DNA of 64,000 nucleotides from Chitinophagaceae bacterium. GTDB lineage: Bacteria; Bacteroidota; Bacteroidia; Chitinophagales; Chitinophagaceae. Where the stretch lies: positions 1,364,001-1,428,000 of the forward strand of contig JALHNJ010000001.1 in assembly GCA_022843585.1 (NCBI GenBank), in the 5' to 3' direction. Below the pieces are notes generated by a model. That model made no database searches. It was not told the DNA's origin and saw nothing but the letters and a program-made list of their open reading frames with translations. Positions 1 to 64,000 of this stretch are shown here, in pieces (positions within the stretch are counted from its first letter, which is position 1; each line of letters begins with the position of its first letter). Position numbers and translations under genes: made by a program.

Positions 1-155
1 ATGCAGGTATGGAAGTATTTGCCATGAGTGTAGTTACGGATGTGGGCATCCGGGAAGAAGATAATATTATTACACATGAAGAAGTGCTGGAAGCGGCTAA
101 ACTGGCGGAGCCAAAACTGGCTACTATTTTTAAAGAACTGGTTGCTGCCATTTAA
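1..155 (+). CDS. Purine-nucleoside phosphorylase, C-terminal fragment
   Basis: The reading frame is open from the window edge to a TAA at 153-155 and reads AGMEVFAMSVVTDVG followed by HEEVLEAAKLAEPK. This matches the end of the trimeric purine-nucleoside phosphorylase family, which cleaves purine nucleosides with phosphate in the cytoplasmic salvage pathway. Only about the last 50 residues are present, so the catalytic part lies upstream of the window. The family call is from pattern recognition of the C-terminal AGMEVxAMSVVT segment. Confidence 0.7.
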   Translation, partial: AGMEVFAMSVVTDVGIREEDNIITHEEVLEAAKLAEPKLATIFKELVAAI

Positions 156-196
156 TTAACAATATTGATACTGAATTATACCTTTGCTATGCTATT

Positions 197-2275
197 TTGC
201 AAAGGTTTTTTTATAAGCATTCGCTAAACGAGTTTTCACTGGCACATAAGTTTACATATCTGTTATTTATCGGGTTATTTTTCTTTGCTACAACGGCAGA
301 AGCGCAACGACGTATTATACAAGACGCCGGGAACAGGGTACAGGGTGGTGGCGGAGGTTTAGGTAGAAGAACGGCGGGTACAGGAGCTGGCGATAGTTTG
401 CAGTACCGTAGTAAACATGAAGATTCAATAACCATTAGTTTTCGTTATCTCGACAGCACCCGCAGTTATAAATTAGATTCTTCTATTTTAGATTTTACCC
501 GCCGGTTTCCCATTCCTGCTACACATATTTATTTAGGCAATACAGGCAATGCTGCAAGATCATTATTGTTTACTCCCAATTTTGAAGCAGGTTTTGATGC
601 CGGCTTTCATGCTTTTGATATTTATAAATGGAAATTAGAAAAGGTTCGCTTTTTTAATACTACCCGTCCTTATAGTGAACTGAATTATATGCTGGGAAGC
701 AGGGTAGAGCAGATCATTGAATTGTTACATACACAAAACATACGACCCAACTGGAATTTTTCTTTTGGTTACCGGTTGATCAATGCGCCAGGTTTTTTTA
801 AAAATCAGAAGACTAATCACAACAACTATTTGCTAACGTCAAGATTTCAATCAAAGAATCTGCGTTACACTAACTACTTTGTATTGCTGGGAAATAAATT
901 ACAATCGGCAGAGAATGGTGGCATACAGGATACGGCCGATTATTTGAATGATCCGGATTATAAAGACCGTTTTAATATTGATACCAAATTAGGCGGCAGC
1001 GATCCCTTCTCTTCCAATTTCTTCAGCACAAATATCAATACAGGTAATAAATACAGCTTGTTTACAGGGTTGCTGCGTCAGCAATATGATTTTGGAAAAA
1101 AAGATTCGATAGTCACAGATTCAACAGTGATTCCGTTATTCTATCCAAGGTTACGATTTGAACATACATTACAATTAGATCAGAATAAATACAATTTTGT
1201 TGACAATAATGCAGACTCCTTGTATTATAAAAGGTATTACGATACAACATTAAGAAAACCAAAGGATACATTTTTGTTAGCAGAAAGATGGCAAACATTG
1301 ACCAATGATTTTTCTATTTATCAGTTTCCGGATGTTAAAAACCTGAACCAGTTTATTAAGCTGGGAGTGATGCTGCAAACGATCAGTGGTGAATTATCAT
1401 CCGGGAAAACGACTTTTATAAATACAGCGGGGCATGCGGAGTACAGAAATAAAACCCGGAACCTGCTTTGGGATATTGAAGCCAATGGAAAACTATTCTT
1501 TACCGGATTTAATGCCGGCGATTACCAGGCACATATTAGCTTGCAACGATTACTGGGAAAGAAAATAGGTTATATACAATTGGGTTTTGAAAATACAAGT
1601 CGTACACCATCCTTTATTTTTGATAGCAGGAGCAGTTTTTACTTGTTACATACTATTAAAAATTTCAAGAAGGAGAATAACACACACCTGTTTGCTTCTT
1701 ACTTTTTACCCTCCTTTAAATTCCGTCTAACAGGTCATTATTACCTGGCAACTAATTATACCTATTTTACTAATTATAAAGACCCAGAGCAGGAAAGTGC
1801 TTTGTTCAATGTTTTGCAAATTGTATTGGAGAAAACAATTAAGATCGGTAAGCGGTGGAACTGGCACACAGATATTTATTTTCAGCAGGTAATAGGCAAT
1901 GCGCCGGTTAATGTACCGGCTATTTTTACCCGTACTCGTATTGGTTATGAAGGAAATCTGGGGTTCAAAAATCTTGATATTGCAATTGGCGCAGAAATAA
2001 AATACAGGGCTCCGTACAAAGCAGATGGCTATTCACCAGTACTAGGCCAGTTTTCTTACCAGGATACAGTAACCATAAAAAATCCACTACCTGATATTGC
2101 AGCTTATCTGCACTTCCGTATTCGGCCTTTTAAGGCTTTTGTAAGGGTTGAAAACCTGAATACCGCTCAAAACCAGGATGGATTTGGCTTTACCCGCAAT
2201 AATTTGGTGGCTCCAGGCTATGCTTTACCGGGTTTACAGTTGCGGTTAGGCATCTATTGGAGCTTTGTTAATTGA
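197..2275 (+). CDS. Putative outer-membrane porin (Porin_10-like)
   Basis: A 692-residue protein with an N-terminal hydrophobic signal segment (about residues 18-34) ending in a TAEAQ cleavage-like site. A Gly/Arg-rich linker follows, then a long run of alternating aromatic/polar strands typical of an outer-membrane beta-barrel. The sequence type resembles the Bacteroidota putative porin family (Porin_10), whose substrates are generally unknown. No ATG fits the N-terminus: the start is a TTG at 197, just upstream of the signal segment. A TACCTTTG box at 179-186 resembles the Bacteroidota -7 element, which would leave a very short leader. No partner gene is adjacent. Confidence 0.7.
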   Translation: MQRFFYKHSLNEFSLAHKFTYLLFIGLFFFATTAEAQRRIIQDAGNRVQGGGGGLGRRTAGTGAGDSLQYRSKHEDSITISFRYLDSTRSYKLDSSILDFTRRFPIPATHIYLGNTGNAARSLLFTPNFEAGFDAGFHAFDIYKWKLEKVRFFNTTRPYSELNYMLGSRVEQIIELLHTQNIRPNWNFSFGYRLINAPGFFKNQKTNHNNYLLTSRFQSKNLRYTNYFVLLGNKLQSAENGGIQDTADYLNDPDYKDRFNIDTKLGGSDPFSSNFFSTNINTGNKYSLFTGLLRQQYDFGKKDSIVTDSTVIPLFYPRLRFEHTLQLDQNKYNFVDNNADSLYYKRYYDTTLRKPKDTFLLAERWQTLTNDFSIYQFPDVKNLNQFIKLGVMLQTISGELSSGKTTFINTAGHAEYRNKTRNLLWDIEANGKLFFTGFNAGDYQAHISLQRLLGKKIGYIQLGFENTSRTPSFIFDSRSSFYLLHTIKNFKKENNTHLFASYFLPSFKFRLTGHYYLATNYTYFTNYKDPEQESALFNVLQIVLEKTIKIGKRWNWHTDIYFQQVIGNAPVNVPAIFTRTRIGYEGNLGFKNLDIAIGAEIKYRAPYKADGYSPVLGQFSYQDTVTIKNPLPDIAAYLHFRIRPFKAFVRVENLNTAQNQDGFGFTRNNLVAPGYALPGLQLRLGIYWSFVN

Positions 2276-2307
2276 TTCTCAAAAGCTTACTTATCGGCTT
2301 AATCTGT

Positions 2308-2337
2308 TTTGCATACCGGATAATGCTGTTATCTTTG
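2308..2337 (+). promoter_or_regulatory. Bacteroidota-type promoter for the metal locus
   Basis: TTTG at 2308-2311 and TATCTTTG at 2330-2337 are separated by 18 nt, fitting the TTTG / TAnnTTTG (-33/-7) pattern of Bacteroidota housekeeping promoters. The next ATG is at 2348, so the transcript would have only a few bases of leader. The call is by motif only. Confidence 0.5.
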
Positions 2338-2347
2338 TAGCTCGTTC

Positions 2348-2740
2348 ATGAAAAAGCTAATCGCTGCCATATCATTTGCTTGTTACTTCATACTTTCTTG
2401 TGGAGTTGTTTTCAATGCACATTATTGTATGAACAGGTTAGCGTCTGTTCAACTATATGATACCACGGTAGATGTTTGTGGAAAGTGCGGTATGGATATT
2501 CATGAATCAAACGGCTGCTGTCGTGATGAAGTGACGGTAGTAAAGATTGAGCAAGATCAGAATAAAACTTCCTTACTAACCTTTGAACTTCCTGCTATTG
2601 AAACAATAGCAATAACTCCTTCGGAATTCATCGTTTTACCATTTGAGAATTTTGACGGACAGCGTCATTTTCATAATCATTCCCCACCTTTATTATCTGC
2701 ACAGGATACCTATTTGCAGAATAATGTTTTCAGAATTTGA
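2348..2740 (+). CDS. HYC_CC_PP family protein (metal-locus small protein)
   Basis: A 130-residue protein with an N-terminal hydrophobic segment (about residues 5-23). The family-defining landmarks are in order: HYC at about residues 25-27, CGKCG and GCCRD in the middle, and a C-terminal HSPPLLSAQDTYLQNNVFRI tail. In Bacteroidota these proteins are commonly found beside heavy-metal-associated (HMA) domain proteins and metal TonB receptors, as here. The biochemical role is unknown; the conserved His and Cys residues suggest metal contact in the periplasm or membrane, which is inference. It is the first gene of a co-directional run extending to about 7.8 kb. Confidence 0.75.
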   Translation: MKKLIAAISFACYFILSCGVVFNAHYCMNRLASVQLYDTTVDVCGKCGMDIHESNGCCRDEVTVVKIEQDQNKTSLLTFELPAIETIAITPSEFIVLPFENFDGQRHFHNHSPPLLSAQDTYLQNNVFRI

Positions 2741-2885
2741 GAAGACGTTAAGAAGCTGTGAGTTTTGAGCCCTGAACTTGGCAAAGGGTGATTTAAGAAC
2801 CGCTTCTTTTATTATTATAATTCCTTTATGGAATAGTATCACTACTAAGTCTTTAATCAAATCGTATATTTTAAATTTATTTATA

Positions 2886-3455
2886 ATGAAAACATTAAGA
2901 GTATTTCCAATCGTTACTTTACTGATGGCTGTTACCTCTATTTCTTATGGTCAGAAAGTAAAAGCAGAAACTTTTCAGGTATCGGGTAACTGTGGTATGT
3001 GCAAAACAAAAATTGAAAAAGCTGCTAAAGAGGCAGGTGCAAAAGATGCAAGCTGGGATGCAGAAACAAAAGTGCTGACGGTAAAATACAACAGTTCATC
3101 TACGAATACAGCTAAACTACAACAGAAGATAGCAGAGGTAGGTTATGACAATGCAGGCTTTAAAGCCACTGTTGATTCATACAATAGCTTACATGGTTGT
3201 TGCAAGTACGATAGAACCGCTGATGTAAAAGCTGATTGCTGTAAAGATGGCAAATGCACAATGGCAGGCCATGATGGTAAAGATTGTTGCCAAGACGGTA
3301 AGAAAATGGATTGCTGCAAAGATGGCAAGTGCACAATGGCAGGACATGATGGTAAAGAATGCTGCAAAGACGGTAAGAAAATGGATTGCTGCAAAGATGG
3401 CAAGTGTACCAAAGAAGGTCATAGCGGAAAAGATTGTTGCAAAACATCACACTAA
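2886..3455 (+). CDS. Secreted HMA-domain protein with Cys/His-rich repeat tail
   Basis: A 189-residue protein. I chose the ATG at 2886 because it directly precedes a clean signal peptide (residues 1-22, ending SYGQ); an open frame extends further upstream without signal character. Residues about 27-95 form an HMA fold with the metal-binding GNCGMC motif (Cys36, Cys39). After a linker, the C-terminus has three 25-residue repeats of the type DCCKDGKCTMAGHDGK, each with several Cys and one His. The design suggests a periplasmic metal chaperone or sponge (copper or another soft metal); the metal is not determinable from sequence. It lies between the HYC_CC_PP gene and a second HMA gene. Confidence 0.8.
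   Translation: MKTLRVFPIVTLLMAVTSISYGQKVKAETFQVSGNCGMCKTKIEKAAKEAGAKDASWDAETKVLTVKYNSSSTNTAKLQQKIAEVGYDNAGFKATVDSYNSLHGCCKYDRTADVKADCCKDGKCTMAGHDGKDCCQDGKKMDCCKDGKCTMAGHDGKECCKDGKKMDCCKDGKCTKEGHSGKDCCKTSH
3234..3455 (+). repeat. 75-bp in-frame tandem repeat encoding Cys/His units
   Basis: Three copies start at 3234, 3309 and 3384, the last one truncated by the stop codon. Each full copy is 75 bp and encodes 25 residues. Copies 1 and 2 differ at only a few codons (such as CCQ versus CCK), so the array probably grew by recent duplication and may vary in copy number between strains. Confidence 0.85.
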
Positions 3456-3476
3456 TCACACTTTAAAATTGTGCGT

Positions 3477-4022
3477 ATGCTAAAGCTATTATGTATTGTA
3501 GTAGCAGCAGTGCTGTCTATGCAATCAAATGCCCAGTTCAGTAGGGGAACATTGCAGGCAACCGGACTTACCTGTGCCATGTGCAGCAATGCCGTTAACA
3601 AAGCATTGCAGGCTGTTTCTTTTATTGAATCGGTAAAATCAGATATTAAAAACTCAGCTTTCAGTATCGTATTTAAGCAAAATGCGGAGATAAACATTGA
3701 TGCGTTAAAAGATGCAGTAGAGGATGCAGGATTTTCTATTGGTAATCTCAAACTCACCGGAACTTTTGATGGCGTTAAGATTGCAAACGATCTGCATGTA
3801 ACTATTGGCAACGCTAACTTTCATTTCCTGGATGTAAAAGAGCAAACATTGAATGGTGAAAGCACCATTACAGTCTTGGACAAGAATTTTGTAACGGCGA
3901 AGCAGTTTAAAAAAATAAGTTCGTCATCAAAAATGGCTTGTGTGCAAACAGGAAAAGCAGCGGAATGTTGCAGTAAAGATGGCGTAGCTGCTGATGCAAG
4001 AGTGTATCATGTAACTATTTAA
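3477..4022 (+). CDS. Secreted HMA-domain protein
   Basis: A 181-residue protein with a signal peptide (residues 1-20, ending SNAQ). An HMA-like domain at about residues 24-90 has the motif GLTCAMC (Cys33, Cys36). A second region lacks CxxC but has a late cysteine pair (ECCSKDG) near the C-terminus. I prefer the ATG at 3477 over the GTG at 3471. The gene follows the repeat-tailed HMA gene by 21 nt and is closed by a hairpin terminator at 4031. A role as periplasmic metal binder or exchange partner in the same locus is inferred. Confidence 0.75.
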   Translation: MLKLLCIVVAAVLSMQSNAQFSRGTLQATGLTCAMCSNAVNKALQAVSFIESVKSDIKNSAFSIVFKQNAEINIDALKDAVEDAGFSIGNLKLTGTFDGVKIANDLHVTIGNANFHFLDVKEQTLNGESTITVLDKNFVTAKQFKKISSSSKMACVQTGKAAECCSKDGVAADARVYHVTI

Positions 4023-4030
4023 AAATTACA

Positions 4031-4058
4031 GCACCACGCTGCAATGCGTGGTGCTTTT
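4031..4058 (+). terminator. Intrinsic terminator after the HMA genes
   Basis: A perfect 9-bp stem (GCACCACGC at 4031-4039 with GCGTGGTGC at 4046-4054), 6-nt loop and TTTT tail. It separates the HMA genes from the thioredoxin gene, which begins only 11 nt later, so it may act as an attenuating partial terminator. Confidence 0.75.
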
Positions 4059-4069
4059 AAATTTAACCT

Positions 4070-4561
4070 ATGCTTAACCGTAAATTATTTTTACTGGTTC
4101 TTTTTTCTTTTTTCTTTCTAACAACTACACGGGCACAACCCCGCCAGGGAATGCAGGCTTATGAAATTGCATTGCCAACCGTTTCGGGTGATACTATTCG
4201 TCTTTCATCATTAAAAGGGAAAGTAGTGTTGCTTGATTTTTGGGCATCCTGGTGTGTTCCATGCCGCCTTTCAAATAGACAGCTAAACAAACTATATCCG
4301 AAATATAAAGACAAAGGCTTTGAAATTTTCGCCGTATCAATGGATAATGAAAAAGCGGATTGGGAAAAAGCAATCAAGAAAGATAAGGTGAGCTGGCTAC
4401 AGGTAAATGCTCCCGGTGGTTGGGATACTCCCACTGCCTTGCAATGGAGGGTGGAAGCATTACCTACTTCTTATCTAATAGATAAAAACGGGAATTTGTT
4501 AGCCATGGATCTGGAAGGAAAGAATTTGGAGAAAGCGTTGAAGGAACTTATTGACAAATGA
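4070..4561 (+). CDS. TlpA-like periplasmic thioredoxin
   Basis: A 163-residue protein with a signal peptide (about residues 1-23, ending TTRAQ) and an AhpC/TSA-Redoxin type thioredoxin fold. The active site WCVPC has Cys62 and Cys65, and the cis-proline loop appears as ALPTSYLID. TlpA-like proteins reduce disulfides in the periplasm. In a metal locus the natural targets would be the CxxC motifs of the HMA proteins or of a cuproprotein; this is inference from neighbourhood. The stop precedes the next gene's preferred ATG by 13 nt, consistent with co-transcription. Confidence 0.85.
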   Translation: MLNRKLFLLVLFSFFFLTTTRAQPRQGMQAYEIALPTVSGDTIRLSSLKGKVVLLDFWASWCVPCRLSNRQLNKLYPKYKDKGFEIFAVSMDNEKADWEKAIKKDKVSWLQVNAPGGWDTPTALQWRVEALPTSYLIDKNGNLLAMDLEGKNLEKALKELIDK

Positions 4562-4574
4562 TCAAATCAATAGT

Positions 4575-5402
4575 ATGAACAAATTCGTTCTTATAATTAT
4601 TTCTTTCTTAACGATACAGGCAAAAGGGCAAGAGTTATACGTTTTTTCGGAGCCTGCCTCAAACATTCCTGCCAACTCAATAAGCTTAAAACTGAAGGAG
4701 CATTTTGTTGTAAATGATGAACGATACAACCGGGCCTCTAATCGTATTATGCCACAGGTAATGTGGGGTGTAAATAAAAACTGGATGGTTCGTTTGGGAG
4801 CTTCGTTTTCAAATATGCATACCAGCAATTTCAAGTACGAATCGGTTAACCTGTATGCGAAGTATCGTTTTTTATCGAAGGATGAAATACATAAACACTT
4901 CCGCATGGCCGTATTTGCAGATGCAAGTACTACCCAGGCACCTTTTCATTATGATGAAATAACATTGATGGGTGATAAAAGTGGGGTAGAAGCCGGGTTG
5001 ATCGCTACTCAACTTTGGCATAAGCTGGCGGTTTCAGCTACCGTAAGTCATACGCAGGTGTTGGATGAGTCAAGGAACAATAAAGTAATTTATGTGCCAT
5101 CCCGAAATTACCAGGCAATGAACTATTCGCTATCGGCAGGTTATTTATTATTGCCCAAAGAGTACACTGATTATAAGCAGATGAACCTGAACTTGTACAC
5201 CGAGCTATTGGCACAACAAACTTTAGATCGTAAAACACATTTTGTAGATCTTGCCCCGGCACTGCAGTTCATCTTCAACAGTAATTTTAAAGTTAATATT
5301 GGCTACCGTTTCCAGGTAAGCGGCAATATGGACAGGATGACCACGGATAGCTGGCAGCTAAGTGTAGAACGTACTTTCCTCAATGCATTTAAGAAGAAAT
5401 AA
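4575..5402 (+). CDS. Small outer-membrane barrel protein of the metal locus
   Basis: A 275-residue protein with signal peptide (MNKFVLIIISFLTIQAKGQ) and many short alternating strands ending in an aromatic-containing C-terminal strand, suggesting a small outer-membrane beta-barrel. An upstream in-frame ATG at 4551 would overlap the thioredoxin gene; 4575 is preferred because it begins the signal peptide. I do not recognise a named family. Its position between a thioredoxin and a TonB receptor suggests a role in metal uptake or sensing, unproven. A strong terminator follows. Confidence 0.6.
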   Translation: MNKFVLIIISFLTIQAKGQELYVFSEPASNIPANSISLKLKEHFVVNDERYNRASNRIMPQVMWGVNKNWMVRLGASFSNMHTSNFKYESVNLYAKYRFLSKDEIHKHFRMAVFADASTTQAPFHYDEITLMGDKSGVEAGLIATQLWHKLAVSATVSHTQVLDESRNNKVIYVPSRNYQAMNYSLSAGYLLLPKEYTDYKQMNLNLYTELLAQQTLDRKTHFVDLAPALQFIFNSNFKVNIGYRFQVSGNMDRMTTDSWQLSVERTFLNAFKKK

Positions 5403-5423
5403 CAGGAATTCCTAGTTTTTCTG

Positions 5424-5453
5424 AAAGGCAGCTTGAAAATAGCTGCCTTTTTT
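5424..5453 (+). terminator. Intrinsic terminator
   Basis: A perfect 10-bp stem (AAAGGCAGCT at 5424-5433 with AGCTGCCTTT at 5441-5450), 7-nt loop and T-rich tail. It ends the first metal-locus transcript just before the promoter of the TonB receptor. Confidence 0.85.
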
Positions 5454-5454
5454 A

Positions 5455-5484
5455 TTTGGGACTACGACAGAATTGTTATATTTG
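5455..5484 (+). promoter_or_regulatory. Bacteroidota-type promoter of the TonB receptor gene
   Basis: TTTG at 5455-5458 and TATATTTG at 5477-5484, 18 nt apart, fit the TTTG / TAnnTTTG pattern. The start codon lies 52 nt downstream of the -7 box, leaving room for the palindrome at 5495-5514. Motif evidence only. Confidence 0.55.
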
Positions 5485-5494
5485 ACTAAACATA

Positions 5495-5514
5495 TTTTTA
5501 GACTAGACTAAAAA
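5495..5514. promoter_or_regulatory. 20-bp palindromic operator candidate (DtxR/MntR-like)
   Basis: TTTTTAGACTAGACTAAAAA is symmetric about the CTAG centre apart from the A at positions 8 and 13: arms TTTTTAG and CTAAAAA are perfect complements. It lies 10 nt after the -7 box and 21 nt before the ATG of the TonB receptor, where a bound repressor would block transcription. The TTAG-n-CTAG-n-CTAA layout is like DtxR-family metal repressor sites; the identity of the regulator is inference. A looser CTAAA/TTTAG pair continues to about 5525. Confidence 0.5.
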
Positions 5515-5535
5515 ATAGTTTAGATTAAGTGAACA

Positions 5536-7818
5536 ATGAATAAGATTTTACTTCTTAGCTTTCTTTTTATTGGCAATTTGTTGCATGCACAACGAGCTGT
5601 TCATGGTGAAGTGCTGGATATTATCACCGGTGAACCCGTTGCTGCAGCCACCGTATCTACCAGCGATTCAATTCGTACAGTTGGATGTAATGAAAAAGGA
5701 AAATTTACTATTCAACTTTCCGGCTCCGGATTATTAAACATATCTGCAGTTGGCTATGAATCCAAATCAGTATCAGTTGGTAGTAAAGACCACCTGGTTG
5801 TTTTATTGGTATCCACACAAAAAGAATTGGATGCGGTTGTTGTAACCGGTACCATGAAGCCTGTAAAGAAATTAGAAAGCCCGGTTGCTGTAGAAGTGTA
5901 CACACCACAATTTTTTAAAAAGAACCCAACACCAAGTATTTTTGAATCCTTGCAAAATATAAACGGAGTCCGTCCGCAATTAAATTGCAGTGTTTGTAAT
6001 ACAGGTGATATACATATCAACGGACTAGAAGGCCCTTATACAATGATCACTATTGATGGAATGCCCATCGTTAGCAGCCTGGCTTCTGTGTATGGTTTAT
6101 TTGGCATACCTACACAATTGATCGACCGTGTAGAGATTGTAAAAGGCCCCGCATCTGGCTTGTATGGTTCAGAAGCTATTGGTGGCTTAATTAATATTAT
6201 CACTAAATCATCCGATAAAGCCCCGTTATTTACTGCCAATTTTATGACTACCAGTTGGCTGGAGCATAACCTTGATTTAGGTGTTAAAATTAAGGTTGGG
6301 AAAAGGGCATCTTCACTACTGGGTGTAAACTATTATAATTATCAACAACCAATAGATAAGAATGGCGACCAGTTTACAGATGTTACTTTACAGCATCGCA
6401 TTTCTGTTTTCAATAAATTAAGTTTTGTAAGAAAGAATAACCGGGTAGCAACAATAGCGGGCCGTTATTTTTATGAGAACCGATGGGGTGGCGAAATGCG
6501 ATACAATAAAAGTTTTCGTGGTACCGATAGTGTGTACGGCGAAAGTATTAATACCAATCGCTGGGAGTTAATTGGTAATTACCAGTTGCCGGTAAAAGAA
6601 AAAATATTTTTCTCTTTTTCTGCTACAGGGCATAACCAGGATTCTTATTACGGAACAATGCCTTATCTCGGCAAACAGCGAATTGTTTTTAACCAGTTTA
6701 CCTGGGATAAACAGGCCGGTGCATCGCATAGTCTTTTAATTGGTGCAGCAGCCCGGTATAATTTTTATGATGATAATTCTACTGCTACATTAGATACATT
6801 AACGGGGGCTAATAAGCCTGATAATTATATTTTGCCAGGAGTGTTTGTACAGGACGAATGGAAGTTGCACAAAAAACATTTGTTGCTGCTTGGGGTGCGG
6901 TACGATTATCATCCGGTTCATAAAAGTATAATCACACCAAGAGTTGCCTGGAAATGGACATTGCCCGGCCAACAGGTATTTCGATTGAATGCCGGAACCG
7001 GCTTTCGGGTAGTTAGTTTATTTACCGAAGAGCATGCAGCACTAACCGGTGCAAGAGCTGTTGAAATTAAAGAATCGCTGAACCCGGAAAAGAGCTTTAA
7101 CACAAACTTGAATTATACCAAATATTTTAAATGGAACAATACAGCATTTAATATTGATGCTTCGGCATGGTATTCTTATTTCCACAACCAGATCATTCCT
7201 GATTACGATACAGACCCCAATAAGATCATTTATAGAAATCTTACTGGTTATGCTGCATCAAAAGGGCTTACACTAAATGCAGAGTTGAACATTGGCCATC
7301 GATTCAAAAGTTTAGTTGGAGTAACGCTACAGGATGTGGCTAAGTTTGAAAAAGATGATGCTGGTAAAAAAATAAAACAAGAACAAGTGCTCACAGAAAA
7401 ATGGAGCGGTACCTGGGCATTCACCTATTCATTTCCTGCTATTGGATTAACTGTTGATTATACCGGAAATATTTACGGCCCGATGCGGTTACCCCTTTTA
7501 TCAGCATTGGATCCAAGGCCGGCCTATTCTCCCGTATGGAGTATTCAGAATATACAATTCACCAAATTGCTCAACAAAAAAATTGAATTGTTTGGTGGTA
7601 TAAAAAATTTATTGAACTGGACACCTGCAAAGAACACTCCGTTCATCATTGCCCGTTCACATGATCCCTTTGATAAAAAGGTGCAATATGGTACGGATGG
7701 AAAAATTCTTGTTACTTCGGAGAACCCGTATGCACTCAGCTTTGATCCTTCTTACGTTTATGCACCCAACCAGGGAATTCGTTTCTTTGCGGGGCTGAGA
7801 TTTACTGTGAAGAAATAA
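5536..7818 (+). CDS. TonB-dependent receptor, probable metal or metallophore uptake
   Basis: A 760-residue receptor: signal peptide (residues 1-18), carboxypeptidase-regulatory-like domain (about 20-95), plug domain (about 110-225, with GLEGPYTMITIDGMPIV and VEIVKGPASGLYGSEAIGG), then a beta-barrel to the C-terminus. The plug carries an unusual CSVC pair (Cys151, Cys154) where most receptors have no cysteine. It would import its ligand through the outer membrane using TonB energy. The neighbourhood of HMA proteins and a palindrome like metal-repressor sites argue for a metal substrate; which one is unknown. It has its own promoter and is a monocistronic transcript by appearance. Confidence 0.85.
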   Translation: MNKILLLSFLFIGNLLHAQRAVHGEVLDIITGEPVAAATVSTSDSIRTVGCNEKGKFTIQLSGSGLLNISAVGYESKSVSVGSKDHLVVLLVSTQKELDAVVVTGTMKPVKKLESPVAVEVYTPQFFKKNPTPSIFESLQNINGVRPQLNCSVCNTGDIHINGLEGPYTMITIDGMPIVSSLASVYGLFGIPTQLIDRVEIVKGPASGLYGSEAIGGLINIITKSSDKAPLFTANFMTTSWLEHNLDLGVKIKVGKRASSLLGVNYYNYQQPIDKNGDQFTDVTLQHRISVFNKLSFVRKNNRVATIAGRYFYENRWGGEMRYNKSFRGTDSVYGESINTNRWELIGNYQLPVKEKIFFSFSATGHNQDSYYGTMPYLGKQRIVFNQFTWDKQAGASHSLLIGAAARYNFYDDNSTATLDTLTGANKPDNYILPGVFVQDEWKLHKKHLLLLGVRYDYHPVHKSIITPRVAWKWTLPGQQVFRLNAGTGFRVVSLFTEEHAALTGARAVEIKESLNPEKSFNTNLNYTKYFKWNNTAFNIDASAWYSYFHNQIIPDYDTDPNKIIYRNLTGYAASKGLTLNAELNIGHRFKSLVGVTLQDVAKFEKDDAGKKIKQEQVLTEKWSGTWAFTYSFPAIGLTVDYTGNIYGPMRLPLLSALDPRPAYSPVWSIQNIQFTKLLNKKIELFGGIKNLLNWTPAKNTPFIIARSHDPFDKKVQYGTDGKILVTSENPYALSFDPSYVYAPNQGIRFFAGLRFTVKK

Positions 7819-7970
7819 TTTTGTTATGCAGGTTCGCTGAGGATGTAATGCGTTCGCTGTATTCTATTCGTGAAATACCGGCTTGTTAAAGTGTCAGGAT
7901 TTTCCTGTTAACAAACAAATTTTTTTCTTTTCCAGTGACTGCTACATTTGCTCTCGCAAACAAATAACCT

Positions 7971-10223
7971 ATGGAGCTTAAATATTCGCAAAAGATAGCC
8001 GCAGAATTAAACGTTAGCCTCAAACAAGTTAGCAGCATTTACGATTTACATACTGAAGGTTCCACCATTCCCTTTATTGCCCGTTATCGCAAAGAAGCCA
8101 CTGGTAATTTAGATGAAGTAGTGATCGGCAACGTAATTGACCAGGTAAAATATTTTAATGAGTTAGAAAAAAGAAAGGAAACCGTTTTAAAAACAATAGA
8201 GGAAGCAGGCAAACTTACACCCGAACTTAAACAACGTATTGATAATTGTGTAAGTGCAACCGAACTGGAAGATATTTATCTTCCTTATAAACCAAAACGA
8301 AAAACAAAAGCTACTGTAGCCATAGAAAAAGGATTGGAACCATTAGCCAAAATTTTATTTGAGCAGGGCAATAACAACCCGGAAGAAGAAGCTGCTAAAT
8401 ATGTAACAGAACAGGTAAAAGATATTTCGGAAGCATTACAGGGTGCCAGGGATATAATGGCAGAATGGATTGCTGAAAATGAAGTAGCAAGGAATACTAT
8501 CCGAAAATTATTTACGGAAGAAGCCGTTGTAACTGCAAGAGTACTTACAACAAAGAAAGACGAAGAAGATGCACAGAAGTACCGGGATTATTTTGAATTT
8601 AAAGAGCCATTGGCCCAGAGTCCTTCGCATAGAATTTTAGCTATACGACGTGGCGAGAAAGAAGGCTTTCTCATTATGGATATAAATATTGAGAAAGAAG
8701 CAGCAATAGAAGAATTAAAAAGAAAATTCATCACTGCATCAAATCCTGCATCGCAGCAGTTGGGGTTAGCTATTGAAGATTCATTTGCCCGTTTATTAAA
8801 ACCTTCTATCGAAACAGAATTCCGGATGCTGAGTAAAACGAAAGCGGATGAAGAAGCGATAAGAGTGTTTGCAGAAAACCTTCGACAGTTATTATTAGCA
8901 TCACCATTGGGCAGAAAAAGAATAATGGCGATCGATCCCGGTTTTAGAACCGGCTGCAAAGTGGTGTGCCTGGATGAACATGGTGAGTTCTTAAAATACA
9001 ATACCATATTCCCGCATGCACCACAGAATGATTGGAATGCTGCCACACAAATTATAAAAGAACTGGTAGCCACTTTTAATATTGAAGCTATTGGTTATGG
9101 TAATGGTACTGCCAGCAAAGAAACAGAACAACTGGTGAGAGGAATTGATTTTGGAAAACCCGTTGCGGTTTTCATGGTCAATGAAAGTGGTGCATCTATT
9201 TATTCTGCCAGCGAAGTAGCAAGAGAAGAATTTCCCAATGAAGATGTAACCGTTCGTGGTGCCATCAGTATTGGCAGAAGATTATTAGATCCGTTAAGTG
9301 AATTAGTAAAGATCGATGCAAAAAGCATTGGCGTTGGGCAATACCAGCATGATGTAAATCAGAATCGTTTAAAAGAAGCTCTCGACCAGACAGTAGAAAG
9401 CTGTGTGAACTTTGTAGGTGTAGATGTGAATACCGCCAGTAAACATTTGCTGATGTATGTATCTGGCCTGAGTGCTACCGTTGCAAAAAATGTAGTAGAG
9501 TACAGAACAAAGCATGGTGGGTTCAAGAATAGGGAAGAGTTGAAAAAAGTTTCCATGTTGGGTCCAAAAGCATTTGAGCAGTGTGCCGGTTTTCTACGCA
9601 TAGTCAATGCTGCCAACCCATTGGATAATTCAGCGGTGCATCCGGAAAGTTATCATGTGGTAGAAGCCATGGCAAAAAAAGCCAACAGCAATGTGCCGGA
9701 GCTGATACAAAATGCTGAGATAAGAAAGCAAATCAAAGCAAAAGATTTTGTTACGGAAACAATAGGGCAGTTTACAATAGAGGATATTTTAAAAGAATTA
9801 GAGAAGCCCGGCCGTGACCCCCGTTCTGCTATTGAAGAATTTCGTTTTGCCGATGGCGTAAGTACAATGGCCGATCTGAAACCCGGTATGAAAGTGCCCG
9901 GCATTGTTACCAACATTACCAACTTCGGTGCTTTTGTAGATGTAGGAGTAAAGCAAGATGGGTTGGTGCATATTTCTCATTTAGCCAACCGCTATATCAG
10001 CGATCCCAATGAAGCTGTAAAACTCGGACAGAAAGTAATGGCTACCGTAGTGGAAGTTGATATTTCGAGAAAGAGAATTGCCTTATCGTTGAAAGACGCA
10101 GAGTCTGGAAGACCGGATGTAAAGAAAACGGAGAAGCCAGCAACTGTTAAAGCAAAAAAACCAGAACCCATGAATGCTTTCCAGGCGAAGCTGATGGAGT
10201 TGAAGAAGAATTTTAAAGAGTAG
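7971..10223 (+). CDS. tex: Tex family RNA-binding transcription accessory protein
   Basis: A 750-residue cytoplasmic protein, slightly shorter than the usual Tex length of about 780. Domains in order: helical N-terminal region (about 1-300), YqgF/RNase H-like domain (starting MAIDPGFRTGCK near 324), helix-hairpin-helix region (around 490-560, GLSATVAKNVVEYR), and S1 RNA-binding domain (about 638-709, GIVTNITNFGAFVDVG). A Lys-rich tail follows. Tex proteins bind nucleic acid and associate with the transcription machinery. Upstream there is a TACATTTG box at 7943-7950 and an interrupted inverted repeat at 7883-7914 (TTGTTAA / TTAACAA), possible regulatory elements. Confidence 0.95.
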   Translation: MELKYSQKIAAELNVSLKQVSSIYDLHTEGSTIPFIARYRKEATGNLDEVVIGNVIDQVKYFNELEKRKETVLKTIEEAGKLTPELKQRIDNCVSATELEDIYLPYKPKRKTKATVAIEKGLEPLAKILFEQGNNNPEEEAAKYVTEQVKDISEALQGARDIMAEWIAENEVARNTIRKLFTEEAVVTARVLTTKKDEEDAQKYRDYFEFKEPLAQSPSHRILAIRRGEKEGFLIMDINIEKEAAIEELKRKFITASNPASQQLGLAIEDSFARLLKPSIETEFRMLSKTKADEEAIRVFAENLRQLLLASPLGRKRIMAIDPGFRTGCKVVCLDEHGEFLKYNTIFPHAPQNDWNAATQIIKELVATFNIEAIGYGNGTASKETEQLVRGIDFGKPVAVFMVNESGASIYSASEVAREEFPNEDVTVRGAISIGRRLLDPLSELVKIDAKSIGVGQYQHDVNQNRLKEALDQTVESCVNFVGVDVNTASKHLLMYVSGLSATVAKNVVEYRTKHGGFKNREELKKVSMLGPKAFEQCAGFLRIVNAANPLDNSAVHPESYHVVEAMAKKANSNVPELIQNAEIRKQIKAKDFVTETIGQFTIEDILKELEKPGRDPRSAIEEFRFADGVSTMADLKPGMKVPGIVTNITNFGAFVDVGVKQDGLVHISHLANRYISDPNEAVKLGQKVMATVVEVDISRKRIALSLKDAESGRPDVKKTEKPATVKAKKPEPMNAFQAKLMELKKNFKE

Positions 10224-10266
10224 ATTTTATTTTGTTCACGAGCTGTAGTGCTACTATCATCGTCTG

Positions 10267-10286
10267 TTGCGTCGCACTCTTGTACT
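10267..10286 (+). repeat. Dispersed intergenic repeat, copy 1 (GCGTCGCAC family)
   Basis: TTGCGTCGCACTCTTGTACT differs by one base from copies at 46441-46460 (reverse strand) and 49746-49765. Copies 1 and 2 also share ACTATCA just upstream. It sits in the gap between tex and the convergent gene ending at 10449; the rest of this 225-nt gap shows no gene. Confidence 0.7.
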
Positions 10287-10448
10287 GAAGTAACACGGAT
10301 GAGGACTTTGTAGATTTCACTATTGGTATGAAAAGTCTTTTGTGGTACTTGTTGGTGTGACTTCCTGTAGAACAAAGAGTTTTTAACTTAACACCAACAA
10401 CGGCGTAAAACTAGCACAAAACCTTTTGGCTGATGTTTTCCTTCAGCA

Positions 10449-11180
10449 TTAATCTTCTACTTCACATATACACCTGAAGGTAATCATGTCTGCATTTGGT
10501 CTTTCTCCAGCGCTACTGTTTGCTAATATGTCTCCGTCATCTAGGAGTTCTGCTAGACTTGTTATTGTATAACGTCCTTTAACTGGTGTAGATGGATGTT
10601 GAGATTGATAAATTTTCATTGTTTGAGTGAACTTCTGTTTTGCATATTCCCATTCTTCTTTTGTAGGAAGCCTGTATTTTATGGTTTTGTAATGCTTTTG
10701 CCGTTCTTTCTCGGTAGTAGCTGTAGCATAATCTAGTTGAACTACAGAAGTCCTCCAAGCACAAAACTGTTTTGCCAAATCAAATGATATGTTAACTACA
10801 GGATAAGAATTGTAAGAGGGATGACTTAGATAAATCTCTAAGTTTTCAGGTTTTGTCCAAGAAAAAACCGCTTCTCGGTTAATTTTCAAATTGTTACTAT
10901 CTGGATTTGGCTCCAATTTCAACTGGTTAAGGAATGCCTTGAAATCAACTCCCAAATTCGGTGAAGAAGCTACAACTTTTTGAAAACTGTCCAAGTTGTA
11001 GTTAATGAAGCTTCTCATAAAGTATTCGTATTCTCTATAGTGGACATTCGCCATAGGCGCTAAGTCGATATATAAGTTATCTCTTAACCAAGTAGTTCCT
11101 GGTGGAAGTTTTTTTTGGGCTGACGCTTCATCTGTCAGTAAGGAGATGAAGAGAATAATGAGAAGAACTAATTTTCGCAT
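10449..11180 (-). CDS. Secreted FGE/SUMF1-like protein, short
   Basis: A 243-residue protein with signal peptide (residues 1-21, ending EASA). The motifs YPVVNISFDLAKQFCAW and KYRLPTKEEWEYA are hallmarks of the formylglycine-generating enzyme/SUMF1 fold, also used by gliding proteins GldJ/GldK. The C-terminus ends with FRCICEVED, a compressed version of the family's GFRCV ending, and the glycine-rich middle (GNVWEW) is not recognisable. It is therefore probably a non-catalytic, ligand-binding member. No sulfatase or gliding gene is adjacent. Confidence 0.65.
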   Translation of the reverse strand: MRKLVLLIILFISLLTDEASAQKKLPPGTTWLRDNLYIDLAPMANVHYREYEYFMRSFINYNLDSFQKVVASSPNLGVDFKAFLNQLKLEPNPDSNNLKINREAVFSWTKPENLEIYLSHPSYNSYPVVNISFDLAKQFCAWRTSVVQLDYATATTEKERQKHYKTIKYRLPTKEEWEYAKQKFTQTMKIYQSQHPSTPVKGRYTITSLAELLDDGDILANSSAGERPNADMITFRCICEVED

Positions 11181-11316
11181 ATATCAAATGATGATTGTCG
11201 TGTTCAAATATCAGCCAACACATAAATATACGAAGCTACAGCGGTTACTAGAAAAAACCAACTCCTTGATTTTCAAAGCTAGACTTGTCGCCTTTTATTA
11301 TTTATTGTAGAAAATT

Positions 11317-11643
11317 TTAAGAATTACTCCCTCTATAATCCTCCCTCACCGGATTAAAAACATCTATCACTTTACAATCTGTAATAGCTACGGCACCATG
11401 CGGCACATTAGAAGGTATAACATAATACATACCTGCAGTAAGTGGGCAATACTCGCCACCAATGGTCATATCTAATTGCCCTTCCAGTATATAGGTAATT
11501 TGCTCATGCGGGTGCTGGTGCAAGGGTAGATTGCTGCCGGCTTTTATTTCTACCCAACCCAATGTCATGTTGGTTCCATGTGCATAATAACCGGTAAGAC
11601 CAGGAGCAAGATCTTTTGGCGCAACGTTTTTTATCAATGGCAT
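11317..11643 (-). CDS. Cupin-domain protein
   Basis: A 108-residue single-domain cupin. The metal-binding motif 1 is HQHPHE (His42, His44, Glu47) and motif 2 has His82 in IPSNVPHGA, giving the usual 3-His/1-Glu site. Small cupins bind a metal and serve as isomerases, dioxygenases or sensors; no substrate can be read from the sequence. It is downstream of and co-directional with the ATP-grasp-like gene starting at 12906, with a 57-nt gap containing a dispersed repeat. Confidence 0.85.
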   Translation of the reverse strand: MPLIKNVAPKDLAPGLTGYYAHGTNMTLGWVEIKAGSNLPLHQHPHEQITYILEGQLDMTIGGEYCPLTAGMYYVIPSNVPHGAVAITDCKVIDVFNPVREDYRGSNS

Positions 11644-11682
11644 AGCAGTCAGAGTTTATATTTTGTCGGAGTTACACTCCGT

Positions 11683-11700
11683 CCTGAGCTTGTCGAAGGA
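11683..11700. repeat. CCTGAGCTTGTCGAAGG dispersed intergenic repeat
   Basis: CCTGAGCTTGTCGAAGGA abuts the stop codon of the ATP-grasp-like gene and is preceded by a small hairpin (CGGAGT / ACTCCG around 11668-11682). This sequence is known to me as a common dispersed intergenic motif in diverse bacteria. Together the hairpins may act as a 3'-end structure. Confidence 0.6.
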
Positions 11701-12906
11701 TCAGGGGTTGAGGGTTTCAAAATAACAAAAATTTCCACCCACCCATTCTTTGTCTTTATTATAACGAACACCAATCATTTTGCCTTTGCTCAGTCTTCCT
11801 AAATTTTGCGTAGCTACAGGTCTTGCTTCGCCATCTTTCCAAAAATAAAAAATACGTATCTCCGCTTTGGCGGGTACATCAGGTGTCTCAATTACATCAG
11901 CATATTTTACTTTGCGTTGCAATATCCAGTTCTCCGGGTCTTTTACCTTGTCAATATCTGCTTGGGTTACATCTATTATTACACCTTGTCCCGCAAAAGA
12001 GAATAGAGGTTTCAACACATAATTTTCCAGATCAGCCGGCATCTGTTTTATTTCATTCAAATAAAAAGTAGCCGGCACATATGGATGGCGGATCAATGGC
12101 AAGGTAAACTTGCTGATGCGGTAAAACCAATTTGGATGGGGACACCATTCTACCTCCAATTCTTCAAATAATAATTGGCCTTTCTCCTGCACTTCGGCAG
12201 ATTGTTGTTGCAGGTCGTCAAAGATCACCCGGTTGTAAATTCTTTTTACTTCGGTTTTCTTGCCATCATTCAAATAGTATAATTTCTTTCCTTCTTTTAT
12301 CAATTCTGTCAGGCATACCATTTTAATGCCCAGGTATTCTTCGGTGCAATAAAAATCAATTCTTGTTTTTTGCTGGCGGGGAAATATCTCAAGCAGTATT
12401 ACATTCTCCGGATTATGATTGGCTACAATAATATCTTTCAGCAGTTGTATGTATGATTCTTTATTGTATCCGCTCAGATAGCAATCAAAATTTTCCGGCA
12501 CAGGAAAATGATGCCTGGAAACTTCATCAATTAATACTTCATATGCAAAGAGGGTAGGGAAGCCCTGCATTTCTATCAGCTGGGGTTCATATTCACCTTC
12601 TTCGTTGATGCAAATACCAAAATCAAATGCAATAAAATGTGTGTGTTCATTTTCTCCATGTACCTGCAAATTTTTAGGAATGGCTTTATTGGTCAGTTCT
12701 TTAAAGTTGGGTGCGGTAATTATATCAACAATACTTTCGCAGGCATCCAGCATTTTTTTGGTAAAATCATGCGGCACAAAAATGGGTGTTTCTGCTACCC
12801 GAAACTCAATAGCACCGGGATGTGCTGCATTTAGTTCTTCTAAAAAAGCTTCATACTTTTCCGTAGTAAATTGTTTATTGAATTCTTTCCTGATTGCTGG
12901 TATCAT
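11701..12906 (-). CDS. ATP-grasp-like ligase, uncharacterised
   Basis: A 401-residue cytoplasmic protein with no signal peptide. The C-terminal half looks like an ATP-grasp nucleotide-binding fold: YVLKPLFSFAGQGVII (phosphate loop lysine and Gly-rich turn, near residue 295), WILQRKV (hinge strand), then AEIRIFYFW and TQNLGRLSKGK. The N-terminal half has no motif I recognise. ATP-grasp enzymes form amide or peptide bonds through acyl-phosphates. The likely context is the nearby amidotransferase, GCS2 ligase and second ATP-grasp enzyme. Substrate unknown; it could instead be a glutathionylspermidine-synthase-like enzyme. Confidence 0.6.
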   Translation of the reverse strand: MIPAIRKEFNKQFTTEKYEAFLEELNAAHPGAIEFRVAETPIFVPHDFTKKMLDACESIVDIITAPNFKELTNKAIPKNLQVHGENEHTHFIAFDFGICINEEGEYEPQLIEMQGFPTLFAYEVLIDEVSRHHFPVPENFDCYLSGYNKESYIQLLKDIIVANHNPENVILLEIFPRQQKTRIDFYCTEEYLGIKMVCLTELIKEGKKLYYLNDGKKTEVKRIYNRVIFDDLQQQSAEVQEKGQLLFEELEVEWCPHPNWFYRISKFTLPLIRHPYVPATFYLNEIKQMPADLENYVLKPLFSFAGQGVIIDVTQADIDKVKDPENWILQRKVKYADVIETPDVPAKAEIRIFYFWKDGEARPVATQNLGRLSKGKMIGVRYNKDKEWVGGNFCYFETLNP

Positions 12907-12972
12907 AATTAGTAGTTGCTGGTATCTATAAAATTAAGGCATTGTAGTATAAAACCATTTATAGCCAACGAA

Positions 12973-13000
12973 AAAAGCATCCCTGGTATGGGATGCTTTT
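12973..13000 (-). terminator. Intrinsic terminator of the protease operon
   Basis: AAAAGCATCCC (12973-12983) pairs perfectly with GGGATGCTTTT (12990-13000) around a 6-nt loop. On the minus strand, reading out of the peptidase gene, the stem is followed by a run of six T. Confidence 0.8.
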
Positions 13001-13025
13001 TATCAATGCAGTCTTTTACTATGGG

Positions 13026-14081
13026 TTAGTTATTGGTTTGAAGCGTTTTTGCTTTCTGCATATTCTTAATAAAGGGCTGGTGTTTTTTTGCAACAATCCA
13101 GGCGGCACGGCGACCTATATTGTTGCTGTTGTATTTGATCCACATATAGCCATCTTCTCCCCAATCTGTACCCCAGGAGTTTTTCATCAACCAGGCACCT
13201 TTATCATCATCCCAGCCAACTAATAAAATGGCATGGTTAGAGGAAGGTGATGCATAATTGCTGGCAAATCCAAAATACACACCGTTGGTATAGTTTTGAA
13301 AAGCTCCTGAAACGGTAACGCTGGCGGCAACCGGCCCGTATTTACAAATGGCTTCTTTTATATCTGCCACCGAAGCAATTAAATTAGGATCGCCGGATGG
13401 ATGTACCACACCCCAGTCGGTAGCATAATAGCTGGTAGCAGGAGTGCCACCTGCACAGGGCTGATCTACTCCTGCATCTGGCATGGCCGCTTCAGTCCCC
13501 AGGTTTTTATTGTTATCTACCATCCACTCCATTACTTTATAAGCAAATCCACCGGTGCAATCTCCATCTACACAGTTCACGGCCTGTTGTTCGGATGCAT
13601 TAATAAAAGAACCATTTATTTTTTTGTAACTGCTCTCATAAGCACCTACAGCCGAGTAAGCCCAGCAGTTACCACATTGCTGATCTCGTACCGGTGTTAC
13701 ATATCCTTTTGTACGGGCATCGTATTTTCTTAAACTGGCTACACAGCCGAGTAATTTTATTTTTAGTATTTCAACAGCCGCAGGAGTTAAAACTTTTGAC
13801 TTGGCGTATAGTTTTATACGATTTACTTCAGCTGGTGCCATTTCTTTTTCACCGGTAATTTGCGCAAGATTTTTTGTACTTACACCGGTAAAGCCCACGT
13901 TGAATTGTAATTTCTGTTGTACAATAAGCTGGCGTTGTTCTACCAATGCATTTTTTACAACTGGCGGTGCATTTACTTCCCGTAGCTGGTACTTTGGGGG
14001 TAGTTTGATGATGGTTGTAGGTTGTGCCTGCACACATAGTGCAAGTAACAAACCAATGGATGTTGTTGTTAGAAACTTCAT
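13026..14081 (-). CDS. Secreted papain-family (C1) cysteine peptidase
   Basis: A 351-residue protein. The ATG at 14081 is chosen because it begins the signal peptide (MKFLTTTSIGLLLALCVQAQ). A propeptide-like segment spans about 21-118. The mature domain has the oxyanion glutamine and catalytic cysteine in DQQCGNCWAYS (Cys139), the catalytic histidine in SNHAILLVGWDD, and the asparagine in MKNSWGTDWGEDGYM. All catalytic residues are present, so it should be active as an exported protease. It lies 40 nt downstream of a chagasin-like inhibitor gene on the same strand, an unusual enzyme-inhibitor pairing. Confidence 0.92.
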   Translation of the reverse strand: MKFLTTTSIGLLLALCVQAQPTTIIKLPPKYQLREVNAPPVVKNALVEQRQLIVQQKLQFNVGFTGVSTKNLAQITGEKEMAPAEVNRIKLYAKSKVLTPAAVEILKIKLLGCVASLRKYDARTKGYVTPVRDQQCGNCWAYSAVGAYESSYKKINGSFINASEQQAVNCVDGDCTGGFAYKVMEWMVDNNKNLGTEAAMPDAGVDQPCAGGTPATSYYATDWGVVHPSGDPNLIASVADIKEAICKYGPVAASVTVSGAFQNYTNGVYFGFASNYASPSSNHAILLVGWDDDKGAWLMKNSWGTDWGEDGYMWIKYNSNNIGRRAAWIVAKKHQPFIKNMQKAKTLQTNN

Positions 14082-14121
14082 GATTTTTGGTTTTGGTTTA
14101 ATATGTATAAAATCGAATTGG

Positions 14122-14487
14122 TTATTCTGCAACAATGGTTATCTTTTTTTCTTTGTCCGCTTTATCATTGCCCTGCCATGGACGTTTTCGGATAAAGTGA
14201 AGAACAGTGCTGCTTTTTTCTACCGCATGCAAATAAAAAACCTGTGTATCAGCACCATCATCTTTTCCTTCAATATTGTTTATTACTACCACTGAGTCGA
14301 TAGCTATACTTTTTCTATAAGAAGAATCAATTGGCATCCAGCTATAGCCGGTACCCATAGAGGTAGAGAGCTTTATAGTAAAGCTTTCATTTACTTTTAC
14401 GTAAATGGTATCTGTTGGTGGAGTTGTACTGTTTTGCTTGGCTGTGTCGCAGCCTGTCAGCAAAAAAAGAATAAGTAGTATTTTCAT
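14122..14487 (-). CDS. Chagasin-like (I42) cysteine protease inhibitor lipoprotein
   Basis: A 121-residue lipoprotein. The ATG at 14487 gives a signal peptide ending in the lipobox LLTGC, so the protein should be anchored in a membrane by Cys14. The body has chagasin landmarks: the MGTGYSW loop (family NPTTGYxW) and the RPW loop in RKRPWQG. Chagasin-type inhibitors block papain-family C1 peptidases by inserting these loops in the active site. It is encoded immediately upstream of a C1 peptidase, so both are likely translated from one mRNA, inhibitor first. The specific pairing is inference. Confidence 0.85.
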   Translation of the reverse strand: MKILLILFLLTGCDTAKQNSTTPPTDTIYVKVNESFTIKLSTSMGTGYSWMPIDSSYRKSIAIDSVVVINNIEGKDDGADTQVFYLHAVEKSSTVLHFIRKRPWQGNDKADKEKKITIVAE

Positions 14488-14686
14488 CTGATTATTTTTA
14501 GCTACCAACCAGACGGATCATTAATACTTTCTTAGAGCAGATTCAGATTATATAATTGAATAGAATATAACCTGGTGCAAGGTAGAGTAAATACATAGGA
14601 CAGCATATACCACCTTCGTGTTATTTTTTTGCACAGTTTCTAGTTACTGTACAAACAATAAAAGAGCCAATGTAAACGATTGATAA

Positions 14687-15529
14687 TTAATAAGCGGCTA
14701 CTTCTGTGCCAATAGACTGGTTCAAAAAATTGGGTAGAATATGAGAATAGGTCCAGCTGATCTTATCCGGATCTTCCAAATGCTCCAGCATGTTTCGTAA
14801 TTTATCTTCGCCGTGACTTTCAATTACGGTTTGTCTTTTCTCTTCTGTTCTGAGGTGTAAGCTCATCCCCACTGCATCAGCTTCAGGGTGAAATTGTGTA
14901 CCAAACATGTATTCATTAAATCGAATGGCCATAATGGCTCTTTCGTATGGCACATGCGGTCTGCTCTTTTCAATACAAAGAATAGTAGCTCCCATTTCAT
15001 TCAACAGATCATGATTGGGTTGTATCACCTGGTAGTCACGACTATCAACTCCGTAGAAAGGATCTTTCAATCCGTCAAATACGGGGTCTGTTTTTCCGGC
15101 ATCCAGCATGTGAATCGGGAATACACCAAAAGCAGTTGACTTGCGTTTGGAAACTAAACCAACATTATAATAGCGGCTGGCTAATTGAAAAGAATGGCAA
15201 ATAAAAAATACATATTTCTTTTGCTGCTTGGAAGGGTGTTTGTTCCACCGTTCTATTTTATCGAGCCAACGGGTCCATGCAATATCCCAATCCTCAAACC
15301 GGCTTATTAACGGATCGCCGGGGCCACCGCTTGAAATATAAATATCGTAGGAAGTATCAGGAAGTTCATTTTTTAACCGCACATCAAACTCATCACTTTC
15401 TATCTGTAGCTCATTTTGCTCCGACCACTCTTGCAAAATGGTGCGGATACAACGCATACCCTGGTTGGCTTTGCCTTCATAGAGATCGAGGATTGCTACT
15501 CTTACAGACCTTTTTTCGTTAAAAACCAT
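14687..15529 (-). CDS. Class I glutamine amidotransferase (GAT-I)
   Basis: A 280-residue cytoplasmic protein. Conserved pieces: SGGPGDP near residues 67-73, the nucleophile in FICHSFQLA (Cys111) and the catalytic His-Glu pair in GTQFHPEAD (His214, Glu216), so the triad is complete. The nucleophile elbow lacks the usual GxCxGxQ glycines. Enzymes of this type release ammonia from glutamine or cleave gamma-glutamyl bonds. No synthase domain is fused, so a separate partner is expected; the ATP-grasp-like proteins at 11701 and 22353 are candidates by neighbourhood. Confidence 0.85.
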   Translation of the reverse strand: MVFNEKRSVRVAILDLYEGKANQGMRCIRTILQEWSEQNELQIESDEFDVRLKNELPDTSYDIYISSGGPGDPLISRFEDWDIAWTRWLDKIERWNKHPSKQQKKYVFFICHSFQLASRYYNVGLVSKRKSTAFGVFPIHMLDAGKTDPVFDGLKDPFYGVDSRDYQVIQPNHDLLNEMGATILCIEKSRPHVPYERAIMAIRFNEYMFGTQFHPEADAVGMSLHLRTEEKRQTVIESHGEDKLRNMLEHLEDPDKISWTYSHILPNFLNQSIGTEVAAY

Positions 15530-15711
15530 AAGTACAAAAGTAATAATAAATTAACGGACGGGCGGAACATACGATTGCATGATTCTCCACAATTGTGGAT
15601 TAATTAATTGAAAATTAAGGGGAATTATGTACCCGGAATAGGAACATAAATACTATAAGTATTCAAAGGCGCAAAGCCAATTCTGCAACTTATGTATTTA
15701 ATCTATGCGTC

Positions 15712-15731
15712 CCTGTCTGTCGACAGGCAGG
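15712..15731. repeat. 20-bp near-palindromic intergenic repeat
   Basis: CCTGTCTGTCGACAGGCAGG is self-complementary except for one position pair. It lies just beyond the 3' end of the amidohydrolase gene. Sequences of this CCTGCCTGTCGACAGGCAGG type are familiar as dispersed repeats in Bacteroidota genomes; here it may form a 3' hairpin. Confidence 0.6.
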
Positions 15732-15745
15732 TTTGCGTGAGGTTT

Positions 15746-17383
15746 TTATTTTTTCTCATAAACTTTCTCCCCACCCACAAAAGTTTTCAGCACTTGTATA
15801 TTCAGAATTTTTTCCGGTGCGGCTTTCATAATATCAGTATCGAGGATAATAAAATCTGCCAGTTTACCTTTTTCCAAACTACCTTTTTCATTTTCTTCAA
15901 AATTTGATTTCGCTGCCCAGATGGTCATGCCCCGCAGCGTTTGTTCTCTTGTCAATGCATTCTCCATCTGATAACCTTCCGCCGGCCATCCTTTCGCATC
16001 TTTTCTAACTACGGCAGCATAAAATGTTTTAAAGGTGGAGATATCTTCTACCGGAAAATCGGTGCCCAACGGTAACCAACCATTTTGTTGCAACAATTGA
16101 TTATAGGCATAAGCTCCTTTTACTCTTTCGCTGCCAACTCTGTCGCCGGCCCAATACATATCAGATGTAGCATGTGTAGGTTGCACAGAAGGTATAATGG
16201 AGTTTGCACCAAATAAATTAAAATCATTTTGACTCACCACCTGTGCATGTTCAATTCTCCAGCGCAGATCGTTTTTACCTTTTAAATACTTAGCATAAAT
16301 ATTCAGCATAGTTCTGTTGCCGCTATCACCAATAGCATGTGTACACATTTGCCATCCTTTCTGCGAAATATAATTTGCCACCGAATCAAAATGCGCCGGA
16401 TTGCTTAGTAAGAAACCATAATGTCCTGCTTTATCACTGTAAGGTTCCAATAAACAAGCACCTCTTGAACCCAATGCACCATCGCCATACACTTTAAAAC
16501 TTCTTACATTTAAACGATCTGTTTTTATAATGCCATTTTTTTCTAAATAATCATAGTTTGTTTTTTCATCACTCAGCATTACATACAAACGCATTTTCAA
16601 TTCATTATCGGCTTGTAGTTTTTTTATTCCTTCTACGGCTTCGTAACTAAGTCCGCAATCATCAACAGTAGTTAATCCAACAGCGAAGCAATTTTTTTCT
16701 GCAGCTTGTAAGGCGGCTTTAAATTGTTCTTGCGTTGAAGCAGGTATTTTTGAACTAACTAAATCAACAGCATTATCAATTAAAATTCCGGTGAGTGTTC
16801 CTTCCATTTCTTCTACTTCACCACCGGTTAAAGTGTCACCTGCTTTAACACCGGCGAGGTCTATTGCTTTTTGATTTGCCACAGCCGCATGACCGTCAAT
16901 TCTGGTAAGTAGTACAGGGTTGTTGGGGAAGCGGAGATCTAATAATTCTTTAGTAGGAAAATTTTTATCTTCCCAATCATTCTGGTCCCACCCACGGCCA
17001 ACAATCCAATCGTTTCCAGATAAATTTTCTTTAAAAAATATTTCACACTTTCTAATTACTTCATCCCAACTTTTTGTCCCAGTTAGGTCAACCCGTTGCA
17101 AACTCATTCCATAGCCAACAAAATGTGCATGTGCATCAATAAAACCTGGATAGATAAATTTTCCTTCTGCGTCTAATTTTTCTGTGGCTTCATAGTCTTT
17201 TTCAAGATCGGCCATTTTACCTGTTGCTATAATTTTTCCTTCTCTCACTGCCATGGCTTCAGCAGTAGAGAAAGAAGAGTCAACCGTATAGATAGTGGCA
17301 TTGTAAACCAGTAAGTCAATCTTTTCTTTTGATGAGCAAGAGAAAAGAACAAGAGCAAGTATTGCTATGAGATAATTCTTCAT
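15746..17383 (-). CDS. Amidohydrolase lipoprotein (YtcJ-like, amidohydrolase 3)
   Basis: A 545-residue lipoprotein with lipobox LFSCSS (Cys16). Family features: DLLVYNATIYTVDSSF, the GKIIATG strand, the metal-binding PGFIDAHAHF, the late LGTDFPVEDISTFKTF, and the closing GKLADFIILD. YtcJ-like enzymes are metal-dependent amide or ester hydrolases of broad or unknown substrate range. The start is 9 nt downstream of the amidase gene stop, so the two are probably one operon hydrolysing a common imported or external amide. Confidence 0.9.
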   Translation of the reverse strand: MKNYLIAILALVLFSCSSKEKIDLLVYNATIYTVDSSFSTAEAMAVREGKIIATGKMADLEKDYEATEKLDAEGKFIYPGFIDAHAHFVGYGMSLQRVDLTGTKSWDEVIRKCEIFFKENLSGNDWIVGRGWDQNDWEDKNFPTKELLDLRFPNNPVLLTRIDGHAAVANQKAIDLAGVKAGDTLTGGEVEEMEGTLTGILIDNAVDLVSSKIPASTQEQFKAALQAAEKNCFAVGLTTVDDCGLSYEAVEGIKKLQADNELKMRLYVMLSDEKTNYDYLEKNGIIKTDRLNVRSFKVYGDGALGSRGACLLEPYSDKAGHYGFLLSNPAHFDSVANYISQKGWQMCTHAIGDSGNRTMLNIYAKYLKGKNDLRWRIEHAQVVSQNDFNLFGANSIIPSVQPTHATSDMYWAGDRVGSERVKGAYAYNQLLQQNGWLPLGTDFPVEDISTFKTFYAAVVRKDAKGWPAEGYQMENALTREQTLRGMTIWAAKSNFEENEKGSLEKGKLADFIILDTDIMKAAPEKILNIQVLKTFVGGEKVYEKK

Positions 17384-17392
17384 TATTAATTT

Positions 17393-19042
17393 TTAATTGC
17401 TAAATAAAGGGGGACGTTTTTTATTATGATCTGTTTTATCCTGGAAGGCTTTGGCGGCAGCTAAGATAGTGGCTTCATCGTATAAATTTCCAATTAATGA
17501 AATACTAAGCGGAGCTCCGTTTCTGTTAAACCCCATCGGCATACAAACTACCGGGTGGCCGGTAAGATTGGTGATGGCTAATTGCCGGCCTGCAAAACTT
17601 GGTACAATCACTACATCATAATTTTTCATAAAATCATTCATGCCTTTGCATAAGTTATAGCGATAACGGTTTGCATTAATATATTCTACTGCAGGAATCG
17701 TTCTGGCAGTCCGAAAAGAGTTCGGCCAAAAATCTTTGTCTTGTCGTTCAATCAAATCATCCCGGTTGCTGCGGGTTAGTTCATCAAATGCAGCGGCACT
17801 TTCAGCATTTAAAATAAGACCTACATAATTTACCGGGTAAAATGTTGAATCCGGAAATACAACTGGTTTTACATTGGCTCCTAACGAACGGTATACTTCC
17901 AATACTTTCCATTCAGGTGCATCTGCATTTAATCGTTTAAAATAATTTTCTGCATAGGCAATGCGAACTTTTGTCCAGTCTACTTTACCCGTATAATTAA
18001 AAGCATGTTTTACAGCAGAGGGATCATTGCCATCTGTACCATTGATGGCATTATAAACCATGGCTGCATCCTCTGCACTCCGGCAGATAGGTCCTACCTT
18101 ATCGAGACTCCAGCAAAGCACCATGACGCCATAGCGACTCACAGTTCCAAAAGTTGGCCGCAAACCAGTAACACCACAGCGGGTAGAAGGTGATACAATA
18201 GAACCCAACGTTTCTGTACCAATGGCAAAAGGTAGCAGGCCGGCACTTACAGCCGCAGCAGAACCTGCAGAGGAGCCGCTGGAACCTTGTAGTAAATTCC
18301 AGGGATTTTTTGTTTCGCCACCAAACCATTTATTATTATACGCTAATGCACCGAGTGAAAGTTTAGCACATAGCACAGCGCCATAACTTTTAAGCATCGT
18401 GTACACATACGAGTCAACATCTAACACCTGGTCTTTATAGGGTGCGGAACCAAATGTTGTTTTATATCCTTTTACGGCAAACAAGTCTTTTAGTCCGTAA
18501 GGAATTCCATGTAATGGACCCCGGTAATAACCTTCGCTTAATTCTTTATCGGCTTGTTTAGCTTGCTGCATCGCTAAGTCTTCGGTCAATGTAATTACGC
18601 ATTGTAATGTATCGCCCCATTTTTTTAAGCGTTCAATGAAAAATTTTGTCAGTTCAACCGAGCTTATTTTTTTATTGATGATGAGTGATGCGAGTTGCGG
18701 CAGCGAATAAAATGCCAGCTCATTTTTATTGGCCGGTAACTCTATGCTGTAAGGAATGTTCCAGTTGATCCTGATTTTTTTGGTTGGAATTTTGTATCCT
18801 AAGGGAGCCGGGTGAAATGCAAAAGGATAAGTAACATCATTAGCAGGCATAGTGCGGTGCAATCCTTTATATAATTGCAGGTTGCTGTTGATACCGCCTA
18901 TCATGGAATCAAGTTCCGCTTCAGTAAAATCAAGGTCGTAGAGTTGTACCGTTTGTTGTAACAGCCGGATGGAATCCATTTTTGTTTGAGCCTGTAAGCA
19001 AAAGAAGAAAAATGAAAACAGGATGCTGAGTAAGATGCTCAT
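17393..19042 (-). CDS. Secreted amidase (amidase signature family)
   Basis: A 549-residue protein with an N-terminal signal peptide (about 1-18, ending LQAQ). The amidase signature Ser-cisSer-Lys machinery is visible: Lys185 in HGIPYGLKDLF, the serine-rich GSSGSSAGSAAA segment at 253-264, and the nucleophile Ser281 in GTETLGSIVSPST, where the usual GGS is LGS. Members hydrolyse carboxamides or transfer ammonia; export argues against a GatA role. It is the first gene of the two-gene unit with the amidohydrolase and is divergent from the lipoprotein at 19114. Confidence 0.9.
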   Translation of the reverse strand: MSILLSILFSFFFFCLQAQTKMDSIRLLQQTVQLYDLDFTEAELDSMIGGINSNLQLYKGLHRTMPANDVTYPFAFHPAPLGYKIPTKKIRINWNIPYSIELPANKNELAFYSLPQLASLIINKKISSVELTKFFIERLKKWGDTLQCVITLTEDLAMQQAKQADKELSEGYYRGPLHGIPYGLKDLFAVKGYKTTFGSAPYKDQVLDVDSYVYTMLKSYGAVLCAKLSLGALAYNNKWFGGETKNPWNLLQGSSGSSAGSAAAVSAGLLPFAIGTETLGSIVSPSTRCGVTGLRPTFGTVSRYGVMVLCWSLDKVGPICRSAEDAAMVYNAINGTDGNDPSAVKHAFNYTGKVDWTKVRIAYAENYFKRLNADAPEWKVLEVYRSLGANVKPVVFPDSTFYPVNYVGLILNAESAAAFDELTRSNRDDLIERQDKDFWPNSFRTARTIPAVEYINANRYRYNLCKGMNDFMKNYDVVIVPSFAGRQLAITNLTGHPVVCMPMGFNRNGAPLSISLIGNLYDEATILAAAKAFQDKTDHNKKRPPLFSN

Positions 19043-19113
19043 ATAATCAGTTTTGGGATGCTTGAAATTACAGAAATTAATTCTTTATCTTTCATTACCA
19101 AAAACCAACAAGT

Positions 19114-19533
19114 ATGAAGATTTTAAAAACATTACCTGCTGTTGTTTTATTAACAACAACACTAATCTCCTGCGGGGGAAACGACAGTAAAGAACCTGGA
19201 AAAGAAGCTGAAAAGACTGCTGAAGAAAAGGCGGTGACTGCAGATTCCGGGCCAGCCACAAAGTTAGAAGGAGCCTGGGAAATCAAAAGGGCAGAAGGCA
19301 GCATGGGCGACCTTAATGTAGGAACAGTGTACGAGTTCAAAGGCAGTAAATTATCTTTTGGAAAAGATGGTTATACAAATCCCGGCAGTACAATTGTTAC
19401 GGATAGCACTTTTAGTTTCCAGGCCAATGGAAACGAATTAAAGTTTATGTACAATTATAAATTTAATGGCGACACACTGGTGGTAGAAATGCAAAACAGT
19501 GGCGGCCAGATTTTTCACATGGTGAAGAAATAA
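19114..19533 (+). CDS. Small lipoprotein, lipocalin-like beta domain
   Basis: A 139-residue protein with lipobox LISCGG (Cys20), a Glu/Lys-rich linker (about 25-50), and a compact domain beginning KLEGAWEIKRAEG. The LEGxW start followed by alternating strands is reminiscent of lipocalin-like domains of Bacteroidota. I cannot assign a function. It is followed by its own terminator and appears monocistronic. Confidence 0.65.
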   Translation: MKILKTLPAVVLLTTTLISCGGNDSKEPGKEAEKTAEEKAVTADSGPATKLEGAWEIKRAEGSMGDLNVGTVYEFKGSKLSFGKDGYTNPGSTIVTDSTFSFQANGNELKFMYNYKFNGDTLVVEMQNSGGQIFHMVKK

Positions 19534-19558
19534 ATAATAATATTATAAATTAAATAGT

Positions 19559-19590
19559 AATCTCTGGCTGAAAGGCCGGGGATTTTTTTT
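19559..19590 (+). terminator. Intrinsic terminator
   Basis: AATCTCTGGC (19559-19568) pairs with GCCGGGGATT (19575-19584) with two G-T pairs, a 6-nt loop and a run of eight T including the stem end. It ends the lipoprotein transcript. Confidence 0.8.
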
Positions 19591-19684
19591 TAAAAGTTCG
19601 TGTATCAGCAAAAGAGCTGCGTCACAACTAATCCCCGAAAGTTTGGCATTATGAGTAACTTGCCTGTAATATCGCTATTCAATA

Positions 19685-20506
19685 ATGATGATACCAGGCA
19701 AAAGAGAAAAATTTCGGAATAGGCTTCATGAAATTATTTATGAATCAAATACCCTTGCCGGTAAAATTTTTGATGTTTCATTGCTCATATTGATCCTGGC
19801 GAGTATTTTAATTGTAATGCTCGATAGTGTTGAGAAATACCATCGAACCTATGGTGATCTCTTTCTTATACTGGAATGGATATTCACTATCATTTTTACG
19901 ATTGAATATATACTTCGTTTGATCACTATAAAAAAACCCGTCAGATATATATTCAGCTTTTTAGGCATCATCGATCTGCTGGCTATTATTCCCAGCTACC
20001 TGAGTATTGTTTTTGGTGGTGCACAATCCTTATTAGTGTTGAGAGCATTGCGCCTGCTTCGGGTGTTCCGGATATTTAAACTCACTCATTTTCTTTCCGA
20101 AATGCAATTTTTGGGTGTAGCCATTAAAGGAAGTTTAAGAAAGATCAGCATATTCATGATGGTGGTGTTGATGCTGGTGATTATACTCGGTTCAATAATG
20201 TACCTGGTAGAAAAAGGCGAACATGGATTTTCAAGTATCCCTGAGAGTATTTATTGGGCTATTGTTACCATCACTACCGTGGGGTATGGCGATATTTCAC
20301 CTGTTACCGCTGTAGGTAAATTTGTAGCCAGTATTATAATGTTAATGGGTTATGGTATTATCGCCGTTCCAACGGGCATTGTAACAACCGAGATGGCATT
20401 AGCAGCAAGAAAAAGAGACGAAAAACAGGAAGTGTGTCCTAAATGCGGCAAAGAAGGACATGACAGGGATGCATTGTATTGTAAAAAATGTGGGGAGTTG
20501 CTTTAA
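19685..20506 (+). CDS. Voltage-gated-type potassium channel with C-terminal zinc ribbon
   Basis: A 273-residue integral membrane protein with six predicted membrane segments. The S4-like voltage sensor is at about 118-133 (RALRLLRVFRIFK, regularly spaced arginines). The selectivity filter TVGYGD at 198-203 marks potassium selectivity, followed by the S6 helix. The cytoplasmic tail ends in a zinc-ribbon-like CPKCG...CKKCG (Cys251, 254, 266, 269). Length fits prokaryotic Kv-like channels. Two adjacent ATGs (19685, 19688) are equally possible starts. No potassium-related gene is nearby. Confidence 0.9.
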   Translation: MMIPGKREKFRNRLHEIIYESNTLAGKIFDVSLLILILASILIVMLDSVEKYHRTYGDLFLILEWIFTIIFTIEYILRLITIKKPVRYIFSFLGIIDLLAIIPSYLSIVFGGAQSLLVLRALRLLRVFRIFKLTHFLSEMQFLGVAIKGSLRKISIFMMVVLMLVIILGSIMYLVEKGEHGFSSIPESIYWAIVTITTVGYGDISPVTAVGKFVASIIMLMGYGIIAVPTGIVTTEMALAARKRDEKQEVCPKCGKEGHDRDALYCKKCGELL

Positions 20507-20527
20507 AAGATAAAATTTTTGATAGCA

Positions 20528-21028
20528 CTATATTTGTCGAATCAAGTATAATAATTTCCAGTTTTCAGCAACACTGTCAATTTGGTTTTCATTTAATTCC
20601 ATATCTAACAGTCCTCTTTTGTTGTAAAAAAAAAGGTTGCCATTTCTTTTGACAACTGAATCACCATAAACTTTAGAATAAATGTTCAGCTGATAAAAAA
20701 GAGTATCGTTATATCTTTTTCTAAAAGCGTCAGCTTCATAATCAAGTCCGCTTGAGTCAGTTAAAGGTGTTACAATTTTCCATACATGTAGAATTTCGAA
20801 TTTTTGGGGTAGGTCTTTTCCAGATTCCCATCTATTGCCAAAGTAGGTATTGTATTTATTCACAGCCTTCATATAATTATCTATAATAGGAATATGAAGA
20901 CTTTTCCTTAATTCGTTTGATTTAACACCATAATGTAGATTAGAGATTCGATGTCTATTATAAAAAAAGTCAAACACCAAATAGCCAATAACGAGCAGAA
21001 AAGCTATTAGAAATAGATTTTTTTTCAT
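20528..21028 (-). CDS. Hypothetical membrane-anchored protein
   Basis: A 166-residue protein with one N-terminal hydrophobic segment (about residues 4-23) and no lipobox. The rest is hydrophilic with many Asn/Tyr/Lys residues and looks extracytoplasmic. I do not recognise the family. It converges on the potassium channel gene with a 21-nt gap and no clear terminator. The A/T-rich codon use differs mildly from neighbouring genes, which could indicate an accessory gene. Confidence 0.55.
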   Translation of the reverse strand: MKKNLFLIAFLLVIGYLVFDFFYNRHRISNLHYGVKSNELRKSLHIPIIDNYMKAVNKYNTYFGNRWESGKDLPQKFEILHVWKIVTPLTDSSGLDYEADAFRKRYNDTLFYQLNIYSKVYGDSVVKRNGNLFFYNKRGLLDMELNENQIDSVAENWKLLYLIRQI

Positions 21029-21129
21029 AATAATAAAAACATCCTTGAGTTGTGTAGAACATTTTTATTTGCGAAATAATGGTGCATTTCATATTTAAGA
21101 ACCACCAAAATTTTGCGGCTGCTACTAAT

Positions 21130-22239
21130 CTACACTCCCGCCAAAAACTGATTTTTTATATACTCTGCAACAGAAGCCAGTGTTTTTGTTTTTTCAAATA
21201 TGGCCAACTGTCTGTCTGCACCAGTTCCATTCTCCAGCATTTTATGTACATATTGAATGCGGTGGCGGCTGCCCAAATGATCTAATACAGGGTCTAAGAA
21301 ATCAAGTAGTTCATAGATCAGAGCTCTTGTATTTACTTCTTCTTCTTTTCCGAAGTCAATTAAATAGCCGTCCACTCCATAGCGGCTGGCTCTCCATTTA
21401 TTTTCATTGAGTAATGCCCTGGAATATTGAATGAAGTTGAGGTTCTTGGATCGCAGCATATATATTCTGGCACAAATTGCCTGGAACAATGCAGCAATGG
21501 TAATGGTTTCATCCACCGTCATCGGAATATCACAAATACGAAACTCCACGGTATTAAAGAATGGGTGCACCCGCAGATCCCACCATATTTTTTTTGCATT
21601 ATCAATACAATTAGTTTTGATAAGCAGCTTTACATAATTGTCGTATGCTTCAATGCTATCAAACGAATCAGGAATACCGGTTCTTGGAAATTTATCAAAC
21701 ACTTTAGTGCGGAAAGATTTATACCCTGTCATTCTTCCTTCCCAAAAAGGAGAGTTGGTACTTAAAGCAAATATGTGCGGTAAAAAATAGCGGGTACTAT
21801 TGGCAATATGATTCGCCAGTTCCCTGTTCTCCATTCCCACATGCACATGTAATCCAAAAATTAAATTACTGCGGGCCGCTTCCTGTAATTCATTTACCAG
21901 TTCATTATAACGAATATGGTCGGTAATCAATTGGCTTTCCCAATGGCTGAAGGGATGAGTACCCGAAGCTCCCATAGCAAATCCTAATCCATCTGCAATG
22001 CCGGAAATAGTTTTACGAAGTGTAGATACATCTGTATAGGCTTCATCAATGTCGGCGCAAATATCAGTTCCTACTTCCACTACTGCCTGGTGCATTTCGG
22101 CTTTTACCTTGTCTTTAATCACCTTTTGTCCTTCCTGCACAATTTTTTGTTCATGGCTTTTGAGTTCAAAAGTTTTTGGGTCAAGTACCATGTACTCTTC
22201 TTCTACACCAAGGGTAAAATTTTTATAATTCAGGATCAT
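21130..22239 (-). CDS. Carboxylate-amine ligase (GCS2/YbdK family)
   Basis: A 369-residue cytoplasmic enzyme starting TLGVEEEYMVLDP, the signature of the glutamate-cysteine ligase type 2 (COG2170) family, with HVHVGM and ASRYGVDGYLIDF further in. The family forms gamma-glutamyl or other amide bonds with ATP; YbdK itself has weak glutamate-cysteine ligase activity. The gene lies downstream of the ATP-grasp gene at 22353 on the same strand, with a 113-nt gap that contains an inverted repeat. A joint peptide-like biosynthetic pathway is plausible; the product is unknown. Confidence 0.92.
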   Translation of the reverse strand: MILNYKNFTLGVEEEYMVLDPKTFELKSHEQKIVQEGQKVIKDKVKAEMHQAVVEVGTDICADIDEAYTDVSTLRKTISGIADGLGFAMGASGTHPFSHWESQLITDHIRYNELVNELQEAARSNLIFGLHVHVGMENRELANHIANSTRYFLPHIFALSTNSPFWEGRMTGYKSFRTKVFDKFPRTGIPDSFDSIEAYDNYVKLLIKTNCIDNAKKIWWDLRVHPFFNTVEFRICDIPMTVDETITIAALFQAICARIYMLRSKNLNFIQYSRALLNENKWRASRYGVDGYLIDFGKEEEVNTRALIYELLDFLDPVLDHLGSRHRIQYVHKMLENGTGADRQLAIFEKTKTLASVAEYIKNQFLAGV

Positions 22240-22240
22240 A

Positions 22241-22345
22241 AGTTAGTTTATAGTTTAATCTTTATAGTTCATAGTTTGGATTCCCGCTAAAGTAAAAGTG
22301 CAAGAACTTTTTACGATAACTACAAACCACAAACTATGAACAATA
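22241..22345. repeat. Intergenic inverted repeat, copy A
   Basis: GTTCATAGTTTG (22267-22278) pairs perfectly with CAAACTATGAAC (22330-22341). Within the right arm, 22313-22335 is identical over 23 bases to 37298-37320, and both elements also share TAAAGTAAAA in the loop. It fills the gap between two co-directional minus-strand genes, just past the stop of the upstream one. Confidence 0.75.
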
Positions 22346-22352
22346 AACTTTT

Positions 22353-23306
22353 TTATATTAATGGACTGCCGTTCGCACCTCTTCTTACATATTCTCCCCA
22401 TGTAAGATTATCTTCTCCTTCCTTATTAGCCAGTGCTTTTTCAATGGCATAAGTTGCTGCAGTTTCAACTACCCATTCAAAATTTTCTTCCCCTACACTT
22501 GCTTTATCAGCATCAGGCGCAGGATTACAAAAATCAATGGCATACGGAACACCATCTCTTATGGCTAACTCAACAGTATTAAAATCATACCCGAGGTATT
22601 TATTAATTTTCAGAACGATGTCAGTCATTTGCTGCAATCTTTCTGCAGAGGGTTTAAAGTCGGCTACATAGCGCAAATGATGCGGATTGCGGGGTTCATA
22701 CGACATAATGCGAACATACTTGCCGCCGATGCAATAGCAACGGTAATATTCTGTAAACACAATCTCTTCCTGGAATAGCATAACCAGTTGTCCTGTTTCA
22801 GCATGTTTTTCAAAAAAATCTTCTTTGCTATCTAACCGGTACACATTCTTCCACCCACCACCAGCAAACGGTTTCATATAAACAGGAAAACCAGTGTAAC
22901 CGAAAATGCTATCCCAATCCAGCGGGAAAGCAAGATTGCTGAATGATTCGTTGGAGGTATCATCCGGAAGATCCCGGGAAGGGATGATGGCGGTTTTTGG
23001 AACGGGCACACCAATTTTTGTCATCAAACAATTATTGAAATACTTATCATCTGCACTCCACCAGAAAGGATTATTAATAACAGCTGTTCCGGTAACCGCT
23101 GCATTCTTTAACCAGGTACGATAAAAAGGTACATCTTGTGAAATACGGTCAATGATCACGGTGTACCCAGTATGCACACCTTGCATGGCTTTATCTATAC
23201 GAACAGGTTCTGCAATAATGCCCGGTACATTTTTACTATTTACCCTTGCTACAAATGCTTCGGGGAATGAACGTTCTTTTCCGTGCAGGATTCCAATTTT
23301 CTTCAT
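22353..23306 (-). CDS. ATP-grasp domain protein (D-Ala-D-Ala ligase/RimK-like)
   Basis: A 317-residue protein with an ATP-grasp layout: pre-grasp N-terminal third, MTKIGVPVPKTAII, the phosphate-binding strand FPVYMKPFAGGGWKNV, the hinge VMLFQEEI, and the metal site VELAIRDGVPYAIDFCNPAPDAD, which supplies Glu, Asp and Asn ligands. It should activate a carboxylate with ATP and couple it to an amine. It is co-directional with the GCS2 ligase and divergent from the esterase at 23488, a combination that looks like a small-molecule or peptide pathway. Substrates are unknown. Confidence 0.85.
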   Translation of the reverse strand: MKKIGILHGKERSFPEAFVARVNSKNVPGIIAEPVRIDKAMQGVHTGYTVIIDRISQDVPFYRTWLKNAAVTGTAVINNPFWWSADDKYFNNCLMTKIGVPVPKTAIIPSRDLPDDTSNESFSNLAFPLDWDSIFGYTGFPVYMKPFAGGGWKNVYRLDSKEDFFEKHAETGQLVMLFQEEIVFTEYYRCYCIGGKYVRIMSYEPRNPHHLRYVADFKPSAERLQQMTDIVLKINKYLGYDFNTVELAIRDGVPYAIDFCNPAPDADKASVGEENFEWVVETAATYAIEKALANKEGEDNLTWGEYVRRGANGSPLI

Positions 23307-23487
23307 AAACAGATTTTAATTGATGAATAAAGCAGCCATTGCAAAATAGGTAAGGCAATAATGCACCGACTTTTACCAAATTTATTTTTTCAAAGCCATA
23401 TAAACAAATTAACCTGCTACAAGGATGTGCATCTTGAATTAAGTTTGAACAAGGGCTGATTATTATGAAATCCTTAATTTTGCCGCC

Positions 23488-24318
23488 ATGCAATTGGCCA
23501 ATGTACCCGGTATTCAGGTTGAAACAAACACCATCGAGTCAACTTTTCTCGAAAGATCTGTGAAAGTGGATATATATCTGCCTCCTAATGTGGCGGACCC
23601 TTCCCAAATTAGTTTACTGCTGATCAACGACGGACAGGATTTACCAAAAATGTTGTTTGATGAAATGCTTGCTAATTTGTATGCAAGCGATGCTAACATA
23701 GGTCCACTATTGTGTGTAGGCATTCATTGTGCACCTGATCGTAAAATGGAATACGGCGTTGCCGGACATGAAGACTTTTTAGGCAGGGGTGCCAATGCAG
23801 GATTATTTACGCTGTTTGTTTTTGAAGAATTGCTTCCGTTTATACGCAAAACCTATGCGGTTTCGTCTTTTAAAGAAAAAGCTTTTGCTGGTTTTTCTTT
23901 GGGAGGACTGATGGCATTAGATATTGTGTGGAACTATCCCACAGAATTTACTAAAGTGGGTGTTTTTTCAGGTTCGCTTTGGTGGAGAAATATTGATCAG
24001 TCAGATGAATTGTATGATGATGATAAACATCGCATCATACACCAGCAAATACGAAATGGGAGTTTTTACCCCTGGTTGAAATTCTTTTTTCAATGTGGTA
24101 ATATGGATGAAACAAAAGACAGGAATAATAACGGCATTATTGATTCAATAGATGATACACTCGACCTCATTAAAGAATTGGAGGCAAAGGGATATAAGGA
24201 AGAAAAAGATATTAAGTATCTGGAAATGAAAGATGGCCGGCATGATGTAGCAACCTGGGGCAGGGCCATGCCTGCTTTTTTAAAATGGGGCTGGGGTATA
24301 AAGCAACAACCCGATTAA
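23488..24318 (+). CDS. Putative serine esterase (esterase D/Fes-like alpha/beta hydrolase)
   Basis: A 276-residue protein without signal peptide. The nucleophile elbow GFSLGG has Ser137, and the catalytic histidine is probably in KDGRHDVATW near residue 254. The fold resembles PF00756 esterases such as enterochelin esterase. A DRNNNGIIDSID stretch at about 210 looks like a calcium-binding EF-hand-type loop inserted in the hydrolase. It is divergent from the ATP-grasp gene, with a TAATTTTG -7-like box at 23475-23482 and a leader of about 5 nt. It may release or modify the product of the neighbouring ligases (inference). Confidence 0.8.
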   Translation: MQLANVPGIQVETNTIESTFLERSVKVDIYLPPNVADPSQISLLLINDGQDLPKMLFDEMLANLYASDANIGPLLCVGIHCAPDRKMEYGVAGHEDFLGRGANAGLFTLFVFEELLPFIRKTYAVSSFKEKAFAGFSLGGLMALDIVWNYPTEFTKVGVFSGSLWWRNIDQSDELYDDDKHRIIHQQIRNGSFYPWLKFFFQCGNMDETKDRNNNGIIDSIDDTLDLIKELEAKGYKEEKDIKYLEMKDGRHDVATWGRAMPAFLKWGWGIKQQPD

Positions 24319-24348
24319 TCAACCTGCATTATATTTTGGTTCAACATA

Positions 24349-24382
24349 AAAAACCTCCCGATTTAAATCGGGAGGTTTTTTT
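24349..24382. terminator. Bidirectional terminator, perfect palindrome
   Basis: A perfect 32-bp palindrome at 24349-24380 centred between 24364 and 24365, with core arms CCTCCCGATTT and AAATCGGGAGG and A/T runs on both sides. It lies between the convergent esterase and TonB receptor genes and should stop transcription from both directions. Confidence 0.92.
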
Positions 24383-24401
24383 ATAAGTTATTAAGTAAGT
24401 C

Positions 24402-27400
24402 TTAATTGAATAAGTAACGAAGACCAAACTGAACAGAGTAAGTAGAAGCAATACTTACATTATCTCTAAATGTTCTTGTTACAATTTGATTATTTGCTGT
24501 TGCCAATCTGAATTGAGGTATTACAGCACCACCGGGAACCAATGAATTCTGATTTTGCGGTAACAAAATCTGGCTGGCGTTAATTGTTTTTAATTTACCC
24601 CAGCTAGGATTCAGCATATTACCAAAGTTGAAGATATCAGCCGTAAACTGAAGTGTATTACGGTTCTTACCTGCCTTTACAAAAATATCCTGCATAAATT
24701 TCAAGTCAACCCGGTTAAGCCAAGGTAATTGTGCACCATTTCGTTCTGCATATTGACCTCTATGTGCTTTAAGATATTTATCCTGCATGATATATTCTTC
24801 AAACAAGTTACGTTGTGCAGTCTGGTCGTAAACTACACCTCCAACAGTCTGGCTGCTAAATTGCATTTGCTGCACCTGTCCGGCAGTAGGAATGTAAATA
24901 AGGTCGTTGCCATTTACACCATCTCTGTTGAAGTCGCCGTTGTAAGTATAAGAGAATCTGCCGTTGATAGAGCCATTATAAAATAATGAAATAGTTGTAG
25001 CCAGGAATTTGAAATATTCTTTACGGTAAGACAGCATTGCTACAACATTGTCTGGTACCACAAATCCTGAATGAGAAAGTTGAGGAGTATTTAAGCCAAA
25101 CACTTGCTGTGTGCCCTGGTAAGCACCCAAAGGCTGGTCGCCACCACCATCATGTAAATTGCCGGCAATTGATTTTGTGTAAGCAACAGATGCCATCAAA
25201 CCTTTACTAAAAGGTTTTTCTATTCTTGCAGTTAATGAAAAATAGTAGCCTTTGTTACCATTATCAATTATAGTTGGAACAAACTGGCTATTGCCACCTG
25301 GAACAAAAACACCTGCAGGGTTCAATGTGTTAATAAATCTAGTCTGTACTGTTGAACCATACATTGGCCTGTTATCTGGGTAACCAGACACATTTAAGTT
25401 TTGCGGTGCTATATAGTTAGGGCTTCTAAAGAAAGCTGTATTTAAATCTTTATTATAAATTGCCTCAACTGTTCCTACCATACCCCATGGTAACTTAGTG
25501 TCCATGGCCAAACTCGTTTTCCAGGTTTGTGGATTTCTGAAACTTTCGGTTAAAGCTGTTACAGAAGCAGGAACTATTGTTCCGGCTGCGGGTACTGAAC
25601 CTGGGCGGTAAGCAGCAGGGTCAGGATTAAATGGACCAGGCGTTGCAACACCAGATAATGCACCAGTTGAAGTATATCTGTTAAATGCCTGGGTAATTTG
25701 AAGCATTCCATTATCACCTGATTGGCTAACTATCCATACAAATGGAATTTTTCCGGTGAAGATTCCAGAACCACCACGAATTTGTAAAGAACGGTCGCCA
25801 TATAGATCCCAGTTAAAAGCAACTCTTGGAGACCACATCAATCTTTTACCAGGTAGGATACCTGTATTTACTTTTTCTCCCCCTTCAAAATTTTGAGCTA
25901 ATACAAGTGGGTGAGTTAACACCTGGGGTACACCCGGGTAGGTAGGTAAATCAATTCTTAAACCTACAGTTAACTTGAAATCTTTATTTATTGAAATTTC
26001 ATCCTGGCCATATACAGAGTATTGTCTGAATTTAAAGGAAGAAAAAGCAGGAGCAAAATTCTTCGATAATGAATACGTTAATGCATAGTCAGTTGGAAGT
26101 GCTCTTAAAGCCGGGTTAGGGTTTAAAGCACTTTCAAAATCAGCCCATGTTGCAAAACGATAATAACTTGTTGCAAAACGCTGGAAACCGTTGATCGTTT
26201 GGCTCTCATCAAACTGGAAACCTACTGTCCAGCTATGTTTATTTGTTTTCCAGGTAAGGTTATCAACTAATGAATACATTTTTACCTGGCGAAGGTTACC
26301 GAAACTAAATGGCTCATAACCAAACGATGTGTAAACTGCTCCAACACCACTTCCGGCTTGTGGAACAACACCACCACCAGTGCTCATAATATCCACAAAT
26401 GGGAATACCTGGCTATCAGATTCACGGGAATCATTTTGGTAAGTATATGTGGCTCTTACTGTGTTAGACAACTTTCCAAATGTGGAGTTCAATTCCCCTG
26501 CAAATGAATAGAAATTAGCACCCTGGAAATAGTTTGAATTTTTGAAATGCAAAGCAGTACCAGCAGTTCTGGTAGCCGTACTACCCGCTACAGTACCTAA
26601 ACCGCCAACAGAAGTACTTGGACCATTTGGTTCACCACCTTCTACCTGGCTATAGCGTAGGTTAAGACGGTGTTTATTGCTGATGTTCCAGTCAATACGG
26701 GCCATTATTTTTGTTCTTTCAATATCCGGGGTATAATTATCAAACGGACCTGTTACATAACCATAGTTGTTAAGCAGGTAATTACTAATATATGTTAACG
26801 AATCAGCTGTTGGCCTTTTAATATTGGGGCTGCTTCCATAAGGAGCGGCCGCTGTTGCAGCAGGGTTAGGTTGTATTGAACGGGGTTGCTTTTCTGTTTC
26901 ATAGTTAATAAAGAAAAACAATTTGTTTTTAATGATCGGACCACCAATGCGAACACCTTTTTGGTTGAACTCTTCCGGAGGTCTTGTAAAATAAGTATTC
27001 TCAACTCTTCTTCCCCGCTGTTTTTCTGTTCTGAAATAATTGTAAACAGATCCGGTAATTGTATTAGTTCCTGAACGAGTTACCGCATTGATAGCACTGC
27101 CAATAAACCCTGTCTGGCGAATATCATAGGGAGTGATGTTTACTGAAATCTCATCCAATGCATCCAACGAAATTGGAGCACCTCCCGCAGGAAGATTACT
27201 ACCAATACCGAAACTATTATTGAAATCAGCACCATCAATGGTAAAATTATTCTGACGATAGTTACCACCGCCTATAGAAGCACCATTGCTTTGCGGAGTA
27301 GCACGGGTAAGATCGTTTATACTTCTGGAAATAGTTGGCAACTGATTAATCTGACGTTGATTAATGTTAGTAACCGCCCCGGTTCTATTAGCATTTAATA

Positions 27401-27782
27401 TATTGCTTCTTCTGGCAGTTGTTATTAAAACGTTTTCTAATGTTCCTTCTATTTTTCTCAATACAGAGTTGATAGTAAAAGCTTCAGACAATTGAAGATA
27501 AATATCTTCAAATTTTTCAGGCTCATGTCCAACAAAGCTTATTTCAATCAGGTAAGGACCACCAACCCGCATATTCTGGATGTTTATTGTCCCCCCATTT
27601 CTGGAAATGGTCGTGTATTTTGTTCCGGAAGGAATATGCGTAGCAACGATAGTCGCTCCTACCAACGGGTCGTCGGTGGTGCTTTTTACAGTTCCTACAA
27701 CAGCGGAAGTAGTTATCTGACCAAATAACAAAGGACTGGCTACTAAAGCCAAAGCAAAGAAAAAGAGTATTCTCTTAAGCAT
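24402..27782 (-). CDS. Oar-like TonB-dependent receptor
   Basis: An 1126-residue outer-membrane protein: signal peptide (about 1-21), carboxypeptidase-regulatory-like domain (about 26-115, VVGTVKSTTDDPLVGATI), plug domain (about 125-235, with NNFTIDGADFNNSFGIG), and a large barrel ending FGLRYLFN. The length, the RTEKQRGRRVE and RIGGPIIKNKLFFFINYE segments and the lack of a SusD gene nearby fit the Oar-like class rather than SusC. Members are linked to peptide or protein uptake and secretion-related roles in Bacteroidota and myxobacteria; the substrate here is unknown. Monocistronic. Confidence 0.9.
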   Translation of the reverse strand: MLKRILFFFALALVASPLLFGQITTSAVVGTVKSTTDDPLVGATIVATHIPSGTKYTTISRNGGTINIQNMRVGGPYLIEISFVGHEPEKFEDIYLQLSEAFTINSVLRKIEGTLENVLITTARRSNILNANRTGAVTNINQRQINQLPTISRSINDLTRATPQSNGASIGGGNYRQNNFTIDGADFNNSFGIGSNLPAGGAPISLDALDEISVNITPYDIRQTGFIGSAINAVTRSGTNTITGSVYNYFRTEKQRGRRVENTYFTRPPEEFNQKGVRIGGPIIKNKLFFFINYETEKQPRSIQPNPAATAAAPYGSSPNIKRPTADSLTYISNYLLNNYGYVTGPFDNYTPDIERTKIMARIDWNISNKHRLNLRYSQVEGGEPNGPSTSVGGLGTVAGSTATRTAGTALHFKNSNYFQGANFYSFAGELNSTFGKLSNTVRATYTYQNDSRESDSQVFPFVDIMSTGGGVVPQAGSGVGAVYTSFGYEPFSFGNLRQVKMYSLVDNLTWKTNKHSWTVGFQFDESQTINGFQRFATSYYRFATWADFESALNPNPALRALPTDYALTYSLSKNFAPAFSSFKFRQYSVYGQDEISINKDFKLTVGLRIDLPTYPGVPQVLTHPLVLAQNFEGGEKVNTGILPGKRLMWSPRVAFNWDLYGDRSLQIRGGSGIFTGKIPFVWIVSQSGDNGMLQITQAFNRYTSTGALSGVATPGPFNPDPAAYRPGSVPAAGTIVPASVTALTESFRNPQTWKTSLAMDTKLPWGMVGTVEAIYNKDLNTAFFRSPNYIAPQNLNVSGYPDNRPMYGSTVQTRFINTLNPAGVFVPGGNSQFVPTIIDNGNKGYYFSLTARIEKPFSKGLMASVAYTKSIAGNLHDGGGDQPLGAYQGTQQVFGLNTPQLSHSGFVVPDNVVAMLSYRKEYFKFLATTISLFYNGSINGRFSYTYNGDFNRDGVNGNDLIYIPTAGQVQQMQFSSQTVGGVVYDQTAQRNLFEEYIMQDKYLKAHRGQYAERNGAQLPWLNRVDLKFMQDIFVKAGKNRNTLQFTADIFNFGNMLNPSWGKLKTINASQILLPQNQNSLVPGGAVIPQFRLATANNQIVTRTFRDNVSIASTYSVQFGLRYLFN

Positions 27783-27965
27783 ATAGTTTGATTTTCGGTT
27801 GCAAAGAAAGGGAATATTTCCTAATTAAATATAGGCAAATATTAACATTCTATTATTGAAAAATAAGCCTTTACAATGACAGTGGAAGGGCTCTTTTAGC
27901 TGCCTCTTTGTTACAGAACATTAGCTGCCGTTTCTTTGTTCTATTTTTGTAAAAAAAAGGTTGGT

Positions 27966-29171
27966 ATGTTAGATACTATTGAAAGTGCTATTGAGGATAT
28001 TAAACTAGGCAAACTGGTAATAGTAGTGGATGATGAGGATCGTGAAAATGAGGGTGATTTTATTACTGCAGCCCGTAATGTAACACCAGAAGTCATCAAC
28101 TTTATGGCCAAACATGGGCGGGGCCTCATTTGTGCGCCATTACCGGAAGACCGCTGTGATGAATTGTTATTGGAGCAAATGGTGAATAATAACACCGCCT
28201 TGCATGAAACCGCTTTTACGGTTTCGGTGGATTTACTGGGTTTTGGTTGTACTACGGGTATTTCTGCCCAGGATAGAGCTAAAACAGTTCAGGCATTGAT
28301 TGACCCGACTACCAATCCGGCTGATTTAGGACGACCGGGTCATATTTTTCCGTTGAGGGCTAAAAAAGGTGGGGTATTACGCCGGGCCGGGCACACAGAA
28401 GCAGTAGTTGACCTGGCAAGATTGGCTGGTTTTGAGCCGGGTGGTGTATTGGTAGAAATAATGAACGAAGATGGTTCTATGGCCCGGTTGCCAGAATTGC
28501 TAGAAGTAGCTAAAAAATTTGACTTTAAGATCATCTCCATTAAAGACCTGATTGAATACCGCCTTAAAAGAGATTCGCTGATCGAAGAAATTGTACGGGT
28601 TGATATGCCGACTAAGTATGGTGACTTTCAATTGGTGGCATTCAAAGAAAAAAATTCTACCAACGAACATCTTGCTTTAATAAAAGGTGCCTGGGAAAAA
28701 GACGAAGCGGTGTTGACAAGAGTTCACTCCTCCTGCTTTACGGGTGATATTCTTGGTTCGCTGCGTTGTGATTGTGGCGAACAATTACATAAGGCAATGA
28801 AGATGGTGCAGGCAGAAGGTAAAGGAGTGATACTGTATATGAACCAGGAGGGAAGAGGAATTGGTTTGTTGAATAAACTAAAAGCTTATCGTTTACAGGA
28901 ACAGGGAATGGATACGGTAGAGGCCAACCTCCATTTGGGTTTTCAAATGGATCAGCGGGATTATGGTTTGGGTGCACAGATACTTCGTCAATTAGGAGTT
29001 ACCAAACTCCGGTTAATGACTAATAACCCGAAAAAAAGAGTGGGCCTTATAGGCTATGGATTAGAAATTGTTGAAAACATTCCTATTGAAGTATTTCCTA
29101 ATCCTCACAATGAAAAATACCTGCTTACAAAAAGAGATAAGTTAGGACATGAGATTTTGGATGATGAATAA
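27966..29171 (+). CDS. ribBA: Bifunctional riboflavin enzyme RibBA
   Basis: A 401-residue fusion. Residues about 1-200 are 3,4-dihydroxy-2-butanone-4-phosphate synthase ([12 protein letters not shown] and [13 protein letters not shown]). Residues about 205-400 are GTP cyclohydrolase II (zinc cysteines in [18 protein letters not shown], then NQEGRGIGL and MTNNPKKR). Together they make both precursors of riboflavin. The ATG at 27966 is preferred over an upstream in-frame start at 27936, since the family begins right at this point. A TATTTTTG -7-like box is at 27942-27949. No FMN-riboswitch-like structure is evident upstream. Confidence 0.96.
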
Positions 29172-29237
29172 ATGAATACCATTTAAGGTAACAAGATTAT
29201 AATTGGAGTGAGGAAAAGAAAATAGCAGCGCAGAGAA

Positions 29238-32200
29238 TTAATTTAATTCCGGCTCATCTTCTTTCTTTATAGCTGGCAATACTTCCGGGGTTGCCAATAT
29301 TGTTATTGCTGTTGGTGTGGCTGGAGGTGGTGGTGTAAGTGGTTTTTTCTTCTTTTTAAATATATCAGATAACTTATCAAAATCTTTACGATAGTTGAGG
29401 CTGCCGCCATATCTTCTTGCTTTACCCAATCCCCCACTTGTTGTAAGATAATCTGCATTTTCTCTATAAAAGAAAGCCGCCCGGATGCTACCGCTCTGGT
29501 TAATCAGCCATTCCAATGTTACATCAGGCAGTAGTTGTATGCTTTGCTGAATATTTGCCTGCTGCTGCAATGGCGCATCCAAACCAACACCCGTAGATAT
29601 TATAAACCGATTATTGAAGAAAGAACGGCCAATGGAGAAATTTACATTACTACCCAGGTTAAGGGCCGTGCTATTATTTTGGTCAATTATATTCCTGTTA
29701 TAAATAGTGGTGTTAAGACTTATATTGTATTTATCATTTTTCAAAAGTCCTCCCAGTATCTTATTCAATTCTTCGCTTAGTACATTCAGAAAAATTCCTG
29801 ATACCGTATTTAATACAAGGCCTTGTCCTGATACGTCATTTCCCAGCAATGAATTATCACTTGGGGCAAAACTGTTAAACACAATCAGGTAGGTAGCTTG
29901 CTTGGTAATTTCAGTAGTGTTCTTTTGTAACTGCTGTACAATTAATGCTAATTCAGGATCCGTTACAGCAACACTGGTGTTAGGAAAATCCAGCGAAAAT
30001 TCAATTTTCGGTGTAAATAATTTTTCGGAAAGTTTAGCTACCACATACACATCACCTCTTGCATTGGAAGCTCCGGAACTTATTTGTTTTAATCTGGCCA
30101 GCGGTGCAAAGCTTACCCTTTCCGCTTTGTATAAGGCTTCAAATTTTATATTGGCATCCATCGGGTCGCCATTCCATTCAATGTAATTTTCAGCATCCTT
30201 CCGTAATTCAAAAGGCTTTTTAAAAAAGGATTGAAATGTAAAGAGATAATTTCCTTCTTCAATATCAAAACGGCCTCTCAGGGTTAATGGTTCAGTAGTA
30301 CCAGAGCGGATATTTAATGTGCCCGATCCTTTTCCTTTTATTTCATCACCGGTTAACTCATCCAATATCACTTTTACCGTAACCATCGGGTTGGCCGTAA
30401 TGTCCACATCATACACAATATTGGTAGCGTTTTTGGTGAAATCACTATCCGTCATCTCCCGTCCATATTTTCTTTCTACAAGGAAGTCAGCAATGCCGGA
30501 TTCTCTTCCCGAAGCGGCAGGCAGCGTAATGCTGCTGCTATCTGTTGTTGATGCGCTGGCATCAATCTTCATAAACATATTTGATTGCGGCCCCAGTAAG
30601 GAAAGTGAACCTGTTCCTTTTACATTACCAAAGAACTGTTTATTGTCTTTATAAGTTGTATTTAGTAATTGCACCGGCAGGTTATCAGCTTCGCTGGTGG
30701 TATTGGGTTTTCGGGTAGAAACATCAAGGTTATAAAACATGTTTTTGAATGATTCATGTTCTATACCGCCCCGTAAATAAAGTGGATTGCCGGTAACGGT
30801 ATCAATAAGTACAAAGCCATCCATATCAATTTCAGTAGGAGTCAATTCAATATCTGTATCCTGTATTCTATAAAAACATTGGGTAAAGATTACCCGTAGT
30901 CCCGCATCTTTCAATCTTCCTTTTCCGGTAACACTCAGGTTTTGAAATTCACCAGCCACGGTTACATCACCGGTTAAATAACCTTGCATATCAGTGAAGA
31001 GAGTGCCAAGAAAACGTTCCAGTATTCCGATTTGGAAATTTCTTGCTTTAAGTGCAATTAAATTATCCTTTGCCCTGTCGCCAAAAAATATGGTAGCATC
31101 AAAACCAAGATAGTTTTCCTGGTTAACGGTGTTGCCTTTTATTTTTAATTCTTTTGAAATGTTATCATACGATAGCGAAGTTTTCAATTCTCCCAATGAA
31201 TCATTATCTAATCGCAGATATTGAGTTTGTATATCGTCTGAATAAATTTTGATGTTACCAGTTGGATCTTCTACTGATATATTTCCGGATAACAAACCTT
31301 CCAACCTGTTTTTGGGCATAAAGAAAGGAGCAAAGTCGTTGAGGTTTAGTTTTGTCAGCTCTACTTTTAAATCGTTCCAGTTGCCAATAGAGGATGGTTG
31401 GGTTTTCATTACTATTTTTTGCTCACCCTCACTTAATACTAACTGTCCGCTTGTAGGATTGTTTCTTCTGAATATTAATTCCCCCGATTCATCAATGGTC
31501 CATAACTTACCGTTCACCGTAAACGAAGAAGGATCGAATTCAATTTTTACTCCATCATTATATGTAAGTACCAGTGCATTAAGGTTCGCTTTTTCTACTG
31601 TCTGGTTGGCACCGGAGATAATAGAAACTCTCGAAGAATCATTATGAGCATTTACTTTAAATAACGCCAACGGAATATTAAGACTGTCATTGATCTGTAT
31701 ATTTCTTGTTCGTCCCAATAACACAAGACTGTCTGCCGTTCCTTTAGCAATCAGTTTTACATCATCAAAATTATATTGCTTGTATTTGAATTGAGGGATA
31801 TCCGCTGTAACATCAATTGTATGGTTGTCTAAATGCAACTGCCCTTCCAAATGGCTATTATTGAAACCAGCTAAGCTGCTATCTATCAATTTTACATATT
31901 CATCTACATAATAGGTAGTAATATCAAATTTGAAATCCTGGCCGGTAGGATAGCGGCGGGGCGCATCAATATAGGCCGGGTAATATTTGTTTAATAAAAA
32001 TGTAAAGGCATCAGGTAGTTCTCTCAACCGGTAATTGCCCCTAACACTTGCTTTAAATTCGTTGGAAACAGCCGTTAAAATTTTCGCACTATCTACATAT
32101 GCCGCTGTTACAATCAACGAATCAAAAGGAAGACGGTTGCCATCTTTTGTTAACTCAGCATCTGTAATACGAGCCGTGCCTAAAAAGTTATCAATATTGG

Positions 32201-34082
32201 CACTGGTAAAATTGAAATTTAATTTTCCGCTAAAGCCGATGCTATCTTTTGTAAGTTTTAGTTTTTTAAAATTAATCATCGCAACATCCGCAATAAGATC
32301 GAAGCGGGGAGTGCTGCTGTTAAAGTCAATAATACCATTTAGGTCAAGATTGGCATTTTCATCCCGAATGGCGGCAAAGCCTTCAAATAATTTTTTATCC
32401 AGGCGGCCTTTTACAGAAATGTTTTCATAGCGATAGTTTTTATAGTCGGCAAAATTGATGGTGCCATCAATTAATGTATTCCTGCTTTTTTCACTAAAAC
32501 CTTTGCCTTTTACAGTGCCCGTTAATGAAACATTTCCAATATCGCTATCCCCTAAAAATTCACCTAACCTGAAATTGTCGGTGGCAATGGTGCCGGAATA
32601 AACCGGGTCCCGCCCCGTAGGTAATTTCATATTCAAATCACTCCGGATAGTGCCCAAATTGGTTTGTATAGTGCCAAAAGTTACAAAGTCACGAATAAAA
32701 CCAGTGAAGCTTCCCCTGAAGTTTACATATTGAATTTTTGCAAGGTCTGGTGATTTTATTTTTCGTAATGCTGGTATAAGAGTTACTGCATCGCCATAAG
32801 TTGTTTTAAACTCATTCGCCTTAAAATCAATAAAGGTTTGGTTGATATCCGGCAAACCCGTCATGGTAACATCGCCATTTAACAAGGTGTTGTTGCCTGC
32901 TTTTATCAACAGATCTCTCCCGATAAGATCATCTACAGTGCCCCTGAATTTCCCTTTGATGCTGATTTCCTTTTTCCAGGTTTTCATGGCCGGGGCAAAA
33001 AATGCTATATCATCACTATCAATGTATGAATCGTCAAAATTGGCCGACATTTTTACCTTGTGGATAAAATTGCCCATATCGCTGATATCGTTATACGACA
33101 TCGAAAAATAATTACGTAGCGTACTTCTGTTCGTCACCAAGTCCAGGTTGTTAAAGAACATACCCTGCGGTGTCATTTTTACATCAGCCGATAAATTTTT
33201 TACTTCGAATCCACTACGTTCTTTAGCCGATAGTTTCAGTTTGGCAAAAACAGTATCGCCAATAAAACTGGAGTTATTAAAATCACCATTGATCTCCGTA
33301 AATAAAATATGCTTGCCATCAAACTGGGCAAGTGCTGGTGTAGTAGTTCCTTTATCAGTTTTAAATGTACCGTTAATGATCTTCAGGCTGCCCACTTTTA
33401 CTAATGTTTGGGCCTGGTTCCATCTAACCGGTGTGGCTTCTTCCTCATCAGCAACTACAGCAGTACTTTTTGGTTTTCGACCTGCATAACTGCTGATGGC
33501 AATAATGGGCTCTCTTAGAACTAATGAATTTATTTCATAATGACTACCAGATAAACTCAAACTATCTGCATCAAGGTTTAGCTCCTTTAACTGCACAGAC
33601 ATATCCTCACCAAACCAGCCATCTTTTTTTATAAAACTTACATTCTTGAATTCTACTTTTTTAAGGTTGAGTTGTAAGCCTGCTTTCTTTTTTGGCTTAC
33701 CGGTGGAAGGAGAGGAGAAATAATCGAACAGGAATTGCTGGCTCCATACAGAATCGGTACGTTGAAATTTAATAATGGCATTCTCCAGCCCTACGTATTT
33801 TAACTCGGCCTCATTTTTAAAAATGAACCAATCGGTGATCCGCACTTTCATATCGCCTGCATACAACAGGGTGTCACCTTTCTGGTCTTCGATCAGCACC
33901 CCTTCCAGGTGCATATTGTTGAGCAAGGAGAAACTTACATGGTTGATGGAAACTTTAGTTTGCAGGTCTTTGGATAGTCGCTTGGTTACCTGCCGGGCAA
34001 TAAAATTTTGACCAAAGGGGGTATTGATAAAAATGTACACTGCCAGGATAAGGAATAGCAATGACAGCAAAAACCACTTCAA
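29238..34082 (-). CDS. tamB: TamB-like translocation/assembly module protein
   Basis: A 1614-residue protein with an N-terminal membrane anchor (residues 2-20) and an AsmA-like start (FGQNFIARQVTKRLSKDLQTKVSI). A very long region of repeated amphipathic strands follows, as in the lipid-transfer groove of TamB/AsmA-like proteins. The C-terminal TamB (DUF490) domain includes GTLNIRSGTTEPLTLRGRFD and ends near KDFDKLSDIFKKKKK, with a Pro-rich tail. It bridges the inner and outer membranes in phospholipid transport or outer-membrane assembly. The start is a TTG at 34082; an in-frame stop just upstream (34109-34111) excludes an ATG start. No TamA partner is adjacent. Confidence 0.9.
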   Translation of the reverse strand: MKWFLLSLLFLILAVYIFINTPFGQNFIARQVTKRLSKDLQTKVSINHVSFSLLNNMHLEGVLIEDQKGDTLLYAGDMKVRITDWFIFKNEAELKYVGLENAIIKFQRTDSVWSQQFLFDYFSSPSTGKPKKKAGLQLNLKKVEFKNVSFIKKDGWFGEDMSVQLKELNLDADSLSLSGSHYEINSLVLREPIIAISSYAGRKPKSTAVVADEEEATPVRWNQAQTLVKVGSLKIINGTFKTDKGTTTPALAQFDGKHILFTEINGDFNNSSFIGDTVFAKLKLSAKERSGFEVKNLSADVKMTPQGMFFNNLDLVTNRSTLRNYFSMSYNDISDMGNFIHKVKMSANFDDSYIDSDDIAFFAPAMKTWKKEISIKGKFRGTVDDLIGRDLLIKAGNNTLLNGDVTMTGLPDINQTFIDFKANEFKTTYGDAVTLIPALRKIKSPDLAKIQYVNFRGSFTGFIRDFVTFGTIQTNLGTIRSDLNMKLPTGRDPVYSGTIATDNFRLGEFLGDSDIGNVSLTGTVKGKGFSEKSRNTLIDGTINFADYKNYRYENISVKGRLDKKLFEGFAAIRDENANLDLNGIIDFNSSTPRFDLIADVAMINFKKLKLTKDSIGFSGKLNFNFTSANIDNFLGTARITDAELTKDGNRLPFDSLIVTAAYVDSAKILTAVSNEFKASVRGNYRLRELPDAFTFLLNKYYPAYIDAPRRYPTGQDFKFDITTYYVDEYVKLIDSSLAGFNNSHLEGQLHLDNHTIDVTADIPQFKYKQYNFDDVKLIAKGTADSLVLLGRTRNIQINDSLNIPLALFKVNAHNDSSRVSIISGANQTVEKANLNALVLTYNDGVKIEFDPSSFTVNGKLWTIDESGELIFRRNNPTSGQLVLSEGEQKIVMKTQPSSIGNWNDLKVELTKLNLNDFAPFFMPKNRLEGLLSGNISVEDPTGNIKIYSDDIQTQYLRLDNDSLGELKTSLSYDNISKELKIKGNTVNQENYLGFDATIFFGDRAKDNLIALKARNFQIGILERFLGTLFTDMQGYLTGDVTVAGEFQNLSVTGKGRLKDAGLRVIFTQCFYRIQDTDIELTPTEIDMDGFVLIDTVTGNPLYLRGGIEHESFKNMFYNLDVSTRKPNTTSEADNLPVQLLNTTYKDNKQFFGNVKGTGSLSLLGPQSNMFMKIDASASTTDSSSITLPAASGRESGIADFLVERKYGREMTDSDFTKNATNIVYDVDITANPMVTVKVILDELTGDEIKGKGSGTLNIRSGTTEPLTLRGRFDIEEGNYLFTFQSFFKKPFELRKDAENYIEWNGDPMDANIKFEALYKAERVSFAPLARLKQISSGASNARGDVYVVAKLSEKLFTPKIEFSLDFPNTSVAVTDPELALIVQQLQKNTTEITKQATYLIVFNSFAPSDNSLLGNDVSGQGLVLNTVSGIFLNVLSEELNKILGGLLKNDKYNISLNTTIYNRNIIDQNNSTALNLGSNVNFSIGRSFFNNRFIISTGVGLDAPLQQQANIQQSIQLLPDVTLEWLINQSGSIRAAFFYRENADYLTTSGGLGKARRYGGSLNYRKDFDKLSDIFKKKKKPLTPPPPATPTAITILATPEVLPAIKKEDEPELN

Positions 34083-34362
34083 TATTTTTTTAAAACGCTT
34101 CAGACCCCAGATTTAGGTGTAAAAGTATGCAATAGAATCCTTTAGGCAAATTCAATACCAAAGAAGAACTGCCCGGTGATTAGGTTGCCGGTATGCTTCA
34201 AAAACTGTACGAGAGGTAATTGGGAGCTAATTTTTAGCTTTTATTTCTGGAAGGGAGAGTATAATTGAATCTTGTAAAATTTAATATGATTTTTTACACA
34301 GTTCAAGTTATAGGCAGTATTGATGTACTTAAGTTAAACTTTACGTCAAAACCCAAAATAGA

Positions 34363-34680
34363 TTAATTGCCGAATAAATAAAAGCCTGTAGAAATTAGCA
34401 AAAAAGCAAAACCTCCTAGTAAATAAGTTAATCCAGCAAATAGATAAATCTTCGAACCATTATCAGCCTCTTTCTTCTTTAGCTTTAAATATTCCATATA
34501 GCAAAAAATAAATGGAGGCACTAAAATCACTACATAATATATAGCTTCGTCAATCCTGCCATGAATTGAGCTGTCTTTATCAAAAGCAAAATAAAGCACA
34601 AGCCAGGTAAAAAACGCAACTGTTATGCCATAGCTTACTTCCAAAAAAATAATGAAAAGGAATTTCAAAAAACTTCTCAT
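34363..34680 (-). CDS. Hypothetical small membrane protein
   Basis: A 105-residue protein with three predicted membrane segments (about 8-30, 46-62 and 79-101) and a short charged loop LKLKKKEADNGSK. I do not recognise the family. It lies between tamB and a repeat-flanked accessory segment. The 280 nt between its stop and the tamB start contain nothing I can identify. Base composition is A/T-rich, like other accessory genes here. Confidence 0.5.
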   Translation of the reverse strand: MRSFLKFLFIIFLEVSYGITVAFFTWLVLYFAFDKDSSIHGRIDEAIYYVVILVPPFIFCYMEYLKLKKKEADNGSKIYLFAGLTYLLGGFAFLLISTGFYLFGN

Positions 34681-34741
34681 AATCCGCTGAATAATGCAAT
34701 TGATTGTAGTGTATTGCTAGAAATATGGCCTATAACGTACA

Positions 34742-34915
34742 GGGCTTGCTGCTGTGCTGGCATTTATATTCGTCAGCCTGGAGCGGAAGCCCAATAGAAT
34801 TACTAATGTTGAAGTTAAGCACAAAAGGTCAATAGAATTACGGAAGCTGGAACCGCTGCTGAATAGCGAACAAAAAGATGATGATTTATTCGTCAGCCAG
34901 CATAGCAGCAAACCC
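34742..34915. repeat. Long-span inverted repeat, hairpin or cassette-boundary candidate
   Basis: GGGCTTGCTGCTGTGCTGGC (34742-34761) and GCCAGCATAGCAGCAAACCC (34896-34915) are reverse complements at 18 of 20 positions, 134 nt apart. The left arm follows TATAACG and the right arm is followed by AATGTTGCC, so AAC and GTT triplets flank the hairpin as in integron attC sites. The classic attC consensus is not met. Two direct copies of ATTCGTCAGCC lie inside. No gene on this stretch is convincing. Confidence 0.5.
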
Positions 34916-34939
34916 AATGTTGCCTGCTGGCTTTCGTTG

Positions 34940-35287
34940 TCAGTCGAGTTGTACTTCGATTTCTTTTTTTGATGTGTCAATCTTAAACCAGGTTTCAAAA
35001 TTTGTCTGCGGGATACATTCAACTATGTCCAAACTCCTTGCGAACCTGCTTAATGCCTTGGTTCCAAATTTTAATGTCAAACTATAAACTGTCTGTCCAT
35101 CTTTGCCAACGTAGGCTTGCATTTTAACTTGTCGGTTATCATTAACGAATTTTTGTGAATAGTAATTGTCAGGCTCAGATAGCAAAACTCCGTCGCACCA
35201 AAATCCTTTTACTTCTTCGTCATTGATATCTTCAAGTGCGTCACAAATTCTATATTCAAGTGTTTCACAAAAATCTTGGTCTAACAT
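34940..35287 (-). CDS. Hypothetical protein paired with DUF2695 gene
   Basis: A 115-residue soluble acidic protein (starting MLDQDFCETLEYRICDALED, ending ETWFKIDTSKKEIEVQLD) with no signal peptide or membrane segment. The ATG at 35287 is preferred over the TTG at 35293. It begins 12 nt after the stop of the DUF2695 gene and is surely co-transcribed. I do not know the function. The segment FGTKALSRFARSLDIVECIP looks like the conserved core. Such pairs are typical of small mobile or accessory cassettes. Confidence 0.6.
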   Translation of the reverse strand: MLDQDFCETLEYRICDALEDINDEEVKGFWCDGVLLSEPDNYYSQKFVNDNRQVKMQAYVGKDGQTVYSLTLKFGTKALSRFARSLDIVECIPQTNFETWFKIDTSKKEIEVQLD

Positions 35288-35299
35288 TGTCAAAATGGT

Positions 35300-35611
35300 T
35301 TAAAGAATTGCGTTGTCGTCAAACTTCTCTTCAACATTAGCAAGTACTTCACAATCACAATTGCCTCCGTTCTCTCCAATCCATTCAATGATTTCATCAA
35401 TATTGTTAAGTTTAAGGGATTGAAGAAAGTCATTAGAAAGTTTGAGACTGTGGTCGCAAGAGTTATCAATAAGTTGTTTGTCCAAATAGTCAAACAAGCC
35501 TTTGAAATTATCATGCGACATAGGAAGACTTTTTCCAAATTCTTGCCTTGCTTTAAGTTTAAGCTCTTTGGCAATTTGTTTGCGTCTTTCTACTTCGTTT
35601 TTGTCTGGCAT
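35300..35611 (-). CDS. DUF2695 family protein
   Basis: A 103-residue cytoplasmic protein. The pattern LFDYLDKQL, CDHSLKLSNDFLQSLKL, then IGENGGNCDCEVLANVEE at the end matches my recollection of the DUF2695 family, with conserved CDH and CDCEVL (possible zinc ligands). Function unknown. It is first in a two-gene unit with the 34940 gene. The unit is flanked by inverted short repeats: CAATGTTGCCTGC at 34915-34927 and GCAGGCAACTTG at 35641-35652. Confidence 0.7.
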   Translation of the reverse strand: MPDKNEVERRKQIAKELKLKARQEFGKSLPMSHDNFKGLFDYLDKQLIDNSCDHSLKLSNDFLQSLKLNNIDEIIEWIGENGGNCDCEVLANVEEKFDDNAIL

Positions 35612-35847
35612 GATTGATTGGAGAGTGTCGGTTTAAGCTTGCAGGCAACTTGTGTATTAGCGAATATACGAACATCAAGTTTTTTTATTTACCGAAAATT
35701 GTGCACCTAATTTTCAGTTTATTAAGTGTGTTAATGCAAGATTTTGGAGAAACATAAAAGTTGCGACAATACAACTTCTATAGACAACTGCTTGAATAAA
35801 TCAAGGGTTACAATCAATACAAAAACTTAAAAATCAGGGAAGGGGAG

Positions 35848-36525
35848 TTACTCTTTATTCCTCGTGTCAATTACAATTTTCTTTCTGTTCAAAAATTTTC
35901 CAATAGAAAGTCCAAAAACACGGTGTTTGATCTGAGGTCCTAAATCAGCATTGTTGATGCTGGCCAAACCATGAGTGTATTGTGCAGCGATGATAAATCC
36001 ACCACTGGTTTCGTAACCTAATTGAATATGGGCATTGGCAGAGTAGCGGCCATAATCACCATAACTAAATTTCATATTGCGGCTGGTAGAGCCGGATGAT
36101 GTACGGCTGTTGAACGTTTCTTTTCCGAATAATTGAAAATCTAACCCCGGGCCGGCTTTGATGAATACATGTCCGGGTTCGTTGCTAAAATCATATTGTA
36201 ATAAAGCCGCCATTTCAAATGTGTGAATGGTTGTATTATTATCTGCCGCATCAGCATCAGGAGGCGCAACAAATTGTGTGAAATTTACTTTGTAACCTTT
36301 CATGCTGTAAAACACAGCCGGGGCGAAGGATAACTTGCCTTCAAATGCAACTTTAGCACCTACACCTGCCTGGAAACCGAATTTCATTTTAGTGTCTTGC
36401 TTTACTCCTTGTACGGAATAATTGGCAGTACTGGCTTGCGGGCCCGCAAAAATATTAAACTGCACCTGGCTGTTGGCACATAATGTCATTAATAGGGTAG
36501 CGAAACACAATGTCAAAAACTTCAT
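35848..36525 (-). CDS. Outer-membrane beta-barrel protein (PorT/OmpA-barrel-like)
   Basis: A 225-residue protein. The ATG at 36525 is chosen as it starts the signal peptide (MKFLTLCFATLLMTLCANSQ). The rest alternates short strands and turns (FGFQAGVGAKVAFEGKLSFAPAVFYSMKGYK) as in eight-stranded barrels of the outer_membrane_beta-barrel_2 (PorT-like) type common in Bacteroidota. It ends HRVFGLSIGKFL plus a charged tail. No specific function can be inferred. Co-directional with the DinB-like gene 120 nt upstream. Confidence 0.75.
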   Translation of the reverse strand: MKFLTLCFATLLMTLCANSQVQFNIFAGPQASTANYSVQGVKQDTKMKFGFQAGVGAKVAFEGKLSFAPAVFYSMKGYKVNFTQFVAPPDADAADNNTTIHTFEMAALLQYDFSNEPGHVFIKAGPGLDFQLFGKETFNSRTSSGSTSRNMKFSYGDYGRYSANAHIQLGYETSGGFIIAAQYTHGLASINNADLGPQIKHRVFGLSIGKFLNRKKIVIDTRNKE

Positions 36526-36644
36526 AAAATAATTTGAAAGTGAATAATCCGGATAAGGTTTTAGGAAGGATAGCTCTGCTGGTAAAAGCAGGCAAGGTGG
36601 ATGAGGACGCAAATTAGATTAAAAATTCCGGTAATGCAAGATGT

Positions 36645-37190
36645 TTAGAAGCTCTTTGCAGGGTCTTTTGCCTGCTCACCACTGTTATATGCTGAGGAGC
36701 CGCCCTTTGGAATGGAAAGGTTTTTCCAGTTTTTTGCTTTGATCGTTTTGGCAATATGTACTATTTGCCCAACATGATAGGGATAATGTGCCAGTTGGCG
36801 GTTAATGGCATCAATAACGGTCAATGGTTCTTGCCGGATGGTAACTGTTTTTTTCAGATCTTTTTTCTTGAGGGATGCAAGTGCATCCAACAAACAAGTC
36901 CATCCTTTTTCCCACAGTTCTATCAGCTGGGCTTTGCTGTAATTATGTATTTCAAATTCATCATCCCGCATACGCCATTCTTTCTCGCCATCTTCCGTTA
37001 AAAAATTGCTCCAGCGGCTTAGCATGTTACCCGCCATATGCTGTATCACAATAGCGATACTATTTGTTTCATCATTCGATTGATAATGAAATTCCCATTC
37101 GTTTAATTGCTCAAATGTTTTATCACCTAAATCTTTATAATATTTCAACCGGCGGGTTGCAGTTTGTAAAAATTCTTTACCGAAAGACAT
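36645..37190 (-). CDS. DinB-like protein, DUF1572 family
   Basis: A 181-residue four-helix-bundle protein. Metal-site histidines typical of the DinB/YfiT superfamily are visible: His51 in IVIQHMAGNML, then LAHYPYHVGQIVHIAK with several histidines at about 134-145. DUF1572 members are often damage- or stress-linked thiol transferase relatives, but no activity is established. The gene is monocistronic by spacing, with a repeat element separating it from ggt. Confidence 0.85.
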   Translation of the reverse strand: MSFGKEFLQTATRRLKYYKDLGDKTFEQLNEWEFHYQSNDETNSIAIVIQHMAGNMLSRWSNFLTEDGEKEWRMRDDEFEIHNYSKAQLIELWEKGWTCLLDALASLKKKDLKKTVTIRQEPLTVIDAINRQLAHYPYHVGQIVHIAKTIKAKNWKNLSIPKGGSSAYNSGEQAKDPAKSF

Positions 37191-37196
37191 GATAAA

Positions 37197-37327
37197 AGTT
37201 TATAGTTTGGGGTTTTTAGTTTGTTGTTGGTCTCATTAAAGTAAAAAAATATTTATTGTTTTTAATATGCGAATCAGTGAGGAAATTATATGTTAACACG
37301 ATAACTACAAACCACAAACTTTAAACT
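37197..37327. repeat. Intergenic inverted repeat, copy B
   Basis: AGTTTATAGTTTG (37197-37209) pairs with CAAACTTTAAACT (37315-37327) at 12 of 13 positions. It shares an identical 23-base block (37298-37320) with copy A at 22313-22335. As in copy A, it lies between the stop of one minus-strand gene and the start of the next. Confidence 0.7.
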
Positions 37328-37336
37328 ACGAACTTT

Positions 37337-39055
37337 TTAATATCCTTCCGCTCCATCATCACCTCTGTTGTCGGCTACAGCTTCAAACTTTCCGTTCGGT
37401 AGCACTCTTATAATTTCTGTTCTGCCAATGGCACCTCTCTCTCTGGTTGCATAGCCCATTTTTATCAATGCATCTTTGGTGGCAGTTGGAAAACCTCTTT
37501 CTAAATGCAATGTATCGGGCAACCATTGATGATGAAATTTTGGTTTGTACACGGCATCTTCTGCACTCATGTTAAACTCCAGTATGTTAACCAATGTTTG
37601 AAATACTTGCGTAGGAATAGTTGTTCCACCTGGAGTGCCAACGACGATATAAGGCTTATTATCTTTTAATACAATAGTTGGTGTCATTGAACTCAACATT
37701 CTTTTCCCGGGCATAATGGCATTTGCTTCACCACCAATGGCACCATACATATTAGGCACTCCCGGCTTAATACTGAAATCGTCCATTTCGTCATTTAGAA
37801 AAAATCCGGCACCGCCGATAACGGTTCTGCTTCCGTAAGAATTATTCAACGTAGTGGTAACGGATACAGCATTTCCTTCTTTATCAATTACACTCAGGTG
37901 TGTGGTTTCTTCACTTTCTTTTCCGGTTAATATTCTTGGCTTTATTTCGGTACTCGGAGTTGCTTTTGCAGGGTCATAGTTTTTCATTCTTTCGTTCAGG
38001 TATGCATCACTGGAGATTTGTAGTACGGGCACTTTATAAAAATCTGCATCGCCCATATATTCGGCACGGTCGGCATAAGCCCTTCTTGCTGCTTCTGTCA
38101 TAAGTTGTACGGCTGCTGTTGAATGAAAACCCATCGCACCAATATTTTTATTCTCGATCATTTTCATCATCTGGTGTACTAATAATCCACCGCTGCTTGG
38201 CATGGGCATGCCAATTATTTTATAGCCCTTGTACATAAAGCTGTGTGGTTCTCTTGGCTTTGCATTATAATTTTTCAGATCTTCATAGCTGATAATACCA
38301 CCGCCACGTTTCATTTCTTCTACGATCAACCTGGCAGTTTCACCTTCATAAAAACCAGCAGCACCTTTATCTTTTATTCTTTTTAAGGTATTGGCAAGAT
38401 CAGTTTGTATTAATGTATCACCTTCATTCCATTTATCTTTTACAAACACTGGCATGATGGTGTTGTACTTTTTCAAATCTGTTTGAAGGTTGTTTAAAGA
38501 GCTGGCTTCCCGTTTTGTAATGACAAAACCTTTTTCTGCCAGATCAATTGCAGGCTGAATCAATTTTGCAAAAGGGAGTTTTGCATATTTATAAGAAGTA
38601 AATAATCCTGAAACAGTTCCGGGTACACCGCCAGCTAAATGTCCGTCCTGGCTTTTATCTGTTCGGGGAGTGCCATCTGCATCAATATACATATCACGGT
38701 GAGCTTTGCCGGGTGCTTTTTCCCTGTAATCAATAGACACTTGTTCTCCATTTGCCAATCTTGCTACAAAAAAGCCACCACCACCCAAATTGCCGGCATT
38801 GGGATACACCACTGCCAATGCCAATTGAGTAGCAATAGCTGCATCAACAGCATTGCCGCCAGCTTTTAAAATTTCAACACCAACTTTGCTTGCCAATGGA
38901 TGGGCAGAAACGACTGCACCGTTTTCAGCCACTACTTTTTTTACAACGGTGTAGTTATAATGATTTATTACTATGGATGAACTGCTGCTTTGGCTACTAT
39001 TATTACAGGCCATCGATAAAATAGCAGCAAAGAGAGATGCGATTATTTTTTGCAT
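37337..39055 (-). CDS. ggt: Gamma-glutamyltransferase lipoprotein
   Basis: A 572-residue protein starting at ATG 39055, whose signal segment ends in LSMAC (lipobox-like). The Ntn-hydrolase autoprocessing threonine is in ESEETTHLSVIDKEGN, and VTTTLNNSYGS, SSMTPTIV and VVGTPGGTTIP are the expected family motifs. GGT cleaves gamma-glutamyl amides such as glutathione in the periplasm or at the surface. It is divergent from the M14 peptidase. A link to the GCS2 gene 15 kb away is possible but speculative. Confidence 0.95.
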   Translation of the reverse strand: MQKIIASLFAAILSMACNNSSQSSSSSIVINHYNYTVVKKVVAENGAVVSAHPLASKVGVEILKAGGNAVDAAIATQLALAVVYPNAGNLGGGGFFVARLANGEQVSIDYREKAPGKAHRDMYIDADGTPRTDKSQDGHLAGGVPGTVSGLFTSYKYAKLPFAKLIQPAIDLAEKGFVITKREASSLNNLQTDLKKYNTIMPVFVKDKWNEGDTLIQTDLANTLKRIKDKGAAGFYEGETARLIVEEMKRGGGIISYEDLKNYNAKPREPHSFMYKGYKIIGMPMPSSGGLLVHQMMKMIENKNIGAMGFHSTAAVQLMTEAARRAYADRAEYMGDADFYKVPVLQISSDAYLNERMKNYDPAKATPSTEIKPRILTGKESEETTHLSVIDKEGNAVSVTTTLNNSYGSRTVIGGAGFFLNDEMDDFSIKPGVPNMYGAIGGEANAIMPGKRMLSSMTPTIVLKDNKPYIVVGTPGGTTIPTQVFQTLVNILEFNMSAEDAVYKPKFHHQWLPDTLHLERGFPTATKDALIKMGYATRERGAIGRTEIIRVLPNGKFEAVADNRGDDGAEGY

Positions 39056-39170
39056 ATGAATCAATAATTGAAAGTAATAAAGCTAATTAAATCCTGTGAG
39101 TTTGATGCTGCTGAAATATATGGTTTTTAAAATGTCCTTTGTTATCTTGCCACACTAAATGCTATTTACT

Positions 39171-41684
39171 ATGGGTCGCAAAATTTTGCTTTTTGCCATT
39201 TTCAGTTGCTTGTTATTTTCTGTGCAGGCACAATTAAAATCACCAGATGATTTTTTAGGGTATAAGATTGGCAGCCGCTACACTCCACATTGGAAGATTG
39301 TCAGCTACTTTAATCATGTTGCCGCTAATGCACCTTCAATGGTGAAGTTGCAACAGTATGGTCAAACCAATGAAGGCCGTACCTTATTAGTAACTTATGT
39401 TAGCAGTGCAGAAAATATACAACGGCTTGATGCGATAAAGACGAACAACCTGCGATTGGCTAATCTTGCAAATGATAAAGCTGCTCCTATAGAAGAAAAT
39501 GCACCGGCATTGGTATGGATGAGTTATAACGTACATGGCAATGAAACTTCAAGCTCAGAAGCTGCATTGATGACGATCTGGGCTTTGGTAGATCCATCCA
39601 ACACTAAAACAAAAGAGTGGTTGAAAAATACAGTGGTGATCATTGATCCATGCATCAATCCGGACGGCCGTGACCGTTATGTGAACTGGTTCAATTCTGT
39701 GGTTGGAAAAAATACAAATCCATTAAGTATTTCACGGGAGCATAGAGAGCCCTGGCCGGGAGGAAGAAGTAATCACTATAATTTTGATTTGAATAGAGAC
39801 TGGGCCTGGCAAACACAAGTTGAAAGTCGCCAGAGGATTAAATTATATAACGAGTGGATGCCGCAAATTCATGTGGATTATCATGAGCAAGGTATGAACC
39901 AGCCCTACTATTTTGCTCCTGCTGCACAACCATACCATGATGTAATTACACAATGGCAAAGGGATTTTCAAGTTACTATTGGTAAGAACCATGCAAAATA
40001 TTTTGATGCAAATGGCTGGTTGTATTTTACCAAAGAAGTATTTGACCTGCTATATCCATCGTATGGCGATACCTATCCAACATACAATGGTGCAATTGGT
40101 ATGACCTATGAGCAAGGTGGCGGCGGTAGCAGCGGTGCTGCAGTAATAAATGATGAAGGTGATACACTGACATTGATGGACAGAGCTACGCATCATTTTA
40201 CAACTTCATTAAGCACTATCGAAATTTCATCCTTAAATGCAAGCAGGTTAGTAAAGGAATTTAGAAAATATTTTAATGATGCTGTTTCTTCAGGGGTAGG
40301 GGAATATAAATCCTACATCATAAAAAATAATGCAAAGGATAAAGAGAGGGTTGAATCTTTATTGGAGTTGCTGAATAAAAATGGTATTCAATATGCAACA
40401 GGTTCGGGTTCTGGCAAAGGGTTTAGTTATAGCAATGGAAAGGAAGAATCTTTTTCATTAAATAATGATATTGTGATAAGTGCATTGCAACCAAGATCAG
40501 CCATGGTAAAAGCACTTTTTGAACCAAAAACAAAACTGGTTGATTCTGCTACTTACGATATTACCGCATGGGCATTGCCTTACGCATACGGATTAGAAGG
40601 CTATGCAAGCCGGGAAAGAATTAGTACAGGCGGTGCTGTAACAAGTGCTAAAGTAACCAATGCAGAAACTACGTATGGTTATGTGATACAATGGGGTGGA
40701 TTACAAACTGTAAAAACAGTAGGGCATTTATTGCAAAAAGGAATTTTGCTTCGCTATGCCGATCATCCGTTTGAAGTAAATGGAAATAAGTTTGAAAGAG
40801 GTTCTATCATTGTATTGAAGACGGCTAACAAATCTTTCGGAAATAATTTATGGGCAGAAGTAAGAAAAGTCGCAGATGCAAATAATACACAGTTGTATCC
40901 AGTGTCAACCGGATTTGTTGATAAAGGATTTGATTTTGGCAGTGGCAATGTTCATCCATTTAAAGCACCAAAAGTAGCCATGTTTACCGGCGAAGGAATT
41001 GGATCCAATGCAGCAGGAGAGATATGGCATTTTATGGAACAGCAAATTGATTATCCTGTTACGTTGATCAATGTAAATGATGCAGCCCGTATTGACTGGA
41101 GTACTATCGATGTTATGATAATGCCCGATGGCAACTATCGTTTCTTAAGTGATAAGGCTGCAACAGATGCTTTCAAAGCCTGGATCAATAAAGGAGGGAG
41201 AGTAGTGGCTATTGATGGTGCAGTAGGGGCTTTATCAAGAGCAGAGTTTGGAATTAAATTAAAGAAATCTGATGATGAGAAAAAAGACGATAAAGCAACG
41301 TATGATGCATTAAGAAAATTTGAAGACAGAGAAAGAGATTATATTCCCAATATGACACCGGGTTCCATTTTTAAAGTTGAAATGGACAATACACATCCAC
41401 TAGCTTACGGTTATCCCAACACCTATTATACATTAAAGATGGATGACAATGTATATGAATTTATAAAAGATGGCTGGAATGTAGGGGTGATTAAAAAAGA
41501 CAACCAGGTGGCAGGATTTGTAGGTTCAAAATTAAAAGACAAATTAAAAGATGGGGTGATATTTGGTGTGCAGGAAATGGGAAATGGTGCTGTTACTTAT
41601 ATTACCGACAATGTGATGTTCCGCAATTTCTGGGAGAATGGAAAGCTATTATTTTGTAATGCGATATTTTTTGTAGGTCAGTAA
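39171..41684 (+). CDS. Secreted M14-type zinc carboxypeptidase with GATase1-like tail
   Basis: An 837-residue exported protein (signal peptide ending VQAQ; ATG 39171 preferred over 39159). The M14 domain occupies about the first 370 residues: zinc ligands in YNVHGNETSSSEA (HxxE) and IHVDYHEQG, and the NFDLNRDW substrate-binding segment. From about residue 600 a flavodoxin-like fold (APKVAMFTGEGIGSNAAG ... INKGGRVVAIDGAV) resembles a class I glutamine amidotransferase-like domain without a clear nucleophile. A hairpin terminator precedes the next gene, a PIG-L deacetylase with the same tail domain. Confidence 0.88.
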   Translation: MGRKILLFAIFSCLLFSVQAQLKSPDDFLGYKIGSRYTPHWKIVSYFNHVAANAPSMVKLQQYGQTNEGRTLLVTYVSSAENIQRLDAIKTNNLRLANLANDKAAPIEENAPALVWMSYNVHGNETSSSEAALMTIWALVDPSNTKTKEWLKNTVVIIDPCINPDGRDRYVNWFNSVVGKNTNPLSISREHREPWPGGRSNHYNFDLNRDWAWQTQVESRQRIKLYNEWMPQIHVDYHEQGMNQPYYFAPAAQPYHDVITQWQRDFQVTIGKNHAKYFDANGWLYFTKEVFDLLYPSYGDTYPTYNGAIGMTYEQGGGGSSGAAVINDEGDTLTLMDRATHHFTTSLSTIEISSLNASRLVKEFRKYFNDAVSSGVGEYKSYIIKNNAKDKERVESLLELLNKNGIQYATGSGSGKGFSYSNGKEESFSLNNDIVISALQPRSAMVKALFEPKTKLVDSATYDITAWALPYAYGLEGYASRERISTGGAVTSAKVTNAETTYGYVIQWGGLQTVKTVGHLLQKGILLRYADHPFEVNGNKFERGSIIVLKTANKSFGNNLWAEVRKVADANNTQLYPVSTGFVDKGFDFGSGNVHPFKAPKVAMFTGEGIGSNAAGEIWHFMEQQIDYPVTLINVNDAARIDWSTIDVMIMPDGNYRFLSDKAATDAFKAWINKGGRVVAIDGAVGALSRAEFGIKLKKSDDEKKDDKATYDALRKFEDRERDYIPNMTPGSIFKVEMDNTHPLAYGYPNTYYTLKMDDNVYEFIKDGWNVGVIKKDNQVAGFVGSKLKDKLKDGVIFGVQEMGNGAVTYITDNVMFRNFWENGKLLFCNAIFFVGQ

Positions 41685-41706
41685 TACTGGAGGCTAAAAA
41701 TACCTA

Positions 41707-41736
41707 TAAGGCCGGTTGTTAAAGCCGGCCTTATTT
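41707..41736 (+). terminator. Hairpin between M14 and PIG-L genes
   Basis: A 9-bp stem (TAAGGCCGG at 41707-41715 with CCGGCCTTA at 41725-41733) with a 9-nt loop and a weak T-rich tail (ttatttat). Probably terminates or attenuates before the deacetylase gene. Confidence 0.65.
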
Positions 41737-41796
41737 ATGTAAACGGTTTCTTTCGCTTTTTCAACATACAGTATATTCGCCTAATAAACCGACGTA

Positions 41797-44289
41797 ATGA
41801 AGAAAGTTGTACTTGCATTTTTTATTCTTCTTTTATCCATAAGTGGCATTGTAAATGCCCAGGCTCCGCAAAGCTGGACATCAGCCGACATGTATCTTGC
41901 TATCCGCAAATTAAATGTGCTGGGCTCTGTATTATATATAGCAGCGCATCCGGATGATGAGAATACGAGATTGATCACCTATTTATCCAAAGACAAATTA
42001 TATCGTACTGGTTATTTATCAATGACCCGTGGAGACGGCGGCCAAAACCTGATTGGTGATGAACAAGGTATTGAGTTAGGCTTAATAAGAACACAGGAAT
42101 TATTATCTGCCAGAAGGATAGACGGTGGAGAACAATTCTTTACCAGGGCTTATGATTTTGGTTATTCAAAAACACCGGTGGAAACATTTAAGAAATGGGA
42201 TAGAGAAAAAATATTGAGTGATGTAGTATGGGTGATACGAAAATTTCAGCCCGATATTATTATTAACCGCTTTCCTGAAACTGGTGAAGGCGGACATGGC
42301 CATCATACCGCATCAGGTATATTGGCCAATGAAGCCTTTGCAGCCGCTGCTGATCCGTCTCGTTTTCCGGAACAATTGCAATACGTTTCAGTTTGGCAGG
42401 CAAAAAGAGTACTGTGGAATACCTTCAACTTTGGCGGCAATAATACAACTAGTAATGATCAGTTTAAAGTGGATGTGGGTGGTTATAATCCGTTGTTGGG
42501 AAAAAGTTATGGCGAGATAGCAGCGGAAAGTCGTAGCCAGCATAAAAGCCAGGGCTTTGGTGTACCGGCATCAAGAGGAGAGTCGTTTGAATTTTTTAGA
42601 GCAACCAAAGGCGATCAGCCAAAAACTGATTTGATGGAAGCAATCGATCTTACATGGAAAAGAGTACCCGGCGGAGAACCTATAGCAAAAATTGCAGACA
42701 GCATTGCTGCTTCATTTGATCTATTGCACCCGGAAAATTCCGTCGAAGGGTTGGTGCGATTATATAAAGCGATCGGCAACTTGCCTGATAGTTATTGGAA
42801 AACACAAAAGCAAAAAGAGGTTTATACATTAATAGCACAATGCAGTGGCTTGTTTTTGGATGTAACCACTACGGAGCAATTTGCGGTGCAAACAGATTCA
42901 TTACGACTTAATTTTTCGTTCAATAATAGGTTGGGTACAGATGCAGTTTTACAAAAAATTACCGTTGATAAATTTGATTCTGCTTTTATACAGGTATTAG
43001 GGAAAAATAGAAACCTGAATTTTTCAAAAACAGTTTTTGTTCCTGCAGATAAACCGATAACACAACCGTATTGGTTGGCCAGGAAAATGGAAGAAGGTTA
43101 TTTTAATGTAACAGATCAGCTTTCTATCGGGCAGCCTGATGTTGATGCAGCCTATAATGCTTTTATAACGATAAGGATATTCGGCGAACGGTTTACATTT
43201 ATGCGTTCCATTCGCTATAAGTTTACTGACCCGGTACGGGGCGAATTGTATCAGCCATTAACCGTATTGCCTCCTGCATTAATTGAGCCCGACGATAAAA
43301 TAAAAATCTCCAAAGGGAATAATACATTCAGCGGGGTGTTGAATATTACTGGTAAGAAAAAAGGATTTCAAACTTTCTTGAATGATGTAGGAAGGCAGCA
43401 TACAGATAAAGTAAAAGTTGATTATTCTCCTGATAAATTAAGCTTTGATGAAAAGAATAAAGTGATCCCGGTAGCCTATACAATTGAGGCGGGTAGAGAT
43501 AATGATTATTACTTTGCTATTGATGCTAATAACGGCAAAAAAGACTTGTATCATGTTGGAATGAGGGAGGTTAAGTATGATCATATTCCCTATATCACCT
43601 ATTTCAACATGGCTACTGTCAATAATAAAAAACTTGATTTAAAAATCCACGGTAAAAAAATTGGTTATATCACCGGTGCTGGCGATAAAGTACCCGAAGC
43701 ATTAGAACAAATGGGATATGAAGTAGTATTACTTTCTGATAAGGAACTTTCCAGAAATAATTTCAGCCAGTTTGATGCGATCATTACAGGTGTACGGGCC
43801 TACAACACCCATGCATGGATGAATAAACATTATGACAAGTTGATGAAATATGTGCATGAAGGAGGCAACCTGATCGTTCAATACAATACGAGTAACCAGA
43901 TCGGGCCGGTGAGAGCTAAAATTGCTCCGTATAATTTCAATATCACCCGTACTAGGATCACCGATGAGAATTCACCGGTTAGTTTCTTAAAACCAGAACA
44001 CCCGGTATTTAATTTCCCGAATAAGATTACTGCGGATGATTTTACCGGCTGGGTACAAGAAAGAAGTATTTATCATGGCAGCGATACATCCGGTAAATTT
44101 GAAAAATTAATTTCGATGAATGACCCTGGTGAAAAAGCAGATGACGGTGCCTTGCTTGTAGCGAAATATGGGAAAGGATTTTTTACGTATACAGGAATTG
44201 TATTCTTTAGAGAATTACCTGCTGGTGTGCCGGGAGCTTACAGATTATTAGCAAATATTATTGCGTTGAATAAGAAAAAAGGATTTTAA
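41797..44289 (+). CDS. Secreted PIG-L family deacetylase with GATase1-like tail
   Basis: An 830-residue exported protein (signal peptide about 1-21, GIVNAQ). The PIG-L/LmbE zinc motif AHPDDE is at residues 50-55 and the second zinc site GHGHHTAS at about 167-174. These enzymes remove acetyl groups from N-acetylglucosamine-type sugars. The C-terminal 200 residues (KIGYITGAGDKVPEALEQMG ... YVHEGGNLIVQYN) form a GATase1-like domain similar to that of the M14 neighbour. The stop overlaps the next ATG (TAATG), marking an operon with two tiny membrane genes and a symporter. Confidence 0.9.
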   Translation: MKKVVLAFFILLLSISGIVNAQAPQSWTSADMYLAIRKLNVLGSVLYIAAHPDDENTRLITYLSKDKLYRTGYLSMTRGDGGQNLIGDEQGIELGLIRTQELLSARRIDGGEQFFTRAYDFGYSKTPVETFKKWDREKILSDVVWVIRKFQPDIIINRFPETGEGGHGHHTASGILANEAFAAAADPSRFPEQLQYVSVWQAKRVLWNTFNFGGNNTTSNDQFKVDVGGYNPLLGKSYGEIAAESRSQHKSQGFGVPASRGESFEFFRATKGDQPKTDLMEAIDLTWKRVPGGEPIAKIADSIAASFDLLHPENSVEGLVRLYKAIGNLPDSYWKTQKQKEVYTLIAQCSGLFLDVTTTEQFAVQTDSLRLNFSFNNRLGTDAVLQKITVDKFDSAFIQVLGKNRNLNFSKTVFVPADKPITQPYWLARKMEEGYFNVTDQLSIGQPDVDAAYNAFITIRIFGERFTFMRSIRYKFTDPVRGELYQPLTVLPPALIEPDDKIKISKGNNTFSGVLNITGKKKGFQTFLNDVGRQHTDKVKVDYSPDKLSFDEKNKVIPVAYTIEAGRDNDYYFAIDANNGKKDLYHVGMREVKYDHIPYITYFNMATVNNKKLDLKIHGKKIGYITGAGDKVPEALEQMGYEVVLLSDKELSRNNFSQFDAIITGVRAYNTHAWMNKHYDKLMKYVHEGGNLIVQYNTSNQIGPVRAKIAPYNFNITRTRITDENSPVSFLKPEHPVFNFPNKITADDFTGWVQERSIYHGSDTSGKFEKLISMNDPGEKADDGALLVAKYGKGFFTYTGIVFFRELPAGVPGAYRLLANIIALNKKKGF

Positions 44290-44465
44290 TGGCAGCAGAA
44301 AGAAAGCCGAGCATACGAAGAGGAGAGATGGCATTTATTTTTGCGATCGTCATCGGGTTAGTGATCGGTATTTTAATAAAGAAAGTAAGAATAGGAATTT
44401 TAATAGGATTGGTTCTCGGAATTATAATTGTATTAACTGGCTGGTTGCGAACAACCCGCCGATAA
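44289..44465 (+). CDS. Small membrane protein, 58 residues
   Basis: A 58-residue gene starting at the ATG that overlaps the PIG-L stop by one base. It has a basic N-terminus (MAAERKPSIRRGEM), two hydrophobic helices separated by KKVR, and a basic end. No family is recognised. The tight spacing (1-nt overlap upstream, 1-nt gap downstream) argues that it is translated. Confidence 0.75.
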   Translation: MAAERKPSIRRGEMAFIFAIVIGLVIGILIKKVRIGILIGLVLGIIIVLTGWLRTTRR

Positions 44466-44466
44466 T

Positions 44467-44592
44467 ATGCCAGAAACAGATAACGATAAGGCGCCATTTT
44501 TTAAAAGCTGGAACGGCTGGTACATATTTGTGATCCTGTTCCTGCTATTGCTTATTGTATTATTTTATCTCTTCACCAAACGATTTGCATGA
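44467..44592 (+). CDS. Small membrane protein, 41 residues
   Basis: A 41-residue gene: charged N-terminus MPETDNDKAPFFKSWNGWY, one hydrophobic helix (about residues 20-36), then FTKRFA. Its stop overlaps the symporter start in an ATGA arrangement, so translation is likely coupled. It may be an accessory subunit of the symporter, by analogy with small proteins encoded beside SSS transporters; unproven. Confidence 0.75.
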   Translation: MPETDNDKAPFFKSWNGWYIFVILFLLLLIVLFYLFTKRFA

Positions 44593-46334
44593 GCCAGGTC
44601 GATTGGATAGTATTGATAGGAACGCTGCTGGCTATTATTACCTATGGCTTATACAAAAGCCGTACTTCCCGTAATCTCGATGGTTATTTTTTATCGAACC
44701 GGAGTTTACCCTGGGGATTGGTTTTATTAAGCATCATGGGCACACAGGCCAGTGCTATTACTTTTCTTTCTGCACCTGGTCAGGCATACACCGATGGAAT
44801 GCGGTTTGTGCAATATTATTTTGGTATTCCGTTGGCCATGGTGGTGATCTGTATTTTCTTCGTTCCTATTTTCAGTCGGCTGAAAGTTTATACAGCCTAC
44901 GAATATTTAGAAAACCGGTTTGATAATAAAACAAGAACACTTACTTCATTTTTGTTCTTATTGCAGCGGGGTTTATCAACTGGTATTAGTGTTTTTGCTC
45001 CTTCTATTATTTTGTCATCTCTGTTTGGCTGGGATATTTATTGGACCAACCTATTTATGGGTGGATTGTTGATTATTTATACAATAAGCGGCGGGGCTAA
45101 AGCAGTGGCATACACACAACAGTTGCAATTAATAATCATTTTTACCGGAATGTTTTTGGCGGCTTACATGGTGGTGAATATGCTGCCGAAAGATGTAAGC
45201 TTTACGGATGCATTGGAAGTAAGTGGCAAATTGGGCAAGCTCAATGTGATTACCACGGGTTTTGAAAACGGACGTTTTAATTGGAGTGATCAATATAATT
45301 TATGGAGCGGATTGATAGGAGGATTCTTTCTGGCTCTTTCTTATTTCGGAACTGATCAATCGCAGGTTGGCCGTTACCTCACCGCAAAATCGCTGAAAGA
45401 AAGTAGAATGGGGTTATTGATGAATGGCCTGGTGAAAGTGCCCATGCAATTTGCCATATTACTTATTGGAGCATTGGTATTTACCTTTTACCAGTTTAAT
45501 AAAGCCCCTCTTTTCTTTAATGATGTGCAGGTAAAGAAATTGGAACAATCTGCCGTATATAAAGATTCATTTGTTCTCATACAACAGCAGTATGATGTTA
45601 TAACAGCCAAAAAACAACAAGCTGTTATTAATTATACAGCGGCATCCGATGGGAATGATAAAATCAGGGAAGAGCAATCATTGGCTGAATTAAAAACATT
45701 GCAAACTGAAGCCAATGCGATCCGAACAAAAGTAAAAGGCTGGATCAATAGTAAAGAAGTAGGAGGGGATGGCAATGACACCAACTATATTTTCCTTCGG
45801 TTTGTGGTGGATAATTTGCCAGTGGGATTAGTGGGGCTTTTAATTGCTATTATTTTTCTTGCTTCATGGGGAAGTATTGCTGCAGCTATTAATTCATTGG
45901 CATCTTGTACCATGATCGATTTTCACCGGCGATTTACAAAAAAGAAAGATAGTGGTGAAGATGAATACCGGTTATCAAAATGGTACACTCTGGCCTGGGG
46001 TATCTTTTGTATTGTAGTGGCCATGTTCACTTATAATATTGGAAATAGTTTGATTGAAGCCGTGAATGTACTCGGCTCTTTATTTTATGGAGTTATACTC
46101 GGGGTGTTTTTAGTGGCTTTCTTTATTAAGAAAATTAAAAGTGGTCATGTGGTTTTTTGGGGAGCGGTATTAGCGGAGTTATTGGTATTAACCGTATTCA
46201 TTTTTACTAAAGTGGGTATTTTGAAAATGGGCTTTCTATGGCTCAACCCGATTGGTGCTTTTGCTGTGCTGTTTTTTAGTTTGTTGTTGCATGCAATATG
46301 GCCTCCCCAAACCCCTCCGAAGGAGGGGCTTTAG
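44589..46334 (+). CDS. Sodium:solute symporter (SSS family)
   Basis: A 581-residue membrane protein of the SSS family with about 13 membrane segments; the core GLYKSRTSRNLDGYFLSNRSLPWG and TIGSGGAKAV-type region (TISGGAKAVAYTQQLQ) are recognisable. Residues about 300-400 form an extended soluble, helical insert rich in Gln/Lys, longer than in typical SSS proteins. The substrate is unknown; being coupled to a deacetylase and peptidase, an amino-sugar or peptide derivative is a guess. The last ten codons lie within an inverted-repeat element. Confidence 0.9.
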   Translation: MSQVDWIVLIGTLLAIITYGLYKSRTSRNLDGYFLSNRSLPWGLVLLSIMGTQASAITFLSAPGQAYTDGMRFVQYYFGIPLAMVVICIFFVPIFSRLKVYTAYEYLENRFDNKTRTLTSFLFLLQRGLSTGISVFAPSIILSSLFGWDIYWTNLFMGGLLIIYTISGGAKAVAYTQQLQLIIIFTGMFLAAYMVVNMLPKDVSFTDALEVSGKLGKLNVITTGFENGRFNWSDQYNLWSGLIGGFFLALSYFGTDQSQVGRYLTAKSLKESRMGLLMNGLVKVPMQFAILLIGALVFTFYQFNKAPLFFNDVQVKKLEQSAVYKDSFVLIQQQYDVITAKKQQAVINYTAASDGNDKIREEQSLAELKTLQTEANAIRTKVKGWINSKEVGGDGNDTNYIFLRFVVDNLPVGLVGLLIAIIFLASWGSIAAAINSLASCTMIDFHRRFTKKKDSGEDEYRLSKWYTLAWGIFCIVVAMFTYNIGNSLIEAVNVLGSLFYGVILGVFLVAFFIKKIKSGHVVFWGAVLAELLVLTVFIFTKVGILKMGFLWLNPIGAFAVLFFSLLLHAIWPPQTPPKEGL

Positions 46335-46564
46335 ACTCCGATATTTTAAATTTTTTATTGATTTAAGAAACAGATTGTTGAACCATGAGAAATTCTGAAG
46401 TACTATTTGGGTGTTTGTAAATGTTGAGTAGCATTCCTGCAGTACAAGTGTGCGACGCAACGAAGTTGATAGTAGTAATGTAGGGGGTACAAAATCACAT
46501 TAATTATTGGACACAAAAAAACTCCAAACAAATGGAGCTTTTTAAAATATCGGAGTCTAAAGCC
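46327..46564. repeat. Inverted-repeat element (MITE-like) between convergent genes
   Basis: A perfect 24-bp inverted repeat (46327-46350 and 46541-46564), 190 nt apart, whose arms start GGCTTTAGACTCCGATA. Outside both arms are related hairpins (CCCCTCC...GGAGGGG on the left, CCTCCC...GGGAGG on the right), so the similarity spans about 45 bases per end. The left arm overlaps the symporter stop. The interior holds copy 2 of the GCGTCGCAC repeat. There is no transposase, so it may be a non-autonomous element, a paired terminator, or both. Confidence 0.7.
46441..46460 (-). repeat. Dispersed intergenic repeat, copy 2 (GCGTCGCAC family)
   Basis: Read on the minus strand this is TTGCGTCGCACACTTGTACT, identical to copy 3 and one base different from copy 1. 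It lies inside the inverted-repeat element at 46327-46564. Confidence 0.75.
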
Positions 46565-46586
46565 TCCCTTTAGGGAGGTGGGAGGG

Positions 46587-47417
46587 TTACTTTAATTCGG
46601 CCAACAACTTATTATTCAATTCTACATAATCATTGTTCTTAGCAGCTGTTGCTAATTCTTTTGATTTTTCTGCAGCAGTCTTTGCTTCAGCTTTTTTACC
46701 CAATTTCGCTAAGCAATTAGCTCTTTGGTGATGAATCCAGAATGCAGTTGGCTGTGCTTCTACAGCTTTGTCAAACCATGCAAGTGCCTGGTTCAGATCT
46801 TTGCCATTGTCCATATAATACATTGCTGCATTAAAGTACGGACGATTGTCTTTGTTCATCAACTGATCGATCTGCGCCATTACTTTTGTTTCAACATCTG
46901 TAGTTATTGGTAAAATAACTGCTGTTTTATCCCACATAATGTGCAATTCGCAACTGTTAGATTTAATGTTGGCAAACTGCATCGTGAAATTTTCCATGCT
47001 TTCGTCCATGCTGATTGTTTTTACTTCAGTACGAACTACATCCTGATCTTGTTTGTAAGCAGCAGGGCTTGTAACATCTAATTGTTTAGTGATAATTAAT
47101 GTCCAGTTGTTTTTTTCAGGAATAGAAAGCAAGCCATATTTACCGGCTTTAATTTTTGTACCGCCGATGGTTACATCGTCGCCAAAAGTTAACACCGTAG
47201 CCTGGTTAGCACCAGTGCGCCATACATTTCCAAAAGGAACAAGGTCGCCAAAAATTTTTCTGCCTTTCATAGCAGGACGGGAGTATGATAACTCAACGGT
47301 TGAAATACCAAAATCCTGTTTAATAGTTTGTGCAGGACTAGGAGCAGGCGTTTTTAATTGTGCCTCAGCAATCAATAAGCCGCATATTGCAACGGCAGAA
47401 AGAAATATCTTTTTCAT
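46587..47417 (-). CDS. DUF2911 domain protein with TPR-like tail
   Basis: A 276-residue protein with signal peptide (about 1-19, IAEAQ). Residues about 30-170 match the DUF2911 pattern (VELSYSRPAMKGRKIFG, VPFGNVWRTGANQAT, AGKYGLLSIP). The C-terminal 75 residues resemble a TPR pair (AAMYYMDNGKDLNQALAWFDKAVEAQP). DUF2911 proteins are abundant secreted Bacteroidota proteins of unknown role. The stop codon adjoins the inverted-repeat element. Monocistronic. Confidence 0.88.
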   Translation of the reverse strand: MKKIFLSAVAICGLLIAEAQLKTPAPSPAQTIKQDFGISTVELSYSRPAMKGRKIFGDLVPFGNVWRTGANQATVLTFGDDVTIGGTKIKAGKYGLLSIPEKNNWTLIITKQLDVTSPAAYKQDQDVVRTEVKTISMDESMENFTMQFANIKSNSCELHIMWDKTAVILPITTDVETKVMAQIDQLMNKDNRPYFNAAMYYMDNGKDLNQALAWFDKAVEAQPTAFWIHHQRANCLAKLGKKAEAKTAAEKSKELATAAKNNDYVELNNKLLAELK

Positions 47418-47583
47418 ACAAGCTAAATTTTAGAGAAGGCAAAGGTAGGGAAGCAGGTACGAAATACGAAGTTTGAAATGCGAGGACAAAAAAACCACAT
47501 TTGGCTTTTAATTAAAAGCTAATGTGATTTTAAAAGGGTAATTATAATGAGTAGGTTCGTACATCGTATTTAGAACCTTGTTT

Positions 47584-49011
47584 TTAGAAATTAATCTTTA
47601 CCGTAGTCCTTCCTTTCTTAGCCTTCTGTTTCCATTTCGGACCTTCTTTTATCAGGCGGATGGCTTCTTTATCGCAGGTAGCACAAAGCGATTTTTCAAT
47701 TTTGAAATTAACAGGCTTGCCATTTTTGTCCACTTCAAATGATACTTCTACGGCACCTAAAGGGGTATTTGATTGCTTAGGTTTAAAATCTTCCGGAGCT
47801 TTTAAATTATTGGCAAGGTAAGAGTCATATTTTTCCCAACCATCCGCTGGCTCAGGTTCTTCCATCTTAATGTTATTGGTGTTGGAACGGGCCGCTGCAT
47901 TGGGTTTCTGCGAACTCACAACTAATTCTGATAAACTTCTTCTATCATCCTGCAGCACCACCTGGTTGTTGGGTATACTATTGCGCAATTGCACCTGGCT
48001 GTTTTCAAAACCAATGGAACGTACTTCTACATTCAGCATTGTATCGGGTGATGTAAGATTGAAAAACCCTTTTGCATCAGTATATGTTCCTGCATTATTA
48101 TCCTGCGCATTGGTAACATTGGCAAAAGGCACCCCGTTATTTTCTGCATCTGTAACACGGCCACGGAAAATATTTGCTTGTTGATATCTGGTTTGAGGTT
48201 CCGCATTGCGATTAGTAGTAACAGCTCTGTTTACTTGCTCATTCGATTCTTGCTGTGACCTTTTTGCTAGCACTTCTTTTTCCTGCTTTGTCTCAGCACC
48301 TGCTGTACGTTTTTTTAACTCGTCCTTAATGCCGTCTTTGTCATCTGCTACTTTGCCACTCGCAACAGCATCTTCTTTAGCAAGTACTTTTACTGGCGGA
48401 GCTACTGGAGCTACTGTTGGTGTACTAGTAGCAACAGGAGCTATATCATTACTTGTATTTGCTGGTGTAGATTTAGCCTCACCGGGTACAGTTGTTTCAA
48501 TTTTACTAGTTGTTCCTTTATCAGTGGTAGCAACAGTAGGTGTATTAACTGTTGGCTCCTTTCTTATTTGATTATTATTTGTAACAGTTGCCGGAGCGGT
48601 AACATTTGTATCAGCAACTGCAGGCTTTTCTTTTGCTGCACTGCTTTCTTCGGCATGTGCTATATTGTTATTCTTTTTATTAAATCCAAATTGATAAACC
48701 AATAATCCTGCGCCGGCAATAAAAACAATTACAGCAGCGGCACGCAACATTCGGAATGAGTCCCGACGACCCGTACCCAACGGAATTACTTTAGCCGTTG
48801 TGGTTCTTTCCGCCAATCTTGTTTTAAGATCAGCAATATCAGCAACTGCATCAACGCCTGACACAGCATAACCTTCCAATGCATCCGCCAAAAACGGATC
48901 ATCTAAGGCTGCTTTTTCAAGGGCATGTCTCTCTTTTGGAGAAAGTTTTCCCTGGTGATATTTTTCAATATCAACGGCAGAAAATTGCGGTATGTTATTA
49001 TCGTTTGCCAT
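47584..49011 (-). CDS. Anti-sigma-like membrane protein with CarboxypepD_reg and TonB C-terminal domains
   Basis: A 475-residue protein. Residues about 9-75 form a short cytoplasmic zinc-free anti-sigma-like region (DIEKYHQGKLSPKERHALEKAAL) like other Bacteroidota anti-sigma partners. One membrane helix is at about 90-108, followed by a low-complexity Ala/Thr/Pro/Val-rich linker (about 120-270), a carboxypeptidase-regulatory-like domain (about 278-360, FRGRVTDAENNGVPFANV) and a TonB C-terminal-like domain (about 400-475). It is 88 nt downstream of the ECF sigma gene. The layout suggests a sensor that couples envelope signals to the sigma factor (inference). Confidence 0.8.
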   Translation of the reverse strand: MANDNNIPQFSAVDIEKYHQGKLSPKERHALEKAALDDPFLADALEGYAVSGVDAVADIADLKTRLAERTTTAKVIPLGTGRRDSFRMLRAAAVIVFIAGAGLLVYQFGFNKKNNNIAHAEESSAAKEKPAVADTNVTAPATVTNNNQIRKEPTVNTPTVATTDKGTTSKIETTVPGEAKSTPANTSNDIAPVATSTPTVAPVAPPVKVLAKEDAVASGKVADDKDGIKDELKKRTAGAETKQEKEVLAKRSQQESNEQVNRAVTTNRNAEPQTRYQQANIFRGRVTDAENNGVPFANVTNAQDNNAGTYTDAKGFFNLTSPDTMLNVEVRSIGFENSQVQLRNSIPNNQVVLQDDRRSLSELVVSSQKPNAAARSNTNNIKMEEPEPADGWEKYDSYLANNLKAPEDFKPKQSNTPLGAVEVSFEVDKNGKPVNFKIEKSLCATCDKEAIRLIKEGPKWKQKAKKGRTTVKINF

Positions 49012-49099
49012 AAGGCTTTATAAATCTAAAAAATTCTAAAAAACAAAAAATCAACTCCCTACTCAGAAATCTCGAACTATCAACTCTGACTCCAAACTC

Positions 49100-49684
49100 C
49101 TAACTCGGAACTCCCGACTCAGCCTTCTCCATACATATCTTCAAATTTCGTCTTCCATTCTGTATCAAACTCCGCACCTGGTTCCACTCCAACCCTGTTA
49201 TTTCCACTATTTCGTTGTAACACTTTCCTTCCAGGTAAAAGAGTTTTACTGTATCTCTTTGCTCGTTGGATAGTGTGCCGAGACAGTGTTCTAACTTATT
49301 GAAACTCTCTTCTTTTTCCAATACACCATTCAGATGCACATTTTCCTCCGATTGCACAAGCTCGGTCTTAAACTCTACGGTTTTCATGTTTTTGGGTGTC
49401 CGCAATTGCATCAGGCAGTGATTTTTGGCCACCTGGTGCAGCCAGCCCCGAAAATTATCCACCTCATGCTTCTTTAATTTGGTGACCAATTCTTCAAAAA
49501 TCAGCATCACACTGTCTTTGGCGGTTTCCGGTTCCTTATAATATTTAAGGCATACCCCATAAACCAGTTCCATGTACCGCTGGTACAGTTCACCCAGGAC
49601 AGCCATGTCGCCCGATTCTTTATAAAGAGCCACCAGCTCTTTGTCGGATAACGAATTGTTAGATATGTTCTTAATGAAAGACAA
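49100..49684 (-). CDS. ECF-type RNA polymerase sigma factor
   Basis: A 194-residue sigma-70 family factor with region 2 (YQRYMELVYGVCLKYYKEPETAKDSVMLIFEEL) and region 4 (LGTLSNEQRDTVKLFYLEGKCYNEIVEITG). The start is a TTG at 49684, as a stop codon two codons upstream excludes an earlier start and the next ATG would remove part of region 2. ECF factors redirect polymerase to a small regulon; the neighbouring anti-sigma-like gene is the obvious partner. The regulon is unknown, but the plus-strand genes from 49945 are natural candidates. Confidence 0.9.
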   Translation of the reverse strand: MSFIKNISNNSLSDKELVALYKESGDMAVLGELYQRYMELVYGVCLKYYKEPETAKDSVMLIFEELVTKLKKHEVDNFRGWLHQVAKNHCLMQLRTPKNMKTVEFKTELVQSEENVHLNGVLEKEESFNKLEHCLGTLSNEQRDTVKLFYLEGKCYNEIVEITGLEWNQVRSLIQNGRRNLKICMEKAESGVPS

Positions 49685-49745
49685 CGCCTAAAATTAATGA
49701 ATAAAAATTTATGTTGCCATCGTCCGGTTCCCTGGGCATCGTCCC

Positions 49746-49765
49746 TTGCGTCGCACACTTGTACT
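49746..49765 (+). repeat. Dispersed intergenic repeat, copy 3 (GCGTCGCAC family)
   Basis: TTGCGTCGCACACTTGTACT, identical to copy 2. It lies in the divergent gap between the sigma factor and the VWA gene. The rest of this 260-nt gap contains a hairpin (CCCTCT 49837-49842 with AGAGGG 49851-49856) followed by TAGAGTTTTCAATATTCGGAG, a degenerate relative of the element at 46327-46564. No gene is seen. Confidence 0.75.
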
Positions 49766-49944
49766 TTAGTAATTCTACTGAGCTTGTGAGTCGGACATCA
49801 CCCCATCTTCATTCATTAATATCGGGGTTTCTCCAACCCTCTCCTTAAGAAGAGGGAGGTAGAGTTTTCAATATTCGGAGTAATAGTTGGGTGAGGTTTA
49901 TGCAATCCACTTCATACCCGCATCAGGGTATAAAATACTATTTT

Positions 49945-51903
49945 ATGAAGCGAATTTTGATTCTGCTGGTGCCCGTTGTAATTATCTTCCTGGCATTCCG
50001 GCCTGTAAAATCTATTACTGTTTCTGGAACAATTACCGATGAAACAGGAGCAACCCTTGCTGGCATTACTGTAAAAGTAAAAGGTACCAGTACAGGTGTT
50101 ATGTCGTCCAATAACGGCACCTATAAAATTACCGCCCCTAATGAAAATGATAAACTGATTTTTAGTGGGCCCGGTTTTGAGCAATCAGAAATTTCCATAA
50201 AAAGTCGTTCCTTAATAAATGTTACACTAAAGAGACCTGCTCTTCTACATTCAGAAGTTGTTGTAACAGGGTATAGCAAGAATTTAGAAGGTAGTGTACC
50301 CGGTCTTTATGTCCAGGGTAGTCCTGGCGCATCAAGAAAAGTTCAGGTAAGAGGAGTTTCATCTCAACCAATTGACGGCTTTTATGGTTTCGATCAACCC
50401 CGTGAAGATTTTAACCGGGAAGGATATGAAAGCATCACCGAAAATATTTTTTTAAAAGCAACAGATAATCCACTTTCTACTTTTTCTATTGATGTAGATG
50501 CGGCTTCGTATAGTAATGTACGTCGCTTTTTAAACCAGGGGCAATTGCCACCTGCCGGTGCAGTGCGGATTGAAGAAATGGTCAATTATTTTAAATACGA
50601 ATATCCACAACCAACAAAGGAAGAACCATTCTCTATCAACACAGAAATATCGGATGCTCCCTGGAATAAAGAACATAAACTGGTACTAATTGGATTGCAG
50701 GGTAAAAAGATACCTACAGAAAACCTGCCTGCATCAAACCTTACTTTTTTAATTGATGTGTCGGGTTCTATGCAAGGGCCAGAAAGATTGGGATTGGTAA
50801 AAGCATCTATGAAAATGCTGGTAGATCAAATAAGAGAACAGGATAAAATATCTATCGTAGTTTATGCTGGTGCTGCTGGATTGGTATTAGCCCCAACCAG
50901 CGGTGCAGAAAAAACAAAAATAAAAGATGCGATCGATAAATTGGAAGCCGGTGGTTCTACAGCCGGTGGTGCAGGTATTAAACTGGCTTACAAAACAGCT
51001 AAAGAAAATTTTGCAAAAGGTGGTAACAACCGGGTGATCCTTTGCACCGATGGTGATTTTAATGTGGGTGCAAGCAGTGATGATGATATGGTTCGTTTAA
51101 TCGAAGAAGAAAGAAAAAGTGGTGTGTTCTTAACCGTATTAGGTTATGGCATGGGTAATTACCAGGATGCGAAAATGCAAAAGTTGGCTGACAAAGGAAA
51201 TGGCAATCATGCATACATTGATGGTATCAGCGAAGCGAAAAAAGTATTGGTAAATGAATTCGGCGGTACACTGTTTACCATTGCCAAAGATGTAAAACTG
51301 CAGGTTGAGTTTAACCCTGCTAAAGTACAAGGCTATCGCCTGATCGGTTATGAAAACAGGATGCTGGCCAAAGAAGATTTTAATGATGATAAAAAAGATG
51401 CTGGCGAATTAGGCAGTGGGCATACCGTAACTGCACTCTATGAAATAATTCCAGTTGGAGTGAAAAGTAGCTTCTTAAAAGATGTAGATAAACTGAAGTA
51501 TCAGAAAAATATTGAACCACTCAGCAAATCATCCAACAATGGAGAAATGCTAACCGTTAAATTTCGTTACAAAGCTCCTGATGGAGAGGTAAGTAAGCTG
51601 ATCGAACATCCGGTGCAGGACAAACAAATTTCGATTGCAAAAACATCCGACAATTTTCGCTTTGCTGCTGCAGTTGCACAGTTTGGTATGTTGCTGCGCA
51701 ATTCAGAATTCAAATCAAACGCTTCTTTTCTGGATGTGATCAATATGGCTCGTAAAGCAAAAGGGAATGATGATGAAGGTTATCGTTCAGAATTTATACG
51801 CCTGGCAGAAAGTGCAGAAATGTTAGCCAAAGCAAAGCCTGGTAACAATAAGACCGAGGAAAACGTTGAAGAAGATACAAAGCCCTTATCTAAGAATAAA
51901 TAG
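49945..51903 (+). CDS. YfbK-like VWA protein with CarboxypepD_reg and SusC-plug-like N-terminus
   Basis: A 652-residue exported protein starting at ATG 49945 (signal-anchor MKRILILLVPVVIIFLAF). Residues about 22-95 are a carboxypeptidase-regulatory-like domain (GTITDETGATLAGITVKVKG). It is followed by SEVVVTGYSK and GSPGASRKVQVRGVSS, both typical of SusC TonB-receptor plugs. The rest is YfbK-like: a vWF-linked N-terminal domain (about 155-260), a VWA domain with MIDAS motif DVSGSM (near 280), and a YfbK C-terminal domain. VWA domains bind proteins via a metal ion. There is no barrel. A terminator follows. Confidence 0.85.
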   Translation: MKRILILLVPVVIIFLAFRPVKSITVSGTITDETGATLAGITVKVKGTSTGVMSSNNGTYKITAPNENDKLIFSGPGFEQSEISIKSRSLINVTLKRPALLHSEVVVTGYSKNLEGSVPGLYVQGSPGASRKVQVRGVSSQPIDGFYGFDQPREDFNREGYESITENIFLKATDNPLSTFSIDVDAASYSNVRRFLNQGQLPPAGAVRIEEMVNYFKYEYPQPTKEEPFSINTEISDAPWNKEHKLVLIGLQGKKIPTENLPASNLTFLIDVSGSMQGPERLGLVKASMKMLVDQIREQDKISIVVYAGAAGLVLAPTSGAEKTKIKDAIDKLEAGGSTAGGAGIKLAYKTAKENFAKGGNNRVILCTDGDFNVGASSDDDMVRLIEEERKSGVFLTVLGYGMGNYQDAKMQKLADKGNGNHAYIDGISEAKKVLVNEFGGTLFTIAKDVKLQVEFNPAKVQGYRLIGYENRMLAKEDFNDDKKDAGELGSGHTVTALYEIIPVGVKSSFLKDVDKLKYQKNIEPLSKSSNNGEMLTVKFRYKAPDGEVSKLIEHPVQDKQISIAKTSDNFRFAAAVAQFGMLLRNSEFKSNASFLDVINMARKAKGNDDEGYRSEFIRLAESAEMLAKAKPGNNKTEENVEEDTKPLSKNK

Positions 51904-51933
51904 CTAATCATTTAACAGCCGGTTAGTGATAAC

Positions 51934-51965
51934 GGAGTTCCGTTTTTACGGAACTCCCCCTTTTT
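51934..51965 (+). terminator. Intrinsic terminator after the VWA gene
   Basis: A perfect 10-bp stem (GGAGTTCCGT at 51934-51943 with ACGGAACTCC at 51948-51957), TTTT loop, then CCC and a T run. The next gene starts at 51992, so it may have a separate promoter. Confidence 0.88.
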
Positions 51966-51991
51966 AAACCAACAATTTTTAAACTAAGCTT

Positions 51992-53101
51992 ATGAAGATA
52001 ATATTTACACTATTTGTACTAATGATTTCATCTTTTGGTTGGGTAGTCGCTCAATCAACAACAATTACTACTGATAGTAGTATAACAAAAGCATTTTGTA
52101 CAAAGAGATCTGTAAATGGGGAAAAAGGTGAACGAGATTCTCTTAAAACAGGTGTGTGCAAAATGGGGGAAAAGCCACTTGGTAGAGTAATGTCAGAAGA
52201 TGAGCCTACTCCCGCAGGTGCTACAAGGATTAGAATTGTTTGCACTGTAAAAAATACTTTTTCTGGCCCTCCACCTTTAATTGTTATTGATGGTATTCCT
52301 TATCGACCTGATTCAGACTCTGTAAATAAGTATGGAAGTAAATTAGCAAATCTTGATCCCAATGATATAGAGACTTTTAATATTATTAAGGAAAGTGATG
52401 CTATTGGTTCAATGGGATGTAGACGTAATTCGGGTGTAATCATAATTACTACAAAAAATGCCAATAAAACAAAGTTTATCATCAAGGATTTCTTAAATGG
52501 TGAAAGAATCGCTGGTGCAACTGTTTCTTTTATTTCTGTAGATAAAAAGGATACAGTAATGCTTGCAGCAAATGATAGTGGAGTAATACTGACAAATAAG
52601 CTAAAGAAAACTGTTGCGTATAATATGTTTGTTTCAGCAACGGGCTACAAATTATTTAGTACGAATTTGAATAAAGGAAATGCTGCTAATAAAAAGGAAA
52701 TATTGTTAGAAAGAAATGAAAAAACCTGCGATGAAGTTGTAGTATCTGTTATTGGCGAGGTGAGAAGATGTAGAACAGGATGCCGTGCTACCCGGACAAT
52801 AGTTTATCCTCAAGCCAGGCAAAATGATCTTGCAGATAAAAGTAAATTAAAAATATTCCCTAACCCAGTACCAAAAGGTAGCATTTTCAATATTGAAACT
52901 TCTACAGAATCAGAACAAGCTCTCACTATTAAAATCACCGGGCTTGATGGCAAACTTCTGCTATCCCAATCCCCAAAAGCTATAAAAGGACTCAACAGAT
53001 TCAGCGTTTCCACCGATGCCCGCTGGGTTTCAGGAATTTATTTGGTACACCTGTATGCAAACGGCCAATTACTGGCATCCAGTAAACTAATACTACAATA
53101 A
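51992..53101 (+). CDS. Secreted TonB-plug-like protein with T9SS sorting domain
   Basis: A 369-residue protein with signal peptide (about 1-20, WVVAQ). Residues about 88-160 resemble the second half of a SusC-type plug (PLIVIDGIPYRPDSDSV, LDPNDIETFNIIKESDAIG and GVIIITTK). A carboxypeptidase-regulatory-like domain follows (about 165-240), then CDEVVVSVIGEV. The last 85 residues are a type IX sorting domain (KLKIFPNPVPKG ... SGIYLVHLYANGQLLASSKL). It lacks any barrel, so it cannot be a receptor itself. It precedes the two Cys-domain paralogues with a 10-nt gap, suggesting an operon. Confidence 0.78.
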   Translation: MKIIFTLFVLMISSFGWVVAQSTTITTDSSITKAFCTKRSVNGEKGERDSLKTGVCKMGEKPLGRVMSEDEPTPAGATRIRIVCTVKNTFSGPPPLIVIDGIPYRPDSDSVNKYGSKLANLDPNDIETFNIIKESDAIGSMGCRRNSGVIIITTKNANKTKFIIKDFLNGERIAGATVSFISVDKKDTVMLAANDSGVILTNKLKKTVAYNMFVSATGYKLFSTNLNKGNAANKKEILLERNEKTCDEVVVSVIGEVRRCRTGCRATRTIVYPQARQNDLADKSKLKIFPNPVPKGSIFNIETSTESEQALTIKITGLDGKLLLSQSPKAIKGLNRFSVSTDARWVSGIYLVHLYANGQLLASSKLILQ

Positions 53102-53111
53102 TTCATCCTTT

Positions 53112-54218
53112 ATGAACAAGAAATTACAGCTTTCCATCGCCGAACCCTGCCACGAAAATTGGGATAATATGAGTCCCGTTGAAAAGGGAAAATTTTGCGG
53201 CTCCTGCCAGAAACAGGTAATTGATTTTACTAGTAAGAGTGATCAACAGATAGCACAGTTTTTTAAAAAGCCCGGTACCGGGTCTGTTTGTGGCCGATTT
53301 ATGACTGACCAATTAGAAAGAGATATTGCTATTCCTAAGAAAAGAATTCCCTGGGTAAAATATTTTTTGAGCTTTTTGTTGCCTGCATTATTTGTATCAA
53401 AAGCATCTGCTCAAAAAAACAACAAAGCGTATGTGTCTGCAACAAAAGATACCGTACGTACACCAATAACTAGCGAATTCAGAACACTGGGTATGGTATT
53501 GCCTAAAAATATAATGGCGGTAGAAAACGAAAAGAAAAATGACCTGATTACTAAAAGTGATCCAAAGCCTGTTCTATTCAAAACAACTATTTGTGGGTTG
53601 GTGGCCAATGAAAACGGAGACCCTATTCCATATGCAAGTATAACCACAGGAGTAAAAGGTTTTGGTGCAGTGGCAGATGAAAACGGTGTGTTCAGTTTAC
53701 CGGTAAGCCATTTATCTAAGGACAGTGTATTGCATGTTTCATCTGTTGGGTTTGAGGCTTCTGATATTAAGGTAGATATAGAAGATGCTTCCGGATCAAA
53801 GCTTGTAATTAATTTAAAACCTGAAAGTATGTTAGGGGAGGTGGTAGTGGTTGCTGGTTATACTAATGTTGTAAAAGGTTATGTAACTGGAGCTGTATCC
53901 AAAATTACTTCTAGTGTGGTAGCGACCAAAGTACCTGAGGTTTACACCTATGAAATAAATAAAATATCCGTTTATCCAAATCCTGTTTTAAGCGGTACTA
54001 ATCTTATGGTTGAGTGGGATAATTCTGAAGAAGGATATTATATGCTTCAATTGCTAAACCTTTCTGGTCAGCAGGTACACAAAAAAGAAATTTGGATTGA
54101 TGCAGAAGCAAAATTGCTAAACGTAGATATGCCGAAAACCGCTGCTGGAAATTATTTTATAGTTTTTACGAATAAAAGATCGGGTAAAAAATATACGGAG
54201 AAAATTATCGTTCAATAA
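53112..54218 (+). CDS. Four-cysteine N-domain protein with CarboxypepD_reg and T9SS domains (paralogue 1)
   Basis: A 368-residue protein. Residues 1-65 form a distinctive domain with Cys13, Cys29, Cys32 and Cys60 (PCHENWDNMSPVEKGKFCGS; SVCGRF). A signal-peptide-like segment follows at about 76-101 (RIPWVKYFLSFLLPALFVSK, then ASAQ). After a linker there is a carboxypeptidase-regulatory-like domain (about 158-235), an EVVVVAGYT...VTGAVSKIT stretch as in SusC plugs, and a T9SS sorting domain (about 280-368, ISVYPNPVLSG). A four-Cys cytoplasmic domain before an export signal is unusual. Function unknown. Confidence 0.75.
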   Translation: MNKKLQLSIAEPCHENWDNMSPVEKGKFCGSCQKQVIDFTSKSDQQIAQFFKKPGTGSVCGRFMTDQLERDIAIPKKRIPWVKYFLSFLLPALFVSKASAQKNNKAYVSATKDTVRTPITSEFRTLGMVLPKNIMAVENEKKNDLITKSDPKPVLFKTTICGLVANENGDPIPYASITTGVKGFGAVADENGVFSLPVSHLSKDSVLHVSSVGFEASDIKVDIEDASGSKLVINLKPESMLGEVVVVAGYTNVVKGYVTGAVSKITSSVVATKVPEVYTYEINKISVYPNPVLSGTNLMVEWDNSEEGYYMLQLLNLSGQQVHKKEIWIDAEAKLLNVDMPKTAAGNYFIVFTNKRSGKKYTEKIIVQ

Positions 54219-54232
54219 CCGTAAATAGACGT

Positions 54233-55396
54233 ATGGCCAAACAACTGCAACTTACCATTCCCAAACCTTGCCATGAAGATTGGGATGTAATGACACCAGC
54301 TGATAAAGGGAGATTTTGCGGCTCTTGCCAAAAACAGGTAGTAGATTTCAGTACTATGAGCGACCGGCAAGTGGCTGAGTTTTTTAAAAAGCCTCGCACA
54401 GGTTCTGTTTGTGGTCGTTTTATGTCAGACCAGCTTGAAAGAGAAATTGAAATACCTAAAAAGAGAATTCCCTGGGTAAAATATTTTTTTCATTTTGCAC
54501 TTCCAGCTTTTTTATTGTCAATTAAATCATCTTCTGCAAAAGCACAGGGGGAGGTAAAGATTAGGAAAACTGAAACTCCAATAAAAAATAATTTGGAAAG
54601 ACCTAAGTTGATAGGTGATACAATATTGATGGATGAGATTATAGTATTAGCACAAGCAAAACAACCAACAGGTAAGGATTTTTCAATTTATCCTAAAGTT
54701 GAAAATTCGCAACTGACAAATCTTTTATCTGGAAGATTTGGATGTTTTGTAGTGCCAATGAAAAAAGAACTTTTGGATATTGCTAAAGTGAGAGATTTAA
54801 GCGTTTCAGCTTTGTATAAGAATATTACAGGTTCAGTCGTTGATGAAACAGGTGCTTCCGTTCCAGGGGCAACTATAAAAATTAAAGATACAAGAATAGG
54901 AGTGCTTGCAGATAATAACGGCAAATTTATACTGAACATAAAAGAGGGTACTACATTGTTGGTAACCGGCGCAGGCCTTGAACCTGCAGAGTTCCAGGTA
55001 AGAGAAGAGAGAAGTATTGAAATTGTTGTTAGAAAAGCATGGGTAGGAGAAGTTGCAGTTGTTGTTGGTAAAAGAAAAAATGACAAACAGGAAAATTCTA
55101 CTCAATTACATTTTTTAAATGTAGATACTGCACAAAATTTTTTCAAAGTATTCCCTAATCCAATTATTGCCGGTACAAGTGTTACTATAGAGGCTAAAAA
55201 AATTAAAGAAGGCAATTACACTCTGCAATTACTTAATCAGTCAGGGCAATCGATTCACCGAAAAGAAATATGGGTTGATGGTAAAGGAAGGTATATTAAT
55301 ATGAATGTACCTGTAGTGGCTGGTGGTTCTTATTTTCTGGTGCTTACAAATGAAAAAACAGGCAAGAAGTATTCAGAGAAAATCATCATTCAATAA
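54233..55396 (+). CDS. Four-cysteine N-domain protein with CarboxypepD_reg and T9SS domains (paralogue 2)
   Basis: A 387-residue tandem paralogue of the preceding gene. The N-terminal 95 residues are very similar (KPCHEDWDVMTPADKGRFCG; Cys13, 29, 32 and 60 conserved), as is the internal signal-like segment ending SAKAQG. The middle diverges: about 110-190 is unique. A carboxypeptidase-regulatory-like domain follows (about 195-270, GSVVDETGASVPGATIK) with GEVAVVVG after it, and the T9SS sorting domain (FKVFPNPIIAG ... GGSYFLVLTNEK) ends the protein. The two genes are 14 nt apart. Near-identical DNA around 53340 and 54464 indicates duplication or gene conversion. Confidence 0.75.
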   Translation: MAKQLQLTIPKPCHEDWDVMTPADKGRFCGSCQKQVVDFSTMSDRQVAEFFKKPRTGSVCGRFMSDQLEREIEIPKKRIPWVKYFFHFALPAFLLSIKSSSAKAQGEVKIRKTETPIKNNLERPKLIGDTILMDEIIVLAQAKQPTGKDFSIYPKVENSQLTNLLSGRFGCFVVPMKKELLDIAKVRDLSVSALYKNITGSVVDETGASVPGATIKIKDTRIGVLADNNGKFILNIKEGTTLLVTGAGLEPAEFQVREERSIEIVVRKAWVGEVAVVVGKRKNDKQENSTQLHFLNVDTAQNFFKVFPNPIIAGTSVTIEAKKIKEGNYTLQLLNQSGQSIHRKEIWVDGKGRYINMNVPVVAGGSYFLVLTNEKTGKKYSEKIIIQ

Positions 55397-55398
55397 GC

Positions 55399-56298
55399 TT
55401 ATTTAAACCCCGGATGAAACTGCTCCAATGTTTTTCTTAAAAACTCCCGGTCAAGATGGGTATAAATTTCAGTGGTAGTGATGCTTGAATGGCCGAGCAT
55501 TTCCTGCACTGCCCGCAAATCTGCACCACCTTCTACCAAATGCGTAGCAAACGAATGACGGAATGTATGGGGAGAAACTATTTTCTTAATGCCGGCCTTC
55601 GCCACCAGGTCTTTAATAACATAAAAAATCATCACTCTCGATAATTGACCGCCCCGGTTATTGAGAAAGAGAATGTCTTCGCTGCCTTTCTTTACATCGG
55701 CATGAACCCGAATATCATTTTTATAAATTGATATGTATTTGCTGGCACTGCTGCCAATCGGTACTAATCGTTCCTTATCACCCTTGCCAATTACACGGAT
55801 AAACCCCACATCTAAATATAGCTGTGACATTTTCAGGTTCACTACTTCACTTACCCGCAAACCACAACTGTACATCGTTTCTACAATCGCTTTATTACGG
55901 CCACCTTCCGGTTTACTTAAGTCAACCTGTGCAATGATGTTTTCTATTTCATCAAAACTCAATACATCCGGTAATGAACGTTTTAGTTTTGGAGCATCCA
56001 GTAAAAGGGTAGGGTCTGTTTTAGAAATATCTTCCAATTGACAGTATTTATAAAAAGCCCGCAAGCCCGAAATGATCCGGGCTTGCGAACTGGCTGTCAT
56101 TCCCAGCTCAGTAATTTGTTTTAAGAAAGCTTGCAGGTCTTTAAGCGTAACATCAGCAGGATTTTTCATGGCTGATGCTTCCTGTAGAAATTGTGTTAGC
56201 AGTTCAATATCTCTTCCATAGGCCTGCACTGAATTATCCGACAGTGATTTTTCTAACTGCAGGTATGATTTAAAACCTTTTTTGTAAGGTTCCCACAT
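55399..56298 (-). CDS. xerD: Tyrosine recombinase XerD
   Basis: A 299-residue tyrosine recombinase, the usual XerC/D length. SAM-like N-terminal domain (about 5-90) and catalytic domain with the R-K-H-R-H-Y set: CGLRVSE, GKGDKERLVP, HTFRHSFATHL, LGHSS and IYTHLD. With its partner it resolves chromosome dimers at dif. The LEKSLSDNSVQAYGRDI start is typical of XerD. The ATG overlaps the stop of the upstream lipoprotein gene by one base, so they are co-transcribed. Housekeeping rather than phage: no phage or IS genes surround it. Confidence 0.93.
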   Translation of the reverse strand: MWEPYKKGFKSYLQLEKSLSDNSVQAYGRDIELLTQFLQEASAMKNPADVTLKDLQAFLKQITELGMTASSQARIISGLRAFYKYCQLEDISKTDPTLLLDAPKLKRSLPDVLSFDEIENIIAQVDLSKPEGGRNKAIVETMYSCGLRVSEVVNLKMSQLYLDVGFIRVIGKGDKERLVPIGSSASKYISIYKNDIRVHADVKKGSEDILFLNNRGGQLSRVMIFYVIKDLVAKAGIKKIVSPHTFRHSFATHLVEGGADLRAVQEMLGHSSITTTEIYTHLDREFLRKTLEQFHPGFK

Positions 56299-56945
56299 TA
56301 CTCAAGAGTGATATTTTTTTCCAGCACAGCCCACTCTTTCCCCTTTTTTACTTTTACCCAAATACGGCTGTTAGTTACATTAACAGAATCAATATGCTCA
56401 TGAATAGCATCGTAGTCAATATCTAATTTTTCGCCAAAGGTCATCATGGCTTTTTTGCCAGTAGCAAATTCTTCAATATAAATATTACCCCTGTCTGTAT
56501 ATGCCATTAAGTTTTCACTTACAGAGAATTTGGGATCGATGCTATTGATACCGCTGGTTCTCATCGAGAAGTTTTCAGTTTTGCTGAATGGTAATTTGAT
56601 CTGGAAGCCACGGCCTGTCAAACAATCATTAAACAATATAAAAGCAGCTGAAGTGTCGTTAAAAATACAACGGATATAATCTTTGTTTACAGAAGTAGAT
56701 GTGTAATCAAACTTGGTTTTACGATTTGAGCCAAGGCCTTTATAACTCCAGATAATACTATCCGGCTTACAATCTTTTACACTCAGGTAAACAAATGGTT
56801 CCAGCTTGTGGTTGCCGGCAAATTTCAATGTGTCTTTCAGGCAGGTAGTATCACAAAATGTGGCCGGTGCTGAAGAAGATCCACCACAGGATACCAGCAT
56901 TGATACAGTTGCTATCATAAATAGGGGAGCAATCAATAATTTCAT
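56298..56945 (-). CDS. Lipoprotein of unknown function upstream of xerD
   Basis: A 215-residue lipoprotein; the ATG at 56945 gives a signal peptide with lipobox MLVSCGG (Cys20). The mature part contains a CDTTCLKDTLKFAGN segment and several further cysteines (DCKPD, NDCLTG), suggesting disulfides, and mixed beta structure. I do not recognise the family. Coupled to xerD by a one-base stop/start overlap, which may simply reflect operon compaction. Confidence 0.7.
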   Translation of the reverse strand: MKLLIAPLFMIATVSMLVSCGGSSSAPATFCDTTCLKDTLKFAGNHKLEPFVYLSVKDCKPDSIIWSYKGLGSNRKTKFDYTSTSVNKDYIRCIFNDTSAAFILFNDCLTGRGFQIKLPFSKTENFSMRTSGINSIDPKFSVSENLMAYTDRGNIYIEEFATGKKAMMTFGEKLDIDYDAIHEHIDSVNVTNSRIWVKVKKGKEWAVLEKNITLE

Positions 56946-57118
56946 ATAATTGGTTTTAAGGAAAAACAAAAATAGCCAATGTGATTTGTGATGAGAAAAT
57001 TCTTTTGCCTGTTAGAAAGGGTGACAAGTACCACCTATATTCATCAATAAGTTTATGTATAAAAATTTTAATGCATTTGCCCTGCTCTACGAAACCGTTC
57101 AATCTGTATCTTCGGCGC

Positions 57119-57628
57119 ATGAGTGAAATGAAACCCATTAATCTGCGTTCCTTTAGAAAGTTGGCCATTACTACTAAAAATCGTTTTCGCCGTTTCCTAA
57201 CCAAACTGGAAAGCAATGCCCCCCGTGGATTGGATAACCATATTGCTGTATTAGAAAAAGAGGTGTGGCAGGAAACAGGTTGCCTTACCTGTGCCAATTG
57301 TTGTAAAACAATGACGCCAACTTTTAATAAGCAAGACCTGAAAAGAATATCAGCTCATTTTAAATTGACAGTGGAAGAGTTTCAGCAAAAATATTTGAAA
57401 AGAGAAAGAGGTGGTGAGAGAGATTGGATGAATAAAGTAGAACCCTGCCAGTGGTTGAACTTAAAAGATAATAAGTGCAGTATTTATGAAATTCGTCCGG
57501 CAGATTGCGCCGGCTTTCCGCATCTGTCTAAAAAGTTCAAAGACTTTGTCCATATCCATAAGCAAAATGTAGAATACTGTCCTGCTACGCATCGCTTGGT
57601 GGAGAAGATGATGGAGAGAGTGAAATAG
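57119..57628 (+). CDS. YkgJ/UPF0153 family cysteine cluster protein
   Basis: A 169-residue cytoplasmic protein. The metal-binding cysteines follow the family pattern: CLTCANCC near residue 60, PCQWL, KCSIYEIRPADC, and a late YCPATH. The cluster is thought to bind zinc or an iron-sulfur cluster; function is unproven. The start at 57119 is chosen because upstream sequence in the open frame has no protein character (an ATG at 57128 is also possible). It converges on yraN; the 53-nt gap contains short TAACTATT repeats. Confidence 0.85.
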   Translation: MSEMKPINLRSFRKLAITTKNRFRRFLTKLESNAPRGLDNHIAVLEKEVWQETGCLTCANCCKTMTPTFNKQDLKRISAHFKLTVEEFQQKYLKRERGGERDWMNKVEPCQWLNLKDNKCSIYEIRPADCAGFPHLSKKFKDFVHIHKQNVEYCPATHRLVEKMMERVK

Positions 57629-57681
57629 TCAATGACACAGCGCTTTTTCCACACTATTAACTATTAACTATTGACCATTCA

Positions 57682-58038
57682 CTACATAAAAACATCCTCA
57701 ATTAAAAAATACTCATCTTCCTTATCGGCATGAAAAGTAACGGCCAGTATATTGTATTGTATCCACACATAGCCGGGATGCTGAAATAAAAATTCATCGG
57801 CTGCTTTCTGTAAGTTTTTAAATTTCTTTTTGGTAACGCTGCTCTCCGGGTAATCGAATGGCGTATAATTTCTTGCTTTTACTTCTACAAAATGCAGAAA
57901 CTTTCCTTTGGTGGCGATAATGTCAATTTCATAATGGGAGTATCGCCAGTTACGATGTAATATTTCGTACCCTTTTTCTGCCAGCCATGCAGCGGCCTGG
58001 TCTTCCCCCTCTTTTCCCAAATCATTATGAGTGGCCAT
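57682..58038 (-). CDS. yraN: YraN/UPF0102 family nuclease-like protein
   Basis: A 118-residue protein with the full family pattern: NDLGKEGEDQAAAWLAEKGY, ILHRNWRYSHYEIDIIA and FVEVKARNY. The E...D...ExK layout is that of the restriction-endonuclease-like fold, so nuclease activity is plausible; the cellular role is unsettled. It is divergent from the mannose-6-phosphate isomerase gene with a 39-nt gap. Confidence 0.93.
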   Translation of the reverse strand: MATHNDLGKEGEDQAAAWLAEKGYEILHRNWRYSHYEIDIIATKGKFLHFVEVKARNYTPFDYPESSVTKKKFKNLQKAADEFLFQHPGYVWIQYNILAVTFHADKEDEYFLIEDVFM

Positions 58039-58077
58039 GCATTATCTTTACGCCAAGATAAAAAGAAAATTTTTTGC

Positions 58078-59250
58078 ATGCCGGGCATTTATAAATTAGA
58101 AGGGGTAATAAAACATTACGATTGGGGCGGGCAAACCTTTATTCCATCTCTATTGCAGTTGGAAAATAAAGAGGGAAAACCATTTGCTGAATATTGGATG
58201 GGTACACATCCGTTGGGAATTGGTATAATAAAAACAGCCACCAATGAGGAAATGCCCTTAACAGCAGTAATTGGTGACCTGCCTTATTTATTCAAGGCGC
58301 AGGATGTAAAGCAAATGTTGTCGGTGCAGGTTCATCCATCTAAGCAAGCAGCAGCAATTGAATTTGCAAGAGAAAATGCTGCCGGGGTATTGCTTACTGC
58401 ACCTCATCGTAATTATAAAGACGATAACCACAAGCCAGAGATGTTGGTGGCTCTTGGAGATTTTTGGTTGCTGCATGGATTTAAACCGGCTGACCAATTG
58501 GTCTATACCTTATTAAATGTGGTGGAGCTGCGGGAGTTGTTACAAGTGTTCAATCAATCCGGCTATAGTGGATTATATAAGTTTGTAATGGAAATGCCAG
58601 CAGAAGAAGTAAACAGGATTTTGCAACCGCTTATCGATAACATTTCAAAAACCCATGGTGCAGGTGGCGCTGATAAAAACGACGAAGACTTTTGGGCGTT
58701 TCGGGCTGCGCAAACTTTTACCCGGAATGGCAACCTGGACAGGGGCATATTTTCTATTTATCTCTTCAACGTTGTTCATCTGAAAAAAGGAGAAGGCCTG
58801 TTTCAAGATGCTGGTGTGCCCCATGCATACCTCGAAGGTAATTGTGTTGAAATCATGGCTAACTCTGATAACGTATTGAGGGGAGGACTAACTACCAAAC
58901 ATATTGATGTAGCAGAATTAATGAAACATGTGAAGTGTGAAGCAACGGTACCAAATATTCTACATCCGCAAGCAATCAATAGCGATGAAAAAAAATATAT
59001 AACACCAGTAAATGATTTTCAGTTGAATGTACTTGAACTGGAACCAAACCAGGTAGCTAGTTTTTCTACCAAACTGGCAGAAATTGTATTGCTGACTGAA
59101 GGTGCAGTAGAATTAAGCTGCGGCGAAACCATACTTGAGTTAAAGCCGGGTAATGTATCGGCCGTGGCCCTTCCAATGACTACGGTACAGGTAAAAGGGC
59201 TCCGCAAAGCCACTGTTTTCAGGGCTTCCACCGCAATTAACAATCGTTGA
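58078..59250 (+). CDS. manA: Mannose-6-phosphate isomerase, class I
   Basis: A 390-residue cytoplasmic zinc enzyme interconverting fructose-6-phosphate and mannose-6-phosphate. Landmarks: GVIKHYDWGG, AEYWMGTHP, LSVQVHPSK (zinc His), HKPEMLVAL (zinc Glu), and VPHAYLEGNCVEIMANSDNVLRGGLTTKH. The ATG at 58078 is preferred over 58027, which would run into the yraN start region and add residues not seen in the family. It supplies mannose for surface glycans. Monocistronic. Confidence 0.94.
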   Translation: MPGIYKLEGVIKHYDWGGQTFIPSLLQLENKEGKPFAEYWMGTHPLGIGIIKTATNEEMPLTAVIGDLPYLFKAQDVKQMLSVQVHPSKQAAAIEFARENAAGVLLTAPHRNYKDDNHKPEMLVALGDFWLLHGFKPADQLVYTLLNVVELRELLQVFNQSGYSGLYKFVMEMPAEEVNRILQPLIDNISKTHGAGGADKNDEDFWAFRAAQTFTRNGNLDRGIFSIYLFNVVHLKKGEGLFQDAGVPHAYLEGNCVEIMANSDNVLRGGLTTKHIDVAELMKHVKCEATVPNILHPQAINSDEKKYITPVNDFQLNVLELEPNQVASFSTKLAEIVLLTEGAVELSCGETILELKPGNVSAVALPMTTVQVKGLRKATVFRASTAINNR

Positions 59251-59311
59251 TAAATAGACTGCTGAATTGCTCCAATTCGGTTATTTTTGCCCATCATTCA
59301 ATTATTTTAAT

Positions 59312-59881
59312 ATGAAGAGTTACGGAAGGTTAATTGTTTTTACACTGGTTCTCATTGCGTTGGCAACAGCCTGTAAATATTTCTTCGGGCCTGATTTAGA
59401 CATGTCTGGCTTTTCACCGGTAATTGCAATTGCTCTATTCTCAGGGTTTATCATCAAACAAAAGGATTTTTCTTTCTTGTTACCATTGCTGGCATTATTC
59501 GTTAGCGATGTGGTAATACAGTTTTTATATACACAAGACCTGTTTCCCTACGCAGGTTTCTACAGCGGCCAGTGGAAAAATTATTTGATCCTGATGTCTG
59601 CCACATTAATTGGCTGGTTATTGAAAGGAAGAAGTTTCAGCAGCCTTGCTATCGGAGCACTAGCAGCACCAACTGTTTTCTTTTTATTGTCCAATTTTGG
59701 TGTATGGATGAGTGCAACAGAAGTTACGTACACAAAAAACTTTAGCGGATTGTTGACTTGCTATGCTGCCGGTTTGCCTTTCTACAAAAATGCTTTGATA
59801 GCTACGGTAGTTTTCTTGCCGGTTATTTTACTTAGCTATAATTACATGACAGCAAGAAGAACACAGCTTACATTAGCATAA
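59312..59881 (+). CDS. Integral membrane protein, DUF6580-like
   Basis: A 189-residue protein with five or six predicted membrane segments. The pattern DLDMSGFSPVIAIALFSGFIIKQKDFSFLLPLLALFVSD and GQWKNYLILMSATLIGW resembles a Bacteroidota family (DUF6580) that may be transporter S-component-like. The ATG at 59312 is preferred over 59267. A TATTTTTG -7-like box is at 59282-59289. A strong terminator follows, so it is a single-gene unit. Substrate unknown. Confidence 0.7.
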   Translation: MKSYGRLIVFTLVLIALATACKYFFGPDLDMSGFSPVIAIALFSGFIIKQKDFSFLLPLLALFVSDVVIQFLYTQDLFPYAGFYSGQWKNYLILMSATLIGWLLKGRSFSSLAIGALAAPTVFFLLSNFGVWMSATEVTYTKNFSGLLTCYAAGLPFYKNALIATVVFLPVILLSYNYMTARRTQLTLA

Positions 59882-59900
59882 TCTATCCAAGATATTTTTG

Positions 59901-59930
59901 AAAGCCCATTCGTACGAGTGGGCTTTTTTT
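59901..59930 (+). terminator. Intrinsic terminator
   Basis: An 11-bp stem (AAAGCCCATTC 59901-59911 with GAGTGGGCTTT 59916-59926, one G-T pair), GTAC loop and a run of seven T. It ends the DUF6580-like gene. Confidence 0.92.
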
Positions 59931-59963
59931 GTTAAATTTCCTAAACGAACCAAAACCAACTAT

Positions 59964-60344
59964 ATGAAAAAGACCTTTTCTTTATTGGCTTTTTGTTGTT
60001 TGTTTATGCTTGCAACACCGTATGCAGCAATCGTTAAGCCAGCACCAGTGTTACCAACTTTTTTACAAAACATGCCGTTGAAAAATTTTTTACAACTATC
60101 AGGTAAGGAAATTAGTGTTGTTATCGGAAAAAATTTAAGTGTGGAGCAGCGAATAACATTTGGAATATTGCGTTTCTCCATGAAAAAAGCGTTAGAAAAA
60201 AAGCCGAACATTAAAGTTGGCGAATACTTTGACTCGAAAAAAAAGATGAAAACATGGCTGAAAATTGTGTTGATTATTCTGGGAGTTTTTTTGCTGGGTA
60301 TTCTGATTTTCGCTATGGCATTAGGTAGAAGCCAGTGGGGATAG
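59964..60344 (+). CDS. Small secreted or membrane protein, unknown
   Basis: A 126-residue protein with an N-terminal signal-like segment (MKKTFSLLAFCCLFMLATPYAA) and a second hydrophobic helix near the C-terminus (about 97-119, WLKIVLIILGVFLLGILIFA). The middle contains KEISVVIGKNLSVEQRITFG and a Lys-rich stretch. I do not recognise a family; the C-terminal helix suggests membrane anchoring. The ATG at 59964 fits the signal; an in-frame ATG at 59898 would sit within the terminator. Confidence 0.65.
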   Translation: MKKTFSLLAFCCLFMLATPYAAIVKPAPVLPTFLQNMPLKNFLQLSGKEISVVIGKNLSVEQRITFGILRFSMKKALEKKPNIKVGEYFDSKKKMKTWLKIVLIILGVFLLGILIFAMALGRSQWG

Positions 60345-60399
60345 CCATACAACAATGAAAAATGAAAAATATTGGATTAGTTAACTGGTCATATTTTAA

Positions 60400-61053
60400 T
60401 TATTTTATTTCCAGTTCCGAAAACCAATATTTCTCATGTAATAATTTATTATTCACCGAAACATGAATTCTATTTTCAAATAACGGGCAATACAGCACCA
60501 ATGTATGATACTCTCCATTTTCTCCGCAGGCATCAATACCCATCGCTTCTAATTCATCTACCAGGGCAGGGGTAATTATTTCGCCAATAAAACGTTCCCC
60601 CATTATTTCATTACAACTTACGATCATGGTTACAATGCCTGCTTCGAGCATTTGCAATACCAGTTTTTTTCTTTCTTGTTGCCACAATGGGAGAACCGCT
60701 GTTAAACCGGCATAGGTACAAACTTTTTCTTCCCAGTCACGGTGAGGTTGCAGATCTATATCCCCGAATACAGCATACGAGAGTTGATACTGTTCTTTTA
60801 ATATTGATAATGCTTCTGTAAAATTTACTTCATAGTCATTCCAGGAGCTGCTGATAAGATGAATAGGTAAATCAGCTGCGTTAGCCTGTGCATGTAGTAT
60901 GGCAGACGGTATTCCATGCGAACGGGAAATTTTTCCGGCTTCATTTAATACGTTCAATAAAACTTTTGGAGAATAACCTTGCTGTATGGCTTGCATCAGT
61001 GCAAAGCAGCTGTCTTTACCGCCACTCCAGGAACAGAGAGAATTTTTTATCAT
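60400..61053 (-). CDS. PP-loop ATPase, diphthine-ammonia ligase-like (DUF71)
   Basis: A 217-residue protein with the PP-loop SGGKDSCFAL at residues 10-19, later YAVFGDIDLQPHRDWEE and GENGEYHTLVLYCP, both hallmarks of the DUF71/ATP pyrophosphatase family. Eukaryal relatives amidate diphthine; bacteria lack diphthamide, so the bacterial substrate is unknown (possibly related to B12 or thiol metabolism). The initial Met lies directly upstream. Downstream of rnhA on the same strand, with a nested inverted repeat between them. Confidence 0.88.
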   Translation of the reverse strand: MIKNSLCSWSGGKDSCFALMQAIQQGYSPKVLLNVLNEAGKISRSHGIPSAILHAQANAADLPIHLISSSWNDYEVNFTEALSILKEQYQLSYAVFGDIDLQPHRDWEEKVCTYAGLTAVLPLWQQERKKLVLQMLEAGIVTMIVSCNEIMGERFIGEIITPALVDELEAMGIDACGENGEYHTLVLYCPLFENRIHVSVNNKLLHEKYWFSELEIK

Positions 61054-61065
61054 AGATTTTATTTA

Positions 61066-61149
61066 ACCACAGAGAACGCAAAGAAGATACAACACAAAGT
61101 TCTCTAATCCTTTGTGTTCTTGGTGAAAAAACTCAGTGTTCTTTGTGGT
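61066..61149. repeat. Nested inverted repeat (CACAAAGAAC family)
   Basis: Outer arms ACCACAGAGAAC (61066-61077) and GTTCTTTGTGGT (61138-61149) match at 11 of 12; inner arms AACACAAAG (61091-61099) and CTTTGTGTT (61110-61118) match perfectly. It lies between the rnhA stop and the PP-loop gene start and could be a 3'-end stabilising structure. Confidence 0.65.
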
Positions 61150-61156
61150 AGATTTC

Positions 61157-61630
61157 TTAAGAAGCAGTTCCTTCATACCCCTCATCATGCAACAACGTAT
61201 GATGGCTGCCATCAGCCGCTTCTGTTGCTAATTCATCACAACGATTATTAAACGGGTTGTCTGCATGTCCCTTTACCCATTTGAATTTGATCGTATGTTT
61301 TTTCGACAACTCATAAAACTCCCACCACAGATCAGGATTTTTCTTACCGCCTTTAAAATTTGTTTTGATCCAATTCTTCAACCAACCTTCTTCCCAGGCC
61401 TTTACCACATATTGACTGTCAGAAAAGATCGTCACATGCATGCCTTCTTTCTTCAATGCTTTTAATCCGGCAATGCAAGCCATTAGCTCCATGCGGTTAT
61501 TCGTAGTACGATGATAACCCTGCGATAATTCTTTTCGATGCTGCCCACTCATTAATATAGTGCCATAGCCACCAGGGCCGGGATTACCTCTCGAAGAACC
61601 GTCAGTATAGATTGTAACTGTTGTACTCAA
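61157..61630 (-). CDS. rnhA: Ribonuclease HI
   Basis: A 157-residue enzyme degrading RNA in RNA-DNA hybrids. The catalytic acidic residues are in YTDGSSRGNPGPGGYG (Asp), NNRMELMACIAGL (Glu), FSDSQYVVKAW (Asp) and the late CDELATEAADG (Asp), with KFKWVKGHADN before it. Typical length (about 155). It is downstream of the acyl-CoA carboxylase gene, separated by an inverted repeat. Confidence 0.96.
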   Translation of the reverse strand: MSTTVTIYTDGSSRGNPGPGGYGTILMSGQHRKELSQGYHRTTNNRMELMACIAGLKALKKEGMHVTIFSDSQYVVKAWEEGWLKNWIKTNFKGGKKNPDLWWEFYELSKKHTIKFKWVKGHADNPFNNRCDELATEAADGSHHTLLHDEGYEGTAS

Positions 61631-61650
61631 TTTTTTTAGTTAAGAATTAA

Positions 61651-61705
61651 GAGTTTAGAATTAAGAAACCGGCGCTGCCAACTCTGCACTCTTAATTCTA
61701 AACTC
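61651..61705. repeat. 16-bp inverted repeat between rnhA and the carboxylase gene
   Basis: GAGTTTAGAATTAAGA (61651-61666) and TCTTAATTCTAAACTC (61690-61705) are perfect reverse complements around a GC-rich 23-nt loop. It starts 11 nt past the carboxylase stop on the minus strand and can act as its terminator or as an mRNA 3' stabiliser. Confidence 0.75.
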
Positions 61706-61715
61706 TCAATTTGTA

Positions 61716-63341
61716 TTAAACCTGGAAAACTCCTGTTTTTAATTCCGCAATTTCTGGATTACCATTTGCTGCATTAATTCCTTCGGAAATAACTTTTCTT
61801 GTATCTGCCGGATCAATGATCGCATCTACCCACAATCTTGCGGCAGCATAGTAGGGTGAGGTTTGTTTATCGTATCTGCCTTTTATTTCATCCAATAATT
61901 TCTTTTCATTCTCAGGAGTAATGACTTCGCCTTTTGCTTTTAAAGAAGCTACTTCAATTTGCAATAAAACTTTTGCTGCCGCATCACCACCCATCACCGC
62001 AATTTTTGCAGAAGGCCAGGCATAAATAAACCGGGGGTCATAGGCTTTGCCACACATAGCATAATTACCGGCACCATACGAATTGCCGACAACAATAGTA
62101 ATTTTTGGTACCACAGAATTTGCAACCGCATTCACCATCTTAGCACCATCTTTTATAATGCCGGAATGTTCGCTGCGACTACCTACCATAAAACCTGTAA
62201 CATCCTGTAAAAAAACTAATGGTATTTTTTTCTGGTTGCAATTCAAAATAAAACGGGCAGCTTTATCGGCACTGTCATTATAAATTACACCACCCATTTG
62301 CATTTCACCTTTTTTGCTCTTTACAATTTTGCGTTGGTTGGCTACAATACCAATCGCCCATCCATCTACACGGCCATAGCCGCAAACAATTGTTTTGCCA
62401 TAATCTTCTTTGAATTGTTCAAATTCACTATCATCAACAATTCTTTCAATTACATCAACAATATCATAGGGCTTTCCATCCTGCGGAAATAAACCGTATA
62501 ACTCTTCTACATTTTTTGCAGGAGCTTTTGCTTTCACCCTGTCAAAACCTGCTTTGGGTTTCTCACCCAGCATGGAAAACATTTTTTTAATGTGATCCAT
62601 GCATTCCTGCTCGGTCTTGAATTTATAATCAGCAATACCGCTTATTTCTGTATGTGTGACGGCGCCTCCAAGGGTTTCATTATCGATGTCTTCACCAATA
62701 GCTGCTTTTACCAAATAGGGTCCGGCTAAATAAATAGAACCATTACCTTCTACCATTAATGTTTCATCACTCATAATTGGTAAGTAAGCACCACCTGCTA
62801 CGCAGGGTCCCATTACTGCTGCAATTTGTGTAACGCCCATACCACTCATGCGGGCATTGTTGCGAAAGATGCGGCCAAAATGTTCTTTGTCGGGAAATAT
62901 TTCATCCTGCATCGGCAGAAAAACACCGGCACTATCCACTAAATAAATTACCGGCAAATGATTTTCCATTGCTATCTCCTGCAACCGTAAATTCTTTTTT
63001 CCTGTAATGGGAAACCAGGCGCCAGCTTTTACTGTTTGGTCGTTGGCCAGTATCACACATTGCCTGCCGCTTACATAACCAACACCGGCAACGGTACCAC
63101 CTGCAGGGCAACCACCTTGTTCTGCATACATTTCATAACCTGCAAATGCACCTATTTCTATAAACGGTTTATCGCTGTCAATTAAATAAGCGATCCGTTC
63201 ACGGGGAGTGAGTTTGTTTTTTTCTTTTTGTTTTTCGCTGGCTTTTTTCCCACCGCCTTCATATATCTTATCCAGCCTGCGGCGCATTTCACTGAGGCTT
63301 TGTTTGGCAATGTCTTCGTTTTTGTTGAATTCAAGATTCAT
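61716..63341 (-). CDS. Acyl-CoA carboxylase, beta (carboxyltransferase) subunit
   Basis: A 541-residue carboxyltransferase of the propionyl-/methylcrotonyl-CoA carboxylase type, of full length. Landmarks: KLTPRERIAYLID, YVSGRQCVILANDQTVKAGAWFP, GVTQIAAVMGPCVAGGAYLPIMSDETL, and FLQDVTGFMVGSRSEHSGIIKDGAKMV. It transfers the carboxyl from biotin to an acyl-CoA in amino-acid or fatty-acid breakdown; the exact substrate cannot be fixed from sequence. The biotin carboxylase/BCCP partners are not in the window. Confidence 0.93.
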   Translation of the reverse strand: MNLEFNKNEDIAKQSLSEMRRRLDKIYEGGGKKASEKQKEKNKLTPRERIAYLIDSDKPFIEIGAFAGYEMYAEQGGCPAGGTVAGVGYVSGRQCVILANDQTVKAGAWFPITGKKNLRLQEIAMENHLPVIYLVDSAGVFLPMQDEIFPDKEHFGRIFRNNARMSGMGVTQIAAVMGPCVAGGAYLPIMSDETLMVEGNGSIYLAGPYLVKAAIGEDIDNETLGGAVTHTEISGIADYKFKTEQECMDHIKKMFSMLGEKPKAGFDRVKAKAPAKNVEELYGLFPQDGKPYDIVDVIERIVDDSEFEQFKEDYGKTIVCGYGRVDGWAIGIVANQRKIVKSKKGEMQMGGVIYNDSADKAARFILNCNQKKIPLVFLQDVTGFMVGSRSEHSGIIKDGAKMVNAVANSVVPKITIVVGNSYGAGNYAMCGKAYDPRFIYAWPSAKIAVMGGDAAAKVLLQIEVASLKAKGEVITPENEKKLLDEIKGRYDKQTSPYYAAARLWVDAIIDPADTRKVISEGINAANGNPEIAELKTGVFQV

Positions 63342-63429
63342 GTCTTATGTTTCGTTATAAGACAAAGATAGGACTTGCCCGTGTTAGCTTTAGCAAGTAC
63401 GGGAAGCACATTTTATTTTATCGCCGGTA

Positions 63430-63705
63430 TTAGCTATTGGTTTTATTATCACTAACATCAATAGCTTCTATTTTTTTCTTAATCATATTGAGCAGCTCTT
63501 TCTTTTCGCCGGGCTCAATACTTTTTTCAGAGAATATTCTGCCAATAAACTCCATCATGTCGGCACGGGGTCCCCGTTCTTTTCCTCCTTCAAACGGCTT
63601 TTTGGCATCTTCCTGCATTTCTTTAAAGGTAGCAAGTATAAAAACCAGGAATAGAATTACAACAATCGTTGTTAGTATAATGAGATCTAAATTTTCCATG
63701 TTCAT
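63430..63705 (-). CDS. Small membrane protein, 91 residues
   Basis: A 91-residue protein with one N-terminal membrane helix (about residues 7-25) and a charged cytoplasmic or periplasmic tail (PFEGGKERGPRADMMEFIGR ... LLNMIKKKIEAID). The ATG at 63705 is preferred: it follows the stop of the upstream 58-residue gene by 2 nt; ATG 63699 is also possible. Family not recognised. Confidence 0.6.
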   Translation of the reverse strand: MNMENLDLIILTTIVVILFLVFILATFKEMQEDAKKPFEGGKERGPRADMMEFIGRIFSEKSIEPGEKKELLNMIKKKIEAIDVSDNKTNS

Positions 63706-63707
63706 GC

Positions 63708-63884
63708 TTATTTTCTTTTTAAGTTGAAAAAGATGAGTAAGCCCAGGATGGTGGGTGGCCATAACCCAATAAATATTGCTCTCATCGGATCTTTAAGAAT
63801 TACATAGTAATATTCGGAGACAAATATTAATACAATCACCAGCACAAGTATTAATAATTCTGACACTTTAAATTTGGAGAGCAT
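63708..63884 (-). CDS. Small membrane protein, 58 residues
   Basis: A 58-residue gene (MLSKFKVSELLILVLVIVLI ... LLIFFNLKRK) with two hydrophobic helices, about residues 8-23 and 38-54, and a basic end. Its stop lies 2 nt from the next start, so they form one transcription unit. No family is recognised. It ends the last supported gene of the window. Confidence 0.6.
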   Translation of the reverse strand: MLSKFKVSELLILVLVIVLIFVSEYYYVILKDPMRAIFIGLWPPTILGLLIFFNLKRK

Positions 63885-64000
63885 AGCTTATTTTTTATTT
63901 ATCGATTAATTTATTGCAGCACCAAAAAAATCAGGAATGGCTTTAAGGTCATTCGCATAAAACAATCCAGGTTAGTAGAACATTTCATTCTTGTTTTTGT

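Follow-up and report, generated by a model that had tools for sequence, protein, structure and literature searches.

Within the window (the whole 64,000-nucleotide stretch of Chitinophagaceae DNA analysed), the genes for an ECF sigma factor, a short protein with sigma-70 regions 2 and 4, and an anti-sigma-like protein are followed on the opposite strand by the genes for a VWA protein, a plug-like protein and two four-Cys proteins, A and B (Table 1). CPD stands here for CarbopepD_reg_2 (PF13715), the N-terminal (NTE) domain of SusC-type receptors, for which the curated Pfam cut-offs were applied. The start of the VWA gene was set at ATG 49945; the mechanical alternative, GTG 49891, sits upstream of the promoter motif.

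Table 1. Genes, domains and sequence motifs of the locus, in window positions
Feature	Position	Strand	Evidence
Anti-sigma-like protein, 475 aa	47584..49011	-	Pfam CPD 4.8e-11 and TonB_C 3.6e-6, both over cut-off; AlphaFold2; conserved beside sigma
TonB C-terminal domain of anti-sigma, residues 419-473	47593..47757	-	Pfam TonB_C (PF03544) 27.8 bits, cut-off 24.6
TonB-box-like SELVV of anti-sigma, residues 361-365	47917..47931	-	Motif position; consensus of 44 anti-sigmas LSEVVVxG
CPD/NTE match of anti-sigma, residues 283-365 (box included)	47917..48165	-	Pfam
ECF sigma factor, 194 aa counted from a TTG (start provisional)	49100..49684	-	Pfam Sigma70_r2 1.1e-8, Sigma70_r4_2 5.9e-7; TIGR02937 4.6e-22
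Promoter motif within sigma coding sequence, aimed at anti-sigma gene	49333..49359	-	Exact match
Promoter motif of VWA gene, 20 nt before ATG 49945	49898..49924	+	Exact match; PWM 21.6
VWA protein, 652 aa: CPD - TonB box - plug remnant - vWF_A - VWA - YfbK_C	49945..51903	+	Pfam YfbK_C 1.7e-78, vWF_A 7e-43, VWA 8e-18, CPD 5.5e-14 (computed on 49939-51903, two codons longer than the gene)
TonB box EVVV of VWA protein	50254..50265	+	Compared with Bt1763 VDEVVV (PMC7782687)
Plug-like protein, 369 aa: SusC plug segment 79-164, weak CPD 169-251, EVVV 248-251, T9SS sorting tail	51992..53101	+	TIGR04056; TIGR04183 2.5e-8; Por_Secre_tail 9.4e-7
Promoter motif, one mismatch, 32 nt before four-Cys A, inside plug-like gene end	53053..53079	+	Motif match; similar sites precede other four-Cys genes
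Four-Cys protein A, 368 aa: Cys4 N-terminus, signal/TM segment, CPD, EVVV, T9SS tail	53112..54218	+	Pfam CPD 4.8e-12, Por_Secre_tail 5e-8
Four-Cys protein B, 387 aa: architecture of four-Cys A but EVAV	54233..55396	+	Pfam CPD 1.5e-11; Por_Secre_tail 3e-5, just under cut-off; TIGR04183 6e-6, above cut-off

The initial annotation had proposed that the anti-sigma-like protein and its four neighbours on the opposite strand each carry the CPD module followed by an EVVV-type motif, in the order of the SusC N-terminus and lacking a beta-barrel. The profile search recovered the module above the curated cut-off in four of the five proteins, the anti-sigma, VWA and both four-Cys proteins, but weakly in the plug-like protein, in which both CPD (E 0.02) and Plug (E 0.028) fell under the Pfam cut-offs; this protein carries instead a SusC plug segment, matching the NCBIfam models for SusC/RagA (E 8.2e-14) and the SusC signature (2.4e-4) with scores far below the cut-offs of those models. 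An EVVV-type motif does follow the CPD region in the VWA protein (SEVVVTGY), the plug-like protein (CDEVVV) and four-Cys A (GEVVVVAGY), but the box is degenerate in four-Cys B (GEVAVVVG) and in the anti-sigma. The SusC order of NTE domain and then TonB box holds for the VWA protein and four-Cys A and is weaker in the other three, the plug-like protein running from plug to CPD, the reverse of SusC. The lack of a barrel was borne out, with no match of the window proteins to beta-barrel families among the Pfam and NCBIfam profiles; proteins of 368-652 aa, the remainder of which is taken up by other domains, leave no room for the 22-stranded SusC barrel.

The anti-sigma-like protein consists of a helical N-terminus of cytosolic type, one TM helix, a long disordered linker, the CPD, the degenerate TonB box and a TonB C-terminal domain. 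Its AlphaFold2 model shows a helix at residues 87-109, low-confidence stretches between 130 and 270, and a confident CPD and alpha-beta-beta-alpha-beta end. The CPD finds as its best Foldseek match a SusC NTE domain (9hfj, E 1.3e-6, TM 0.82 by target). No named anti-sigma family was matched among the Pfam and NCBIfam profiles; its putative assignment follows from the helical, conserved N-terminus, the TM helix and the position of the gene, which adjoins that for sigma in 44 of 71 loci. This N-terminus is a different domain from the N-terminal helix of TonB. For the other end, alignment of 13 anti-sigma ends, of 44, with 9 TonB ends by hhalign gave a probability of 98.8 (E 1.3e-16), and a profile built in this analysis detected the TonB C-terminal domain in 43 of 44 linked anti-sigmas. 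TIGR01352 stayed below its cut-off (20.7 against 27.1), no TonB structure was among the 50 Foldseek matches listed of 428, and comparison of the TonB end with PDB sequences gave no match below E 0.69. By these profile matches, the putative membrane inhibitor of sigma ends like the energy-transfer protein TonB. Pairing in cis of the box with the TonB domain of the same protein was rejected, as it is absent from the AlphaFold2 model.

The EVVV motif matches, at the level of sequence, the published TonB box VDEVVV of the SusC-type protein Bt1763, which was tested by mutation (PMC7782687). We counted boxes in a 40-aa segment at the CPD end, in comparison with shuffled sequences and with the next 40 aa, for VWA, anti-sigma and four-Cys proteins from two locus sets that overlap in genomes and from which only identical sequences were removed. 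A box was present in 59 of 88 VWA proteins (2.9 expected), 28 of 44 anti-sigmas (0.8 expected) and 8 of 20 four-Cys proteins (0.6 expected); the corresponding counts for the next 40 aa were 0, 3 and 0. The motif is thus above chance at the CPD end, with the note that the shuffles, the Fisher test (p 6.5e-8) and the codon counts used throughout ignore shared ancestry. The strict pattern misses 29 of the 88 VWA proteins and 16 of the 44 anti-sigmas, including that of the window, and also four-Cys B of the window.

These counts bear on a reading in which the regulon is real and the CPD and EVVV are merely handy periplasmic Ig-like modules, relics of shuffling with receptors, the anti-sigma sensing something else with no TonB-box contact. 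For such relics speak the abundance of CPD in the genome (55 matches, including 42 in frames of at least 700 aa), the plug remnants of VWA relatives, which vary freely and are often lost, the anti-sigma box, which forms no strand in the AlphaFold2 model and stays unpaired (confidence below 50 from residue 364), and five Dyadobacter loci with a degenerate VWA box. However, the box persists in most VWA relatives in which the plug is reduced or gone, and the TonB C-terminal domain is retained in nearly all linked anti-sigmas, those of the five Dyadobacter loci included. We regard the relic reading as rather unlikely.

Since CPD itself is so common in the genome, it is the cluster of small CPD proteins that is unusual. 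The initial annotation had further supposed that these proteins form one system under control of the ECF sigma factor, to be sought as conserved co-occurrence in relatives, and the survey agrees with this. Divergently arranged genes for sigma, anti-sigma and the CPD-TonB-box-VWA(YfbK) protein recur as a set in Chitinophagaceae, Sphingobacteriaceae, Cytophagales, Saprospiraceae and Bacteroidales. Among 71 CPD-VWA ORFs (70 in 79 best-match loci plus that of the window), a divergent sigma gene lies upstream of 44, and an anti-sigma accompanies 44. For 198 genomes sampled evenly from the phylum, the matches listed include full-length CPD-VWA in only 25. In two genera, one protein encoded directly after sigma combines a TM anti-sigma-like N-terminus with CPD, plug and VWA, a natural fusion that speaks for one system; at two further loci, a plug lies inside the anti-sigma. 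A chance cluster of a common domain was rejected on the basis of the neighbourhood, the fusions and the promoter motif.

The plug-like and four-Cys genes are missing from many loci, and are accessory to the core set. A predicted T9SS C-terminal sorting domain was detected in the plug-like protein, four-Cys A and, through TIGR04183 only, four-Cys B. Three of the five window proteins thus carry sorting tails, as would surface cargo whose secretion is monitored by the sigma pair, in the manner of PorXY-SigP in Porphyromonas (PMC7712824). We hold this to be highly improbable: no sorting tail was found in the anti-sigma and VWA proteins of the window, the VWA protein of locus L111 or the anti-sigma of locus L129, and TonB, alpha-2-macroglobulin and META proteins do not belong to the T9SS. 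Since many loci have the core without sorting-tail proteins, T9SS assembly is not favoured as the main function. The four cysteines are invariant across 11 aligned four-Cys homologues. The structure model for the four-Cys N-terminus is poor (pLDDT 65.6), and the Foldseek matches listed, 50 out of 1847, belong to Ig-like, complement and CPD/NTE folds. Among solved structures, the best matches of this N-terminus are c-type cytochromes over a short GKxCxxC stretch (best E 6.7e-7), and a cytochrome identity was rejected, the similarity being probably coincidental.

A promoter motif, TTATGGAAT-N13-GCATCC, was found at the VWA gene in 42 of 46 sigma-linked loci, and also in 7 of 25 unlinked and 3 of 9 CPD-less loci. 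One genome that has sigma on a separate contig retains the motif at both VWA and sigma. Within the family the motif also precedes unlinked genes for TonB (21 of 30), alpha-2-macroglobulin (23 of 30) and four-Cys proteins (19 of 30), against 0, 2 and 0 of 600 in the respective shuffled controls. Eight other genomes gave 28 exact sites, compared with 6 for the reversed control, and several of the 28 have no fitting gene downstream. The strict consensus TTATGGAAT-N12-TGCATCC gave 7 sites in 5 of 198 genomes of the phylum (0 in the reversed control) and no match in the window's own genome; its finding in just these 5 genomes indicates that the motif drifts between families. A literature search found no report of the motif. 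Its presence beside sigma across the phylum and upstream of unlinked members lends computational support to the predicted sigma control, and the sigma factor probably reads it. Inside the sigma gene, the motif is conserved at the DNA level in 53 of 60 sigma genes, with the His codon CAT in 53 of 53. Conservation of the protein as the cause of this site was rejected by the codon choice.

The frequent motif at TonB genes also argues against the relic reading. It could fit instead an alternative in which the boxes serve real TonB, energised TonB pulling the VWA protein or the anti-sigma so that sigma activity would mirror the condition of the Ton motor, as a force or load sensor, and TonB is made in answer. 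In an ExbB-ExbD-ExbD-TonB operon, the motif lies 20 nt upstream of the ATG of TonB, the anti-sigma consensus contains a box, and a force-transducer role has been proposed for vWA proteins of the inner membrane that have a YfbK-like fold (PMC12204202). But the anti-sigma already has a TonB domain, for which the role of direct competitor is simpler, and the N-terminal hydrophobic segment of the VWA protein, inspected by eye, is without the SHLS motor motif described in PMC12204202. A Ton-motor sensor is therefore improbable in our judgement.

The gene set, architectures, motif, regulon and intragenic site are supported by computation. The locus is probably an ECF sigma/anti-sigma unit of Bacteroidota with a regulon of envelope-stress type, built on contact between TonB box and TonB domain, and the cell may use receptor-docking contact as a signal. 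Sigma would be held at the inner membrane by the anti-sigma, the periplasmic arm of which would resemble TonB in its long linker and TonB C-terminal domain and carry an inserted receptor head made of CPD and TonB box. Released sigma would direct transcription of the CPD-TonB-box-VWA protein along with four-Cys CPD proteins, a TonB, alpha-2-macroglobulin and other products; it would also drive extra anti-sigma from the promoter inside its own gene. The TonB domain of the anti-sigma, together with its CPD, may bind TonB boxes of barrel-less partners, perhaps also of idle or unassembled receptors, and would in this way sense them; binding might protect the anti-sigma, so that synthesis of VWA and anti-sigma ends the response. 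We propose, tentatively, that the anti-sigma could be a TonB-like sensor of free periplasmic TonB boxes from unassembled or unenergised SusC-type receptors, with stand-alone CPD-TonB-box proteins such as VWA as built-in decoy or brake. In comparison, DegS measures unfolded porin tails.

The proposed unit would resemble FecIRA and FoxIRA in pairing an ECF sigma with an anti-sigma in the membrane that handles receptor N-terminal parts through its periplasmic end; the signalling domain of FoxA is described as binding the anti-sigma FoxR and protecting it from proteolysis (PMC11637429). Unlike those systems, no receptor barrel was found here, Pfam gave no FecR, DUF4974 or STN match in the scanned window proteins, the C-terminus of the anti-sigma is a TonB domain and not one of FecR type, and the receptor head sits on the anti-sigma and on stand-alone VWA and four-Cys proteins. 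With Dma/Das and EcfO-Reo of Bacteroides, it would share a Bacteroidota ECF pair and a sigma-binding domain, putative here, besides one TM helix and a long disordered tether (PMC13088901); outer-membrane stress is the presumed signal of Reo (PMC13114119). Dma, however, has a terminal beta-barrel and Reo reportedly extends to the cell surface, whereas the anti-sigma of the window ends in CPD and TonB domain, with no such C-terminal outer-membrane barrel; the EcfO regulon, as described, differs in including nigD genes. SusC/RagA transporters (NTE, TonB box, plug and barrel) likewise have CPD and then a VDEVVV-type box (PMC7782687), but in the VWA protein of the window the plug is reduced or absent. 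An anti-sigma gene with its own sigma-dependent promoter, thought to end the response, is described for SigH-RshA of Corynebacterium glutamicum (PMC3489674), although the proteins involved are different. The vWF_A-VWA-YfbK_C core is that of YfbK and is akin to the YfbK-like vWA fold of the proposed force transducers, but these, as described in section 8 of PMC12204202, are linked to TolQ/TolR-like motor genes, with no sigma factor, CPD or TonB box named for them there.

The analysis goes beyond the initial annotation in the TonB C-terminal domain of the anti-sigma, the SusC identity of the EVVV box, the intragenic promoter motif of sigma and the extension of the regulon to other genes. Bacteroidota depend on SusC-type receptors, and to our knowledge little is established about how they detect faults when these are assembled or energised. 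A widespread sigma with a TonB-domain anti-sigma, a promoter code readable in any genome and a regulon including TonB is a candidate for this task. It would offer a first testable function for barrel-less CPD-TonB-box proteins and for VWA proteins of YfbK type, as well as a broadly conserved promoter hidden within a sigma gene.

As a minor observation, the strength of the VWA box differs with respect to CPD in the anti-sigma (mean 6.1 in 35 versus 4.3 in 9, p 3e-4); five of the nine are Dyadobacter, and the correlation is mainly the effect of one clade.

We translated the five proteins named in the initial annotation (anti-sigma factor, VWA protein, plug-like protein, four-Cys proteins A and B) and scanned them with profiles. 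The carboxypeptidase-regulatory-like domain (CPD) claimed for all five was found above the cut-off, as CarbopepD_reg_2 (the N-terminal extension, NTE, of SusC receptors), in the anti-sigma factor, the VWA protein and four-Cys A and B, but stayed sub-threshold in the plug-like protein; the latter has a clear SusC plug segment by NCBIfam E-value. An EVVV-type motif does follow the CPD region in 5/5 as had been stated, but is degenerate in two, and the profile scan matched no beta-barrel family in any of the five, as claimed. According to a study of Bt1763 (PMC7782687), the SusC NTE is PF13715 and the TonB box is VDEVVV after the NTE, and mutating the TonB box impaired growth on levan to the same degree as deleting SusD. 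The VWA protein and four-Cys A thus have a receptor head with TonB box and without barrel; for the other three proteins this holds more weakly. In the VWA protein we read VPGLYVQGSPGASRKVQVRGVSS as a putative plug remnant; among VWA relatives the remnant is variable or gone, and the TonB box is usually kept.

The initial annotation overlooked a TonB C-terminal domain at the anti-sigma end, where PF03544 matches above the cut-off; against TIGR01352 the score falls under that model's cut-off. This is one of six TonB_C matches in the own genome. When 13 of the 44 aligned anti-sigma ends were compared, profile to profile, with 9 TonB ends taken from the own genome and the family genomes, the probability was 98.8 (E 1.3e-16), and the consensus of the 44 runs from CPD through LSEVVVxG to the TonB domain. 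AlphaFold2 on the 44 anti-sigmas (mean pLDDT 70.7) returned a helical N-terminus, a helix at 87-109, a disordered stretch, and, both with confidence, the CPD and an alpha-beta-beta-alpha-beta end, with no strand at the TonB box. The best Foldseek match of this model was the SusC NTE crystal structure 9hfj (TM 0.82 by target), and no TonB structure appeared among the best 50 of 428 matches.

With the VWA query, 24 of 60 family genomes, own genome counted, gave near full-length relatives. A divergent upstream sigma gene is present in 18 of 25 family loci, counting one in which the mechanical ORFs overlap (L050); five loci have no sigma gene in the stretch, one of them ended by the contig end, and plug-like and four-Cys genes lie after or beside VWA in some. 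The DUF2911-TPR gene that follows the anti-sigma gene here (46587-47417) does so in 9/25 family loci. Scanning 84,980 species genomes, we took the best 80 loci, which are best matches and not a fair sample; 79 had a VWA ORF, 70 of them with CPD. The initial annotation had proposed looking for a conserved neighbourhood in relatives, and one was found: with the window included, 44/71 CPD-VWA genes of this best-match set have a divergent upstream sigma gene and 44/71 an anti-sigma gene, and our own TonB-domain profile matches 43/44 linked anti-sigmas. Loci with the linked set include records named Mucilaginibacter, Pedobacter, Sphingobacterium, Hymenobacter, Pontibacter, Dyadobacter, Roseivirga, Reichenbachiella, Saprospiraceae, Paludibacter and Bacteroides fragilis. 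The distribution across the phylum is broad but patchy: of 198 evenly drawn phylum genomes, at least 25 match CPD-VWA over its full length, in some cases with internal stops. This is a lower bound, as part of the matches start only at the VWA core. Six flavobacterial loci (L111, L124, L131, L133, L139, L142) carry CPD-VWA proteins, five with a plug match, and have no linked sigma gene and no motif; similar upstream genes are common to several of them.

In two genera (loci L057 and L058) the sigma gene is followed by a single protein of the order TM N-terminus-CPD-plug-vWF_A-VWA-YfbK_C; the sigma-binding-domain profile matches the N-terminus of L058 only, that of L057 being judged by eye. In L056 and L129 the plug is carried by the anti-sigma factor. 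Such fusions and swaps argue strongly for a joint function of the parts.

Gapped-word counting upstream of sigma and VWA genes in 59 loci gave one dyad in 38 (at most 7 after shuffling), refined to tTTATGGAAT-N13-TGCATCC, directed at VWA; in most loci no more than 50 nt separate its end from the annotated VWA start. To allow for mechanical starts, which often lie too far upstream, the scan reached from 250 nt before to 260 nt after the VWA start. Over 79 loci plus the window, the motif was found at VWA in 42/46 CPD-VWA loci with a linked sigma or anti-sigma gene, in 7/25 without linkage and in 3/9 VWA genes without CPD; as with all counts given here, the loci share ancestry, for which none of the statistics corrects. 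In Ferruginibacter paludis, where the sigma gene is on another contig, the motif stands at both the VWA and the sigma gene.

Placement of the window, motif copies and four-Cys N-terminal regions
Feature	Position	Remark
Window	G000:C1:1364001-1428000	own genome (G000), 4.49 Mb
VWA promoter motif	49898-49924	20 nt before ATG 49945
Second motif copy	49333-49359	coding strand of sigma, inside CDS, ahead of anti-sigma gene
Four-Cys N-terminal regions	53112-53345, 54233-54480	relatives at loci L267-L296

For the copy inside the sigma gene, codons were compared in 60 aligned, non-identical genes drawn from both locus sets. The amino acids differ between genes but the DNA is nearly constant: His is CAT in 53/53 (62% elsewhere in sigma genes), Gln CAA in 27/28 (47%), Glu GAA in 27/28 (66%), Val GTG in 18/19 (34%), and Leu just before the motif CTT in 13/13 (13%); 7/60 genes are without the motif His. 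We read this copy as a probable sigma-dependent promoter of the anti-sigma gene, i.e. negative feedback.

The own genome holds 8 exact motif sites; allowing up to one mismatch gives 51, where the reversed control has 16. Besides those before VWA and inside sigma, exact sites lie 20 nt before the ATG of TonB in an ExbB-ExbD-ExbD-TonB operon, before an unlinked four-Cys gene, a 2036-aa alpha-2-macroglobulin (MG2, A2M, bMG10), a META-domain protein and a VIT-domain protein, and 19 nt before a 348-aa protein without confident family (G000:C5:222460, L156). For three unlinked classes in the family genomes (best 30 loci each, own genome included, truncated loci as misses), the motif occurred within 200 nt upstream in 21/30 TonB, 23/30 A2M and 19/30 four-Cys loci, the last set including VWA-linked copies and the window's own gene; shuffled upstream regions gave 0/600, 2/600 and 0/600. 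At the TonB genes (L207-L236) the spacer has 12, not 13, bases in 15 of the 21 loci with a site, and the match start follows at a near-constant distance of about 16-24 nt. Eight other genomes had 28 exact sites against 6 in the reversed control, several without a fitting gene downstream. Apart from VWA and sigma sites, and with labels read from sequence, not profile matches, the 28 include sites before A2M-like proteins (Mucilaginibacter, Limnovirga, Sphingobacterium), a four-Cys protein (Mucilaginibacter), ExbD (Sphingobacterium) and a DUF4139-like protein (Roseivirga); strict sites in a genome of another family (G162), labelled likewise, precede one DUF4139-like and one VIT-like protein. In Sphingobacterium pedocola (L199) the motif also stands 22 nt upstream of a second ECF sigma gene, one that is not near VWA, which suggests that sigma paralogues are wired into the same regulon.

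The architectures, synteny, fusions, motif and regulon have computational support. We infer that the sigma factor of the unit reads the motif, and that the anti-sigma TonB domain and CPD would meet TonB boxes. By analogy with FoxR/FoxA, engaged TonB boxes would keep the anti-sigma factor intact; sigma would be freed once engagement is lost or when TonB and damaged receptors compete, and new VWA protein and new anti-sigma factor would then close the loop. In FoxR/FoxA (PMC11637429), the closest experimental precedent we met, the receptor signalling domain binds the anti-sigma factor and shields it from proteolysis. The suggestion of Gray et al. (PMC7782687) that the NTE may confer specificity among several TonBs fits the proposed mechanism. 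In five Dyadobacter loci (L091, L097, L108, L109, L112) no CPD is matched in the anti-sigma factor, and this genus also has degenerate VWA TonB boxes; like the weak boxes of the window, they speak against a strict TonB-box model. The Dma/Reo anti-sigma systems differ from this unit, as does the SM6 motif of Flavobacterium psychrophilum, which has a CGT box (PMC9723704), from the motif here. Among the matches listed for the open PMC literature, none describes the unit, motif or regulon.

The four-Cys proteins appear to begin with a Cys domain ahead of the signal peptide: the hydrophobic segment is preceded by a stretch of about 70 residues in which four Cys are conserved (CHxxW, FCxxC, VCGRF). 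No Pfam match to this domain was obtained for the window proteins or the unlinked copy (L154/L267). By eye, the hydrophobic segment often ends in an AxAQ-type cleavage site, and in the unlinked copy in a lipobox-like LTGC.
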